From: Streptomyces sp. HUAS ZL42
GTDB lineage: Bacteria > Actinomycetota > Actinomycetes > Streptomycetales > Streptomycetaceae
Assembly (NCBI RefSeq): GCF_040782645.1
Contig: NZ_CP160403.1
Location: 4,092,001-4,156,000, forward strand
Reading direction: 5' to 3'
Length of the DNA: 64,000 nt
Positions 1 through 64,000 of this stretch are shown in pieces. Both the position numbers and the translations under genes were made by a program. The notes below the pieces were generated by a model. That model saw only the letters and a list, made by a program, of their open reading frames with translations. It did not search any database and was not told where the DNA came from. Positions within the stretch are counted from its first letter, which is position 1, and every line of letters starts with the position of its first letter.

Positions 1-202
1 CGTACCCCACGATCCGGCCGGCGTCCTCCGCCACGACATAACGGCGTGTGGCCTCCGGCCCGCGGGCATGCGCGAGCTCGGACCAGAACATGCCCCGCGA
101 CCAGGCGTCCTCGGGGAAGAGGTCCTTCTCCAGCTCGAGCACGGGGTCGATGTCCCACCAGCGCATCTCGCGCAGTCGCGGGGTCATGGTCGTCTCGGTC
201 AC
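1..202 (-). CDS. rimI: Ribosomal protein S18 alanine N-acetyltransferase, N-terminal part (gene runs off the window)
   Basis: Only about 67 N-terminal residues are present; the rest lies left of position 1. The visible part (MRWWDIDPVLELEKDLFP, then a W-S-x-x-x-F-W-S-E-L stretch) is the usual start of the RimI GNAT fold, which acetylates the N-terminal alanine of S18 and may act more widely in actinobacteria. The GTG at 202 overlaps the tsaB stop in a GTGA junction; an in-frame ATG at 187 is the alternative start. Direct coupling to tsaB is the common rimI-tsaB arrangement. Confidence 0.85.
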   Translation of the reverse strand, partial: MTETTMTPRLREMRWWDIDPVLELEKDLFPEDAWSRGMFWSELAHARGPEATRRYVVAEDAGRIVGY

Positions 203-855
203 TTGGGGGTGACCACCTTGTAGTTCTTGGGGACCTGGGCGTCGGGCCGGCGCAGGTACAACGGCCGGGGCGCCGGAAGCTCCTCGCCGGCCGCCAGTTT
301 CTCGGCGGCCAGCGAGGCGAGCGCGGCGGCGGACACGTGCTCCGGCTCGTGGACGTTCTGGAAGGTGTCGGGGTAGAGCAGCGCGCCCGCGCCGACGGCC
401 GGGAGCCCCGCCACCTGGTCGGCGATGTCCGCGGGCCGGTCGACGGCGGGGCCGGAGATCCGCGTGCGGGAGTCGGCGTACCGCGCCCAGTAGACCTCCT
501 TGCGCCGGGCGTCGGTCGCCACGACGAAGGGGCCCGTCCCGATGTCGGAGGCGTAGGCCAGGCCGTCGAGCGTGCACACGCCGTGCACGGGAACGCCCAG
601 CGCGAGCCCGAAGGTGTCGGCGGTCATCAGCCCGACCCGCAGCCCGGTGTAGGGGCCGGGTCCGATGCCGACGACGATGCCGGTGACGGCGTCGAGCTTG
701 AGTCCGGCCTGGGCGAGCACGCGGTCCACGGCCGGCAGCAGCAGCTCGCCGTGCCGGCGCGCGTCCACCTGGCTGGACGAGGCGATGACGTGCGTGCCGT
801 CGTGCAGCGCGACGGTGACGGCGGGGGTGGCGGTATCCAGAGCGAGCAAGAGCAC
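199..855 (-). CDS. tsaB: tRNA t6A37 threonylcarbamoyladenosine biosynthesis protein TsaB
   Basis: 218 residues, close to the normal length for the family. The N-terminus LLALDTATPAVTVAL and the motif GIGPGPYTGLRVG at about residues 63-75 mark the ASKHA-fold TsaB. It is the scaffold partner of TsaD in transferring threonylcarbamoyl to A37 of ANN-decoding tRNAs. TsaE lies 1 kb upstream; TsaD is expected beyond rimI, outside the window. The start is GTG at 855, and the gene overlaps rimI by four bases, so the two are translationally coupled. Confidence 0.93.
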   Translation of the reverse strand: MLLLALDTATPAVTVALHDGTHVIASSSQVDARRHGELLLPAVDRVLAQAGLKLDAVTGIVVGIGPGPYTGLRVGLMTADTFGLALGVPVHGVCTLDGLAYASDIGTGPFVVATDARRKEVYWARYADSRTRISGPAVDRPADIADQVAGLPAVGAGALLYPDTFQNVHEPEHVSAAALASLAAEKLAAGEELPAPRPLYLRRPDAQVPKNYKVVTPK

Positions 856-962
856 GCAAACAGCCTACGGCTCCTCGCGGCCCGTGTCGGACGCCCCGGT
901 CGGACGGTCACCTACTGCTACGGTCGCCCCGATCACGACGTACGACGAAGAGGTGGACGCCG

Positions 963-1517
963 GTGGCAGGCAACAGCTCGACTTTCGTGGCCGGGCTCAC
1001 CGCGGCGGCCCTCGCGACGGTCGGGTTCCTCGCCTACCAGGCGTCGGCGAGTGCACCCGCGGAGCTGGGGGAAGGGCACTCGGGCGCCACTCCCGCGGCA
1101 CCGAAGAAGGCATCCCGGGAGACCGGGAACCGCACCGCGCTGCCCGGTGACTCCGGTACGGGCGTACGGGTCGTGTACTCGCTGGGCGACGACCGGGTGT
1201 GGCTCGTCGGGGCGGACAGGAAGGTCAAACGGACGTTCCCGGTGACCCCCGGCAGTGTGGATCCGGCCCCGGGCACGTACCGCGTCACGTCCCGATCGGG
1301 CTCCGTCACCGGTACCGACGGCAGCCCCGTCGAGCACGTCGTGCGTTTCGCCGGCGTCAAGGGGGTGACCGTCGGCTTCAGCGCGGCGGTGGACGGCTCC
1401 ATGGAGCAGGTGACCGACCCGGCGGTGAAGACGGGCGGCATCCGGGAGTCACGCGCGGACGGCGACGCCATGTGGGACTTCGCGAGGATCGGCCACAAGG
1501 TGGTCGTGATCCCCTAG
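963..1517 (+). CDS. Secreted or anchored L,D-transpeptidase-like protein lacking the catalytic His and Cys
   Basis: 184 residues from GTG 963. Residues about 8-30 form one hydrophobic N-terminal segment (signal peptide or anchor), followed by a Pro/Ala/Gly linker. From residue about 69 the pattern VVYSLGDDRVWLVGADRKV, then FPVTPGS, matches the opening strands of YkuD L,D-transpeptidases. The C-terminus TGGIRESRADGDAMW...GHKVVVIP aligns with the family's S-H-G-C-x-R active-site loop, but the His and Cys positions hold Thr and Gly, and the protein has no Cys at all. I infer a non-catalytic YkuD-fold protein. It is divergent from tsaB. Confidence 0.6.
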   Translation: MAGNSSTFVAGLTAAALATVGFLAYQASASAPAELGEGHSGATPAAPKKASRETGNRTALPGDSGTGVRVVYSLGDDRVWLVGADRKVKRTFPVTPGSVDPAPGTYRVTSRSGSVTGTDGSPVEHVVRFAGVKGVTVGFSAAVDGSMEQVTDPAVKTGGIRESRADGDAMWDFARIGHKVVVIP

Positions 1518-1537
1518 CGGCGTCCGCCGGACGGACC

Positions 1538-1729
1538 CTAGGCGGCTTCCCGGTGCTCCGTGGGCCGCCCTGCCGGCTCGGTCCTCGTCTCGGGATCGGG
1601 CTCGCGCGGCGGCGTGGAGATCGCCGTCGCCGCGGCGCACGAGGCCAGCAGGTCGTGCATGGACACCCCGGCGAGCACGCGCGGCCGCCCCTGCGCCGTG
1701 CGGGACGAAGCGCTCTCCGTAGCCGACAT
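1538..1729 (-). CDS. Small hypothetical protein of 63 residues under a palindromic operator
   Basis: The start ATG at 1729 is preceded by a strong ribosome-binding site (AGGAGG, seven bases before the start). The product has a Ser/Thr/Ala-rich N-terminus, a mildly hydrophobic middle (GVSMHDLLASCAAATAIS, one Cys) and a Pro/Glu/Arg-rich tail. It has no recognisable domain. A 22-bp inverted repeat lies 29 bases upstream of the start codon. The combination of strong RBS and operator argues for a real regulated gene. Iron control is a guess from the half-sites. It is tail-to-tail with the YkuD-like gene. Confidence 0.5.
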   Translation of the reverse strand: MSATESASSRTAQGRPRVLAGVSMHDLLASCAAATAISTPPREPDPETRTEPAGRPTEHREAA

Positions 1730-1757
1730 GGACGCCTCCTGAGGTTCGGGGGCGGGC

Positions 1758-1779
1758 GTAGTTAGGTAGACCTAACTAC
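1758..1779. promoter_or_regulatory. Perfect 10-bp inverted repeat operator
   Basis: GTAGTTAGGT-AG-ACCTAACTAC: ten bases repeat perfectly around a two-base centre. It ends 28 bp before the ATG of the small gene at 1729, where a repressor would cover the promoter. The half-sites TTAGGT/ACCTAA are those of DtxR/IdeR/DmdR iron boxes, but the spacing (2 rather than 7 bases between them) is not the usual 19-bp iron box. A MarR-type or other dimeric repressor is equally possible. Confidence 0.6.
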
Positions 1780-1878
1780 GGACTGGATACCATGTGACCA
1801 CGTGCAAGACGTCGAACGCAACATTTTGCCGACGTCTTGTCGGAATGTTCAGCGGACCGGCCCCGCAGGGGGGCGCGC

Positions 1879-2397
1879 TCAGGCCGCGAGCACCGTCAGG
1901 TCGACCGACGCCCAGCGCTCCCCGAGCCCCGACACGGTCACGTGCCGCACTTCGTCGGTCGTGTCTCCCACGGCCCGGTGGATGACGACCTGCAGCCGCT
2001 CTTCGGTCAGCTCCTCCACCTTGCCCTCGCCCCACTCCACGACGATCACGGACTCGGGCAGCGAGACGTCGAGGTCGAGGTCCTCCATCTCGTCCAGGCC
2101 GCCGGAGAGCCGGTACGCGTCGACGTGCACGAGCGGCGGGCCGCCGCCCAGGGAGGGGTGCACACGGGCGATCACGAAGGTCGGGGAGGTGACAGCGCCA
2201 CGGACACCGAGGCCCTCGCCGAGCCCGCGGGTCAGCGTCGTCTTGCCCGCGCCGAGCTCCCCGCTGAGCATCACGAGGTCGCCGGCGCGCAGCAGCTTGG
2301 CCAGGCGGCGGCCCAGCTCGCGCATCTGGTCGGGCGAGGTGACGGTCAGCTCGATGTCAGCCGGGCTGTGCGGTGCTGCTGGTGGTTCCATAGCCAC
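1879..2397 (-). CDS. tsaE: tRNA t6A37 threonylcarbamoyladenosine biosynthesis ATPase TsaE
   Basis: 172 residues. Walker A GELGAGKT lies at residues 46-53, followed by TSPTFVIARVH and HVDAYRL, the signature of the YjeE/TsaE family. It is the ATPase that drives turnover of the TsaB-TsaD complex. The start overlaps the 3' end of the hydrolase by 41 bases (GTG 2397 or ATG 2391), giving tight coupling in an alr-hydrolase-tsaE minus-strand operon. The order alr-hydrolase-tsaE-tsaB-rimI is common in actinobacteria, here interrupted by two accessory genes. Confidence 0.92.
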   Translation of the reverse strand: MAMEPPAAPHSPADIELTVTSPDQMRELGRRLAKLLRAGDLVMLSGELGAGKTTLTRGLGEGLGVRGAVTSPTFVIARVHPSLGGGPPLVHVDAYRLSGGLDEMEDLDLDVSLPESVIVVEWGEGKVEELTEERLQVVIHRAVGDTTDEVRHVTVSGLGERWASVDLTVLAA

Positions 2398-3595
2398 TCA
2401 CGTTAGCCCCTGCGGGCACGGCACCCGCACGGGTGAGGAGGTCGGCGAGGCGGTCGGTGACCACTTCCGGGTGTTCCAGCATCACCAGGTGCCCGGCGTC
2501 CGGGACGAGCACCAGCTCGGCGTCCGGCAGCAGGTCGGCGATCGCCTCGCTGTGCTCGCTGGGGGTGACCAGGTCCCCGATGCCGGCCAGCACCAGGACC
2601 GGCATGTCGGTGAAGCAGGCGAGGGCCTCCGTCTTGTCGTGGTCGGTGAAGGCCGGATAGAACTCGGCGACCACGTCGATCGGTGTGCCCTCGATCATCC
2701 GCTCGGCGAACCGGGCGACGGCGGGGTCGACGTCCCGGGAGGCGAAGGAGTACCGCTTGATGATGCCGGCGAACAGGTCGGCGGTCGCCCGGCGCCCCTT
2801 CTCCACGAGGGCGGCCTGCTGGCCAAGGGCCTTCAGCACTCCGGGGAGTACGCGCCGCACCGCGTTGACGCCCGCGACGGGCAGCCCGAAGTTGACCTCG
2901 CCGAGCCGGCCCGGCGACGTACCGACGAAGGCGGTGCCGACGACCCGGTCGCGGATCAGCTCCGGATACAGCGCGGCCAGCGCCATGACGGTCATCCCGC
3001 CCATGGAGTGCCCGACGAGCACGAGCGGCCCGTCCGGTGCGGCGGCGTCTATGACGGCCTTCAGGTCGCGCCCCAACTGGTCGATGGTGACGGGCATGTC
3101 GTCCTGGACCTGCGCCACCCCACGCCCGGACCGCCCGTGGCTGCGCTGGTCCCAGTGCACGGTCCGTACGACGCCCCGCAGCGCCGCCCGCTGGAAGTGC
3201 CAGGAGTCCTGGCTGAGGCAGTAGCCGTGGCTGAAGACGACGGTGACGGGGAGCGGCGCCTTGCGCCCGAAGAGCCGTCGTCGGCGCGGTGCGAGTCCCC
3301 CCTCCGGCTCGACGTCGTCGACCTCGTAGTACAGCTCGGTGCCGTCGTCGGCGTACGCCTTGCCGGGGGTGCCGCGCAGGCCGCCGTACGGTCCGGCCGA
3401 GTCGAGGGCGAGGCGTGCCTTGCGCCGCATCCCCCGGCCGACCGTCATCCGCTCTATGGCCACACCGGCGGCCGCGCCCGCGGCGACGACGCCTATCGCG
3501 GCGCCCGCGATGCCGGTCGCCCTGCGCCAGTTGCCGGCTGCCGCCCCCGTGGCGGAGGCGACGGCCGCGACGGCCTCCACGCTGCTCTCGCTCAC
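2357..3595 (-). CDS. Membrane-anchored alpha/beta hydrolase
   Basis: 412 residues. A hydrophobic Ala/Gly/Val segment at about residues 27-47 looks like an N-terminal anchor. The hydrolase domain follows: oxyanion region FSHGYCLSQDSWHF, nucleophile elbow GHSMGG (Ser about 197), an acid in LVLAGIGDLVTP, and a catalytic His in PDAGHLVMLEHP. The triad is complete, so it should be active, but the substrate cannot be read from sequence. It lies between alr and tsaE, which is its conserved place in actinobacteria. Confidence 0.85.
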   Translation of the reverse strand: MSESSVEAVAAVASATGAAAGNWRRATGIAGAAIGVVAAGAAAGVAIERMTVGRGMRRKARLALDSAGPYGGLRGTPGKAYADDGTELYYEVDDVEPEGGLAPRRRRLFGRKAPLPVTVVFSHGYCLSQDSWHFQRAALRGVVRTVHWDQRSHGRSGRGVAQVQDDMPVTIDQLGRDLKAVIDAAAPDGPLVLVGHSMGGMTVMALAALYPELIRDRVVGTAFVGTSPGRLGEVNFGLPVAGVNAVRRVLPGVLKALGQQAALVEKGRRATADLFAGIIKRYSFASRDVDPAVARFAERMIEGTPIDVVAEFYPAFTDHDKTEALACFTDMPVLVLAGIGDLVTPSEHSEAIADLLPDAELVLVPDAGHLVMLEHPEVVTDRLADLLTRAGAVPAGANVSGYGTTSSTAQPG

Positions 3596-3700
3596 GTACC
3601 GCTCCTCTTCGCTGGGTTGGGGGTGTTGCCGTACTACGAGTGCCAGGTCGTACAGATGTCCTGTCCTACAGGTGCTCTGCTTCCTGGGGATTACCCCGGA

Positions 3701-4879
3701 TCACGCGTCCTGTTCCTCATTCACATAGACGCGGGGAACGCGCGTTCCGATCCGGGTGACGATTTCGTACGCGATGGTGCCCGCCGCCTGCGCCCAGTCC
3801 TCGGCGGTCGGTTCGCCGCGGTCGCCGGGGCCGAAGAGTACGGCCTCCGCGCCGGCCCGGGGCTCGTCCCCCCCGAGGTCGACGACGAACTGGTCCATGG
3901 CGACCCGTCCGGCCACCGTCCGCCACTTGCCGTCGACGAGGACCGGGCCGCTGCCCGAGGCGTGCCGCGGAATGCCGTCCGCGTAACCGACCGGGATCAG
4001 GCCGAGGGTCGTCTCGCCCGGAGTGACGTACCGATGCCCGTAACTGACCCCGTGTCCGCCCGGCACGCGCTTCACCAGCGCCACCGACGCCGCCAGCGTC
4101 ATCACCGGGCGCAGGCCGAAGTCGGCCGGGGTGCCGATCTCGGGGCTGGGCGAGATGCCGTACAGCGCGATACCGGTCCGTACGAGGTCGAAGTGGGCCT
4201 CGGGAAGGGTCAGCGTGGCGGGCGAGTTGGCGATGTGGCGCACCTCCGGCCGCAGGCCCTGCCCTTCCGCGTACGCGAGCATCTCCCGGAAGCGGACGAG
4301 TTGCGCGGCGATGGAGGGATGCCCGGGTTCGTCGGCGCACGCGAAGTGCGACCACAGCCCGGTGACCCGGACGAGCCCCGCACGCTCCGCCCGCAGGGCC
4401 TCGGTGACGAGCTCGGCCCAGTCCTCCCCCGGCTGGCAGCCGTTGCGCCCGAGCCCGGTGTCGGCCTTGAGCTGTACGCGGGCGACCCGGCCGGCGGTCC
4501 TGGCCGCCTCCCGGACTTCCTCCAGGGCCCACATCCCGCTCACGGACACGTCGAGGTCGGCCTCGACGGCCTGCCGCCAGGGCCCGCCGGGCGTCCACAG
4601 CCAGCACATGATCCGCACGCCCGGCGGCAGCCCGCCCCGCTCACGCAGCGCGAGGGCCTCCTCGGGCGTGGCCGTGCCGAGCCAGGTGGCACCCGCCTGC
4701 ACGGCCGCACGGGCACACGGAATCGCCCCGTGCCCATACCCGTCCGACTTGACGACGGCCATCAGGGCCGCACCCGGGGCGAGGGCACGCAGGGTCCGCA
4801 CATTGGCCCGCAGGGCGGCCAGATCGATCTCGGCGCGGGCCCGCAGGGACGCGGTCGGCAAGGGTGCTTTCTCAGTCAT
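3701..4879 (-). CDS. alr: Alanine racemase (PLP-dependent)
   Basis: 392 residues, full length. The PLP lysine is in AVVKSDGYGHG (Lys44). The second catalytic tyrosine is in GVSYGHRYVTPGE towards the C-terminal beta domain. It interconverts L- and D-alanine for peptidoglycan. It starts at ATG 4879. The 156 bases upstream, to the end of nnr, carry no gene and probably contain its promoter. Confidence 0.96.
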   Translation of the reverse strand: MTEKAPLPTASLRARAEIDLAALRANVRTLRALAPGAALMAVVKSDGYGHGAIPCARAAVQAGATWLGTATPEEALALRERGGLPPGVRIMCWLWTPGGPWRQAVEADLDVSVSGMWALEEVREAARTAGRVARVQLKADTGLGRNGCQPGEDWAELVTEALRAERAGLVRVTGLWSHFACADEPGHPSIAAQLVRFREMLAYAEGQGLRPEVRHIANSPATLTLPEAHFDLVRTGIALYGISPSPEIGTPADFGLRPVMTLAASVALVKRVPGGHGVSYGHRYVTPGETTLGLIPVGYADGIPRHASGSGPVLVDGKWRTVAGRVAMDQFVVDLGGDEPRAGAEAVLFGPGDRGEPTAEDWAQAAGTIAYEIVTRIGTRVPRVYVNEEQDA

Positions 4880-5035
4880 GGCGTCCCCAGTGTCTCAGAG
4901 GGGTCGGACAGCCCAGGGGTCCGCCAGCACCTTTAGAAACGGCGAATCAGGACAATTCGGGACCAAATTGGGGCTCTGGCGGCGCAGGCCGGCAAGACCA
5001 ACGAGCCACTGCCGGCCCCCACCCATCCCGCTGAC

Positions 5036-6475
5036 TCAGTCCCGCACATCCCGCCAGGCCCCCGGCAGCGCCTCCGCCACATCATGCGCCCCCACCGGCG
5101 CCCCGTCCGCCGCGAACCGCCCCGCCAGCCCGTGCAGATACGCCGCCGCACTGCCCGCGTCCACCGCACGCAGCCCGGCCGCCAGCAAAGACCCCGCCAG
5201 CCCGGACAGCACGTCCCCACTGCCGGCCGTGGCCAGCCAGGACGTACCGGTCGGGTTCACCCGCACCGCACCCCCACCCCCGGCATCCGCGACCAGCGTG
5301 GTCGAGCCCTTGAGCAGCACCGTCGCCCCGTACCGGGCGGCCAGTTCCCGCGCCGACGACAGCCGCGCCCCCTCGACCTCCTCCCGCGCCACGCCCAGCA
5401 GCGCGGCCGCCTCCCCGGCGTGCGGGGTCATCAACGTCGGCGCCGTACGGGCGAGTACGGCGTTCCGGTCGGCCAGCCGCAGCCCGTCCGCGTCGACGAG
5501 CACCGGCACGTCCGCCGCCAGCACCTCGGCCACGGTCGCCGCGTCGTCCCCGGCCCCCGGCCCGACGACCCACGCCTGTACCCGCCCGGCCCGCTTCGGT
5601 CCCCGGTCGGACACCAGCGTCTCCGGGAAGCGGGCGATGACCGCGTCCCCGGCCGGCCCGACGTACCGCACGGCCCCCGCCCCGCCCCGGAGCGCCCCGG
5701 ACACGGCCAGTACGGCCGCCCCCGGATACCGGGCCGACCCGGCGGCGATCCCCACGACCCCCCGCCGGTACTTGTCGCTCTCGGCCCCCGGCACCGGCAG
5801 CAGCCCGGCCACGTCCGCGTGCTGCAGCGCCTCCAGCTCGGGCTCGGCTGGCAGTTCGGGGCCGAGGCCGATGTCCACCAGCCGCACCGACCCGGCATAC
5901 TCCCGCGCCGGGTCGATCAGCAGCCCTGGCTTGTGCGTGCCGAAGGTGACCGTCAGATCGGCCCGGATCGCGGCGCCGTGGACCTCGCCCGTGTCGACGT
6001 CGACGCCGCTCGGCAGGTCGACGGCGACGACGGCGGCCCGCGCCCGCCGGGCCGACTCGGCGAGCGGCGCCGCGTCCGGCCGCAGCCCGCCCTTGCCGCC
6101 GATCCCGACGATGCCGTCCACGACGAGGTCGGCGCGGCCGATCAGCTCCTCGGCGCCCCCCGTCCGCGCGACCCCGCCGCCCGCCCGCCGCAGGGCCGCG
6201 AGCCCTCCGGCGTGCGCGCGCTCCGGGTTGAGCAGCACCGCCGTGACCCCCGCGCCCCGCCGCGCCAGCCGGGCCCCGGCGTACAGAGCGTCACCGCCGT
6301 TGTCCCCGCTGCCGATCAGCAGGACGACCCGGCTTCCGTACACCCGCCCGAGCAGGTCGGCACAGGCGGCGGCGAGTCCGGCCGCGGCGCGTTGCATCAA
6401 CGCGCCCTCCGGAAGCCGTGCCATCAGGGCCCGCTCAGCTGTCCTCACCGTCTCCACGCTGTACGCAGTACGCAT
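5036..6475 (-). CDS. nnr: Bifunctional NAD(P)H-hydrate epimerase / ADP-dependent dehydratase
   Basis: 479 residues from ATG 6475 (a GTG at 6493 would add six). The N-terminal YjeF_N epimerase domain shows GSGDNGGDALYAGARL and GIVGIGGKGG. The C-terminal YjeF_C kinase-like dehydratase domain shows TPHAGEAAALLG and TAGSGDVLSGLAGSLLA with the catalytic Asp. It repairs hydrated NAD(P)H. It follows acpS by about 40 bases in an apparent glmS-acpS-nnr operon. Confidence 0.94.
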   Translation of the reverse strand: MRTAYSVETVRTAERALMARLPEGALMQRAAAGLAAACADLLGRVYGSRVVLLIGSGDNGGDALYAGARLARRGAGVTAVLLNPERAHAGGLAALRRAGGGVARTGGAEELIGRADLVVDGIVGIGGKGGLRPDAAPLAESARRARAAVVAVDLPSGVDVDTGEVHGAAIRADLTVTFGTHKPGLLIDPAREYAGSVRLVDIGLGPELPAEPELEALQHADVAGLLPVPGAESDKYRRGVVGIAAGSARYPGAAVLAVSGALRGGAGAVRYVGPAGDAVIARFPETLVSDRGPKRAGRVQAWVVGPGAGDDAATVAEVLAADVPVLVDADGLRLADRNAVLARTAPTLMTPHAGEAAALLGVAREEVEGARLSSARELAARYGATVLLKGSTTLVADAGGGGAVRVNPTGTSWLATAGSGDVLSGLAGSLLAAGLRAVDAGSAAAYLHGLAGRFAADGAPVGAHDVAEALPGAWRDVRD

Positions 6476-6514
6476 AGGCCGAGTCTCGCGCACCCGTCGC
6501 GTAACGCGCAGGTT

Positions 6515-6883
6515 CTAGCCCTCGGCGACGACGACCGCCGAGGCCACCCCCGCGTCATGGCTGAGCGACACATGCCAGGACTGCACACCGAGTTCCGCCG
6601 CACGTGCCGCGACCGTCCCCTGCACCCGCAGCCGCGGCCGCCCGCTGTCCTCGACGAAGACCTCCGCGTCCGTCCAGAGCAGACCGGCCGGAGCCCCGAG
6701 GGCCTTGGCGACCGCCTCCTTGGCCGCGAACCGTGCGGCGAGGGAGGCGATGCCCCGGCGTTCTCCGCTGGGGAGCAGCAACTCGCTCTCCAGAAACAGC
6801 CGTTGAGCCATTCCGGGCGTGCGTTCCAGCGCCGCCTGGAAGCGGTCGATCTCGGCGACGTCGATTCCCACTCCGATGATCAC
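6515..6883 (-). CDS. acpS: Holo-[acyl-carrier-protein] synthase
   Basis: 122 residues, normal length for AcpS-type phosphopantetheinyl transferases. [12 protein letters not shown] carries the Mg-binding Asp (residue 8) and [11 protein letters not shown] the second metal ligand (Glu56). It transfers 4'-phosphopantetheine from CoA to fatty-acid ACP and type II PKS ACPs. It lies 31 bases after the glmS stop, so probably in one transcript. Confidence 0.95.
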
Positions 6884-6914
6884 GAGGCCACCACGTCCGC
6901 CGTCCGCAGATTCG

Positions 6915-8762
6915 TCACTCCACCGTCACCGACTTCGCCAGGTTCCGCGGCTGGTCCACCTCGTTGCCCCGGGCCGTGGCCAGCTCGCACGCGAACACCT
7001 GCAGCGGCACCGTCGCGACCAGCGGCTGCAGCAGTGTCGGAGTCGCCGGGATGCGGATGAGGTGGTCGGCGTACGGGACGACCGCCTCGTCTCCCTCCTC
7101 CGCGATCACGATCGTCCGCGCGCCCCGGGCCCGGATCTCCTGGATGTTGGACACGATCTTGTCGTGGAGGACGGACCGTCCGCGCGGCGACGGCACGACC
7201 ACCACCACCGGCAGGTCCTCCTCGATCAGCGCGATCGGGCCGTGCTTGAGCTCGCCCGCCGCGAAGCCCTCGGCGTGCATGTACGCCAGCTCCTTCAGCT
7301 TCAGCGCGCCCTCCAGCGCCACCGGGTAGCCCACGTGCCGGCCCAGGAACAGCACCGTGTTCTTGTGGGCCAGCGTGCGCGCCAGCGACCGTACCGGCTC
7401 CATGGTCTCCAGGACCCGCTCGACCTCGTCGGAGATCTGCGACAGATCCCGGATCACGGCGCTGATCTCGTCTCCCCATTTGGTGCCCCGCACCTGCCCC
7501 AGGTACAGCGCGACCAGATAGCAGGCCACCAGCTGGGTGAGGAACGCCTTGGTCGACGCGACCGCGACCTCCGGCCCCGCGTGCGTGTACAGCACCGCGT
7601 CCGACTCGCGCGGGATCGTCGAGCCGTTGGTGTTGCAGATCGCCAGCACCCTGGAGCCCTGCTCGCGGGCGTGCCGGAGCGCCATGAGCGTGTCCATGGT
7701 CTCGCCGGACTGCGAGATGGCGATGACCAGCGAACGCGCGTCCAGGATGGGATCCCGGTAACGGAACTCGCTCGCCAGTTCCACCTCGCACGGGATGCGG
7801 GTCCAGTGCTCGATGGCGTACTTGGCGATGAGCCCCGCGTGGAAGGCCGTACCGCAGGCGACGATGACGACCTTGTCCACCTCGCGCAGCTCGGAGGCGG
7901 AGATCCGCACCTCGTCCAGGGTCAGCGAGCCGGACGCGTCGATGCGCCCGAGCAGGGTGTCCGCGACCGCCTTGGGCTGCTCGGCGATCTCCTTGAGCAT
8001 GAAGTAGTCATAACCGCCCTTTTCCGCGGCCGACGCGTCCCAGTCGACGTGGTAGGCGCGCACGTCGGCCGGGCGGCCGTCGAAGCCGGTCACCGTCACC
8101 GCGTCCCGGCGCAGCTCCACCACCTGGTCCTGACCCAGCTCGATCGCCGACCGCGTGTGGGCGATGAACGCGGCGACGTCCGAGGCGAGAAAGGCCTCGC
8201 CGTCCCCGACGCCCACCACGAGCGGCGAGTTCCGCCGCGCCCCCACGACCACGTCCGGCTCATCTGCATGCACCGCGACCAGCGTGAACGCCCCCTCGAG
8301 CCGCCGGCACACCAGCCGCATCGCCTCCGCCAGGTCGGCGCAGGAGGAGAACTCCTCGGCGAGCAGGTGCGCGACCACCTCGGTGTCGGTCTCGGAGCCG
8401 AGGTCGTGGCCCCGCTCCTCCAGCTCGGTCCGAAGCTGCGCGAAGTTCTCGATGATCCCGTTGTGCACGACGGCGACACGTCCGGCGTTGTCGATGTGCG
8501 GATGGGCGTTGGCGTCGGTCGGCCCGCCGTGTGTGGCCCACCGCGTGTGCCCGAGGCCCGTGGTCCCCGTCGGCAGCGGCCGGTCCACCAGCTCCTTCTC
8601 CAGATTGAGCAGCTTCCCGGCCTTCTTGGCCGCCGCCAGCCCGCCGTCCGCCAGCACGGCGACCCCGGCCGAGTCGTATCCCCGGTACTCGAGCCGCTTC
8701 AGCCCCGCCATCACGACCTCGAGCGCAGACTGCGACCCCACGTATCCCACGATTCCGCACAT
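6915..8762 (-). CDS. glmS: Glutamine--fructose-6-phosphate aminotransferase (isomerizing)
   Basis: 615 residues when started at ATG 8762, which places the catalytic Cys at position 2 (MCGIVGYVG) as the N-terminal nucleophile mechanism requires; open sequence upstream is not coding. GHTRWATHG is in the glutaminase domain, and two SIS domains follow ([11 protein letters not shown] in the first). It makes glucosamine-6-phosphate for peptidoglycan, with glmM 2.2 kb away providing the next step. It is divergent from coaA. Confidence 0.97.
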
Positions 8763-8904
8763 GGGCCGCAGCCTACGACCGAATCCCCGCCCGAAACGGC
8801 CTTCGCGTGCCCGAAATCGGAAATTCCCGCGCCCGTACGCCCCCTCGATCCGAGCGTGACGGAGCCCACCCGCCGTACCGTTCAAACTCCGTTAACAATG
8901 AACT

Positions 8905-9894
8905 GTGATCTCTCCGGTCTCCTCGATGCCCCGGAGCGCCCACCGGCAGCGGCCGGAGGCGACTCCCTATGTCGACCTCACCCGCGCCGAGTGGAGCGCG
9001 CTGCGCGACAAGACGCCGCTGCCGCTCACCGCCGAGGAGGTCGAGAAGCTGCGCGGCCTCGGTGACGTCATCGACCTCGACGAGGTGCGCGACATCTACC
9101 TCCCGCTGTCCCGGCTCCTCAACCTCTACATCGGCGCGACGGACGGTCTGCGAGGCGCCCTCAACACGTTCCTCGGCGAGCAGGGCTCCCAGTCCGGCAC
9201 CCCGTTCGTGATAGGAGTCGCCGGCTCGGTCGCGGTCGGCAAGTCCACCGTCGCCCGCCTCCTGCAGGCGCTGCTCTCCCGCTGGCCCGAGCACCCCCGC
9301 GTCGAACTGGTGACGACGGACGGCTTCCTCCTGCCCACCAGGGAACTCCAGGCCCGCGGCCTGATGTCGCGCAAGGGCTTCCCCGAGTCCTACGACCGGC
9401 GCGCCCTCACCCGCTTCGTCGCCGACATCAAGGCCGGCAAGGGCGAGGTGACGGCTCCGGTCTACTCGCACCTCATCTACGACATCGTCCCCGGCGAGAG
9501 GCTCACGGTCCGCCGCCCCGACATCCTCATCGTCGAGGGCCTGAACGTCCTGCAGCCCGCCCTCCCCGGCAAGGACGGCCGCACCCGGGTCGGCCTCGCC
9601 GACTACTTCGACTTCAGTGTGTACGTCGACGCCAGCGCCGAGGACATCGAGCGCTGGTACCTCAGCCGCTTCCGGAAGCTGCGCGCGACGGCCTTCCAGA
9701 ACCCGTCCTCCTACTTCCGCAAGTACACCCAGGTCTCCGAGGACGAGGCCCTCGACTACGCCCGTACCCTCTGGCGGACCATCAACAAGCCCAACCTGGT
9801 CGAGAACATCGCCCCCACCCGCGGCCGCGCCACCCTGATCCTGCGCAAGGGCCCTGACCACAAGGTGCGGCGTCTGAGCCTGCGCAAGCTGTAA
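8905..9894 (+). CDS. coaA: Type I pantothenate kinase
   Basis: 329 residues. P-loop [12 protein letters not shown] at residues 104-115 and the conserved TTDGFLLP and [10 protein letters not shown] segments identify the prokaryotic CoaA family. It catalyses the first committed step of CoA synthesis. GTG 8905 gives [18 protein letters not shown]; the ribosome-binding site is weak, and an internal ATG eight codons later is possible. The bases between glmS and coaA must contain both divergent promoters. Confidence 0.95.
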
Positions 9895-9925
9895 CGCCGT
9901 AACGCGGGCCTGTTAGAAAGACGCC

Positions 9926-10864
9926 ATGCTGCATCTGCGCCTGATCACACCGGCCGAGAAGACCGACGACGTGGTCCGCCTCATCGGGAACACGGTCGGT
10001 ACCACGCATGTCGTCGTGCTGCCCGGCGCCGCCCGCAACCCGGCCGGGGACGTCGTGATGTGCGACGTGGCGCGTGAGGCGGGCGACGAACTGCTCACCG
10101 GCCTACAGGAGTTGGGCCTCGAGGAGAGCGGATCGATCGCCGTCGAGAACATCGACCTGTCGCTGTCGAAGCGCGCCGACAAGGCGGAGGCCGAGGCGCC
10201 GGGCGAGGGCGCGGACGCGGTGCTGTGGGAGCACCTGACCGACGCGACGCACGAGGAGTCGACCCTCTCCGTCACGTACGTCGCCTTCATCACGCTGGCG
10301 ACGATGATCGCCGCCTGCGGTGTGGTGCTCGACAACGCGGTTCTGATCGTGGGCGCGATGGCGGTCGGCCCGGAGTTCGGCCCGCTGGCGGGCATCTGCA
10401 CCGCGGCTGTACAGCGTGCCCCACGCCTGGCCCTGCGGTCCCTGACCGCGCTGCTCGTCGGCTTCGCGGTGGCGATGGCAGTGACCGCGGGCTTCAGCCT
10501 CTTCATGGACGCCGTGGGTTTGTTCAGCAAGGCTCAGCTGGAGGCCGACCGCCCGAACACCGGCTTCATCTACGCCCCGGACTGGTTCTCGTTCGTGGTG
10601 GCGGTCCTGGCCGGGGCGGCGGGCACCCTCTCCCTGACATCCGCGAAGTCGGGCGCCCTGGTCGGTGTGGCCATCTCGGTGACGACGGTCCCGGCGGCCG
10701 CCAACGCGGCCGTGGCCCTGGTCTACGGCGACACAAACCAGACCCTGCGCTCTTCGGAACAACTGCTCCTGAACCTGCTGGGCATCATCCTGGCCGGCAC
10801 TCTGACGCTGCTGACCCAGAAGTGGCTCTGGTCGAAGCAGCGGCAACGGCCAACCGCCCTCTAG
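9926..10864 (+). CDS. DUF389 family membrane protein
   Basis: 312 residues. A soluble N-terminal domain of about 110 residues (MLHLRLITPAEKTDDVVRLI) is followed by the DUF389 membrane domain, with its motif NAVLIVGAMAVGPEFGPLAGI. Five or six hydrophobic segments are visible up to LLGIILAGTLTLLTQKW. The function of the family is not established. It lies 31 bases after coaA on the same strand, perhaps co-transcribed, and is convergent with glmM. Confidence 0.88.
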   Translation: MLHLRLITPAEKTDDVVRLIGNTVGTTHVVVLPGAARNPAGDVVMCDVAREAGDELLTGLQELGLEESGSIAVENIDLSLSKRADKAEAEAPGEGADAVLWEHLTDATHEESTLSVTYVAFITLATMIAACGVVLDNAVLIVGAMAVGPEFGPLAGICTAAVQRAPRLALRSLTALLVGFAVAMAVTAGFSLFMDAVGLFSKAQLEADRPNTGFIYAPDWFSFVVAVLAGAAGTLSLTSAKSGALVGVAISVTTVPAAANAAVALVYGDTNQTLRSSEQLLLNLLGIILAGTLTLLTQKWLWSKQRQRPTAL

Positions 10865-10983
10865 GGAAACGTGCCCAAGGGGGGCGGGGCTCTGACATCA
10901 TGCGGCTCCGCCGCGTGGGCGCGACAAGCCACGACGAACCCGCAGCCCGCCGACAGCAGAACTCCCCGCCCCCTACTCGAATA

Positions 10984-12342
10984 TCAGCCCAAAGCAGACT
11001 TCACCGCGTCGGCCAGCCGCCCGGCAACAGACTGAGCCTGCTCGATATCCGCCGCCTCGACCATCACCCGGACCAACGGCTCAGTACCCGACGGCCGCAG
11101 CAACACCCGTCCGGTCGACCCCAACTCCCGCTCCGCCTCGGCGACAGCCGCATCCAGCTCGGCCGAGTCCCCGACTCGGGACCTGTCGACGTCGGGCACA
11201 TTGATCAGCACCTGCGGCAACCGCTCCATCACGGCCGCCAGTTCCCGCAGCGACCGCCCGGTCTCCGCGACCCGAGCGGCCAGCATCAGCCCGGTCAGCG
11301 TCCCGTCGCCCGTGGTCGCGTGGTCCAGGATGATGACGTGCCCGGACTGCTCGCCGCCGAGGGCGTAGCCGTGCTCCTTCATCTCCTCCAGCACGTACCG
11401 GTCGCCGACCGCGGTCTGGACGAGGTTCAGTCCCTCCCGCTCGAGCGCGAGTTTGAAGCCGAGGTTGGACATGACGGTCGCCACGACGGTCTCGGCCCGC
11501 AGAGCGGAGCGTTCCCGCATCGCCAGCGCGAGCACCGCCAGGATCTGGTCGCCGTCGACCTCCTCGCCGGTGTGGTCCACGGCGAGGCAGCGGTCCGCGT
11601 CACCGTCGTGCGCGATACCGAGGGCGGCGCCGTGGGAGACGACCGCGGCCTTGAGCTTGTCCAGGTGCGTGGAGCCGCAGCCGTCGTTGATGTTGAGCCC
11701 GTCCGGCTCGGTGCCGATGGTGACGATCTCGGCTCCGGCCCGCGAGAACGCCTCCGGCGACACACGCGCGGCGGCGCCGTGCGCCTCGTCGAGGACGATC
11801 TTCAGACCGTCCAGGCGGTTCGGGAGTACGGCGATGAGGTGGGCGACGTACTTGTCGAAGCCCTCCTCGTAGTCCCGTACACGCCCCACACCGGCGCCGG
11901 TGGGCCGCTCCCAGGGCTCACCACGCCGGTGCTCCTCGTACACGCTCTCGATCTTGTCCTCGAGGTCGTCGGCGAGCTTGTGGCCACCGCGGGCGAAGAA
12001 CTTGACGCCGTTGTCGGGCATGGCGTTGTGGCTCGCGGAGAGCATCACGCCGAGATCGGCGCCGAGTGCTCCGGTCAGGTACGCCACGGCGGGCGTCGGC
12101 AGCACGCCGACCCGCAGGACGTCCACGCCGGCGCTGGCGAGGCCCGCGACCACGGCGGCCTCAAGGAACTCCCCGGACGCGCGCGGGTCCCGTCCGACCA
12201 CCGCCGTCGGCTTGTGGCCCTCGAAGGTGCCCGCCTCGGCCAGTACGTGCGCCGCCGCGACGGACAGGCCGAGAGCCATCTCGGCCGTCAGATCCGCGTT
12301 GGCGACACCACGCACGCCGTCCGTGCCGAAGAGTCGTCCCAC
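10984..12342 (-). CDS. glmM: Phosphoglucosamine mutase
   Basis: 452 residues from GTG 12342, which has AGGAGG four bases upstream and gives the canonical N-terminus [12 protein letters not shown]; longer frames upstream are not needed. The phosphoserine loop is [15 protein letters not shown] (Ser104), the metal loop DGDADRC, and the C-terminal phosphate-binding loop [12 protein letters not shown]. It converts GlcN-6-P from GlmS to GlcN-1-P for UDP-GlcNAc. Confidence 0.96.
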
Positions 12343-12518
12343 GTGTCCTCCTGAGGAAGCTTCAGTTTCGGAAGCCGTACCGGTTGCGGCCCGGGCACGC
12401 TGCTTCCGCATGCCAGGCAAACGATGCCTGAACTTCCGATGGCATTCGATGCCTGGGTATCCGATCGCACAAGATTTTGAGCACCTTGTGCCGTTATACG
12501 CCCGGGGGCGCTGATAAA

Positions 12519-12558
12519 CGAACGCCCCGGCGGCACTGGCGTGCCGCCGGGGCGTTCG
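12519..12558 (-). terminator. Intrinsic terminator of the rplM-rpsI operon
   Basis: A perfect 17-bp stem (CGAACGCCCCGGCGGCA and its complement) with a six-base loop lies 26 bases after the rpsI stop. On the minus strand it is followed by TTTATC, a weak U tract as is normal in Streptomyces. Confidence 0.85.
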
Positions 12559-12583
12559 AAGTACGAGCAGAGGCAGCAGACGA

Positions 12584-13096
12584 TTAACGCTTGCTGTACT
12601 GCGGGGCCTTGCGGGCCTTCTTCAGACCGGCCTTCTTGCGCTCGACCGCGCGGTCGTCGCGGCGGAGGAAGCCGGCCTTCTTGAGCGGGCCACGGTTGTT
12701 GTCGACGTCGGCCTCGTTCAGCGCGCGGGCGACACCGAGACGGAGCGCACCGGCCTGGCCGGAGACACCGCCACCGGCGATGCGGGCGATGACGTCGTAA
12801 CGGCCCTCGAGCTCGAGCACCTTGAAGGGCTCGTTGACCTCCTGCTGGTGCACCTTGTTCGGGAAGTAGTCCTCGAGGGTGCGGCCGTTGATCTTCCACT
12901 TGCCGGTGCCCGGAACGATCCGGACGCGGGCGATGGCGTTCTTGCGGCGGCCCAGGCCGGCGGCCGGCTGGGGCTCGCCGAAGCGGGAGGCCAGGGACTC
13001 CGAGGTGTACTCGCCCTCGACGGGGACCTCGGACTCGGTGGTGTAGCTGTCGATGTCAAGCTCTTCGAGCGGCTGCTCGGCAGTGGTCTCGGCCAC
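12584..13096 (-). CDS. rpsI: Small-subunit ribosomal protein uS9
   Basis: 170 residues: the S9 core ([17 protein letters not shown], ending in [16 protein letters not shown] with the terminal Lys-Arg that reaches the P site) preceded by a 40-residue acidic actinobacterial extension. It follows rplM by 42 bases in the usual rplM-rpsI operon and is closed by a strong terminator. Confidence 0.97.
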
Positions 13097-13138
13097 GATT
13101 CTCCTCAGATTCTCTTCAGTCTTAGGGGGTGGCCGGAC

Positions 13139-13582
13139 TTACTGCGCGACCTGGGTGATCTCGAAAGGCACCGGCTGCTGGGCAGCGTGCGGGTGCTGGT
13201 CACCCTTGTAGACCTTCAGCTTCGAGAGCATCTGACGGCCCAGGGAGTTCTTGGGGAGCATGCCCTTGACGGCCTTCTCGATGGCCTTCTCGGGGTTCTT
13301 GTCGAGCAGCTCGTCGTAACGGACCGAGCGCAGACCACCCGGGTAGCCGGAGTGGCGGTACGCCATCTTCTGGGTCCGCTTGTTGCCGGAGAGGTGCACC
13401 TTGTCCGCGTTGATGATGATGACGAAGTCACCGGTGTCGACGTGGGGCGCGTAGATCGGCTTGTGCTTGCCCCGCAGAAGGGACGCGGCGGTGGTGGCGA
13501 GACGGCCCAGGACAACGTCCTGAGCGTCGATGACGTGCCACTGGCGCGTCACATCGCCGGGCTTGGGGCTGTACGTACGCAC
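13139..13582 (-). CDS. rplM: Large-subunit ribosomal protein uL13
   Basis: 147 residues from GTG 13582 ([20 protein letters not shown]). The conserved segments [18 protein letters not shown] and [13 protein letters not shown] are present. It is the first gene of the rplM-rpsI operon. The 203 bases upstream, to the end of the glycosyltransferase gene, hold its promoter; I could not fix the -35/-10 boxes with certainty. Confidence 0.97.
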
Positions 13583-13785
13583 GGTTCGTAGCCTTCGCTT
13601 CGAGTGAATGGTCCTGAACAGGTCACCGAAACGATCACGACAGCCTGGACCACTGCGGCGACGCATACCGCGTACGTGGGGTCGCTGGTCATCGGCCCGG
13701 TGGACCGGTGTAAGGGCCCGTCCCGTGAGAATGAGCAAGCCAATACACAACGAAGAAGCAGAATACCTGCGGCGCCGGGGCGGGG

Positions 13786-15003
13786 TCAAAACGGGGCCTC
13801 CGCCCTCGTCGCCTGCACCGGGGGCCGCCGCACCCGGACCTCCGCGTTCGGCCCGGACGGCCTCGCCCTCGAGCGCCGGAGGGACTGACAACCCACCGCC
13901 ACCATCAAGGTGTACAGCGTAAACGCATCCTTGAAGGCCCGACGTCGCGGCAGCTCCAGGTACGGCCAGATCAGGCCGGGGATCTGCGGGGCCAGGGCCA
14001 GCCAGAACCAGGGGCTGCGGGCAGCCGAGCCGGGGTACGGGAGACCGGCGAGCAGGAGCGGGAGGACGACCATGAGGTAGTGGTCGTACGACGGCCTGGA
14101 GACGAGGAACGCCGAGAGCATCAGGGTCGCGGAGGTCTCCGCCAGGCGCAGTGGGCCGGGGTCGGCCCGGCGCCAGCGGCGGTACGCGCAGGCCACTCCG
14201 GCAGCGCAGGCCAGCAGGGCGGCCGCCTTGGCGAGCGGCGAGGGCATTCCGAGCCGCGGCAGCACCGCCGCAGGCGATGCCTCGTAGAGCCGTACGAAGT
14301 CGTCGTGGCCGCGCAGCAGGAACGGCAGGGTGTGGGTGAGGAAGCCCGCGGGGTCGGGCAGCGCGAGGGCCGCGGTCGCGGACGCGGCCGTCGGGACCAG
14401 GACCAGCACGCCCAGCGCGCGCCAGCGGCGGGCGAAGACGAACAGCAGCGCCATCGGGGCGAGCAGCGGCTTCAGCGCCACCGCCGCGCCGATCACCGCA
14501 CCCGCCGCCACCCACCGGCCCCGGCTCACCAGCAGCAGCCCCAGCGGCAGCGCCAGTGCGGCGGTGACGGTCCAGTTGCCCAGCAGGACCAGGTGCCCGA
14601 AGGGGGCGAAGGCACCCGCGAGCCCGGTCAGGCCGAGGGCCGCGAAGCGGCTGCGCAGGGGAACGTCGTGGACACGCAGGGCGCAGGCCCAGCCGGCGGC
14701 CAGAAAGGCGGTCACCGTCAGCGGCACGAGCACACGCAGCGCGGTCAACGGCAGCAGAGCCTGCGGTACGGCGGCCAGGACCGCGCTCGGGAGATAGAGG
14801 AAGTGCGGATCGGCGTACGGCGAGCCGCCGGTCAGCCACGCCCCGGCCGCCCGCACGACGATCGCGTTGTCCATCCCGCCGTCCGGGGTGGACCGCCCGA
14901 CGTGCCCCGCCATCGCCCCCAGCACGACCGCGGGCGCCGCCCACAGCCGCCAGGGCGCCCGTCCCATCAGCCACCCGGAGATGTCGCTTTTGCCCGCCTT
15001 CAT
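13786..15003 (-). CDS. GT87-type (DUF2029) polyprenyl-phosphate-dependent glycosyltransferase, integral membrane
   Basis: 405 residues from ATG 15003. About ten hydrophobic segments alternate with short loops. The early luminal stretch [31 protein letters not shown] has the Asp and the Y-x-D-P-H-F-x-Y-P pattern of actinobacterial GT87 mannosyltransferases, and [15 protein letters not shown] near the C-terminus is also family-like. It probably adds a sugar, likely mannose, outside the membrane; donor and acceptor are inferred only. It ends 203 bases before rplM on the same strand and is not obviously part of that operon. Confidence 0.75.
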
Positions 15004-15157
15004 TCGGTGAACGTTAGCTTCAGCGCACCGAGACCTGGCCGACGTACACGGGCGAGCCCCGGATCCCGTCCTTTTGATGTGGATCGTCGCGCTTCGCGCC
15101 GGGCCGGAACGCGCAGTCGCACGAGCAACACCCGTCCCCCGTCTAAGATGACGCCCC

Positions 15158-16033
15158 ATGAGCTATGGGCAGGGGGGACCCCAGTCCCAGTGGGATCCCT
15201 GGAAACCGCATTCGCAGCAGCCGTGGGCCGACGGCGGTGGCGACACGCCGGACTGGGCGGCGCTCGCCGAGGCCTCCGAGACACGCGCAAAGCGTCGTCG
15301 GCTGCTGCTCATCGGCGGTGGCGCGATCGCCACGCTCGCGATCGGCACCGCAGTGGCGATGGCCGTGGTCTCGGCGAACGGCAACGACGAGGCGTCGAAC
15401 AAGCCGACCTCGCTGCCCGCGAGCGGGGACATCCCGAGCGGGACCGCCACGGCGCCGTCGTTCGCCCCGACCAGCGCCCCTCCGCCGCTGGACCCGAAGG
15501 ACTTCGTCGCCAGCAAGAGCAAGGACAAGGCTCCGATCGGCACGGACATCCTGTTCCCGGGCACGCAGCTCACCATGGACTCGGTCGTGTACAAGAAGGG
15601 GCCGACGGCCGACACCACCAAGTGCGCCACGGCCGCCGAGGGCACGCTCCCGAAGGTCCTCACCGCCAACGGCTGCACCCGGCTGATGCGCGTCACGTAC
15701 ACCCTGGACGGCATCGCGGTGACGGTCGGCGTGGCCGTCTTCGACACCGAGGCCCAGGCGACCAAGGCCAAGGGCCAGGCGGACAGCAAGAGCATCGTCA
15801 AGGCGCTGTCCGGCAAGGGCGTCAAGGCCTTCTGCTCCGGCGCGGTCTGCCGCTCGACGACCAACTCCTACGGCCGGTACGCCTACTTCACCATCACGGG
15901 CTTCACCAACGGCAAGGACGTGACGACGAAGGACACGAAGGTCTTCGCCACGGGCGACGACCTGGCCGAGTTCACGTTCCGCCAGATCCGCCGCAGGGGC
16001 GAGGCCCAGGCGTCGGAGGCGGCGAACGGGTAA
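15158..16033 (+). CDS. Single-pass membrane or secreted hypothetical protein
   Basis: 291 residues. The N-terminus is Gln/Pro/Trp-rich and cytoplasmic (MSYGQGGPQSQWDPWKP), then a basic RAKRRR stop, one membrane segment at about residues 48-70 (LLLIGGGAIATLAIGTAVAM), a Ser/Pro/Thr linker, and an extracytoplasmic domain of about 180 residues with four Cys (KCATAAEG, NGCTRL, FCSGAVCRS), possibly two disulfides. I recognise no domain. It is divergent from the glycosyltransferase gene and convergent with truA. Confidence 0.7.
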   Translation: MSYGQGGPQSQWDPWKPHSQQPWADGGGDTPDWAALAEASETRAKRRRLLLIGGGAIATLAIGTAVAMAVVSANGNDEASNKPTSLPASGDIPSGTATAPSFAPTSAPPPLDPKDFVASKSKDKAPIGTDILFPGTQLTMDSVVYKKGPTADTTKCATAAEGTLPKVLTANGCTRLMRVTYTLDGIAVTVGVAVFDTEAQATKAKGQADSKSIVKALSGKGVKAFCSGAVCRSTTNSYGRYAYFTITGFTNGKDVTTKDTKVFATGDDLAEFTFRQIRRRGEAQASEAANG

Positions 16034-16049
16034 CGCCGCGAGCATGTCC

Positions 16050-16112
16050 GTCCGTCCGCGGGCCGTTGCTGTCCGTCCGCGGGCAGCTGCCGTCCGTCCG
16101 CGGGCATGCGTG
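16050..16112. repeat. Three tandem copies of a 21-bp unit
   Basis: Units start at 16050, 16071 and 16092. Each opens with GTCCGTCCGCGGGC and ends in a variable seven-base part. The array begins 16 bases after the stop of the upstream gene and abuts a large palindrome. It is non-coding. Confidence 0.8.
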
Positions 16113-16200
16113 CCTCCCCCACTGCCTCAATGGCGTGGGAGGTGCCCCCAGGGGCGATGGGGGTCCCCCCCGCTCGAGCGAAGCCGAGAGTGGGGGGAGG
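16113..16200. repeat. Streptomyces-type dispersed palindrome, probably a bidirectional terminator
   Basis: The outer arms CCTCCCCCACT and AGTGGGGGGAGG enclose inner complementary GC-rich tracts and the stretch GCTCGAGCGAAGCCGAGAG. From memory this type of sequence recurs many times in Streptomyces genomes between convergent genes. Here it separates the 291-residue protein gene from truA. Confidence 0.65.
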
Positions 16201-16284
16201 GCGGGCGCGGGCGGCACCCCGCAAGCGCCGGGCTGCGCGACCCACCCAGCCTCAGCCCCAGCGCCCGGCACGATGGAACCCGGC

Positions 16285-17139
16285 TCAGCAGCAGCCCGCA
16301 CCCGGCAGTGACCGCTTGTTCCGCGCCTCCCTGCTCCGCGCGGCGAGCAGTTCGTCCGCCGGGTAGCCGACCTCCTCCAGCGTCAGCCCGTGCGGCCGTA
16401 CGACGTGGACGGCGGAATCCCGTACGCCCGCGGCGAGCACCTTGCCCGGCCAGTCCGGCGGCCGGTGCCCGTCCCCCACGAACAGCAGCGCCCCGATCAG
16501 CGAACGCACCATGTTGTGGCAGAACGCGTCGGCGCGGACGGTCGCGGTGACGATCCCGTCGCCCCCGCGCTCGAGGCTCAGCTCCTGCAGCGTACGGATG
16601 GTCGTGGCCCCCTCCCGCTTCTTGCAGTAGGCGGCGAAGTCGTGCTCGCCGAGCAGCCGCCGCGCGGCCTCGTTCATCGCGTCGACGTCCAGGGGCCAGT
16701 CGTGCCAGAGGACGTGGTTGCGCAGCAGCGGGTCCACGCCGCCGGGGTTGTCCGTGACCCGGTACGCGTACCGGCGCCAGATCGCCGAGAAACGGGCGTT
16801 GAAGCCGCTGGGCGCCTCCCGCAGGGCCCACACCCGCACATCCCTGGACAGGCGCCCGGCGAGCCGCTTGAGCAGCTTGTCGTGGTGCTCGCCCCAGACC
16901 TCCCGGGGCAGATCGACGTGGGCGACCTGGCCCCGGGCGTGCACACCGGCATCCGTGCGCCCGGCCACGGTCAGCTCGTACGTCTCCCGGGACCGCGTGA
17001 CCGTGCGCAGCGCGTCCTCGATCTCCGCCTGCACGGTCCGCCGTCCCCCGGCCTGCTTGGCCCACCCGGAGAACTCCGTCCCGTCGTACGAGAGATCCAT
17101 CCGCACCCGCACGAACCCGGCCTGTACTTCGTCACTCAC
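16285..17139 (-). CDS. truA: tRNA pseudouridine(38-40) synthase
   Basis: 284 residues. The catalytic Asp is in [16 protein letters not shown], and the N-terminus [18 protein letters not shown] is typical of TruA. It starts at GTG 17139 with AGAGGA upstream. It is the last gene after rplQ, a conserved position in actinobacteria, but a hairpin separates the two. Confidence 0.95.
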
Positions 17140-17162
17140 CCTGGATCCTCTCAGGAACGCGA

Positions 17163-17192
17163 AACGGGTCCGCCCCTCAGGGCGGACCCGTT
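17163..17192 (-). terminator. Hairpin terminator after rplQ
   Basis: A perfect 13-bp stem (AACGGGTCCGCCC and its complement) with loop CTCA lies 15 bases after the rplQ stop and 24 bases before the truA start. It probably ends the alpha operon, with partial read-through possible into truA. Confidence 0.75.
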
Positions 17193-17206
17193 CACAAGGC
17201 AGAGCC

Positions 17207-17743
17207 TCAGGCGTCCTTGGACTCTTCGGCTGCGTCCTCGGCCTCGTCGGCCTTGGTCACGTCGACCTTGGCGTCCTCGACCGCGGCGTCCTCGACCTTG
17301 GTCTCCTCGACCTTGGCCTCGTCGGCTTCCTTGACCGCGCGCTTGGTCGCGGCCTCGGCCTCGCCGACCGCCTTCTGCTGCACCGTCAGCGCCTCGACCA
17401 GCTCGATGACAGCCATGGGCGCGTTGTCGCCACGGCGGTTACCGATCTTGGTGATGCGGGTGTAGCCACCCGGACGGTTCTCGTACCGCGGGCCGATCTC
17501 GGTGAAGAGCGTGTGGACGATGCCCTTGTCCGTGATGACCTGGAGCACCTGACGGCGGTTGTGAAGGTCGCCCTTCTTCGCCTTGGTGATCAGACGCTCG
17601 GCGTACGGCCGCAGACGGCGGGCCTTCGCCTCGGTGGTGGTGATACGGCCGTGCTCGAACAGCGACTTCGCGAGGTTCGCGAGGAGCAGCTTCTCGTGCG
17701 CGGCACTGCCGCCCAGACGGGCACCCTTGGTGGGCCTCGGCAT
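17207..17743 (-). CDS. rplQ: Large-subunit ribosomal protein bL17
   Basis: 178 residues. The first 120 are canonical L17 ([20 protein letters not shown], then [20 protein letters not shown]). The remaining 55 are an Ala/Glu/Asp/Lys/Val-rich low-complexity tail typical of Streptomyces L17 and absent from most bacteria. It follows rpoA in the alpha operon. Confidence 0.96.
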
Positions 17744-17823
17744 TGTTCTTCTCCTGTGTGTCTGCCCCGGCCGTGTCAGGTACCAGGGTCAGTATCCGAG
17801 CGGGCGGGTTTGCCCGTCGGAGA

Positions 17824-17851
17824 TCCGGGGTCCGCTGACGCGGACCCCGGA
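17824..17851 (-). other. Perfect intercistronic hairpin between rpoA and rplQ
   Basis: Twelve-base arms (TCCGGGGTCCGC and its complement) around loop TGAC, nine bases after the rpoA stop. There is no U tract, so an mRNA-processing or stability element, or partial attenuator, is more likely than a full terminator. Confidence 0.6.
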
Positions 17852-17860
17852 AGCGGAGAC

Positions 17861-18883
17861 TCAGTACTGCTCGGTCTCCACAAAGCCCGCGTCCGCGTCG
17901 TCGTCGGCGCCGAAGGCGTCGGCAGCGGCCGTGGGGTCGAATCCGGGCGGGCTGTCCTTCAGGGCCAGGCCCATGCCGGCCAGCTTCGCCTTGACCTCGT
18001 CGATGGACTTCGCACCGAAGTTACGGATGTCCAGGAGGTCGGCCTCGGAGCGGGCAACGAGCTCACCCACGGAGTGGATGCCCTCACGCTTGAGGCAGTT
18101 GTACGACCGAACGGTGAGCTCGAGCTCCTCGATCGGCAGCGCCAGATCGGCAGCGAGCGCGGCGTCCGTCGGGGACGGACCCATGTCGATGCCCTCGGCG
18201 TCGATGTTGAGCTCACGCGCCAGACCGAACAGCTCGACCAGGGTCTTACCGGCCGACGCCATGGCGTCACGCGGACGCATGGCCTGCTTGGTCTCGACGT
18301 CGACGATCAGCTTGTCGAAGTCGGTGCGCTGCTCGACACGGGTCGCCTCGACCTTGTACGTGACCTTCAGCACGGGGCTGTAGATGGAGTCGACCGGGAT
18401 ACGGCCGATCTCCTGGCCCACCTGCTTGTTCTGCACGGCGGAGACGTAACCGCGACCGCGCTCGACGGTCAGCTCCATCTCCAGCTTGCCCTTGCCGTTG
18501 AGCGTGGCGAGGACGAGGTCGGGGTTGTGCACCTCGACACCGGCCGGGGGCGCGATGTCGGCGGCGGTGACGAGACCCGGGCCCTGCTTGCGCAGGTACA
18601 TCACGACCGGCTCGTCGTGCTCCGAGGAGACGACCAGCTGCTTGATGTTGAGGATCAGGTCGGTGACGTCCTCCTTGACGCCCGGCACGGTGGTGAACTC
18701 GTGCAGAACGCCGTCGATGCGGATGGACGTGACCGCCGCACCCGGGATCGAGGAGAGGAGCGTACGACGCAGGGAGTTGCCGAGGGTGTAGCCGAAGCCC
18801 GGCTCCAGCGGCTCGATCACGAACCGGGAGCGGAACTCGTCGACGACCTCTTCGGTCAACGAGGGACGCTGAGCGATCAGCAT
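17861..18883 (-). CDS. rpoA: DNA-directed RNA polymerase alpha subunit
   Basis: 340 residues. N-terminal dimerisation domain ([20 protein letters not shown]), then the C-terminal domain with [16 protein letters not shown] and [20 protein letters not shown], which contacts UP elements and activators. The extreme C-terminus is acidic ([12 protein letters not shown]), as in other Streptomyces. It lies between rpsK and rplQ in the alpha operon. Confidence 0.98.
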
Positions 18884-19035
18884 GTGTGGATCAGATCCTT
18901 CTTTCGTGGACGCCCGCTATTTGACGTCCGACGGAAACCGCACCTGTGAGAAGCGCGGGTACTGCAAGGGTACGGGCGATACGGCCCTTTTACGGTGCCG
19001 TACCGCCCGAAATCCCCAGCCCGACCGGCCGTGCG

Positions 19036-19440
19036 TCAGACGCGACGACGCTTCGGCGGACGGCAGCCGTTGTGCGGGGTCGGGGTGACGTCCTGGATGG
19101 AGCCGACCTCGAGGCCCGTGGCCTGCAGGGAGCGGATCGCGGTCTCACGACCGGAACCCGGGCCCTTCACGAACACGTCGACCTTGCGCATGCCGTGCTC
19201 CTGGGCGCGGCGGGCAGCCGACTCGGCGGCCATCTGCGCGGCGAACGGCGTGGACTTCCGGGAGCCCTTGAAGCCGACGTGGCCGGCGGAGGCCCAGGAG
19301 ATCACGTTGCCGGACGGGTCCGTGATCGAGACGATCGTGTTGTTGAACGTGCTCTTGATGTGCGCGTGACCGTGAGCGACGTTCTTCTTTTCCTTGCGGC
19401 GCACCTTCTTGGCAGCGCCCTGACGTCCCTTGGGGGGCAT
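19036..19440 (-). CDS. rpsK: Small-subunit ribosomal protein uS11
   Basis: 134 residues. Contains [20 protein letters not shown] and the C-terminal motif [18 protein letters not shown]. The basic N-terminal extension is typical of actinobacteria. The 152-base gap before rpoA contains no gene. Confidence 0.97.
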
Positions 19441-19504
19441 CTATAACTCCTACGGGAGGTGGTCGGTCCTACAGCGAAGACCGTGGACAGGTGTCCGCTG
19501 CGGA

Positions 19505-19885
19505 CTACTTCTTGCCCGGCTTCTTCTTGCCGGCGATGGCGCGACGCGGGCCCTTGCGGGTGCGGGCGTTGGTGCTGGTGCGCTGACCGCGGACGGGCAG
19601 ACCGCGGCGGTGACGCAGACCCTGGTAGCAGCCGATCTCGACCTTGCGGCGGATGTCGGCCTGGATCTCGCGACGGAGGTCACCCTCGGTCTTGATGTTG
19701 TTGTCGACGTACTCGCGGATCGCGACGAGCTGCTCCTCGGAGAGGTCGCGAACGCGAGTGTTCGGGTCGATGCCGGTCTCGGCCAGCGTCTGCTGGGAGA
19801 GGGTCCGGCCGATGCCGAACACGTAGGTGAGGGCGACCTCCACGCGCTTGTCGCGCGGGATGTCAACACCGGAAACGCGTGCCAT
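19505..19885 (-). CDS. rpsM: Small-subunit ribosomal protein uS13
   Basis: 126 residues: [20 protein letters not shown], the helix-hairpin-helix region [20 protein letters not shown], and the RNA-contacting tail [20 protein letters not shown]. It sits between rpmJ and rpsK. Confidence 0.97.
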
Positions 19886-20072
19886 TCAATGGCTCCAGTT
19901 GATCTTCGGAGGTCTTCCGCAGAACCGGATCCCGGCCGCCGTACCAGGTACGAACCGGGTCCCCGGCCTCCGAACCGGGGGTGTCAAGCCGCTTGGCTTG
20001 GGCCCTGCAAATGAACATATTCAGCTTGCGTCGCGCGAATTCTGCGGAATGCAGAGGGTTGCGGTCGTGCGG

Positions 20073-20186
20073 TCAGCCCTGGCGCTGCTTGTGGCGCGGG
20101 TTCTCGCAGATGACCATGACCCGGCCGTGACGGCGGATCACCCTGCACTTGTCGCAGATCTTCTTGACGCTCGGCTTGACCTTCAT
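20073..20186 (-). CDS. rpmJ: Large-subunit ribosomal protein bL36 (zinc-binding form)
   Basis: 37 residues, [20 protein letters not shown] onwards, with Cys-x2-Cys, a later Cys and a His ([12 protein letters not shown]) forming the zinc site. This is the C+ form. It lies between infA and rpsM, with 187 bases of non-coding sequence before rpsM that includes a CCCCGG/CCGGGG hairpin at 19961-19980. Confidence 0.96.
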
Positions 20187-20248
20187 GGGATGTGAGGTTC
20201 TCCGGGTCAGTTGCCGGCCGGCCCGCTCGCGCGGGACATGGGCAAGAT

Positions 20249-20470
20249 CTACTTGTACCGGTAGACGATCCGGCCACGCGTCAGGTCGTACGGAGACAGC
20301 TCCACCACGACCCGGTCGTCAGGGAGGATGCGGATGTAGTGCATACGCATCTTGCCGCTGATGTGTGCCAGGACCTGGTGGCCGTTCTGGAGCTCGACCT
20401 TGAACATGGCGTTCGGAAGAGACTCGACGACAGTGCCCTCGATCTCGATGGCACCTTGCTTCTTGGCCAC
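20249..20470 (-). CDS. infA: Translation initiation factor IF-1
   Basis: 73 residues from GTG 20470: [22 protein letters not shown] fold, ending in [16 protein letters not shown]. It is the first gene of the alpha operon. About 250 bases of non-coding sequence separate it from the repeat array downstream of map. Confidence 0.97.
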
Positions 20471-20717
20471 GCTTCGCCCTTCGAATCGACTACCTTGATC
20501 GACTCCCTCGCGTCCCTTGCGGGCGCATGCAGGCATGCGGATGCACGAGAGCCGACGAGTCAGTCTACGTCAGCGCATCCGGAAAGACGAATCGGGGAAG
20601 TCTGCCCTGCGGCGTAGATCGTTATGCCGCGAGTGCCTGCGGCGGTTGTGGGCAGTCGTTCCGCTGGGGCGATGGGGGAAGGCGGGCACAGCCGCACCCG
20701 CGTAGGCGAACCAATGA

Positions 20718-21560
20718 TCACGCCGGCGGATCCGGCGCCGCCGCGATCCCGAGCTCCGCCAGTTTCGCCCTGCCCCCGTCCGGAGCCGTGAGCACCAGCA
20801 GGCCTTCCTCTGTCAGGGCAACCGAGTGCTCCCAGTGCGAGGACCACGTGCCGTCCGTCGTGATGACCGTCCAGTCGTCCGACAGAACCTCCGACCCAAT
20901 TCCGGATGCCGCTCTCGCGGGCTCGGCGCCCGGGGCGCCTCACAAGCTTCGAGCGGCTGCGCCGGCCTCCGACCGGCGACCGAGCCATCGCCGCCCTCAG
21001 GCCAGCGGATCCGGCGCCGCCGCGATCCCGAGCTCCGCCAGTTTCGCCCTGCCCCGTCCGGAGCCGTGAGCACCAGCAGGCCTTCCTCTGTCAGGGCAAC
21101 CGAGTGCTCCCAGTGCGAGGACCACGTGCCGTCCGTCGCGATGACCGTCCAGTCGCCCGACAGAACCTCCGACCCAATTCCGGATGCCGCTCTCGCGGGC
21201 TCGGCGCCCGGGGCGCCTCACAAGCTTCGAGCGGCTGCGCCGGCCTCCGACCGGCGACCGAGCCATCGCCGCCCTCAGGCCAGCGGATCCGGCGCCGCCG
21301 CGATCCCGAGCTCCGCCAATTTCGCCCTGCCCCGTCCGGAGCCGTGAGCACCAGCAGGCCTTCCTCTGTCAGGGCAACCGAGTGCTCCCAGTGCGAGGAC
21401 CACGTGCCGTCCGTCGCGATGACCGTCCAGTCGCCCGACAGAACCTCCGACCCAATTCCGGATGCCGCTCTCGCGGGCTCGGCGCCCGGGGCGCCTCACA
21501 AGCTTCGAGCGGCTGCGCCGGCCTCCGACCGGCGACCGAGCCATCGCCGCCCTCAGGCCA
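20718..21560 (-). repeat. Tandem array of the map gene 3' end: three extra copies plus an identical spacer
   Basis: Near-identical units begin at 20726, 21005 and 21283, and the functional map 3' end begins at 21561 (periods 279, 278 and 278). Each unit has 167-168 bp matching the last 55 codons of map, then a 111-bp spacer unrelated to map. The three spacers are identical as far as I can compare. The outermost copy still ends ...PDPPA-stop (20718), probably the ancestral terminus; the working gene now ends PDPLA using spacer bases for its stop. Copies 2 and 3 lack one C of a C-run and share T-to-C changes. Confidence 0.92.
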
Positions 21561-22389
21561 GCGGATCCGGCGCCGCCGCGATCCCGAGCTCCGCCAGTTT
21601 CGCCCTGCCCCCGTCCGGAGCCGTGAGCACCAGCAGGCCTTCCTCTGTCAGGGCAACCGAGTGCTCCCAGTGCGAGGACCACGTGCCGTCCGTCGTGATG
21701 ACCGTCCAGTCGTCCGACAGGACCTCCGTCTTCGGGGTGCCCAGGGAGACCATCGGCTCGATGGCGAGGCAGAAGCCGGGGACCAGCTTCGGCCCCTTGC
21801 CCCTGCGGCGGTCGACGTAGTTCAGCAGGTGCGGGTCCATGTGCATCTCGGTGCCGATGCCGTGGCCGCCGTAGTCCTCGATGATGCCGTAGCGGCCGCC
21901 GCCCGGCTTCGGCTGGCGGCGGATGTACGTCTCGATGGCCTTCGACACGTCCACCAGCCGGTTGCCCTGCTTCATCGCCGCGATGCCCGCCCACATCGAT
22001 TCCTCGGTCACCCGGGAGAGCTCGATGAGTTCCGGGGCGTGACCCGAGCCCACGAACGCGGTGTAGGCGGCGTCGCCGTGCCAGCCGTCGATGATCGCGC
22101 CGCAGTCGATGGAGATGATGTCCCCGTCCTTGAGGACGACCTCGTCGGACGGGATGCCGTGGACGACGACCTCGTTCACCGAGGTGCAGATGGTCGCGGG
22201 AAAGCCGCCGTACCCGAGGAAGTTCGGCTTGGCGTTGTGCTCCGCGAGCACCTTGCGCGCGACCTGGTCCAGATCCTTGGTGGTGGCCCCGGGCACGGCC
22301 GCCTCGCGGGTGGCCGCGTGAATGGCCGCAACGACCAGCCCCGCCTCACGCATCTTGGCGATCTGCTCGGGGCTCTTGATCTGCACCAT
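21553..22389 (-). CDS. map: Type I methionine aminopeptidase
   Basis: 278 residues from ATG 22389 (MVQIKSPEQIAKMREAGLVV). All five metal ligands are visible: Asp in SIDCGAIIDGW, Asp in HGDAAYT, His in GGHGIGTEMHMDPH, Glu in CLAIEPMV and Glu in HSVALTEEG. It removes the N-terminal Met. The gene is intact, although its last codons border a tandem array of its own 3' end. It follows adk by 149 bases. Confidence 0.96.
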   Translation of the reverse strand: MVQIKSPEQIAKMREAGLVVAAIHAATREAAVPGATTKDLDQVARKVLAEHNAKPNFLGYGGFPATICTSVNEVVVHGIPSDEVVLKDGDIISIDCGAIIDGWHGDAAYTAFVGSGHAPELIELSRVTEESMWAGIAAMKQGNRLVDVSKAIETYIRRQPKPGGGRYGIIEDYGGHGIGTEMHMDPHLLNYVDRRRGKGPKLVPGFCLAIEPMVSLGTPKTEVLSDDWTVITTDGTWSSHWEHSVALTEEGLLVLTAPDGGRAKLAELGIAAAPDPLA

Positions 22390-22538
22390 GGGGACGGGGG
22401 CCTTTCTTGGACGGAGTAAGGGGACGGACGCTTTCAAAGATACGGGCAGTCGTGCCCGCGAACCCCGGGCATGCGTGCCGCACGCAGCAGCCGCGGCCCC
22501 CTCGCAAGGGAACCGCGGCTACAGCAACGTACAAACGG

Positions 22539-23201
22539 CTACTTGACCTCGTGCTCGCGCTTCAGCCCCGCCAGCGCACGCCGGGTGACCTCGTCCACCG
22601 GCCCCATGGAGTCGATCGTCACGACCAGACCCTGCGCCTTGTAGTAGTCGATGATCGGCTCGGTCTGCGTGTGGTAGACCTCCAGCCGCTTGCGCACCGT
22701 CTCCTCGGAGTCGTCGTCCCGCTGGTACAGCTCCCCGCCGCAGACGTCGCAGACGCCTTCCTCGGCCGGGGCCTTGTACGACACGTGGAAGACGTGCGAC
22801 GAGTCGTTGCGGCAGATGCGCCGGCCGGCGATCCGCTTGACGACCTCTTCCTCCGGTGCCTCCAGGTCCAGCACCGCGTCCAGCTTGATGCCCTCGGTCT
22901 TCAGCAGCTCGTCCAGTGCCTCGGCCTGCGAGACGTTGCGCGGGAAGCCGTCGAGCAGGAAGCCGTTCTCGGCGTCGGGCTGCTCCATGCGGTCCTTGGC
23001 CATCGCGATGGTGACCTCGTCGGGAACCAGATTGCCGGCGTCCATGTAGGACTTCGCGAGTTTCCCGAGCTCCGTCTGGCGGCTGATGTTGGCGCGGAAA
23101 AGGTCGCCCGTGGAGATGTGGGGAACGCGCAGCTTCTCTGCGAGGCGCGTAGCCTGCGTTCCCTTTCCGGCGCCCGGCGGCCCGACGAGGACGATTCGCA
23201 T
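22539..23201 (-). CDS. adk: Adenylate kinase
   Basis: 220 residues, long-LID form. P-loop GPPGAGKGTQA; the LID holds Cys-His-Cys-Cys candidates (ICRNDSSHVFH ... CDVCGGELY), so zinc is probably bound. GFPRNVSQAEAL is the NMP-binding segment. The start overlaps the secY stop by one base, giving coupled translation in the secY-adk-map order. Confidence 0.96.
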   Translation of the reverse strand: MRIVLVGPPGAGKGTQATRLAEKLRVPHISTGDLFRANISRQTELGKLAKSYMDAGNLVPDEVTIAMAKDRMEQPDAENGFLLDGFPRNVSQAEALDELLKTEGIKLDAVLDLEAPEEEVVKRIAGRRICRNDSSHVFHVSYKAPAEEGVCDVCGGELYQRDDDSEETVRKRLEVYHTQTEPIIDYYKAQGLVVTIDSMGPVDEVTRRALAGLKREHEVK

Positions 23202-24514
23202 CAGCGGAGGAACCCTTCGTAATTGCGCTGCTGGAGCTGGCTCTCGATCTGCTTCACCGTCTCGAGACCCACACCCACGATGATCAGGATGCTGGTGCCA
23301 CCGAACGGGAAGTTCTGGCTTGCCCCGAAGCCAACCAACGCCATCGTCGGGACGAGAGCAATCAGACCCAAGTACAGCGAACCCGGCCAGGTGATCCGGT
23401 TGAGCACGTACGACAGGTACTCAGCGGTCGGTCGGCCAGCCCGGATGCCCGGGATGAAGCCACCATACTTCTTCATGTTGTCGGCGACTTCCTCGGGGTT
23501 GAACGAGATCGCGACATAGAAGAAGGCGAAGAAAACGATCAGCAGGAAGTACATGGTGATGTAGATCGGGTGGTCACCCTTGACCAGGTTGGCCTCGATC
23601 CACGTCTTCCAGCCGGAGGTGCTGTTCGAGAACTGCGCGATCAGCGCCGGGATGTACAGCAGCGACGACGCGAAGATGACCGGGATCACACCCGCCTGGT
23701 TGACCTTCAGCGGGATGTACGTGGACGTACCGCCGTAGGACCGGCGTCCGATCATGCGCTTCGCGTACTGCACCGGGATGCGGCGCTGGGCCTGCTCGAC
23801 GAAGACGACCAGGCCGACCATGACCAGTCCGACGGCGATGACGGTGCCGAACTCGATCCAGCCGCCCGCCAGGTCGCCCTGCTTCTTGATGGCCCACAGC
23901 GCGGACGGGAAGGTCGCGGCGATCGAGATGAACATCAGGATCGACATGCCGTTGCCGATGCCGCGGTCGGTGATGAGCTCGCCGAGCCACATCACGACGG
24001 CCGTACCGGCGGTCATGCAGACGACCATGGTGATGGTGGTGAAGATCGCCCGGTCGGGGACGATGCTCGACGCGACCGTGCAGCCGGAGAACAGGGCGCC
24101 GCTGCGGGCGGTGGCCACCAGGCCGGTGCCCTGCAGGATGGCGAGAGCCACGGTCAGGTAGCGGGTGTACTGCGTGATCTTCGCCGTGCCGGCCTGGCCC
24201 TCCTTCTTGAGGGCTTCCAGGCGCGGGATCACCACGGTCAGCAGCTGCAGAATGATGCTCGCCGTGATGTACGGCATGATGCCCAGCGCGAAGATCGTGA
24301 TCTGCAGCAGCGCGCCGCCGCTGAACATGTTGACCAGACCGAAGAGGCCCTGGTTGCCGGACGCCTCGTCCACGCACTTCTGGACGTTGGTGTAGTCGAC
24401 GCCCGGGATCGGGATGTGGGTACCGACCCGGTAGACCACGATGATCGCGAGCGTGAAGAGCAGCTTCTTGCGCAGGTCGGGCGTCCTGAACGCCCGGGCG
24501 AACGCGGTGAGCAC
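23201..24514 (-). CDS. secY: Preprotein translocase subunit SecY
   Basis: 437 residues with ten membrane segments. It starts MLTAFARAFRTPDLRKKLLF; the pore region contains IPIPGVDY and the cytosolic loops include RRIPVQYAKRMIGRRSYGG. It is the channel of the Sec translocon. It starts at GTG 24514, 188 bases after rplO, with a perfect hairpin between them. Confidence 0.97.
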   Translation of the reverse strand: MLTAFARAFRTPDLRKKLLFTLAIIVVYRVGTHIPIPGVDYTNVQKCVDEASGNQGLFGLVNMFSGGALLQITIFALGIMPYITASIILQLLTVVIPRLEALKKEGQAGTAKITQYTRYLTVALAILQGTGLVATARSGALFSGCTVASSIVPDRAIFTTITMVVCMTAGTAVVMWLGELITDRGIGNGMSILMFISIAATFPSALWAIKKQGDLAGGWIEFGTVIAVGLVMVGLVVFVEQAQRRIPVQYAKRMIGRRSYGGTSTYIPLKVNQAGVIPVIFASSLLYIPALIAQFSNSTSGWKTWIEANLVKGDHPIYITMYFLLIVFFAFFYVAISFNPEEVADNMKKYGGFIPGIRAGRPTAEYLSYVLNRITWPGSLYLGLIALVPTMALVGFGASQNFPFGGTSILIIVGVGLETVKQIESQLQQRNYEGFLR

Positions 24515-24633
24515 GGTGCCTCCTGCGACCCCCGCGCAACTGCGTCAAGGGTGACGGTCTTGAGTTTCGACGAATACGAAAAAAGAACAGTGCAGGCCAC
24601 CTTACCGGCGACTCTGCCCCCGTGGAACGACCA

Positions 24634-24666
24634 ACCGGGGATACCCCATTGTGGGGTATCCCCGGT
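24634..24666 (-). other. Perfect 15-bp hairpin between rplO and secY
   Basis: Arms ACCGGGGATACCCCA and its complement around a TTG loop. It lies 36 bases after the rplO stop and 120 bases before secY. It could be a terminator with a new secY promoter downstream, or a processing signal; the following minus-strand bases are not a clear U tract. Confidence 0.65.
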
Positions 24667-24702
24667 CGGGATCGCTCATGTCATCGAGGCGCCTGAGGTG
24701 TT

Positions 24703-25158
24703 TCAGACGAGCTCGGTGACCGTACCGCCGGCGGCGGTGATCTTCTCCTTGGCGGAGCCGGAGACGGCGTCGACCGTCACCTGCAGCGCCACGGAGATCT
24801 CGCCCTGGCCGAGGACCTTGACGAGGCTGTTCTTGCGCACGGCACCCTTGGCCACGAGGCCCTCGACCGTGACCTCGCCACCTTCGGGGTAGAGCGCGGC
24901 CAGCTTGTCGAGGTTCACGACCTGGTACTCGGTCTTGAACGGGTTCTTGAAGCCCTTCAGCTTCGGAAGACGCATGTGGAGGGGCATCTGCCCACCCTCG
25001 AAGCGCTCCGGAACCTGGTAGCGGGCCTTCGTGCCCTTGGTACCACGACCGGCCGTCTTACCCTTCGACGCCTCACCACGACCGACACGGGTCTTGGCGG
25101 TCTTGGCGCCCGGGGCGGGACGGAGGTTGTGGATCTTCAGCGGGTTGCTCTCCGCCAT
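24703..25158 (-). CDS. rplO: Large-subunit ribosomal protein uL15
   Basis: 151 residues: [20 protein letters not shown], the Gly/Lys-rich [17 protein letters not shown], then [18 protein letters not shown]. Last ribosomal gene of the spc operon before secY; two bases after rpmD. Confidence 0.97.
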
Positions 25159-25160
25159 GA

Positions 25161-25343
25161 TCAGTCGACCTCCTCGACCGTCACGAGGTGGCGGACGGTG
25201 TGCACCATGCCGCGGAACTCGGGGCGGTCCTCCTTGACGACCACGTCACCCAGGCGCTTGAGGCCCAGGGAACGCAGGGTGTCGCGGTGGTTCTGCTTGC
25301 TGCCGATGTAGGACTTCGTCTGCGTGATCTTGAGCTGCGCCAC
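25161..25343 (-). CDS. rpmD: Large-subunit ribosomal protein uL30
   Basis: 60 residues from GTG 25343: [20 protein letters not shown], with [20 protein letters not shown]. The start lies two bases after the rpsE stop, so translation is coupled. Confidence 0.97.
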
Positions 25344-25345
25344 GA

Positions 25346-25951
25346 TTACGCACCCGCCCCGGCACGCGCACGAAGCAGAGCCGCGGGGGCGACGTCCTCG
25401 AGCGGCAGACCGCGGCGGGCCGCGATCTCCTCGGGACGCTGCAGGCCCTTCAGGGCCTCCACGGTCGCGTGCACGATGTTGATCGCGTTGTCGGAGCCGA
25501 GCGACTTCGACAGCACGTCGTGGATACCGGCGCACTCGAGCACGGCGCGCACCGGACCACCGGCGATAACACCGGTACCGGGGGACGCGGGCTTGAGCAG
25601 CACGACGCCGGCAGCCTTCTCACCCTGGATGGGGTGCGGGATGGTGCCCTGGATCCGGGGGACCTTGAAGAAGTGCTTCTTGGCCTCCTCAACGCCCTTG
25701 GCGATGGCGGCCGGCACCTCCTTGGCCTTGCCGTATCCGACACCCACGGTGCCGTCACCGTCGCCCACCACGACCAGCGCGGTGAAGCTGAAGCGACGAC
25801 CACCCTTCACAACCTTGGCGACGCGGTTGATCGCGACAACGCGCTCAACGTACGCGGTCTTCTCGGCGGCAGCTGCGCCGCCGTCACGGCCCTTCCGGTC
25901 CCGCCGCTCGCCGCCACCGGCACCGCCACCGCGGCGCTGGGGTCCAGCCAT
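25346..25951 (-). CDS. rpsE: Small-subunit ribosomal protein uS5
   Basis: 201 residues. An N-terminal basic Gly/Arg stretch precedes the S5 double-stranded RNA-binding fold ([20 protein letters not shown]) and the C-terminal domain ([20 protein letters not shown]). The residues at the usual spectinomycin-resistance loop look wild type (KGGRRFSF). Tail [10 protein letters not shown] is actinobacterial. Confidence 0.97.
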
Positions 25952-25987
25952 TGGATTACCTCTCTCTTTCCGCTAGCTACAAGCGGC

Positions 25988-26371
25988 TCAGAACTTGAGC
26001 CCGGCTTCGCGGGCGGCGTCCGCCAGGGCGGCGATGCGCCCGGCGTACTGGTTGCCACCACGGTCGAACACGACGGCCTCGACACCGGCGGCCTTGGCAC
26101 GCTCGGCGACCAGGGCGCCGACCTGCTTGGCCTGCGCGGACTTGTCGCCCTCGCCACCGCGGATCGACGTGTCCAGCGTGGACGCCGACGCCAGGGTGTG
26201 GCCCTTGAGGTCGTCGATCACCTGCGCCACGATGTGGCGGTTGGAGCGGGTCACGACCAGACGGGGGCGCTCCGCCGTACCGGAGATCCGCTTGCGGATC
26301 CGGATGTGACGGCGCTTGATCGCGGCGCGCTTGTAGGCGTCGCCCTTCAGGATCTTCTGCCCGTATGCCAT
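25988..26371 (-). CDS. rplR: Large-subunit ribosomal protein uL18
   Basis: 127 residues: [33 protein letters not shown] and [20 protein letters not shown]. It binds 5S rRNA together with uL5. Three bases after rplF. Confidence 0.97.
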
Positions 26372-26374
26372 GGC

Positions 26375-26914
26375 TTACTTACCCGCCTTTCCGACCTTGC
26401 GGCGGATGACTTCGCCCTCGTACTTGACGCCCTTGGCCTTGTACGGGTCGGGCTTGCGCAGCTTGCGGATGTTGGCCGCAACCTCGCCGACCTTCTGCTT
26501 GTCGATGCCCTCGACCTGGAATCGGGTCGGGGTCTCCACCTTGAAGGTGATGCCCTCGGGGGCCTCGACCAGGATCGGGTGGCTGTAACCGAGCGCGAAC
26601 TCGAGGTTCGAGCCCTTGGCGGTCACGCGGTAACCGACACCACTGATCTCGAGCTTCTTCACGTAACCCTGGGTCACGCCGGTGATCATGTTCGCCACCA
26701 GCGTGCGCGACAGGCCGTGCAGGGCCTTGCTCTGACGCTCGTCGTTGGGGCGGGTCACCTGCAGGGTGCCGTCCTCGCCCTTGGCGATCTCGATCGGCGC
26801 CACGACGGTGTGGGTCAGTTCGCCCTTGGGGCCCTTGACCGAGACCGTACGGCCGTCGATGGTGACGTCCACGCCGGCGGGAACCGCGATGGGGAGCTTG
26901 CCGATACGCGACAT
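26375..26914 (-). CDS. rplF: Large-subunit ribosomal protein uL6
   Basis: 179 residues: [31 protein letters not shown] strand, and the C-terminal signature [16 protein letters not shown]. Normal length. It follows rpsH by 24 bases. Confidence 0.97.
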
Positions 26915-26938
26915 AGCTGTTTCCTCCGTTCCCTTCTG

Positions 26939-27337
26939 CTACCAGACGTAGGCGAGAACTTCTCCGCCTACGCCCTTCTTGCCGGCCTGCTTGTCGGTGA
27001 GGAGCCCGTGAGACGTGGAGATGATCGCCACGCCGAGGCCGCCGAGCACCTTCGGCAGGTTGGTGGACTTCGCGTACACCCGGAGACCGGGCTTGGAGAT
27101 CCGCTTGATGCCCGCGATGGAGCGCTCACGGTTCGGGCCGAACTTCAGCTCGAGGGTGAGGTTCTTGCCGACCTCGGCGTCCTCGACTCGCCAGCCCGTG
27201 ATGAAGCCCTCCTGCTGGAGGATCTCCGCGATGTGAGACTTGATCTTCGATGCCGGCATCGTCACGGTGTCGTGGTACGCCGAGTTCGCGTTCCGCAGAC
27301 GCGTCAGCATGTCTGCGATCGGATCAGTCATGGTCAT
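26939..27337 (-). CDS. rpsH: Small-subunit ribosomal protein uS8
   Basis: 132 residues starting at ATG 27337 ([20 protein letters not shown]); a second ATG two codons in is possible. The C-terminal motif [17 protein letters not shown] matches S8, which binds the central 16S domain and in some bacteria autoregulates the spc operon. Confidence 0.97.
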
Positions 27338-27551
27338 GAAGTGGCCTGTGGCCTCTCTCGCCGGGGTTTCCTGGTGCGCCATCCCTCTCCCCGATCCGAG
27401 ACGGGACGGGTGCGGCGCGGTGGACCTACGGCGTAGTAAGTCGTACGGGCGACCGTCAGGCGCCCAACCCTCCAAGCCTAAGCCATGAAAGGGAGGGCGC
27501 CTGACACGCCCAGTGCTTACCGAGAGCCTCTGGAATCCCTAAATACCGGGA
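27338..27551 (-). other. 214-bp non-coding spacer between rpsN and rpsH
   Basis: The longest internal gap of the spc operon. On the plus strand it holds two potential stem-loops: CAGGCGCCC near 27456 with GGGCGCCTG near 27495, and CTGGAATCCC near 27530 with GGGATTACCAG near 27550. No promoter is clear. It could be a leader for rpsH or an S8 regulatory site; neither is demonstrated. Confidence 0.4.
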
Positions 27552-27737
27552 TTACCAGGAGCTCTTGGTCACGCCCGGCAGCTCGCCACGGTGAGCCATC
27601 TCACGAAGGCACACGCGGCAGAGGCCGAACTTGCGGTACACGGAGTGCGGACGGCCGCAGCGCTGGCAGCGGGTGTAGCCACGCACACCGAACTTGGGCT
27701 TGCGAGCAGCCTTAGCGATCAGAGCCTTCTTCGCCAT
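27552..27737 (-). CDS. rpsN: Small-subunit ribosomal protein uS14, zinc-binding (type Z)
   Basis: 61 residues with CQRCGRPHS and GLCRVCLRE, giving the four-cysteine zinc ribbon of the short S14 form. The start ATG at 27737 lies five bases after the rplE stop. Confidence 0.97.
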
Positions 27738-27742
27738 CTCGC

Positions 27743-28300
27743 TCACGCCTCCTTGAAGGGGAAGCCGAGGTGACGAAGGAGCGCACGGCCCTCAGCGTCG
27801 TTGGTCGCCGTGGTCACCACGGTGATGTCCATACCCCGGGTGCGGTCGATCTTGTCCTGGTCGATCTCGTGGAACATGACCTGTTCCGTGAGACCGAAGG
27901 TGTAGTTGCCACGGCCGTCGAACTGCTTGGGGGACAGACCACGGAAGTCGCGGATGCGCGGCAGCGCGAGCGACAGGGTGCGGTCCAGGAACTCCCACAT
28001 GCGGTCGCCACGGAGCGTGACGTGGGCACCGATCGGCTGGCCCTCACGCAGCTTGAACTGCGCGATGGACTTGCGGGCCTTGGTGACGGCCGGCTTCTGA
28101 CCGGTGATCGTGGTGAGGTCGCGGATGGCGCCCTCGATCAGCTTGGAGTCGCGGGCGGCGTCGCCCACACCCATGTTGACCACGATCTTGACGAGGCCGG
28201 GGATCTGCATGACGTTCTCGTACTTGAACTCGTCACGCAGCTTGCCCGCGATCTCCTCGCGGTACTTCGTCTTGAGACGCGGAGTGGTGGTGGTAGCCAT
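27743..28300 (-). CDS. rplE: Large-subunit ribosomal protein uL5
   Basis: 185 residues: [38 protein letters not shown], and [20 protein letters not shown]. Binds 5S rRNA. Its start overlaps the rplX stop by one base. Confidence 0.97.
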
Positions 28301-28623
28301 CAGATGTCCTCACCCGTCCGCTTGGCAACGCGGATCTTGTTGCCCTCGTCGTCGAAGCGGTAACCGACACGCGTGACGACCTTGTTGCCGTCCTTCTCAA
28401 CGACCAGCTGGACGTTGGAGACGTGGATCGGCGCCTCGGTCGTGACGATGCCGCCGGCCTGGGAACCGCGAGCGGTCGGACCGGCCTTCGTGTGCTTCTT
28501 GACCCGGTTGACACCCTCGACCAGGACACGCTCCTCGCGCGGGTAAGCGGCAATGACCTTGCCCTGCTTGCCCTTGTCCTTGCCGGTGATGACCTGGACC
28601 AGGTCGCCCTTCTTGATCTTCAT
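28300..28623 (-). CDS. rplX: Large-subunit ribosomal protein uL24
   Basis: 107 residues. The KOW motif [20 protein letters not shown] is at the N-terminus. An assembly-initiator protein. Two bases after rplN. Confidence 0.97.
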
Positions 28624-28625
28624 GC

Positions 28626-28994
28626 TTACAGCACCTCCGGCGCGAGCGAGATGATCTTCATGAACTTCTTCTCGCGCAGCTCACGGCCGACCGGGCCGAA
28701 GATGCGGGTGCCGCGAGGGTCGCCGTCGTTCTTCAGAATGACGGCGGCGTTCTCGTCGAAGCGGATGTACGAGCCGTCCGGACGGCGGCGCTCCTTGACG
28801 GTGCGAACGATGACCGCCTTGACGACGTCACCCTTCTTCACGTTGCCACCGGGGATCGCGTCCTTGACGGTGGCGACGATGACGTCACCGATGCCCGCGT
28901 AGCGGCGACCGGAGCCACCGAGCACACGGATGCAAAGGATCTCCTTCGCACCAGTGTTGTCGGCGACACGCAGTCGCGACTCCTGCTGGATCAC
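28626..28994 (-). CDS. rplN: Large-subunit ribosomal protein uL14
   Basis: 122 residues: [31 protein letters not shown] and [14 protein letters not shown]. It is the first gene of the classical spc operon, and in this genome it is separated from rpsQ by 177 bases holding two hairpins. Confidence 0.97.
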
Positions 28995-29112
28995 GTCTAT
29001 CTCCTGTTTGTCTGCCGGTTCCCTCCGGGCGTTGAACCGGAGAGCCTGGCGGAACCGTCCTGCGGGTAGCTCCCGCAGGAATTACTTGCGCCTCTGCAGG
29101 CGGAAAACCGAC

Positions 29113-29169
29113 GCCGGGGGTCTGGGGACAGAGCCCCCGGCGGGGGTCAGCGGGGGCGGAGCCCCCGCT
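29113..29169 (-). terminator. Pair of GC-rich hairpins at the S10/spc operon boundary
   Basis: Hairpin one: GCCGGGGG and CCCCCGGC, 29113-29141. Hairpin two: GCGGGGGC and GCCCCCGC around loop GGA, 29150-29168. They stand immediately after the rpsQ stop (29172) and before rplN. The pattern GGGGGTCTGGGGACAGAG is a commonly repeated Streptomyces element. Possibly a partial terminator between the S10 and spc transcripts. Confidence 0.6.
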
Positions 29170-29171
29170 TA

Positions 29172-29480
29172 TTACTTCGCCTTCTCGAGGATCTCGACGA
29201 CGCGCCAGCGCTTCGTCGCGGACAGCGGCCGGGTCTCCATGAGGAGGACGCGGTCGCCGACACCCGCGGCGTTCTGCTCGTCGTGCGCCTTGAGCTTGTT
29301 CGTACGGCGGATGACCTTGCCGTACAGCGCGTGCTTGACGCGGTCCTCGACGGCGACGACGACGGTCTTGTCCATCTTGTCGCTGACGACGAGACCCTCA
29401 CGGGTCTTGCGGAAGCCGCGCGCCTCTGCGCCCGCGGCGGAGCCGCTAATGTCTGCTGCAGTCACGTTGTTCTCGCTCAT
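29172..29480 (-). CDS. rpsQ: Small-subunit ribosomal protein uS17
   Basis: 102 residues: an Ala-rich N-terminal extension, then [20 protein letters not shown] and [20 protein letters not shown]. Last gene of the S10 operon. It overlaps the stop of rpmC by one base. Confidence 0.96.
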
Positions 29481-29704
29481 CAGGCGTTCTCCACCGTTTC
29501 GATGCCCAGCTCACGCTCGCGCATCAGGGTGTAGATCCGCGCGATGTCCTTGCGGACCGCCTTCAGACGGCCGTGGTTCTCGAGCTGACCGGTCGCCGCC
29601 TGGAAGCGGAGATTGAACAGCTCTTCCTTGGCCTCGCGGAGCTTGCCCAGAAGCTCCTCGTTGCCCAGCTCGCGCAGCTCGGACGCCTTGGTACCGGCCG
29701 ACAT
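29480..29704 (-). CDS. rpmC: Large-subunit ribosomal protein uL29
   Basis: 74 residues from ATG 29704 ([20 protein letters not shown]), with the helical hairpin [24 protein letters not shown] one codon upstream overlaps the rplP stop and is an alternative start. Sits at the tunnel exit. Confidence 0.95.
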
Positions 29705-30123
29705 CACGCTTCACCTGCCTCGCGCTTGACGATCCGGCACTTCATCGGCAGCTTGTGGGCCGCACGGGTCAGCGCCTCACGGGCGATCTTCTCGTTGGGG
29801 TACGACAGCTCGAACATCACGCGTCCGGGCTTGACGTTGGCGATCCACCACTCCGGAGAACCCTTACCGGAACCCATGCGGGTCTCGGCGGGCTTCTTGG
29901 TGAGCGGACGGTCCGGGTAGATGTTGATCCAGACCTTGCCACCACGCTTGATGTGACGCGTCATGGCGATACGAGCGGCCTCGATCTGACGGTTCGTCAC
30001 GTACGCCGGGGTGAGCGCCTGGATGCCGTACTCGCCGAACGCAACCGTGGTGCCACCCTTGGCAGCGCCGCTGCGTCCCGGGTGGTGCTGCTTGCGGTGC
30101 TTGACCCTACGGGGGATCAGCAT
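29704..30123 (-). CDS. rplP: Large-subunit ribosomal protein uL16
   Basis: 139 residues: [40 protein letters not shown] and [20 protein letters not shown]. Five bases after rpsC. Confidence 0.97.
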
Positions 30124-30128
30124 GACGG

Positions 30129-30950
30129 TCAGGCCTCCGTTCCGGTGCTCTCAGCCGGAGCGGCGGCGGGAGCCTCGGCCTTGGGGGCCTCGGCGCCGGC
30201 AGCCTGCTGCGGCTTGCGACCGCGCCGCTCGCCACCACGGCCACCACGGGCCGGGCGGTCGGCACCACCACGGGCCGGGCGGTTACCCGCACGGGCCGCA
30301 GCGTTCTCGGCGCGGACCTCGGCGATGTTCTTGACGTCGCCCTTGTAGATCCAGACCTTCACACCGATGCGGCCGAAGGTCGTCTTGGCCTCGAAGAAGC
30401 CGTAGTCCACGTTCGCGCGGAGCGTGTGCAGGGGCACACGGCCCTCGCGGTAGAACTCCGAGCGGGACATCTCGGCGCCGCCGAGGCGGCCACCGCACTG
30501 GATCTTGATGCCCTTGGCGCCGGCCTTCATCGCCGACTGCATGCTCTTACGCATGGCCCGACGGAAGGAGACGCGGGAGGAGAGCTGCTCGGCAACGGCC
30601 TGGGCCACGAGCTGAGCGTCGGTCTCGGGGTTCTTGACCTCGAGGATGTTCAGCTGGACCTGCTTGCCCGTGAGCTTCTCGAGGTCGCCGCGGATGCGGT
30701 CGGCCTCGGCGCCACGACGGCCGATGACGATGCCCGGACGCGCGGTGTGGATGTCCACGCGGACGCGGTCACGGGTGCGCTCGATCTCGACCTTGGAGAT
30801 GCCGGCGCGCTCCATGCCGGACGTCATCATCCGACGGATGGCGACGTCTTCCTTGACGTAGTCCTTGTACAGCTTGTCGGCGTACCAACGCGACTTGAAG
30901 TCGGTCGTGACACCGAGCCGGAACCCATGCGGGTTTACCTTCTGGCCCAT
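30129..30950 (-). CDS. rpsC: Small-subunit ribosomal protein uS3
   Basis: 273 residues. N-terminal [22 protein letters not shown] domain with [20 protein letters not shown], and the C-terminal domain [10 protein letters not shown]. The last 60 residues are an Arg/Gly then Ala/Pro/Glu low-complexity tail typical of actinobacteria. Its start overlaps the rplV stop by one base. Confidence 0.97.
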
Positions 30951-31297
30951 TACCGGGTTCCTTCCTTGCTGCTGACGACCACGGTGATGTGGCTGGTCCG
31001 CTTGCGGATCCGGTAGGCACGGCCCTGGGCGCGCGGCCGGAACCGCTTCAGGGTCGGGCCCTCGTCGACGTACGCCTCGGAGATGTAGAGGCTGTCGGCG
31101 TCGGTGTGGTCGTAGTTGTGCGCGGCGTTGGCGATGGCGCTGTCGAGCACCTTGCCGACCGGCACGGAGGCTGCCTGCGGAGCGAATCGCAGAACAGCCT
31201 GGGCCTCCGTGGCGTCCATGCCACGGATGAGGTCCACCACGCGGCGGGCCTTCATGGGCGTGACGCGGATGTACCGCGCCTGGGCCCTGGCTTCCAT
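30950..31297 (-). CDS. rplV: Large-subunit ribosomal protein uL22
   Basis: 115 residues: [20 protein letters not shown] and [20 protein letters not shown]. The long loop lines the peptide exit tunnel. 43 bases after rpsS. Confidence 0.97.
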
Positions 31298-31340
31298 GGT
31301 TGTCCCTTCAGTTACTTACGTGTCTGAATGCGATCCGCTA

Positions 31341-31622
31341 CTAGCGGCGCTTCGACTTCCGGTCGTCCTTGACGTGACCCCGGAAGGTGCGCGTCGGCGA
31401 GAACTCGCCGAGCTTGTGGCCGACCATCGACTCGGTGACGAACACCGGGATGTGGGTCTTGCCGTTGTGCACCGCGAGCGTGTGGCCGAGCATGGCCGGC
31501 ACGATCATGGAGCGACGGGACCAGGTCTTGATGACGTTCTTGGTGCCGGCTTCGTTCTGGGCGTCCACCTTCTTGATCAGGTGGTCGTCGACGAAGGGCC
31601 CCTTCTTGAGACTGCGCGGCAT
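31341..31622 (-). CDS. rpsS: Small-subunit ribosomal protein uS19
   Basis: 93 residues: [40 protein letters not shown] and [20 protein letters not shown]. Binds the 16S 3' domain with S13. Confidence 0.97.
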
Positions 31623-31634
31623 CTAAACCCGCTC

Positions 31635-32471
31635 CTAGCGCTTCTTGTTCGTCTTGCGGCGGCGGACGATGTACTTGTTCGAAGCCTTCTTCGGCGAACG
31701 AGTACGACCCTCCTTCTGACCCCACGGGGAGACCGGGTGGCGACCACCGGAGGTCTTGCCCTCACCACCACCGTGCGGGTGGTCAACCGGGTTCATCGCC
31801 ACACCGCGAACGGTCGGGCGCACGCCCAGCCAGCGCTTGCGGCCGGCCTTGCCCCAGTTGATGTTGCTCTGCTCGGCGTTGCCGACCTCACCGACGGTGG
31901 CGCGGCAGCGCTGGTCGACCAGGCGGATCTCACCGGACGGCATGCGGAGGTGGGCCATCGAGCCCTCCTTCGCGAGCAGCTGCACGGAGGCACCGGCGGA
32001 GCGGGCGAACTTGGCACCGCCACCGGGACGGATCTCGATCGCGTGGATCGTGGTACCGACCGGGATGTTGCGGAGCGCCAGGTTGTTGCCGGGCTTGATG
32101 TCGGCCCCGGGACCGTTCTCCACGCGGTCACCCTGCTGCAGGTTGCGCGGGGCGAGGATGTAGCGCTTCTCGCCGTCGGCGTAGTGCAGCAGCGCGATGC
32201 GCGCGGTGCGGTTGGGGTCGTACTCGATGTGCGCGACCTTCGCGGGCACGCCGTCCTTGTCGTGACGACGGAAGTCGATCACGCGGTAGGCGCGCTTGTG
32301 TCCGCCACCCTGGTGGCGAACGGTCACACGACCGGAATTGTTACGGCCGCCCTTGCTGTGCAGGGGGCGGACCAGCGACTTCTCCGGCGTGGACCGCGTG
32401 ACCTCGACGAAGTCGGCGACGCTGGCGCCACGGCGGCCCGGCGTAGTCGGCTTGTACTTGCGGATTCCCAT
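31635..32471 (-). CDS. rplB: Large-subunit ribosomal protein uL2
   Basis: 278 residues: [38 protein letters not shown] and the peptidyl-transferase-proximal [16 protein letters not shown]. Normal length. Confidence 0.98.
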
Positions 32472-32511
32472 TTCTCAGTCCTCGTCCGATATCGAACGAT
32501 CCGGACCTCCG

Positions 32512-32931
32512 TCAGGAGGTCGGACCGCCGAAGATGTCGATACGGTCGCCCTCGGCGAGGGTCACGATCGCGCGCTTGGTGGCGGCACGCTGGCCGAAGC
32601 CCGTGCGGGTCCGCTTGCGCTTGCCCTGGCGGTTGATCGTGTTGACCCCGGTGACCTTGACCGAGAAGACCGCCTGCACGGCCTCCTTGATCTGGGTCTT
32701 GTTGGCACGCGGGTCGACGATGAACGTGTACTTGTTCTCGTCGAGAAGCGCGTAGCTCTTCTCGGAGACGACGGGCTTCAGCAGGACGTCACGGGGGTCC
32801 GTGTACGACTTGCTCAGCGGCGTCTCGACGGTGTTCTTGCCCTCGGCGGCGTGGCGGCGCGCCTTGGCGACGCGCGCGGCCTTGGCGGCCTTCGCAGCCT
32901 TCGAGGCGATGCTCGGGTGACGCGTAGCCAT
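32512..32931 (-). CDS. rplW: Large-subunit ribosomal protein uL23
   Basis: 139 residues from ATG 32931. A 45-residue Ala/Lys-rich basic extension ([20 protein letters not shown]), long even for actinobacteria, precedes the core ([20 protein letters not shown]). The start codon shares a base with the rplD stop. L23 is the docking site for SRP and trigger factor. Confidence 0.95.
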
Positions 32932-33587
32932 CAGGCCTCGCTCCCTTCGGTGTCGTTGGCCTTCGGGCCGGCGACGAAGGACTCGAGAGCGGCCTGGGTG
33001 AAGACCACGTCGTCCGAGACGATCACGTCGTACGTGTTCAGCTGGCCCGGCTCCAGGATGTGGACCTGGGGCAGGTTGCGGGCGGACAGCCACGCGGCCT
33101 CGTCGGCACGCTCGACGACCAGGAGCAGGTTCTTGCGCTCCGAGATCTTGCCGAACAGCGTGCGAGCGGCCTTGGTGGAGGGGGTCTCGCCCTCGATCAC
33201 GCCGGTGACGACGTGGATGCGGTTGTGGCGGGCCCGGTCGGTGAGGGCGTGACGCAGGGCGGCAGCCTTCATCTTCTTCGGGGTCCGCTGCGAGTAGTCA
33301 CGCGGCTGCGGGCCGTGGACGACGCCACCGCCGGCGAACTGCGGCGCGCGGGTCGAGCCCTGACGGGCGCGGCCGGTGCCCTTCTGGCGGTAGGGCTTCT
33401 TGCCACCACCACGGACCTCGCCACGGGTCTTCGTCTTGTGCGTGCCCTGGCGGGCAGCCGCGTTCTGCGCGACGACGACCTGGTGGATCAGCGGAATGCT
33501 GACCTTCTCCACGCCGAAGATCTCCGCGGGGAGTTCGACGCTACCGGTCTTCTCGCCGGCAGGCGAAAGGATGTCAACAGTGCTCAT
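32931..33587 (-). CDS. rplD: Large-subunit ribosomal protein uL4
   Basis: 218 residues: the extended loop [20 protein letters not shown] and [20 protein letters not shown] reaches the exit tunnel. In enterobacteria L4 autoregulates the S10 operon; I have no sequence evidence of that here. Eight bases after rplC. Confidence 0.97.
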
Positions 33588-33595
33588 CGGTTACC

Positions 33596-34240
33596 TCAGG
33601 CCCCCTTGGCCGCGGTGCGGACCAGGACGAGGCCGCCGTTCGGACCGGGAACCGCGCCCTTGATGAGCAGCAGACCCTTCTCCGCGTCAACGGCGTGGAC
33701 GGTCAGGTTCTGGGTGGTGACACGCTCGTTGCCCATGCGACCCGCCATGCGGAGGCCCTTGAACACGCGGCCCGGGGTGGCGCAGCCACCGATGGAACCG
33801 GGCGAGCGGTGCTTGCGCTGGGTGCCGTGACCGGCGCCGAGGCCCTTGAAGTTGTGACGCTTCATGACACCGGCGAAGCCCTTGCCCTTGCTCTTGCCGG
33901 TCACGTCGACCTTGATGCCGGCCTCGAACACCTCGGCGGTGATCTCCTGGCCGAGGGTGTACTCGCTGGCGTCAGCGGTACGGATCTCGACGAGGTGGCG
34001 GCGGGGAGTGACGTCGGCCTTGGCGAAGTGGCCCTTGAGGGGCTTGTTCACCTTGCGCGGGTCGATCTCGCCGAACGCGATCTGGACGGACTCGTAGCCG
34101 TCGGCGTCGTTCGTACGGACCTGGGTCACGACGTTGGGGCCGGCCTTGACGACGGTGACCGGAACAACACGGTTGTTCTCGTCCCACACCTGCGTCATGC
34201 CGAGCTTCTCGCCCAGGATGCCCTTGATCTGCTTAGCCAT
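33596..34240 (-). CDS. rplC: Large-subunit ribosomal protein uL3
   Basis: 214 residues from ATG 34240 ([20 protein letters not shown]). Contains [20 protein letters not shown], the loop near the peptidyl transferase centre, and [20 protein letters not shown]. 16 bases after rpsJ. Confidence 0.97.
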
Positions 34241-34256
34241 TCTCAGATCACCGGCC

Positions 34257-34565
34257 TCAGAGCTTGATCTCGATGTCGACACCGGCCGGAAGGTCGAGTC
34301 GCATCAGAGAGTCAACGGTCTTGGGCGTCGGGTCGAGGATGTCGATCAGGCGCTTGTGCGTGCGCATCTCGAAGTGCTCGCGCGAGTCCTTGTACTTGTG
34401 CGGCGACTTGATGACGCAGTACACGTTCTTCTCAGTGGGCAGCGGCACCGGGCCCGCGACCGACGCACCAGTGCGGGTCACCGTCTCGACGATCTTCTTC
34501 GCCGAGGAGTCGATGACCTCGTGGTCGTAGGCCTTGAGCCGGATGCGGATCTTCTGTCCCGCCAT
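34257..34565 (-). CDS. rpsJ: Small-subunit ribosomal protein uS10
   Basis: 102 residues: [20 protein letters not shown] and the [20 protein letters not shown] loop. First gene of the S10-spc superoperon. The long leader upstream carries a conserved hairpin element shared with the str operon. Confidence 0.98.
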
Positions 34566-34627
34566 GGCTACTCAGTAGTCCTGTCTCTTCTTACGCTCTG
34601 GAACCCGGTGCTCCACTGCCCGCCTCT

Positions 34628-34652
34628 CCGACCCACGCGGTCGGGCGTGTCG
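34628..34652 (-). promoter_or_regulatory. 25-nt leader element shared with the str operon
   Basis: On the minus strand, starting CGACACGCCCGACC and ending GCGTGGGTCGG; CCGACC and GGTCGG can form a stem with a short GCGTG-type loop. The same 25 bases, with one difference, occur at 59028-59052 in the same orientation upstream of rpsL. Its distance to the start codon is about 62 bases here and 50 there. Confidence 0.7.
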
Positions 34653-34947
34653 CGCTCTCACTGACACAGATGTCCCTTGTTCGAACATCCCTGCGCGGGG
34701 AGCACGGCCCTTCCGGAACCGCAAGCCGAGGGCGGAAGGCCCACCGGGTGCCTGGCCGGTGCCGCACCACACTTCCCGGAAGATTCCCGTACGTCCGCCC
34801 CAGTGCTGCCGTGGTGGCAGTTAGGGCGACGAGTACTGTGGGACTCGCTTCCGGTCCCCCCGGCGGGAGGCGCGCAGCATCAACACTCGACCGAGCAACC
34901 CCGCTAGTCTGCCATACGGGGCGGGGGGCTGGCCAATCGAGCCGGAG

Positions 34948-34975
34948 AGAATACCCCCGGGGTGACGTGGGTCAA
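34948..34975 (-). promoter_or_regulatory. Candidate promoter of the S10 operon
   Basis: Minus strand TTGACC, 16-base spacer, TATTCT. It would give a leader of about 380 bases before rpsJ. The remaining 34566-35096 interval contains no gene I can support; it must also contain the plus-strand promoter for the gene at 35097. Confidence 0.45.
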
Positions 34976-35096
34976 ACACAGGTCCCCCGTGTAACGAGTC
35001 AGGCCCCGTCGGAGGCGTTTCTTCCCACCCTGTTCTACTCTGTGCCAGCTGTTGAGCACGGGGCGCGTGGGGACGCGCTTGGGGTGGGGGTTGAAC

Positions 35097-37124
35097 ATGC
35101 CATCGATGCTACGAAGATCCGGCCGCTGGTTGCCGCGTGCCGGGGTCACCGTCGGCACTGCCGTACTGCTGCTCGGGCTTGTTCCGGTTACGGCCGAGGC
35201 GCACCAGCACGGATGCCACCGCTGGCATTCGTGTCCTTCCGACACTGGCTCATACGTCTGTGGCGATCTCGGCTACTTCACGTACTGCGGCGGGACGGGC
35301 GACAGCAGCCCTGCCGAGTCCGTGGACATCACCGCGCCCCGGCAGCCGAAGGTCGTCCGGCCACACGCGGGCAAGGGCGGCCGGGTCAGCCTGACGGTCA
35401 CGGCTGAGGAGGGGGCCCGGATCGAAGTCGCGGAGACCGACGAGTCCGGCTTGGAAGCGCGCACCGTCGCCGAGGCCACGGCGACCGGCGCTGGCCAGAC
35501 GATCGCCTTCAAGGCCGACAGCGGCTCCCACACGTACACCGTCACGGCCACCGACGACGCCGGCAACACCAGCGACGTGTCCGACGACATCACCCTGGAC
35601 GTGGACGCCGATGTGCCCGCCGTCACCGGCTTCTCCATTGCGGGCCCCGACGCGACGACCGCCACCGCACACGTGACGTTCGATTCCGAGGCGGGAGCGG
35701 CGTACGAGCTGACCGTGTCCGGCCGCAAGGAGCGAATCACTGGCACCGTCAGCGGCGACGGCCGGGTCTCAGACGCTCCTCTCGTTCTCCCGAACGGCAG
35801 CTACACCGCCCGAATACAGGTCACGGACGCAGCGGGCAACGTCGGCAGCGCGGACCGGAAGCTACGCGTGGACCTCGACAAGCTCGCCCCGCAGGTCGCC
35901 GCCCACCGTGCGCCCGGCTCCGACCGCGTGCGGTTCGCCATCACTGCACCGCCGCGCAGCAAGGGCACCCTCACAGTCGGCGACGCGGTCGAGCAGGCCT
36001 TCACGACGGACACGGACGGACGGGCCGAGGTCGGCACACAGCTACCGGACGGCAGCTATCCGGCGCCGGTCGTCGAGGTCACCGATCCCTACAGACGCAG
36101 CGGCCGTACGAGCGGCCGGGAGCTGATCGTCGACACCGTCGCCCCGGCACTGAAGGTCAAGTCGGACGACGAGCGCGCCGCCCACGGCAATCTGTCACTG
36201 GCGGTGACGACCGAGGCACACGCCAAGGTCGCGGTCCTGTACGGGGCGGGGGCGCACGACGGCTTCACCTCCTCCGGGCACTCGACCACGGTGACCAGAG
36301 CGCTCTCCCCCGGCACCTACCGGGTCACGGTCACCGCCACGGATGCGTACGGCAACACCACGACCAAGCAGCTGAGCCTCGCGGTGGACGACCAGCGGAC
36401 CGCGGGCGAGTGGCTGGTGCTCCTACTGAAGATGGTCCTGGTGGTCGTGCTGATCGCGGCAGCCGGATACGTCTACCGCCGCACCCGGCCCGCCCGGGAG
36501 GCCCGCCGGGCAAGGCGTGCGACAGAGCGGTACGCACGCGAGCTGCGCAGCTGGGAGGAAGAACGCGACCGGCTCGTGGAACTCGCCGAATTCGCAGCTG
36601 AGTTGGCCGACGACGAACGATCCGACGGTGACTGGTCCGCCAGTTGGGGCAAGCGGAAGCGGGACGAGTCGGTGTGGTGGGCGACCGACGCCGACATGGT
36701 TCAACCCGGCACGAACGGCTTGGACATCTCCGTAAAGGACTCCGGAACGCTGGTGATCACCGGACAGCGGGTGTTGTTCGTCGGCAGGACGAGACGCGAA
36801 TGGCTCTTCTCGAAACTGGTCCATGTCGAGCACTCGGGCCAGGACGTCACGTGGATGCGGGTGACCAACCGCACCAATGTTTCCGGCGTCCGGTACCGGC
36901 GCGAGCCCGAGAAGACCCGCATCGCCATCGAGTTGGCCATCGCCGAGGCCCCGGCCGGCGAAGCGCCGGAACTTGGGACAGGGCGCGGTCCGGTACTGGC
37001 CCGACTGCGCCAGGCAATCACGACACACGACCGGCAGCAGCCGTCCAGCCCCGAGCCGCCCCTGTCCGCCCAACAGACGGGCGCCGGTGAGCCCGGCCGT
37101 CTGACCTCGACGCAGCACCGATAG
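35097..37124 (+). CDS. Surface-exposed YHYH/Ig-like repeat protein with a C-terminal membrane anchor and cytoplasmic domain
   Basis: 675 residues from ATG 35097. After a signal peptide (AVLLLGLVPVTAEA) comes a Cys/His cluster HQHGCHRWHSCPSDTGSYVC like the YHYH domain, then four Ig-like beta repeats of about 85 residues whose borders read YTVTATDDAGNTSD, YTARIQVTDAAGNVGS and YRVTVTATDAYGNTTT. One membrane helix (LVLLLKMVLVVVLIAAAGYV) is followed by an Arg/Glu-rich coiled segment and a cytoplasmic domain of about 120 residues (SVKDSGTLVITGQRVLFVGR). I infer an envelope protein linking an outside binding region to an inside domain; function unknown. Confidence 0.7.
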   Translation: MPSMLRRSGRWLPRAGVTVGTAVLLLGLVPVTAEAHQHGCHRWHSCPSDTGSYVCGDLGYFTYCGGTGDSSPAESVDITAPRQPKVVRPHAGKGGRVSLTVTAEEGARIEVAETDESGLEARTVAEATATGAGQTIAFKADSGSHTYTVTATDDAGNTSDVSDDITLDVDADVPAVTGFSIAGPDATTATAHVTFDSEAGAAYELTVSGRKERITGTVSGDGRVSDAPLVLPNGSYTARIQVTDAAGNVGSADRKLRVDLDKLAPQVAAHRAPGSDRVRFAITAPPRSKGTLTVGDAVEQAFTTDTDGRAEVGTQLPDGSYPAPVVEVTDPYRRSGRTSGRELIVDTVAPALKVKSDDERAAHGNLSLAVTTEAHAKVAVLYGAGAHDGFTSSGHSTTVTRALSPGTYRVTVTATDAYGNTTTKQLSLAVDDQRTAGEWLVLLLKMVLVVVLIAAAGYVYRRTRPAREARRARRATERYARELRSWEEERDRLVELAEFAAELADDERSDGDWSASWGKRKRDESVWWATDADMVQPGTNGLDISVKDSGTLVITGQRVLFVGRTRREWLFSKLVHVEHSGQDVTWMRVTNRTNVSGVRYRREPEKTRIAIELAIAEAPAGEAPELGTGRGPVLARLRQAITTHDRQQPSSPEPPLSAQQTGAGEPGRLTSTQHR

Positions 37125-37227
37125 CAAGGCCGGGCGTCTACAGGAAGGACGTGCAGGATTCGCGGATGGTCAAGCTGCCGAGGGGAGGCGCGGCACGTCC
37201 TGATCAAGCTGAACGTGCCTGCTCCGC

Positions 37228-37740
37228 TCACAGCTTCCCGAGGAGGAGTCCGCGCCAGGTCCAACCGGACTTGAGGACGGCGTTCCGCAGGGGGTTGCGC
37301 AGGTCCCCGGCGTTGAAGCGGAAGGTCTCCGTCGCTTGGAGGCGGCCGCTGTCCCCGCGTTCGATCGTCCAGTAGCGGGTGACGGTCCTGTCCTGCCCGC
37401 GCGAGTACTGCGACGACGCCTCCAGCCTCGGTGGATTTCCGACGCGGGTGACCTCCCACTGCTCCTCGACGGCGCGCACCTCGTGGGACTCCTGGACCAG
37501 TCGCATCCGGATCCGCAGAGCACGGGTCAGTTGGGACTGGACGAAGAGGTTCTGCCAGGCGGGCTCGGCCAACCTCCACTCCGCCACCAGGTCCGCGTCA
37601 TCCCCACCGCCCCCGCGGATGACGTACGGAACATCGGGGCTGTTGAGGCTGAGCAGGGCTGTCCGTACCTCCTCGGCAGCAACTGGCACGACACCGTCTG
37701 CCGGGCGCTGGGTTCCGGTCAGTTTGTCGAAGAGTCCCAT
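37228..37740 (-). CDS. Hypothetical cytoplasmic protein, last gene of the WXG-like operon
   Basis: 170 residues, MGLFDKLTGTQRPADGVVPV; no signal peptide or membrane segment. It has many Arg and aromatic residues (QYSRGQDRTVTRYWTIERGD) and ends GWTWRGLLLGKL. I do not recognise a family. The lack of a signal and its place at the end of a secretion-associated operon would fit a chaperone or immunity role, which is only a guess. Convergent with the gene at 35097. Confidence 0.6.
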   Translation of the reverse strand: MGLFDKLTGTQRPADGVVPVAAEEVRTALLSLNSPDVPYVIRGGGGDDADLVAEWRLAEPAWQNLFVQSQLTRALRIRMRLVQESHEVRAVEEQWEVTRVGNPPRLEASSQYSRGQDRTVTRYWTIERGDSGRLQATETFRFNAGDLRNPLRNAVLKSGWTWRGLLLGKL

Positions 37741-37809
37741 GAGGCAAACCTACGAGGCGTCGAAACGTCGGTACAAGAATCGCCGCCCATATCCGCGGCT
37801 CGGGACGGG

Positions 37810-38307
37810 TTACGACGTCGCACCGCTGCCCGGGCGGACAGAGCGGACGAAGTCCCGGAAGTCGTCCAGCACGGCCGGGAGCTGGGACGCGGTGGAGGTG
37901 AGGACCAGGCGGATCACGACCCGCTTACGCGCATCGGCGACGTCCAGCATGGACAGGTACACCTGAGACTGGACGAGGTCACGGTTCACCCCGCCGACGA
38001 CGGCAGAGAAGGCCAGATTCTGCGTGAGACCCGGAGCATCCACGGAACCGGCCTCGCGGCGGTCGGTGACCGTGACCGACGTGACGGCCTGGCCCAGGCG
38101 CCCCACCGACTCGTCGGCGATCTCGGGCAGAGTCGCCGGGTCCGGGCGGTACTCCCCGTCGATTGTGATGTTCGCGGTGAAACCGGCATCCGACGGCAGA
38201 CGAACCGCGACGAACGCCGCGTCGCGTGCGCCGACTTCGTCCGGTGGTGCGGCGCGCCAGCCTTCCGGCAATTCGAACTCGATCGGGACTGGCAGGCTCG
38301 TGGCCAT
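37810..38307 (-). CDS. DcrB/PsbP/LpqN-like protein
   Basis: 165 residues with no signal peptide. PIEFELPEGWRAAPPDEVG, then beta strands and the C-terminal helix LPAVLDDFRDFVRSVRPGSG, resemble the DcrB/LpqN-type alpha-beta fold. In actinobacteria relatives often accompany WXG100 proteins. It lies between the 430-residue WXG-like protein and the terminal gene, with gaps of 60 and 69 bases. Confidence 0.6.
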   Translation of the reverse strand: MATSLPVPIEFELPEGWRAAPPDEVGARDAAFVAVRLPSDAGFTANITIDGEYRPDPATLPEIADESVGRLGQAVTSVTVTDRREAGSVDAPGLTQNLAFSAVVGGVNRDLVQSQVYLSMLDVADARKRVVIRLVLTSTASQLPAVLDDFRDFVRSVRPGSGATS

Positions 38308-38367
38308 GTCGAGCCCTCCTTCCTACGGCGGTTGCCCACGACAGTGGGCTACGGGCGGGGGTGTGGA

Positions 38368-39660
38368 TCAGAAGATGCTGGTGATGGCATCGCCGATGTC
38401 GCCGACGGTGTCGGCGACCTTGCCCGGGTCGACGGTGAACTCGAAGCCCAGTTCGCCACCGAGGGCGGGGGAGACGCCCACCTTGGCACTGATCCCCCAT
38501 GCGCCTTCGTTGTTCTTGCCGATGTCCAGGTTCGCCTCTGCACCAGGGCCGGCCCATCCCTCGGCCGTGACACCTGCAGCGATTCCTCCGACGTCCGCCC
38601 CCAGGGTTCCGCCGCCCTTCGCGCCCGCGAAGGCTCCGGCTCCCAGATTCACGCCCTCGAGGCCTGCCCCGGCATTGGCACTGGCCTCGCCGCCCGCCAT
38701 GCTCTCGAGCCGCCCGTAGACGCCAACGGGGCCGACGTCGTAGCGGCCCTTGGCCGAGGCCTCGCCGCCCAGTAGGGTGCCCGCTTCGCCCTGGATGCCC
38801 TCGTGAGTGACGCCGCCGCTCGCAGAGCCCTTGACACCTGCATACGCTTCGGCCTCCCCGTCCAGCTTCATCGGCCCGTTGGTGAGCGAGCCCTCCGCGC
38901 TCGCGCGGCCGAGGTCGGCATGCGCCTCCGCCTCGCCGAGCTTGCCGGCCCCGGTGTCGGGCCCCGTCGCCTCCGCCCCGACATCGGGCCCGGAAGCCTC
39001 GGCCTCGCCCTCGGAGACCCACCCGTCGGTCTTCTTCTCGCCCTTCTCCTTGGCCGCCGCGTCCTCGTACGTCTTGATGTCGCCCTTCGCCTCGCCGTTG
39101 AAGCCGGTGAGGGTGCCGTCGTTGATGTCGCCGTCGACCACAACCGCCTTGAGGGCGGTCTCGGCGCCGGAGTCGGCGTCGCCCACGTCCTTCACGAGCT
39201 GGTCGATGCGCGCCTGCCAGGAGGCGACAGCCGTACGCACGGACTGCTGATAGTCGGGATCATGGTGCAGGGCCGTGCGCTCGCCCTCGCCGAGCTTCGC
39301 GGTGTCGTACGAGACCACGCCCCCCTCCGAGACCGCCATGCCGGCCTCGATGGCGTCCGCCCGGGCCGATTCCAGCTTCTTGCGCAGATCGGTGAACTGC
39401 GTGTGCGCGTCCCGCAGCAGCGACGCCACCGCCTTGGCCTCGACCTGGGCGTTCTGAAACTCCTTGAGCGTGACGTCGAAACGTCCACTCGCGGCGTCCG
39501 CGCTCAGCCCCGTCCAGGTATCGCCCATGGAGATGCCGTGCACATCCCGCTTGTAGGCGGTCTCCTGTTTGTGGATCTCCTTCGCCATCCCGTCCCAGCG
39601 GTCCGCGGTGGTGGTGAGCGTGGACAGGTCGGTAGTGATGATCTCGTGATACGTCGGCAT
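38368..39660 (-). CDS. Large WXG-like protein with a Gly/Ala/Glu-rich repetitive C-terminus
   Basis: 430 residues. The N-terminal 180 are alpha-helical with the motif GDTWTGLSADAASGRFD (Trp-x-Gly), as in WXG100/LXG substrates of type VII secretion. The rest is a low-complexity Gly/Ala/Glu region with repeated GEAEA, GAKGG and GAGLEG blocks, ending in a short domain. No toxin motif is evident and there is no signal peptide. I infer a type VII-like exported or envelope protein. Membership of a five-gene operon supports this. Confidence 0.65.
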   Translation of the reverse strand: MPTYHEIITTDLSTLTTTADRWDGMAKEIHKQETAYKRDVHGISMGDTWTGLSADAASGRFDVTLKEFQNAQVEAKAVASLLRDAHTQFTDLRKKLESARADAIEAGMAVSEGGVVSYDTAKLGEGERTALHHDPDYQQSVRTAVASWQARIDQLVKDVGDADSGAETALKAVVVDGDINDGTLTGFNGEAKGDIKTYEDAAAKEKGEKKTDGWVSEGEAEASGPDVGAEATGPDTGAGKLGEAEAHADLGRASAEGSLTNGPMKLDGEAEAYAGVKGSASGGVTHEGIQGEAGTLLGGEASAKGRYDVGPVGVYGRLESMAGGEASANAGAGLEGVNLGAGAFAGAKGGGTLGADVGGIAAGVTAEGWAGPGAEANLDIGKNNEGAWGISAKVGVSPALGGELGFEFTVDPGKVADTVGDIGDAITSIF

Positions 39661-39713
39661 GCACTCCCCCGTTGTCTTGGCCGTGACACATCGTCCTGGC
39701 CGTGGCTGCTCGG

Positions 39714-40157
39714 TCAGTAACCGTCGATCACCGACACCGAGTTCGCGCTCTGGCCGGTCTGGATGTCCGAGTTCTGCAGCACGGTGTTGGCGCCCCGCAG
39801 CGCCGCCTTTTCCGACGCGAGACGGTTCATGAGGTTCTGCACCTGCTCACCCCACGTCTCATGGGCCTTCTTCAATGCCCCGGACGTGTGCCATCCGTCA
39901 CGGAGCTCTTTGACGGCCGCATTGGTCTCGGTGTCGGCCCAGTCGCCGGCCTTGCGGGTGTCGGGCTCGATGTGATCCTCGATGGCCCTTGCCGCAGCCT
40001 TCTTCTCGGCCGGGGAGGAGGCGAGATCTTTCTGTCCTCCGGTCAATCCCGTGGTACCGGACGACCCTCCGACATCGGCAGGCAACTGGTTCAGCCGCAT
40101 CGCAACGGGCTGCGCCGCTACGTCAGTTCCCGCCTGCCCTAGATCCGGTGCTGCCAT
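39714..40157 (-). CDS. WXG100-like helical protein
   Basis: 147 residues: Ala/Gly-rich N-terminus, then two long helices with ELRDGWHTSGALKKAHETWG at the turn and VQNLMNRLASEKAALRGANT after it. This is the size and layout of small ESX-type partners. 53 bases upstream of the large WXG-like gene, so probably its partner. Confidence 0.65.
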   Translation of the reverse strand: MAAPDLGQAGTDVAAQPVAMRLNQLPADVGGSSGTTGLTGGQKDLASSPAEKKAAARAIEDHIEPDTRKAGDWADTETNAAVKELRDGWHTSGALKKAHETWGEQVQNLMNRLASEKAALRGANTVLQNSDIQTGQSANSVSVIDGY

Positions 40158-40296
40158 GATTCCGCCTCTCCCCGTGTGCCGCCGTATGGCGCAAGCGTTC
40201 GCAGGATCCAGTCGTACGGTAGCGCCGAGTCCCGTGTGCCCCGCGAGTAACTGCCTCGGCAGACGCGTTGGTTCCGGCGAAGTCTTTCGGCGATGG

Positions 40297-40647
40297 TCAG
40301 CTCGCAGGGGACGCCTTGTCGTCCGCCTTGAAGTCGAAGTTGATCTGTCCCCCCTTGACGGAGGAAACGGTGACCGTCACGCCCAAAGTGCTGCCGTCGT
40401 CAGCTGTGAGCTTGCAGCGGGTCGTGGTGCCGACCTTCCCGACAAGGTCCTCGGGGCAGGTGATCTTCGGTTTGGGCTGTCCCGTCTGCTCGGCGAGCTT
40501 TTCGGAGACCGTGGTGGCCAGCTTGTCCGCAGACAATTTCGGCGTGTCCTTCTCGACGTTGACCGAAGCCGAGCAGCCGCCGAGCAGCGCGCCAGCGGCC
40601 ACGGCCGAGAGGCTCCAAGCTGCTACGGACCAGCGGGCTGTGGTCAT
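40297..40647 (-). CDS. DUF4333 lipoprotein
   Basis: 116 residues. Signal peptide with lipobox LLGGC (Cys about 25), then the DUF4333-type domain: VSEKLAEQTGQPKPKITCPE, two further Cys (TCPEDL and RCKLTAD) likely forming a disulfide, and VTVTVSSVKGGQINFDF. Anchored to the outer face of the membrane. First gene of the minus-strand operon that runs down to 37228. A promoter is expected in 40648-40790 but is not clear. Confidence 0.8.
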   Translation of the reverse strand: MTTARWSVAAWSLSAVAAGALLGGCSASVNVEKDTPKLSADKLATTVSEKLAEQTGQPKPKITCPEDLVGKVGTTTRCKLTADDGSTLGVTVTVSSVKGGQINFDFKADDKASPAS

Positions 40648-41100
40648 GGTGAGCTCCGTTTCGGCTGATCAGGACAAGGGGACGCCGGAAGCATACTGGC
40701 AGGGCCGCTCCTGGGATGTTGTTGACAGGGCATCATGGGATCCGCGTCTGTCCCGCAACAACCCTTCACTTTCATGGGAGTTGGCCAAAATACTCACGCG
40801 GAGCGTGAGGCGTCTTCACGGAATCCGACAGGGTCGCCGGCCGCCCCACACTGAGGCCGGCGCTGAGCGGCAGGAGTCGGCGGCCTCTCCCTCTCGGGCG
40901 TATACGAGCCAGCTTCCAGGCCTTGGTTGCATTGCCGGGTGCCTTGTTGCCCCGCCCAGGACAGCACCGCCTCACACTGCGCCTCACGCCACCGGAATCC
41001 GACTTCTCGCGCTGCGGGTGATGCCACCTCTATGTCCGAGAAACGAGGTGAGGGTGAAAGAACCCCACCAAGCCCCACCCCTCCCACCCGCAGCCCAAGC
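40648..41100. other. Non-coding interval between the lipoprotein operon and the HTH paralogue
   Basis: I see no gene. It contains a 7-bp inverted repeat CTCACGC-GGA-GCGTGAG at 40793-40809. From about 41052 it is homologous to the region upstream of the second HTH gene (52763 onward), including AACCCCACCAAGCCCCACCC. Confidence 0.5.
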
Positions 41101-41163
41101 TCACTCGGGCGGGTGAACATCCCCGGCTCGGCTGGTTTTCGCGGCCCCCAACTCCCCTACGCT
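41101..41163 (+). promoter_or_regulatory. Palindromic operator and -10 box of HTH paralogue 1
   Basis: The palindrome TCACTCGGGCGGGTGA (41101-41116) lies 41 bases before TACGCT (41158-41163). The same pair with the same spacing stands before the other paralogue, where the palindrome reads TCACCCGCGCGAGTGA. No good -35 is present, so activator-dependent transcription is possible. Confidence 0.55.
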
Positions 41164-41189
41164 CAGCGCAACAACCGCAGACATACATC

Positions 41190-41251
41190 GGCCCCCGCCG
41201 GGACGGCAATCCCGTTGCGAGGGCCTGACCACCGAGGAAGAGGTAGCTTCC
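41190..41251 (+). promoter_or_regulatory. Two-hairpin leader RNA of HTH paralogue 1
   Basis: Hairpin I, 41190-41225: GGCCC/GGGCC, then CGC/GCG, then ACGG/CCGT with loop CAATC. Hairpin II, 41236-41251: GGAAG/CTTCC with loop AGGTAG; its 5' arm is part of the ribosome-binding site GAGGAAG. The ATG at 41254 follows. Hairpin I shows a compensatory change against paralogue 2. This is a candidate cis-regulatory RNA, not matched to any family I know. Confidence 0.6.
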
Positions 41252-41253
41252 CG

Positions 41254-42089
41254 ATGGGTACCCAAAACCCTAGCGTGCCCCCGCGTGCCCAGTCAGCCGT
41301 CGGCGGCAACCACCCGGGGCGACCCCACGCCCCCGTGTTCACCCCTCGGGCGTGACCCACGAGAACACCCGCCACACCACGCGCTTCACGGTGATCGGCA
41401 ACCACCTCACCCAGCACCCGGACCTCTCCCTCCTCGCCATTGGCCTGGCCTGCCACATCCAGTCGCTCCCCACCGGCGCCCGCGTCGACATCAAGACCCT
41501 TGCCGACCGCTTCCCCGAGGGGGCGACCCGCATCGCAGCCGCTCTGCGCGAGCTGAAGGCACACGGCTACCTGCGCCACGAACGCCACCGCAACCCGCAC
41601 GATCTCCTGCAACCAGCCCACAGCTGCCCCGCGTCGCACCACCACCCCCATCCGAGCCCCACATCCCACGCACCCACGCCACCACCGGAGCCCGACGAGG
41701 TGCCCGTCGCCCCCGGAGACAACCACACGCCCCGCAAGAAGCACCGAAAGCCCCTCCCAGCCGTGCCGCGCCCCACCTACCCCGCCCCCACTCTTCTTCA
41801 GCAGGCCACCGATCTCCTCGCCGACCCGCGCCGTCACGACCCCCATCTCCTCCTCTCCACCTGCGACACCACCCATCTGGCCCCCGGCGTCGCCGCCTGG
41901 CTCGAACGCGACGTGCCCCCAACCGCCGATCTGCCCCCCGAAGGCCCGCGCCGTCCCGCCGCCCTCCTTGCCCACCGCCTCACCACCCAGCTGCCACCCC
42001 CGACTGTCCGGCACCCCCTCCGCAACTGCGACGGCTGCGACCGCGCCTTCCGTTCCCCCAGCCCGGCATGTGCCGGACATGCACCATGA
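41254..42089 (+). pseudogene. Frameshifted paralogue of the winged-helix/zinc-ribbon HTH protein
   Basis: ATG 41254 opens MGTQNPSVPPRAQSAVGG, matching paralogue 2, but stops at 41355. The homologous reading continues in another frame from GTG 41352 (overlapping GTGA) with FTVIGNHLTQHPDLSLLAIG and DIKTLADRFPEGATRI. A middle patch (HDLLQPAHSC where paralogue 2 has TVSCNQPG) is out of frame. The C-terminal zinc ribbon is broken: CDGCDRAFRSP continues wrongly, and the second CRTC is encoded in another frame. Promoter and leader remain intact. It may still give a truncated HTH protein by GTGA coupling. Confidence 0.65.
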
Positions 42090-42192
42090 CAGGGGAACAA
42101 GCTGCAAGAAACCCGCACAACTCATCCTTCATCGCGGCAAGATGAAGCACGGCGCCTCACGACCTTGCCCACCCTTCCGACCAGGACCTCAT

Positions 42193-42777
42193 GTGCTGCC
42201 ATCCTTCGCCGCGAACGGCTTCCTCCCGCTGGGCCGCTACTCGGTCTCCTTCGACGATGCGGAAGCCATGCTGGTGAGTGCACCGGAGTTCAGCGACTCC
42301 GGCACCCGTACTCAGCTGTGGGACGGGCTCCACGACTACCTGAACCGCTTCTTCACCCTGGAAGACGAGTACGCGAGCCTTCTCGGCGGGCTCACGCTCG
42401 TCCACAGGCTGTGGCTCGGCGGCAGCTTCGTCAGCGCGAAGCCCGATCCACGCAACATCGACGCGACGCTGCTGATCGACACCAGAGCCGAGCGCGCGGT
42501 GCGCGGCAGGCCCGGATCGAAGTGGCTGACGACGGCCTTCAAGAGCCGCGACAGCATCAAAAGGACGTTCGGGGTCTCGCCGGTCAGAGTCGGATACCAG
42601 CCGGTCGGCCACGTGTTCCAGCCTGAGCGCATGACCGCCGAGGAACGGACATACTTCATGCAAAGAGGGGTGTGGGACGACTGGTGGCAACGCTGCCGGC
42701 TGCCCGGCCGGGCCGACTGTTCCCCATCGGAGGACAGTGCCGTCCCGGCACGCGGATATCTGGAGGTGCGACTGTGA
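42193..42777 (+). CDS. DUF6932-like minimal nucleotidyltransferase-fold protein
   Basis: 194 residues from GTG 42193, chosen because it gives VLPSFAANGFLPLGRYSVSF, the usual N-terminus of this family; an in-frame ATG at 42142 would add 17. The segment LWLGGSFVSAKPDPRNIDAT resembles the Gly-Ser...Asp-x-Asp core of minimal nucleotidyltransferases, with Asn at the first acidic position. Whether it transfers nucleotides is unknown. It overlaps the next gene by four bases, so the two form a pair, and the RNA-repair operon follows on the same strand. Confidence 0.6.
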   Translation: MLPSFAANGFLPLGRYSVSFDDAEAMLVSAPEFSDSGTRTQLWDGLHDYLNRFFTLEDEYASLLGGLTLVHRLWLGGSFVSAKPDPRNIDATLLIDTRAERAVRGRPGSKWLTTAFKSRDSIKRTFGVSPVRVGYQPVGHVFQPERMTAEERTYFMQRGVWDDWWQRCRLPGRADCSPSEDSAVPARGYLEVRL

Positions 42778-43706
42778 CAACCGGCGACAGCTGGCGCGAG
42801 CGCAGGCGCGCTCTCCTACGGGACGACCCGAACGCCGCGGCGGCCGCACGTCGGCTGCTGGAGGAGATGGGCACCGAGGACCGGGAGGACGCAGAGATCG
42901 AGGCTGATCACCGCGCGAGCCGGCTGGCCGCGGCCCGCGAGTACGAGCCGGACGCCCGCCTCGACGAAGAGCTGCGGCTCCGGCTCACCGGGCCGGACAC
43001 AGAGAGCGGCGCGCTGCGCTTCCAGTGGGGTGACGCGCTGCTCGATCCCGTGGAGAAGGCCGTCTCCGCGGCGGCGGGCACGCCGGTCCAGCTGGAACTC
43101 ACCGGTCTCTCGGCAGGCAGCACCGTGATTCACGCCCGCCCCGTCGCCGCGTCGCCCTCTCCCGACCAGCCGGTCCTGGACGCTCCCGCCACCTCCGCGA
43201 CCAGCACCGGGATGCAGACCTTCACCAAGCTCCTCGACGCGCTTGAGGCCGAGCAGGACGTCCGCGAGTGGTCACGGCTCTTCGACGCCGTGGACGCGGT
43301 GGCCCGCGCGCTCGACAAGTACGCGCTCGAACTCGACGTGGCCTGGTACGACGCCACCGGCGGCGTGCGCAGCGCCCGGCTCACGGAACGCGGCCGGCAC
43401 TACGTCGAACGCCTCCGCGACACCAGACCCCGAGACCAGGAGATCACCATCTCGGGACGCATCACCGAACTGCGTGAGAGCGGCTGGGTGAAGGTGAAGA
43501 CGGGCACGGCCAAGAACGCTCCGGCCTACGACGTCCACTTCGAGGAACCCGAGGAACTGCTCCGCATGCGCCCCGTCCTCGGGGACAACGTCCACTTCCG
43601 GGTTCGCTTCCGGCAGCGCCTGGACGCCGTGGGTATCGCACGGGCCACGGAGTACACCTACCTGGGCCCGGCCGCAGAACAAGTCCCGCTGCCGCTGGAC
43701 TCCTGA
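42774..43706 (+). CDS. Hypothetical partner of the nucleotidyltransferase-like gene
   Basis: 310 residues from GTG 42774, with a GTGA overlap. N-terminal charged helices (SWRERRRALLRDDPNAAAAA), a middle alpha-beta part (PVQLELTGLSAGSTVIHARP, then ALEAEQDVREWSRLFDAVD), and a C-terminal beta-rich domain of about 80 residues (EITISGRITELRESGWVKVK ... NVHFRVRFRQRLD) of OB-like appearance. I do not recognise it. The overlap suggests stoichiometric expression, as in toxin-antitoxin or two-subunit systems. Confidence 0.6.
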   Translation: MTTGDSWRERRRALLRDDPNAAAAARRLLEEMGTEDREDAEIEADHRASRLAAAREYEPDARLDEELRLRLTGPDTESGALRFQWGDALLDPVEKAVSAAAGTPVQLELTGLSAGSTVIHARPVAASPSPDQPVLDAPATSATSTGMQTFTKLLDALEAEQDVREWSRLFDAVDAVARALDKYALELDVAWYDATGGVRSARLTERGRHYVERLRDTRPRDQEITISGRITELRESGWVKVKTGTAKNAPAYDVHFEEPEELLRMRPVLGDNVHFRVRFRQRLDAVGIARATEYTYLGPAAEQVPLPLDS

Positions 43707-43895
43707 ACCGCAGAACACGGGACGACCAACTGGCCAGTGGGCTCCCGGGAGGACTCCAAGAGCACGCAGGACGACCACGGACACGAACTGGTTCCGCGCC
43801 CCGACTGTGGAGCGACCCGCAAAATCCGTTCGCCCACCGCCGCCCCCGCTCCTACCCTGACCAGGTACGTCGGCTGTCACGGGGGAACGTTCACC

Positions 43896-45557
43896 ATGCG
43901 TACGCACTATCCGCGGACCCGGCATCTGCCCTGGTCCCCCGGCGCGAATGCCGATGATCTCCGGGTCACCGGCCTGTCCGGCCTGCGCGGCCGGGAGGTC
44001 GTCGTCACCGAGAAGCTCGACGGTGAGAACACCACGCTGTACGCCGACGGCCTGCACGCCCGCTCGCTGGACTCGGCCCACCACCCCTCCCGCACCTGGG
44101 TCAAGGCGCTGCAGGCACGGATCGGCCACGCCATTCCCGAGGGATGGCGGGTGTGCGGGGAGAACATGTTCGCCCGGCACTCGATCGCGTACGACGACCT
44201 GGAGAGCTATTTCTACGGCTTCTCGGTGTGGGACGCGGACGGCCGCTGCCTGGAGTGGGACCGGACGGTGGCCTTTCTGCGCGGGCTCGGCATTCCCGTA
44301 CCGCGGGTGCTGTGGCGAGGCGAGTTCGACGAGCGGGCACTGCGCGCGCTGCGGCTGGATCTCGGGCGGCAGGAGGGGTACGTCGTACGGGTCGCGGCCG
44401 GGTTCGGGGCGCAGGAGTTCGGGGAGCGCGTGGCCAAGTGGGTGCGGGCGGGGCATGTGCAGACGGACACGCACTGGATGCACTCGGCCGTAGTGGAGAA
44501 CGGACTCGGGGCAGGGGCCGCGCTGTGGGCCGTGCGCTCCGGCGCGGCCGTTGACCCGGGCGCGTTGGAGGAGGCCGTGGGGCTGCCCGGTGAGGGGGAC
44601 CCGCGGGCCGTCGCCCGGCTCGATCCGGTGGGGCGGGCCGGGGACGACCGGCTGGCCGGCGTACTGGCCGCGCTGCTGCACGGCGGACGGCGGGCGCGGC
44701 TGGCGGCGCGGCTCGCCGGGGTGGTCGGCATGCCGCTCGCACGCCGGGTCGCCGATCTCGTAGGGCTGCATCCAGCACTGCACCGGCCGTATCCCGACGA
44801 GGATCGCCGGGCCGGTCTGATACGGCTGTCCTACGCCGCGGACCTCGGGCTGCTGCACGCGGTCGCCCGCGCCACCGCGGACACCGACGAGGCGCTCGAG
44901 CAGGTGGAGTGGTCGGCGCTGCACGCCGAGGACGTGGGGAGCCTGGACGAGGGCGGGCTGCGGGAGGCGTTCGCCGGGCTGCCGGCCGAGGCGGCCGTCC
45001 GGTGCCGGGCCGAGGCGCGGGAGGCGTACGCACTGGGGCGGATCGGCAGCGTCGAGGAGGCCGTCGCCGCGACCTGGCGTCGGCGGTCCGGCGCCTTCCC
45101 GAAACTGATCCACATGGCCGGTCCGGCGGGCAGCGGCAAGAGCACGTTCGCCCGGGGGCTGCCGGGCGTGGACGCGTACGTCTCCCTGGACGATCTGCGC
45201 GAGGCACGCGGCGCGCGCGCCGACCAGCGGGCCAACGGGGACGTCCTGCGCGAGGGGCTGGACCGGCTGGACCGGGCCCTGGCCGCCGGAGGGACCGTGG
45301 TGTGGGACGCCACGTCCCTCAACAAGCAGCAGCGCTCGCTCGTGCACACGATCGCCCACCGCCGCGACGCCCTGATCACGCACGCCGTGGTGCTCGTCGA
45401 CGAGGATGAGTTGATACGGCGCAACGCCCGCCGCGAGCATCCGGTGCCGCCCGACGTGCTCACCGCCCAACTGCGCCGCTTCGGCCCGCCGTATCCCGGC
45501 GACGCGCATCGCACCTGGTACATCGGGGCGAGCGGGATCGTGGAGGATGAGGTCTGA
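43896..45557 (+). CDS. RNA ligase fused to a P-loop polynucleotide-kinase-like domain
   Basis: 553 residues. Ligase motif I TEKLDGEN (adenylated Lys about 40), a Ser-Arg region HHPSRTW, motif III-like YFYGFSVWD, motif IV EGYVVR, and motif V VAKWVR. A helical middle (about 240-400) is unassigned. The C-terminal kinase domain has P-loop GPAGSGKST near residue 409, SLDDLREARG, and VVWDATSLNKQQR (T4 Pnkp-like). This is the architecture of an RNA end-healing and sealing enzyme. It precedes the next gene by three bases. Start ATG 43896 has GGGGGAAC upstream. Confidence 0.8.
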   Translation: MRTHYPRTRHLPWSPGANADDLRVTGLSGLRGREVVVTEKLDGENTTLYADGLHARSLDSAHHPSRTWVKALQARIGHAIPEGWRVCGENMFARHSIAYDDLESYFYGFSVWDADGRCLEWDRTVAFLRGLGIPVPRVLWRGEFDERALRALRLDLGRQEGYVVRVAAGFGAQEFGERVAKWVRAGHVQTDTHWMHSAVVENGLGAGAALWAVRSGAAVDPGALEEAVGLPGEGDPRAVARLDPVGRAGDDRLAGVLAALLHGGRRARLAARLAGVVGMPLARRVADLVGLHPALHRPYPDEDRRAGLIRLSYAADLGLLHAVARATADTDEALEQVEWSALHAEDVGSLDEGGLREAFAGLPAEAAVRCRAEAREAYALGRIGSVEEAVAATWRRRSGAFPKLIHMAGPAGSGKSTFARGLPGVDAYVSLDDLREARGARADQRANGDVLREGLDRLDRALAAGGTVVWDATSLNKQQRSLVHTIAHRRDALITHAVVLVDEDELIRRNARREHPVPPDVLTAQLRRFGPPYPGDAHRTWYIGASGIVEDEV

Positions 45558-45560
45558 CTC

Positions 45561-48329
45561 ATGCGTACGAGCGAGGAGATCTATCACCGGGTGCGCTGGG
45601 ACGCGCGCTTCGACCCGGCGCGCTTCGTGCTGGGCGTCCTGCAGCGCGGCGCCGCACCCAAGCGTGTCCCGCTGCCCGCGTTCGTGCCCGGAGGCGAGAT
45701 CCCGTGGCACCGCGTGCTGTTCTTCGAGGCCGACGGCGAGGTCGTGTGGGACCGGACCACCGGGGTGGACCGGATCGACGCGACGGAGGCGGGGCGGGTG
45801 CGGGAGGCCCGGCTGCTCCGGGCGCCGTTCTTCACGGCCCGTACGCCCTATGCGTGGGACGGCGAGGACTGGGCGCCCGCGCGCTCGCCACGTGGGGCCG
45901 CGTCCGGCGGTGTGCGGGTGCTGACCTGGAACACCCTCTGGGACCGGTACGACGCCGACCGCATCGACAGCGCCACGCGCAGGCCACTGCTGCTCAGGGC
46001 TCTGCGCGACGCCGACGTGGACGTGATCGCGTTGCAGGAGGTCGAGGCGGAACTCCTCGCCCTGCTGCTGCGCGAGCCGTGGGTGCGGGCGGACTGGACG
46101 CTGGCGACGGATCCTCGGGGGCGGGACGTGGACGAGTGCGGCCTGCTGCTCCTGAGCCGGTTGCCCGTCCGCGAGGCCGCGTACCACGAACTGGGCCCGC
46201 ACAAGGCGGTGACCGCCCTCGTCGTGGAGGCGGGCGCACGGCCCTTCGTCGTCGCGGCGACCCATCTGAGCAGCGACCACTCGGAGAACGGTGCCGAACG
46301 GCGTAGTGCGGAACTTACCCGTATCGCCGAGGGGTTGGCCGGCGTGGACGCCGATCTGATTCTCATGGGCGACTTCAACGACGGCGGCGACACACCGCAG
46401 TTGACGCTGGGCCTGCGGGACGCGTGGAGCGAGGCGCACGGCGCCGACGACACGACCCCGACCTTCGACCCGGGCACCAACCCGCTGGCCGCGATCTCGT
46501 CGTTGACCGGCCGGGTCTCGCGGCTGGACCGGGTGCTGTTGCGGGGTCTGCGAGTACGGCGGGCCGAACTGTGCGGTGACGTGCCCACGACGGAAGGGCT
46601 GTACATCTCCGATCACTACGGAGTGCGGGCCGAGTTGGCGGCGGGTGCTCCGGAGACGGACGCCGCTGAGCACGTTGACGAACGGCCGACACCCCGTACG
46701 GCACTGGCGTGGATCCCTCCCGAGGAGCTGTGGGCCCCGCTGCAGGACATCCGCCGGGAGCACGACCCACAGATCCGCCGCTGGCCCCCGCATGTGAACG
46801 TGCTCTTCGGGTTCGTACCGGAACACGCCTTCGAGCGGGCGGCATCGGTGCTCGCGACGGCCGCCACGGCTCCCTTCGACGCCCGGCTGGAGGGCGTGCA
46901 CTGGTTCGGCCACCGGGACGACGCCACGATCTGGCTCGACCCCGCGGCCGCGGGTGAGGAACCGTGGGCCGACCTGCACCGCACCCTCCTGCGCCACTTC
47001 CCCCGCTGCCGCGGCCGCCACGCGGGCTTCACCCCTCACCTCAGCCTGGGCCGCACCACCGACCCGAACACCCTGGCCACCGCCTGCGCGGCCCGGCTCG
47101 CCCCGATGCCGGTCAGGGTCGGCGAGCTGGCACTGCTGTCGCGGCGCGGGGACGAGCCGATGCGGGTGCGGGGGACGGTGACGCTGGGAACGGGAGAGGT
47201 CCGCTGGGTGGAGGAGGCCGCACAGGACGAGGCCCAGGACAGGTCACGGGTGGCCGAGGAGACCAGCCGCCGTATCGGGAACACGCTCTCCGAAGGCGTC
47301 GTACACGTCGTGGGCTCCCGGCGTATGGGTTGCGCGCTGCCGGGTGCGGACCTGGACCTGGTGGCGGCGCTGCCCGGAGCGGTCGAACTCGCCGCCATAC
47401 AGGCACAGTTGGCTGCCGAGCTCCCCGAGGCGACCGATGTGTGTGAGGTGGTCGGGGCGCGCGTACCCGGTCTGCGGTTGCGGGTCGACGGACTGGAAGT
47501 GGACCTGGTCGTCGTCGCCACCGGTTCGATGGACCCCGCCGAGGCGGTGGAGCGCCGGGCCGAGTTGGGCGAGGCGGCGGCGATCGCGCTCAGCGCGGTG
47601 AGCGACGCCGACGCGGTGGTGGCGTCGGTGGGCGCACACGGGCCGGCCTTCGCGCGGCTGGCCACGCAGGTCAAGGCATGGGCGAAGGCCCGGGGTCTGG
47701 ACTCGGCACCCTTCGGCGGCCTGCCGGGCCTGGCCTGGTCCGTCCTGGCGGCCCGCACCGCGGCCGAGGCCGGCGACCTGCCGCCGGGCGATCTCCTACG
47801 GCACTTCTTCGCGACGTGGGCGGCTTGGGACTGGCGGGAGCCGGTGGGATCGGCGGGCGACAGCACCGAGCCCCTCCCCCTCACCATCACAACTCCCACC
47901 GCCCCGGTACGCCCCTGTACGGACCAAGTTACGGCGGGCATGCGCGACCTCATCACCCAAGAGCTGTTCCGTGCCTGGGAGTTGCTGGACGCGACCAAGG
48001 ACCCGTACCCCCGTGCCGAACTCCTCGCCCCTGCCCCACTCCACCGCCGCCACGCGGCCTGGGCGGTGGTGACGGTGGGCTCGGACGCGGACGAGGGCCG
48101 GGTACGCGGCAGGATGCGCGCCCTCCTCACCGACCTCTCGGCGCTGGCCCCCGACTGCCACGCCTGGCCCCGCCCCTTCACCACGAACCCGGTCCGCTAC
48201 GCCATCGGGCTGGGCTCCACCCCACCGGCCCCGGACGACCTCGCAGCCGTGGCGGCACGCCGACTGCGCGACCTGACGGGGGTCACGCTGACGGGGGTTG
48301 AGGAGGGCGGGGTTCCAACCCTGCGCTGA
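45561..48329 (+). CDS. Multidomain RNA-repair protein: DUF504 + EEP nuclease/phosphatase + 2H phosphodiesterase + nucleotidyltransferase
   Basis: 922 residues. 1-75: DUF504/MJ1316-like domain ([20 protein letters not shown]). 115-355: EEP fold with [35 protein letters not shown] and ISDHYG, all key residues present. 385-560: 2H RNA phosphodiesterase with HVNVLFGF and HLSLGR. 565-920: poly(A) polymerase/CCA-type nucleotidyltransferase with [19 protein letters not shown]1316 domains have been proposed to recognise cyclic RNA ends. Together these would process 3' ends before sealing by the upstream ligase. Confidence 0.82.
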
Positions 48330-48723
48330 TCACTGGACGGGTGATTCACACCGGTTTCGCACGCCCACACGGCATGGTGAGGGCACACTGGCCTTCCTCA
48401 TCAGGGCGTACGAACAGGAGAGGCCCCAGCGTCAGCGACGGAATGTCCGGACGGCAGCGGTTGGTGATCGAATCCGACCGACACTCCATGGACGAGTACG
48501 ACATCAGCGAACCGGAACCCACCGCCGCCCCGGTCGGCGCACCCTCTTCGAGGGGTTCGGCAGCGCGCAACCGGACGTGCTCGCGGAGGAACGCACGAGG
48601 TCGTCACTGACCGCGGCCTTCGCCACGTACCTGGAGAAACGGCAGTCGCTCCCCGAGATGGAGCCGCAAGACCATCTGTTCCAGGCATTCGTTCTATGGA
48701 CCCGCCCCGGCGGTGGTGTTCTC
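48330..48723 (+). other. Ambiguous 394-bp interval before the P-loop/TPR gene
   Basis: Two pieces look protein-like: MDEYDISEPEPTAAPVGAP in one frame (about 48488-48545), then LFEGFGSAQPDVLAEERTR and TYLEKRQSLPEMEPQDHLFQ in the frame of the following gene (about 48545-48700). They could be a frameshifted small gene or an upstream extension of the P-loop protein. I could not decide. Confidence 0.35.
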
Positions 48724-51039
48724 ATGGGCCGTATGCGGAGATGGGGGATCCGTCAGAGCGGCTGGTGGCTGCTCGTCACCGTCGCCGTCGGCCTGTCGGC
48801 GGCCTCCTGGTTGGCCCGCGTGCTCCCGGGCGTTGTGGGTGGGGCCCTGATAGCCGTGGCCGCGACTGTGGGCGCGGCCTTGTCCCAGAGGGGACAGCAG
48901 CTCATCGACGACAGCAGGCGGCAGGTTCTGGAGATCAGGGACAAGCTGCTGCGCGACCGTCGAGGTCGGATACCCGGAGTCCGTGACATCGACGACCTCA
49001 CCAGAATCGGCGTTCATCCGGCCGCCCCGGAGGAGAACGCGCGCACGATCGACCCGAAGCTCCCTCCCTTCGTGCGGCGGGACCGGAGCACCGAGATCGA
49101 GGAGGCCCTGCGCACGCACCCTTTCGTCCTGGTCGTCGGCGAGTCCACGGCGGGCAAGACACGAGCGGCGTTCGAAGCGGCCCGGGAAGTCCTCCCCCGG
49201 GCCGCTCTGATCGTGCCCGATCCGGCCGACCCGACGGCGCTGCGGGCGGCCGCGGCAGCGCTCCCGGGCGGACACGGCTCGGTCGTCTGGCTGGACGACA
49301 TCGAGCGGTACCTGGGCGCAGGCGGACTGACCCCGCGCCTTCTGGACCGGCTCACCCGCCCGGGTGCTGTGGTCCTGGCAACGATCAGGGCGCAGGAAAG
49401 GGCCCGGTACCAGGGCCTGCCGGGTCCCGTCCAGGAGGGTCCCGAGGGTTCGGTCCGACGGTTCGGGCGGGACGTGCTGGCCATCGCGTACGAGATCCGG
49501 CTGGACCGGCGCTGGAACGAGCGCGAGGTGACGCGGGCCCGGGAGTTCAGCCAGGACAAACGTCTCGCCCGGGCGATCGGCGGCGCCGAGCGGTACGGCA
49601 TCGCCGAGTTCCTGGCCGCCGGCCCCGAACTGCTCCGGGCCTGGCAGGACGCCTGGGCACCGGAGGGACGGCACGTTCGCGGAGCCGCCCTGGTCGGTGC
49701 GGCGGTGGACGCCAGCCGAGCGGGATGGAGCCGACCACTTCCGACCGCGCTGCTCCGCGACCTCCACGAACTGCATCTCGCCGAGCGGGGCGGGCTCCGG
49801 CTGCACCCCGAGGGGTGGGAGGAAGCACTGGCCTGGGCGGCGACAGCGGTGCACGCCACGAGCAGCATGCTCACGCCCGCGGACTCGGCGGAAGACGGCT
49901 ACTACGTCTTCGACTACCTGCCCGACAGCATGGACGCCGTCCCGGAGAGCACCCCCGTCCTGGACGGCACCTGGGCCGTGCTGATCGCGGCGGCGGACGC
50001 CGAGGTCTGCGAGGACATCGGCCGGGCGGCGCTCACGCGGGCGCAGCGCACAGCCGCCCGGGATGCCTTCCAGAAGGCCTCCGACGGTGGTGTTCTCACT
50101 GCCGCCGCCGGGCTGGCACTGCTCCTGGGGGACGAGTGGCGGCTGGCGGAGGCCTGCGAGGTGCTGCGGACCACGCTCCAGTCGGCCCCGCCCGACACCG
50201 ATCCCGAGGTCCTGTTCACGCTTCGCTCGGCCCTGGCCTGGTGGACCGGCGGGGCCGGCAACGTGGAAGAGGCCCTCGAGCTGGTCACGCGGTTGTATGA
50301 GGACGTCCGGCAGAGGTACGGGGACGACCATGCTCAGACGTTCGAAGCCGCGTTGGACGTCGCCCGGTGGACCGGCCACGCCGGCCGCACGTCCGAGGCG
50401 CTGCGCCTGGCCCTCGCCACGCAGACACGCTCCCTGCGGGTGTTGGGTCCCGAGCATCTGACGACTCTCAACAGCCGGTTCGAGGTGGCGGGCGGGACCT
50501 TCGACAGTGGACGGACGACCGAGGCGGTCCGGCTGTGGGGCGAACTCGCCGACGACGCCGGCCGGCTGCTGGGGACTCACCACAGGCTCACCGTCTACGC
50601 CCGCTGGAACCAGGCCGGGGCGGTGACCACGGCCGGTGACACCGCACTGGGTCTGCGGCTCCTCGCCGAGGTGGTCGAGGGCTGGGCCGCCATCCACGGC
50701 GTCGATCACCCACGCACCCTGAGCGGCCGTCTCCAGCTCACCGGATGGACGGGTACGGCAGGCCGGTGGGGCGAGGCGCTGGCCCTCCTGGCGTCCGTCG
50801 TCGAGGACACCGCCAGAGCTCTGGGGCCCGACCACGAACTCACACTCGCGGGGCGCCATCAACAGGCCCTCTGGACCGGGTGCTCCGGCCGCTCCGACGA
50901 GGCGAACACCGCGTTCCGCGCGTTGCTCGACGACTGCGAGCGGCACCTCGGCGCCGACCATCCGCTGACCGAGCACTGCAGGGCCCACCACGCCCGTCCG
51001 GGCCAGGAGGCCTGGTACTACCTGCCGCCGTCCTGGTGA
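48724..51039 (+). CDS. Membrane-associated P-loop NTPase with TPR repeats (STAND-like)
   Basis: 771 residues from ATG 48724 (nine bases earlier than a second ATG). Residues 8-55 hold one or two membrane helices (WWLLVTVAVGLSAASWLARV). P-loop GESTAGKTRA at about 139, Walker B-like VVWLDDIERYLG. The C-terminal 300 residues are TPR-like repeats (ALRLALATQTRSLRVLGPEH, GDTALGLRLLAEVVEGWAAI). This NTPase + TPR layout is typical of signal-transducing ATPases in conflict systems; here no effector domain is visible. It lies downstream of the RNA-repair operon on the same strand. Confidence 0.65.
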   Translation: MGRMRRWGIRQSGWWLLVTVAVGLSAASWLARVLPGVVGGALIAVAATVGAALSQRGQQLIDDSRRQVLEIRDKLLRDRRGRIPGVRDIDDLTRIGVHPAAPEENARTIDPKLPPFVRRDRSTEIEEALRTHPFVLVVGESTAGKTRAAFEAAREVLPRAALIVPDPADPTALRAAAAALPGGHGSVVWLDDIERYLGAGGLTPRLLDRLTRPGAVVLATIRAQERARYQGLPGPVQEGPEGSVRRFGRDVLAIAYEIRLDRRWNEREVTRAREFSQDKRLARAIGGAERYGIAEFLAAGPELLRAWQDAWAPEGRHVRGAALVGAAVDASRAGWSRPLPTALLRDLHELHLAERGGLRLHPEGWEEALAWAATAVHATSSMLTPADSAEDGYYVFDYLPDSMDAVPESTPVLDGTWAVLIAAADAEVCEDIGRAALTRAQRTAARDAFQKASDGGVLTAAAGLALLLGDEWRLAEACEVLRTTLQSAPPDTDPEVLFTLRSALAWWTGGAGNVEEALELVTRLYEDVRQRYGDDHAQTFEAALDVARWTGHAGRTSEALRLALATQTRSLRVLGPEHLTTLNSRFEVAGGTFDSGRTTEAVRLWGELADDAGRLLGTHHRLTVYARWNQAGAVTTAGDTALGLRLLAEVVEGWAAIHGVDHPRTLSGRLQLTGWTGTAGRWGEALALLASVVEDTARALGPDHELTLAGRHQQALWTGCSGRSDEANTAFRALLDDCERHLGADHPLTEHCRAHHARPGQEAWYYLPPSW

Positions 51040-51043
51040 CCAC

Positions 51044-51253
51044 TCAGCCCATGGCGGCGTACGGCACGAAGTCGGCCCAGGCCTCCGGCGCGAGCGCGAG
51101 TCGGGGCCCGGCGATGTTCTTGGAGTCGCGGACGTGGATGGTGGTGGGGGTGGTGGCGACTTCGACGCAGGAGTCGCCCTCGCTGCTGCTGCTGTAGCTG
51201 CTCTTGAACCATGCCAGGTCGGAGGCGTCCCCGGCCGAGATCTTGCGGATCAT
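51044..51253 (-). CDS. DUF397 protein
   Basis: 69 residues. WFKSSYSSSSEGDSCVEVAT, IHVRDSKNIAGPRLALAPEA and WADFVPYA are the DUF397 pattern. These small proteins accompany Scr1-type XRE regulators in Streptomyces and may act with them as antagonist pairs. ATGA overlap with the XRE gene shows coupling. Confidence 0.88.
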   Translation of the reverse strand: MIRKISAGDASDLAWFKSSYSSSSEGDSCVEVATTPTTIHVRDSKNIAGPRLALAPEAWADFVPYAAMG

Positions 51254-52125
51254 GTCTCCCCCAGCAGTTGCTCGATGAAGGCCGTCGACTCACGGGGTGC
51301 GAGAGCCTGAGCCCGGATGATGCCATACCGCAGTTCAAGGATACGGAGCTGCCTGGGCTCGGAAACCGGTCGGCCGTTGGCCACGGCCGGTGAACGCCCC
51401 ACTGCCGAGCCGTCAGCGAACTTCAGCACCTCGATTCCACCGGCCAGCCCGGCATGCTCCTCGCGATCCATCGGCATCACCTGAAGCTCGACGTTCCGCA
51501 ACTGCCCTGCCTCCAGCAGACGTTCAAGCTGGCGACGCAGCGCCGCCCTCCCGCCGAGCGGGCGTCGAAGCGTCCACTCCTCCAGGACGAAGCTGAGCTC
51601 AGGCGCCGGGTCCCGTTCGAAGACTTCCTTGCGGGCCACGCGGGCGGCGATGAACCGCTCCACCTCGTCCGCGGTGTACGCAGGGCGGCGCATCAGGAGA
51701 AGCCCACGGGCGTACTCCGGCGTCTGCAACAACCCGTGAATGTTCAGCGGGTCGTAGAGCTGAAGCTCGACCGCCTTCGCCTCCGACTGCGCCAGGTCCC
51801 GCACCTTCTTCGGGTACCGGACCCTCCGTACATCCTCCTTCATCGCCGAGAGCAACCCACCGGCACCCAGCACCTCGTCCGCCTTGTCCAGGTACTCGGG
51901 CCGAGGGATCCGCTTCCCGCTTTCGATCTTGTAGACCATGTCCTCGCCGTACCCGACCGCCGGCCCGAAGTCGGCGGCGCGCATCCCCACGGCCTCGCGC
52001 CGCAGCTTCAACTGCCGCCCCACGGTCGCGACGACGGCCACTCCCCAGTCGTCGTCCGGGTCCACATCCCAACCCGGCTCGCCCGCCTCGCCCTTGAGCC
52101 GTACCGCCTCGCCGTCCACCGACAT
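51250..52125 (-). CDS. XRE-family regulator with C-terminal DUF5753 (Scr1-like) domain
   Basis: 291 residues from ATG 52125, preceded by GGAGGG. HTH in about residues 35-85: VGRQLKLRREAVGMRAADFG and YKIESGKRIPRPEYLDKADE. The DUF5753 domain has QLYDPLNIHGLLQTPEYARG and VLEEWTLRRPLGGRAALRRQ. It pairs with the following DUF397 gene. It is divergent from the ATPase gene, sharing a 154-base intergenic region. Confidence 0.88.
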   Translation of the reverse strand: MSVDGEAVRLKGEAGEPGWDVDPDDDWGVAVVATVGRQLKLRREAVGMRAADFGPAVGYGEDMVYKIESGKRIPRPEYLDKADEVLGAGGLLSAMKEDVRRVRYPKKVRDLAQSEAKAVELQLYDPLNIHGLLQTPEYARGLLLMRRPAYTADEVERFIAARVARKEVFERDPAPELSFVLEEWTLRRPLGGRAALRRQLERLLEAGQLRNVELQVMPMDREEHAGLAGGIEVLKFADGSAVGRSPAVANGRPVSEPRQLRILELRYGIIRAQALAPRESTAFIEQLLGET

Positions 52126-52189
52126 CCCGCACCCTCCGTCGTACGCGTCGTACCGCCACGCCCCTACCCGTGTGCGCCACCCCGACAGC

Positions 52190-52217
52190 CCGGACACGAC
52201 CGGACAACGTCCGGACA
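52190..52217. promoter_or_regulatory. Three CCGGACA direct repeats in the XRE/ATPase divergent promoter region
   Basis: CCGGACA begins at 52190, 52200 and 52211, about one helical turn apart. It could be a regulator binding array, for example for the XRE protein. Not tested. Confidence 0.4.
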
Positions 52218-52279
52218 GTCACCGTACGCAACGGCGTAGTCACTCCTCACGGTAGGCGCATGCGGCCACTCTGAGTAAC

Positions 52280-52826
52280 GTGAATCATGGAACTACCGCC
52301 CCCACGGCCCAACTCGGCAGCGCTATGCGCAACTTCAGCGTCCTGCTGTCCCCCACACCCCGCGGAGCCCGCCTCGCCCGTCTGCTCGCCACCGAACAGC
52401 TCCGCGCCTGGGGACTCTCGTGGGAAGCGCCGATCCACATCGTCGCCGAGCTGGCGGCCAACGCGGTCACCCACGGCCGCGTCCCCGGCCGGGACTTCCG
52501 GCTCACGCTGTACGTCGTCGGCGACACCCTCCGCATCGAAGTCACCGACACACGCGGGGACCGTCTCCCCTGTGCCCAACGCCCCATCCTCGAGGCGGAG
52601 TCCGGCCGAGGTCTGCTCCTCGTGGGCACCCTGGCCGATCGTTGGGGGGGTCTCGGAAGGCCCGGCGCCACGCAAGACGGTATGGGCCGAACTTGTTCTC
52701 CCACCGGAACCCGGCGAACCGTGCTCCGGTGCCACGGGCGGTCTTCCCCAAGGACCACCGGTGAAAGGACCCCACCAAGCCCCACCCCTCCTCCCGCCTG
52801 CGGCAGCGCCTCACCCGCGCGAGTGA
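52280..52826 (+). pseudogene. RsbW-type ATP-binding protein (HATPase) with a one-base homopolymer frameshift
   Basis: GTG 52280 or ATG 52325. FSVLLSPTPRGARLARLLAT, HIVAELAANAVTHGRVPGRD (N-box with Glu/Asn), then EVTDTRGDR and ESGRGLLLVGTLADRWG. A run of seven G at about 52644-52650 then shifts the frame. With six G it would read DRWGVSEGPAPRKTVWAELV, the family's normal C-terminus, ending at 52826. As sequenced, translation continues in the wrong frame to 52984. A sequencing error or a slippage site are both possible. Confidence 0.75.
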
Positions 52827-52873
52827 ACATCACCAACTCGGCTGCATTGCGAGCCGGTTGCCTGCCCTACGCT
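52811..52873 (+). promoter_or_regulatory. Palindromic operator and -10 box of HTH paralogue 2
   Basis: TCACCCGCGCGAGTGA (52811-52826), then TACGCT at 52868-52873, with the same 41-base gap as paralogue 1. A weak TTGCGA (52847-52852) could serve as -35 with a 15-base spacer. It overlaps the end of the corrected ATPase reading frame. Confidence 0.55.
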
Positions 52874-52899
52874 CGGCGCAACAACCGCAGACATGCGAC

Positions 52900-52962
52900 G
52901 GCCCCCGCCGGGACTGGCATCCCAGTGCGAGGGCCTGACCAACGAGGAAGGTCGCAACTTCC
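52900..52962 (+). promoter_or_regulatory. Two-hairpin leader RNA of HTH paralogue 2
   Basis: Hairpin I, 52900-52935: GGCCC/GGGCC, CGC/GCG, ACTGG/CCAGT with loop CATC. Hairpin II, 52946-52962: GGAAG/CTTCC around GTCGCAA, sequestering the Shine-Dalgarno bases. ATG 52965 follows. Compared with paralogue 1, helix ACTGG/CCAGT replaces ACGG/CCGT on both strands, which supports pairing. Confidence 0.6.
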
Positions 52963-52964
52963 TG

Positions 52965-53816
52965 ATGGATACCCAGAACCCTAGCGTGCCGACGCAAGCC
53001 CAGTCCCGCCTTGCCGCCAACAACCACCCGCACAGGCGGCCCCACTCCGGCGGCCTCACCCACGACAACACCCGCCACACCACCCGCTTCACGGTGATCG
53101 GCAACCACCTGGCCCAGCACTCGGAGCTCTCGCTCCTCGCCATCGGCCTGGCCGTGCACATCCAGTCGCTGCCCAAGGGGGCCCGCGTCGACATCAAGAC
53201 CCTCGCCGCCCGCTTCCCCGAGGGCGCGGCGCGGATCGCCGCCGCCCTGCGCGAGCTGGAGGCCCACGGCTACCTGCGCCGCACCCGGGAACGGGTCGGC
53301 GACGGCCGTATCGTCACCCGCACGGTCTCCTGCAACCAGCCCGGAGCCCGGCACACCGACCACGATCAGCCCGTGCGGCGGGCGGCGCGGCCCGCGCCGA
53401 AGAAGCGCGCCCTCCCCGCCGTACCGCAGCCGGCCTTCCCCTCCCCCGCGCTCCTCCAGGCGGCGGCCGATCTCCTGACCGAACTCCGTCGCCAGGACCC
53501 CCGCCTCCTCCTCTCCGCCTGCGACACCCGGCACCTCGCCCCCGGAGTCGCCGTCTGGCTGGAGCGCGACGTCAGCGCCACGGCCGTACGACAGGCCCTG
53601 ACCGCAGATCTGCCACCCGAAGGCCTACGACGCCCCGCAGCCCTCCTGGCCCACCGGCTCACCGCTCAGCTTCCGCCCTCGCCGCCGTTCCGAGCCCCAG
53701 CCCCGCCCCCTGACACACGGCACCCGCTCCAGACCTGCGACGGCTGCGACCGAGCCTTCCGCTCCCCCGTCCCCGGCCGCTGCCGCGACTGCCGATCCGA
53801 TCTCACGGCCGCCTAG
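52965..53816 (+). CDS. Winged-helix/zinc-ribbon HTH protein (intact paralogue)
   Basis: 283 residues from ATG 52965, MDTQNPSVPTQAQSRLAAN. The winged-helix region is about residues 38-120 (FTVIGNHLAQHSELSLLAIG, DIKTLAARFPEGAARIAAAL, LEAHGYLRRTRERVG). A helical part follows, and the C-terminal ribbon is CDGCDRAF ... GRCRDCRSD (two Cys-x2-Cys pairs). It is a DNA-binding protein of a Streptomyces-type family whose regulon is unknown. It lies 139 bases after the corrected ATPase frame. Confidence 0.75.
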   Translation: MDTQNPSVPTQAQSRLAANNHPHRRPHSGGLTHDNTRHTTRFTVIGNHLAQHSELSLLAIGLAVHIQSLPKGARVDIKTLAARFPEGAARIAAALRELEAHGYLRRTRERVGDGRIVTRTVSCNQPGARHTDHDQPVRRAARPAPKKRALPAVPQPAFPSPALLQAAADLLTELRRQDPRLLLSACDTRHLAPGVAVWLERDVSATAVRQALTADLPPEGLRRPAALLAHRLTAQLPPSPPFRAPAPPPDTRHPLQTCDGCDRAFRSPVPGRCRDCRSDLTAA

Positions 53817-53868
53817 CATGAAGGCGACGATCCTTGCCCCTGGGCACAGACGACGAGGAGCGAGCGCC

Positions 53869-54530
53869 ATGACCCGCCGAAGTCGCCCTCCAACACGCTC
53901 TGCGGGCCCAGGAGGACGCCCTTGCGGTGCCGTTTCAGGGCGCCGAGCCAGCCCATCGCGCCTGTCATGACAAGGTGACCACGGCGGCCGACAAGGAAGC
54001 CGAGGCCGGGAAGCCCGCTTCCGGTGAGGTCAAGAAGCCGTCGGCCGTCCCCTCCCCGCAGAAGGAGGGCAGCGGCAGGAGCGGCCCCGACGTCGTCTAC
54101 GTCCCCGTGTCGGGCGGGGCGGGGGCGGGAGCGGGAGCAGCCCCGCAGGCGCCTCGGTCCACCCCCGAAGTCCGACGCAGCCGGCCCCTCCACGGACAGC
54201 ACCGGCAGCCAGCAGGAACAGCTCTCCTCGTCGGCCACCCGGAACACACAGTCGCAGACGCAGACCGGCTACCTGTGGTCCGACGGGAACGTGGACGCGG
54301 ACTCCAACGACTACTGGGAGCAGAGCTCCGTCACCGTCAAGTCGACCGCCGCGCTCACCTCGCTCAAGGTCGTCGTACCCATCATCCAGACCCGCGGCGT
54401 GCAGCACACCGGCTTCTGGAGCTCCCTGGGCGACAAGGTGAACGTGGCGCAGGCCGCCAACAGCAGCGAGCTGGACTATGTCGTGACGCTGAAGCCCGGC
54501 GTCACGCTCGACCCTGCGGAGGTATGCGGA
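53869..54530 (+). pseudogene. Multiply frameshifted secreted or membrane protein gene
   Basis: ATG 53869 is followed at once by a frame change. The reading CHDKVTTAADKEAEAGKPAS ... VVYVPVSGGAG runs in one frame to about 54150. It then continues in another as STDSTGSQQEQLSSSATRNT, YLWSDGNVDADSNDYWEQSS and WSSLGDKVNVAQAANSSELD to about 54525. The last part looks like a folded extracytoplasmic domain. A duplicated GCGGAGGTAT lies at the end. At least two frameshifts, so probably inactive. Confidence 0.6.
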
Positions 54531-54538
54531 GGTATGCG

Positions 54539-54574
54539 AAAGGGCCCGTACGACCGAAGTCGTACGGGCCCTTT
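54539..54574. terminator. Strong terminator of the str operon (after tuf)
   Basis: A perfect 16-bp stem AAAGGGCCCGTACGAC with loop CGAA and its complement, 42 bases beyond the tuf stop. Flanking A/T bases give it some activity in both directions, so it also closes the convergent pseudogene. Confidence 0.88.
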
Positions 54575-54616
54575 CAGGAGCTCAGCCCAAGCTGTGCTTC
54601 CGGGTCAGGCTCAAGA

Positions 54617-55810
<1,194 letters not shown>

Positions 55811-55889
55811 TGGGGTCCTCCTGTGGAGTGGTTCTGTACGCCTTACTTCATCGGCGCCAGGTGATCTTTGCTGTTAAGTCCCGGGCCCC

Positions 55890-55923
55890 GGGGCAAACAT
55901 CCACGATTGTGGCTGTTTGCCCC
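55890..55923 (-). other. Hairpin in the fusA-tuf intercistronic region
   Basis: GGGGCAAAC and GTTTGCCCC, then an inner CCAC/GTGG, with a two-base internal mismatch and a GATT loop. It lies 43 bases after fusA. A TTGACT box just upstream on the minus strand suggests a separate tuf promoter. Possible attenuator or processing site that adjusts EF-Tu to EF-G. Confidence 0.6.
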
Positions 55924-55966
55924 GCGAGACTCCGGAGTCAAGCCTACGGCGTGTGAACGCGGTGCG

Positions 55967-58093
<2,127 letters not shown>

Positions 58094-58132
58094 AAGGCTT
58101 CAGTCTTCTCTCGGTCTCGATGTGGGTAGCGA

Positions 58133-58603
58133 CTACCAGCGGTAGTGCGCGAAGGCCTTGTTGGACTCGGCCATCTTGTGCGTGTCCTCGCGCTTCTTCA
58201 CAGCGGCACCGAGGCCGTTGGACGCGTCGAGGAGCTCGTTGAGCAGACGCTCGGTCATGGTCTTCTCGCGACGGGCGCGGGAGTAACCGACCAGCCAGCG
58301 CAGCGCCAGGGTGTTGGCACGGCCGGGCTTGACCTCGACCGGGACCTGGTAGGTGGCGCCACCGACACGGCGGGACTTGACCTCGAGGGTCGGCTTGATG
58401 TTCTCGAGAGCGCGCTTCAGCGTGATGACCGGGTCGTTGCCGGTCTTGTCGCGCAGACCCTCCATGGCGCCGTAAACGATCCGCTCAGCCGTCGAGCGCT
58501 TACCGTTCAGCAGCACCTTGTTGATCAGGGAGGTCACCAGAGGAGAGCCGTAGACCGGGTCGATGATGACCGGACGCTTCGGGGCGGGGCCCTTACGAGG
58601 CAT
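58133..58603 (-). CDS. rpsG: Small-subunit ribosomal protein uS7
   Basis: 156 residues: [40 protein letters not shown] and the C-terminal [20 protein letters not shown]. Two bases after rpsL. Confidence 0.98.
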
Positions 58604-58605
58604 TC

Positions 58606-58977
58606 TTACTTCTCCTTCTTGGCGCCGTAACGGCTGCGAGCCTGCTTGCGGTTCTTGACACCCTGGGTGTCGAGCGAGCCGCGGATGATCTTGTAGCGAA
58701 CACCCGGCAGGTCCTTCACACGGCCGCCGCGCACGAGCACGATGGAGTGCTCCTGCAGGTTGTGTCCCTCACCCGGAATGTAAGCCGTGACCTCGATCCC
58801 GCTGGTCAGACGCACACGCGCGACCTTACGCAGGGCCGAGTTCGGCTTCTTCGGGGTGGTCGTGAACACACGCGTGCAGACGCCACGACGCTGAGGGGAA
58901 CCCTCGAGTGCGGGCGTCTTGTTCTTCTCGACCTTGTCCTGCCGGCCCTTGCGGACCAGCTGCTGGATCGTAGGCAC
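58606..58977 (-). CDS. rpsL: Small-subunit ribosomal protein uS12
   Basis: 123 residues from GTG 58977 ([20 protein letters not shown]), preceded by GGAGAAGTA. Decoding-centre loops [13 protein letters not shown] (Lys43 wild type) and [14 protein letters not shown] (Lys88 wild type), so no streptomycin-resistance substitution is visible. First gene of the str operon. Confidence 0.98.
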
Positions 58978-59027
58978 TACTTCTCCGGTTTCTGTGTGCC
59001 GATTGGTACAGCTAACCTGGAACTTCG

Positions 59028-59052
59028 CCGACCCACGCGGTCGGGTGTGTCG
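59028..59052 (-). promoter_or_regulatory. 25-nt leader element shared with the S10 operon
   Basis: Minus-strand CGACACACCCGACC followed by GCGTGGGTCGG, differing from 34628-34652 at one base. Lies in the leader, about 113-137 bases downstream of the expected transcription start and 50 bases before rpsL. Confidence 0.7.
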
Positions 59053-59171
59053 AATCCCGCGGACTTCCGCCGGCAGGCAGAAAGAGGCACGGATTACGGT
59101 GGCCACGCTCGGCCCCGCGTGCGGTTGAAGGCACGCACGAGGGCCAGGGCACACCCCAGGCACAAGGTCTG

Positions 59172-59200
59172 AGCGTACCCAGCGTACTGACTCCGGTCAA
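59172..59200 (-). promoter_or_regulatory. Candidate str operon promoter
   Basis: Minus strand: -35 TTGACC (59195-59200), 17-base spacer, -10 TACGCT (59172-59177). This is near the vegetative sigma consensus. The start would be near 59165, giving a leader of about 190 bases to rpsL. Confidence 0.7.
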
Positions 59201-59419
59201 AACAGAAGCAGCACAACCGACACGCCGGGCGTTACGGCGTGTCCTGTCTGCGGTGTTGTGAAGGAGCGTGCATATACCACAGGGCGGGAAGTTTCGCGAC
59301 CGGAACGCCTCCGGTACGGGCGCTCTCTTGTCCACTCGCGTGCGCCCTGTGTGTGCCTCGTGGTTTGGGGGTCTACCCAGCCCGGGGTGGGGTCATGCAT
59401 CGGCTCGGGTTCTGGATGT

Positions 59420-59780
59420 TCAGAGAATGTCGACGAAATCGTCAACCTCGGTACGGTGGAGCGGGAACTCCCCTCCCAGCCCGCGACTTCCGATTGCACG
59501 CGACTCCCCCAAAGGGACTGGAGCAAGGTTGAAGTGAATCTGCACACTGCTCTGCGGGTCGATGGCGGGCGTCGAGCCCACGAGCAAGTGCGGGCCATCG
59601 ACCGTGACGTTGTACGTGCCGGCGGAGCCGGCCCGGTCAGCAACGTCGGCAACAGGCCGGGCCAGACCCCTTCTTCTCCTGTGCGACCCGCGCACGCGCC
59701 TTCCTCGCGCCCAGGCCGTCGAACTCCTCGACCTCGCTCACCCGGGACTTGGCCACGTCAGGCCGACCCGGACAACCAGA
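59420..59780 (-). pseudogene. Possible gene remnant between rpoC and rpsL
   Basis: Two protein-like stretches in different frames: VAKSRVSEVEEFDGLGARKA (about 59690-59760), then GSAGTYNVTVDGPHLLVGST and PAIDPQSSVQIHFNLAPVPL (about 59500-59620). YNVTVDGPH recalls the end of Hint-type domains, but the match is too short to name. The rest of 59201-59848 shows nothing else I can support. Confidence 0.3.
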
Positions 59781-59848
59781 AGCCCCAGGCCGAACCGTCC
59801 GCCGACGCCCCATGGCGAGCGAGAAGTGCGCCATGCTCCGAGAACGCC

Positions 59849-59882
59849 GAAGGGCGGCCACCCCGAAAGGTGACCGCCCTTC
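59849..59882 (-). terminator. Terminator after rpoC
   Basis: GAAGGGCGG, then CAC and GTG around loop CCCGAAAG, then CCGCCCTTC; one bulge on each side. It is 17 bases beyond the rpoC stop. Confidence 0.8.
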
Positions 59883-59898
59883 AACTCAAGCTGCTCGC

Positions 59899-63798
<3,900 letters not shown>

Positions 63799-63858
63799 TA
63801 TGCGTCAATCCCTCTCAGGGTTGTAAGTCTTGGGGTCTGAAACGGGGGTCCCGGGGCC

Positions 63859-63886
63859 GGCGGACCTTGATCGCTCAAGGTCCGCC
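63859..63886 (-). other. Perfect hairpin between rpoB and rpoC
   Basis: Twelve-base arms GGCGGACCTTGA and its complement around loop TCGC. Nine bases after the rpoB stop and 60 before rpoC. No U tract; a processing or mRNA-stability element is likely because rpoBC are normally co-transcribed. Confidence 0.65.
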
Positions 63887-63895
63887 GAACTCCCG

Positions 63896-64000
63896 TCAGA
63901 CCTCTTCGACGCTGCTCGGCTCACGCCGGGACAGGTCGATGCCGAGCTCCTCCGCAGCGCGGAAGACGTCCTCGTCGGTGTCACGCATCTCGATGGACAT
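63896..64000 (-). CDS. rpoB: DNA-directed RNA polymerase beta subunit, C-terminal end (gene runs off the window)
   Basis: Only the last 34 codons are present, reading [20 protein letters not shown] and ending REPSSVEEV. This tail is typical of actinobacterial RpoB. Confidence 0.9.

Follow-up and report, generated by a model that had tools for sequence, protein, structure and literature searches.

The whole 64,000-nucleotide stretch of DNA analysed here (the window; Streptomyces sp. HUAS ZL42, NZ_CP160403.1, positions 4,092,001 to 4,156,000) holds two copies of a two-hairpin element, each before a gene of one wHTH family. These hairpins belong to the catalogued Streptomyces RNA scr4677, and the evidence points to a small RNA transcribed against the gene rather than to a new kind of leader. 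Our main reading, to which we give a probability of roughly three in four, is that an overlapping sense/antisense unit lies upstream of each wHTH gene, with a scr4677-type antisense RNA covering the start of the gene. This reading draws on a -10 box, both hairpins, a strand preference, covariation, a U-rich tail and the association with the gene, all sequence-based, and from it we infer the exact 5' end, loop-loop pairing and translational repression.

The sequence confirms both leaders where a sequence-only reading had placed them (41190-41251 and 52900-52962), and their two-hairpin architecture is conserved far beyond the source genome. That reading knew of no described RNA family; RF02673 (Rfam 15), however, spans both leaders over the whole model (positions 1-246) at scores far above the cut-off of 41 bits (Table 1), and its consensus structure already contains GGCCC/GGGCC, CGC/GCG, GGGA/UCCC and GGAAG/CUUCC, that is, both hairpins. 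Four RF02673 matches occur in the source genome, and at least one (E up to 0.001) was found in 243 of the 295 Streptomyces genomes searched. The likeness to published scr4677 comprises the same region, the same downstream gene family and the Rfam scores, both copies being directly upstream of a SCO4676-type wHTH gene, frameshifted in copy 1.

According to Hindra et al. (2014; PMC3896431), scr4677 is transcribed in S. coelicolor antisense to both SCO4677 and SCO4676, is 70 nt in size (as given in their discussion), and has its 5' end 14 nt upstream of the annotated SCO4676 start; the SCO4676 mRNA begins ~50 nt upstream of its start and overlaps scr4677 by 37 nt. S. avermitilis and S. venezuelae also express homologues, and SCO4677 is a reported BldD target (PMC3896431). 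In a reannotation of S. lividans, RF02673 is entered as lacking RNA-seq validation (PMC8079986). RF02673 differs from the published RNA in being much longer (246 positions against ~70 nt) and in its strand, which is that of the SCO4676-like genes; the Rfam model appears to be on the wrong strand. The anatomy described below (a coding-start antisense box, an anti-RBS hairpin and a terminator) was found in no title or abstract on scr4677, SCO4676 or RF02673 in a search whose coverage leaves out most subscription journals, and the available portions of Hindra et al. 2014 (PMC3896431) were not found to describe the promoter box, the terminator or the start-codon pairing.

Table 1. Positions in the window of the two copies of the element and of the genes that follow them.
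Feature	Position	Strand	Score or support
RF02673 (scr4677) match, copy 1	41002..41253	+ (gene's own strand)	189.2 bits
RF02673 (scr4677) match, copy 2	52722..52964	+ (gene's own strand)	198.2 bits
Copy 1 predicted antisense RNA, scr4677 type, ~72 nt, from ~+8 of ATG to end of hairpin I	41190..41261	-	inferred: -10 box, folds, model R1
Copy 2 predicted antisense RNA, scr4677 type, ~73 nt	52900..52972	-	inferred: -10 box, folds, model R1
Copy 1 hairpin I, GGCCC/GGGCC, CG(C)/(G)CG, GGGA/TCCC; terminator-like for antisense RNA	41190..41225	.	
Copy 2 hairpin I, same helices as copy 1	52900..52935	.	
Copy 1 hairpin II, GGAAG/CTTCC plus CCA paired to TGG of ATGG	41229..41257	.	
Copy 2 hairpin II, GGAAG/CTTCC plus CCA paired to TGG of ATGG	52939..52968	.	
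Copy 1 GGAAG/CTTCC arms	41236-41240/41247-41251		
Copy 2 GGAAG/CTTCC arms	52946-52950/52958-52962		
Copy 1 antisense -10 box TAGGGT (TANNNT), within codons 5-7	41267..41272	-	sequence and conservation
Copy 2 antisense -10 box TAGGGT (TANNNT), within codons 5-7	52978..52983	-	sequence and conservation
Copy 1 TACGCT, candidate sense -10 box	41158..41163	+	TA[CT]G[CT]T conservation
Copy 2 TACGCT, candidate sense -10 box	52868..52873	+	TA[CT]G[CT]T conservation
Copy 1 gene, same family as copy 2 gene, frameshifted near 5' end, HTH frame open from ~41295	41254..42089	+	
Copy 2 gene, 283-aa SCO4676-like protein, weak HTH_36 match, Cys pairs at C-terminus	52965..53816	+	

The wHTH genes start directly after the leaders, at the ATGs at 41254 (copy 1) and 52965 (copy 2). 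In copy 1 the ATG frame meets a stop after 33 codons and homologue residues 11-270 are open in another frame, so the frameshift is real and the leader is indeed retained beside a frameshifted gene. The copy 2 protein had no NCBIfam match up to E 1, and a profile of the wHTH family matched no PDB sequence at E up to 1. A mobile-element origin of the gene was considered and set aside: plasmid sequences gave a single weak match (44% identity over 37% of the query), and phage sequences gave none at E 1e-5. Other features of the window include a conserved CACCAAGCCCCACCCCTCCC stretch and a TCAC...GTGA palindrome 5' of the hairpins and inside the RF02673 match (41002-41120 and 52722-52840), and an RF03132 L17 ribosomal protein leader (17762-17820, minus strand, 63.9 bits). 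The SCO4677-like HATPase gene that precedes copy 2 departs from its usual C-terminal frame around seven consecutive G (52644-52650), through either a frameshift or a sequencing indel, and no stop was found before the copy 2 ATG. Divergent from this HATPase gene lies an XRE-type HTH_31/DUF5753 regulator (51250-52197, minus strand), an arrangement which we take to be that of whiJ-like clusters.

Relatives were found mostly by protein homology and the rest through Rfam. An initial 168 loci yielded 140 distinct upstreams; 80 regions of weaker protein homologues, hand-picked among the matches listed, were added to give a pooled set of 220, and ten Rfam matches from other genera of the family brought the total to 230. 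Of the 80 weaker-homologue regions, 79 match the pattern of two hairpins and a start codon; in the remaining one (L232), the element is separated from the ATG by extra sequence. In 171 of the 220 upstreams, TA[CT]G[CT]T is present at -94 to -124 as a candidate sense -10 box.

The proposal that hairpin II masks an SD-like GGAAG is borne out, both arms being exactly GGAAG and CTTCC in 214 of the 224 upstreams that parsed (230 in total), with a loop of 4 to 14 nt and a mean unpaired probability of 0.23 for AGGA (212 leaders). The hairpin further extends across the start codon, CCA pairing with TGG of ATGG, and the fourth linker base and coding position +4 are C-G in 209 cases, T-A in 9, C.A in 2 and T.G in none (n = 220, after omission of L203 and L272-L275, which could not be parsed). 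In a sister family of the order, GCA with ATGC occupies the same place, a third Watson-Crick type. GGAAG starts 16-26 nt upstream of the ATG, compared with a spacing of 4-9 nt for RBS motifs in S. lividans (PMC8079986), so the start is unusual and probably weak. By eye, a number of divergent copies (L290, L294, L295 and L296) have an SD-like stretch in the loop instead; SD-like 4-mers occur in 88 of 220 hairpin II loops against 67 in shuffled loops, a weak excess. Hairpin II is seemingly duplicated in tandem in L015, L124 and L157, and partly so in L232; the upper copy in L015 has, by eye, its own in-frame ATG.

The third helix of hairpin I had been read as variable, ACGG/CCGT in one copy against ACTGG/CCAGT in the other. 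Among the 212 of 230 upstreams holding the pattern G[GA]GA...T[CT][CT]C, a filter that itself favours GGGA/TCCC, that helix was predicted in 1 and GGGA/TCCC in 211, so the compensatory change cited for it provides no evidence. Genuine pair replacements in the hairpins are GAGA/TCTC and GACCC/GGGTC, with GGTG/CACC in other genera.

Inside the coding start, counted from the A of ATG, +14 is A in 220/220, +18 is T in 219/220 and +19 is A in 220/220 distinct upstreams, followed by C at +21 (205/220) and G at +22 (220/220). Position +18 is the third position of codon 6, where T reaches 99% compared with 3.9% over codons 21-150, and codon 6 encodes varied residues (P, L, T, I, V, N, S and others). 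On the opposite strand, the fixed bases at +14, +18 and +19 spell TANNNT. GGGTAC/GGGTAT, which we take to be SigB/SigF-like, was dropped as the antisense -10, given that those bases vary and TANNNT does not. A weaker -35-like stretch lies at sense ~+38 to +43, 18 nt beyond the box; TAnnnT is the reported Streptomyces -10 consensus (PMC8079986). Antisense transcription would be expected to start at ~+7/+8 of the ATG, and from +8 the distance is, by arithmetic, 72 nt to the end of hairpin I and ~37 nt to its foot. An RNA starting near +8 would be complementary to both the SD and the start codon, whereas one with its 5' end at -14 would miss the start codon. The predicted start is unlike the published 5' end unless SCO4676 is annotated from codon 8 (+22), in which case the published -14 would equal +8, which is arithmetic and not proof.

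As sense RNA, the hairpin I region (-66..-28) folds with a mean of -22.8 kcal/mol against -14.4 for shuffles (168 distinct sequences), and the hairpin II region (-27..+4) with -8.6 against -4.7 (198 distinct sequences). Across -68..+8 (223 distinct sequences), the mean is -33.8 kcal/mol as sense (shuffles -24.1) and -42.6 as antisense (shuffles -29.1). The antisense fold is favoured in 223/223 sequences but also in 1037 of the 1115 shuffles, where composition alone favours it, so only the extra size of the antisense advantage counts. RNAalifold on 219 aligned leaders gave -27.2 kcal/mol for antisense compared with -10.2 for sense, and the antisense version is the more stable for 133 of the 142 distinct hairpin I sequences. 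Hairpin I columns 15 and 46 are CA in 146 leaders, TA in 62, CG in 11 and TG in none, and can pair in 219/219 as antisense and in 73/219 as sense. In 80 diverse sequences, the antisense-derived structure has 90.7% of its cells paired as antisense versus 81.5% as sense; of 1989 cells, 229 hold wobbles that pair only as antisense and 46 only as sense, and the C.A mismatches of the sense strand stand where the antisense RNA has G.U. Five loci with a rearranged 5' half or a duplicated or altered hairpin II (L091, L015, L124, L157 and L232) were left out of the strand and fold comparisons, the linker/+4 count and the tree-based test below. The sense fold is, in our interpretation, partly a mirror image of the antisense RNA, and both strands may matter.

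The predicted antisense RNA of ~72 nt would carry a 5' hairpin complementary to the SD and start codon, then a 3' hairpin whose tail is usually rich in U. In the antisense direction, U makes up 35% of the 12 nt after hairpin I in 216 Streptomyces copies and 46% in the ten from other genera, compared with 12% in a control stretch, and 4 of 14 copies from the sister family end in UUUGUUUUGUUUUGU or near it. Fewer than five U were present in the 15 nt after hairpin I in 7 of 20 divergent Streptomyces copies, and the two window copies have no long U run there. Hairpin I is thus terminator-like for the antisense RNA, which falls short of a proven terminator.

The view, held by the sequence-only reading, that structure resides chiefly in the sense leader is not supported by these data. 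In its strict form, hairpin II of the mRNA would itself hide the SD and AUG until opened by some signal, and antisense transcription would be incidental. The sense leader does fold better than its shuffles, its SD-like AGGA is mostly paired, and the CCA/TGG and linker/+4 pairs are Watson-Crick on both strands; Hindra et al. (PMC3896431) did not expect RBS pairing, yet they discussed altered RBS access and folded the region with mFold. We nevertheless consider a sense-only leader unlikely, since it leaves unaccounted for the invariant antisense -10 bases within the coding sequence, the sense C.A mismatches at antisense G.U positions and the better antisense pairing, and since hairpin I with its U-rich stretch makes a terminator in the antisense direction only.

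The sequence-only reading was to fall if an Rfam family already covered the leaders, as RF02673 does, or if covariation was absent, which it is not by the shuffle-based measure. In a MAFFT alignment of 80 sequences (75 diverse rows from the 217 of the tree-based test plus L271-L275), scored on the antisense fold of copy 1 and hence on a structure derived from the antisense strand, 13 of 25 pairs showed double changes, and none of 500 shuffles reached either this number or the paired fraction given above; slid structures used as a control had 44-67% of cells paired. RNAalifold, unaided, predicted 18 pairs on this alignment, 7 with double changes. Against a tree-based null (L271 removed beforehand), no structural pair had E < 1 and the maximum of the null itself exceeded every real score, in a test limited by relatedness and near-invariant stems; the linker/+4 pair ranked second of 3916 (E 4.7). 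The replacement of stem sequences with pairing kept in divergent copies also speaks against the inverted repeats being DNA operators for the wHTH protein, as do wobble pairs that favour one strand and the expression of plasmid-borne scr4677 in a SCO4676 deletion strain (PMC3896431). An operator function would suit a gene product that is a predicted DNA binder and arms that are nearly invariant within Streptomyces, and we regard it as highly improbable.

The proposed search of Streptomyces by covariance model was run with a model of the antisense RNA (R1). R1 detected four copies in the source genome (E 1.8e-14 to 2.2e-13) and 77 matches in 19 of 20 genomes, hand-chosen, many for high copy number; at least 69 of the 77 lie head-on (on the opposite strand) upstream of a wHTH gene, among the protein matches listed. 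Inspection of 20 of the 24 matches with E >= 1.0e-6 revealed two antisense hairpins in every one; the hairpin II stem differs from GGAAG/CTTCC in 19, and 19 have a start codon with ANNNTA (the sense view of the box) at +14 or +11. A weak fifth copy in the source genome (L280, E 0.004; G000:C1:8413848-8413919, minus strand) stands before a different small gene, beside a gene whose product looks to be of the DUF6907 type, and the element may not be confined to wHTH genes (see also L300); ANNNTA is missing in both L280 and L300. With stricter filters, matches across the family were obtained in 40 of 81 genomes and 10 of 17 genera. In the sister family, a sequence-pattern (regex) search found no element, but the structural model detected it at 14 of 16 loci (E 4e-4 to 0.33 in a small search, so the matches are individually weak), with a start codon and ANNNTA at +11 in 14/14 copies.

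Under our main reading, a promoter within codons 5-7 would fire against the gene and yield the ~72-nt scr4677-type RNA, whose 5' hairpin would be complementary to the RBS and start codon and whose 3' hairpin would, together with the usually U-rich tail, act as terminator. In the mRNA, the same DNA would fold as the mirror hairpin holding the SD-like sequence and AUG. The antisense RNA would most likely meet the mRNA loop to loop and spread over the SD and AUG, and once spread it would block translation and lower the mRNA. In S. coelicolor, overexpression of scr4677 left the SCO4676 transcript similar or slightly reduced and raised a read-through transcript, with no phenotype; the authors were unable to measure SCO4676 protein, and the scr4677/SCO4676 transcript pair resisted degradation by RNase III (PMC3896431). 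Such slight effects on SCO4676 transcripts would agree with an antisense RNA that acts mainly in trans or by transcriptional interference instead of on its own RBS, and some antisense loops are, by eye, C/U-rich and could meet other SDs. This too seems improbable to us, in view of the complement of SD and AUG in the conserved 5' hairpin, the covariation of the linker/+4 pair at each gene, and the persistence of the element at its own gene.

Cis-antisense RNAs that cover an RBS include RNA-OUT, SymR and plasmid copy-control RNAs. The predicted scr4677-type unit resembles them in its small size, its two hairpins and its full complementarity to the site where translation of a single gene begins, and is unlike them in being chromosomal, with several copies per genome, a promoter box in the coding sequence and the start codon in a conserved hairpin. 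It shares with RBS-sequestering leaders (RNA thermometers and translational riboswitches) a hairpin holding the SD-like sequence and start codon, whereas here it is the antisense strand that has the stronger conserved fold. On a broader proposal our judgement is evenly balanced: scr4677 would be one branch of an order-wide, multi-copy antisense family, with a box in codons 4-7, an anti-RBS/anti-start hairpin and a terminator, beside fast-diverging wHTH/Cys4 genes, whose stems change if pairing is kept and whose variable loops could give specificity for the own mRNA, as in plasmid copy control.

Collectively, what had been taken for a new leader RNA becomes a correction and extension of the known but poorly understood scr4677 family. 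Published scr4677 may overlap the RBS and start codon, contrary to what had been assumed; codon 2 contains a base that covaries with the leader, and the coding sequence is therefore constrained by RNA pairing; and the anatomy of the element is kept from Streptomyces to the sister family.
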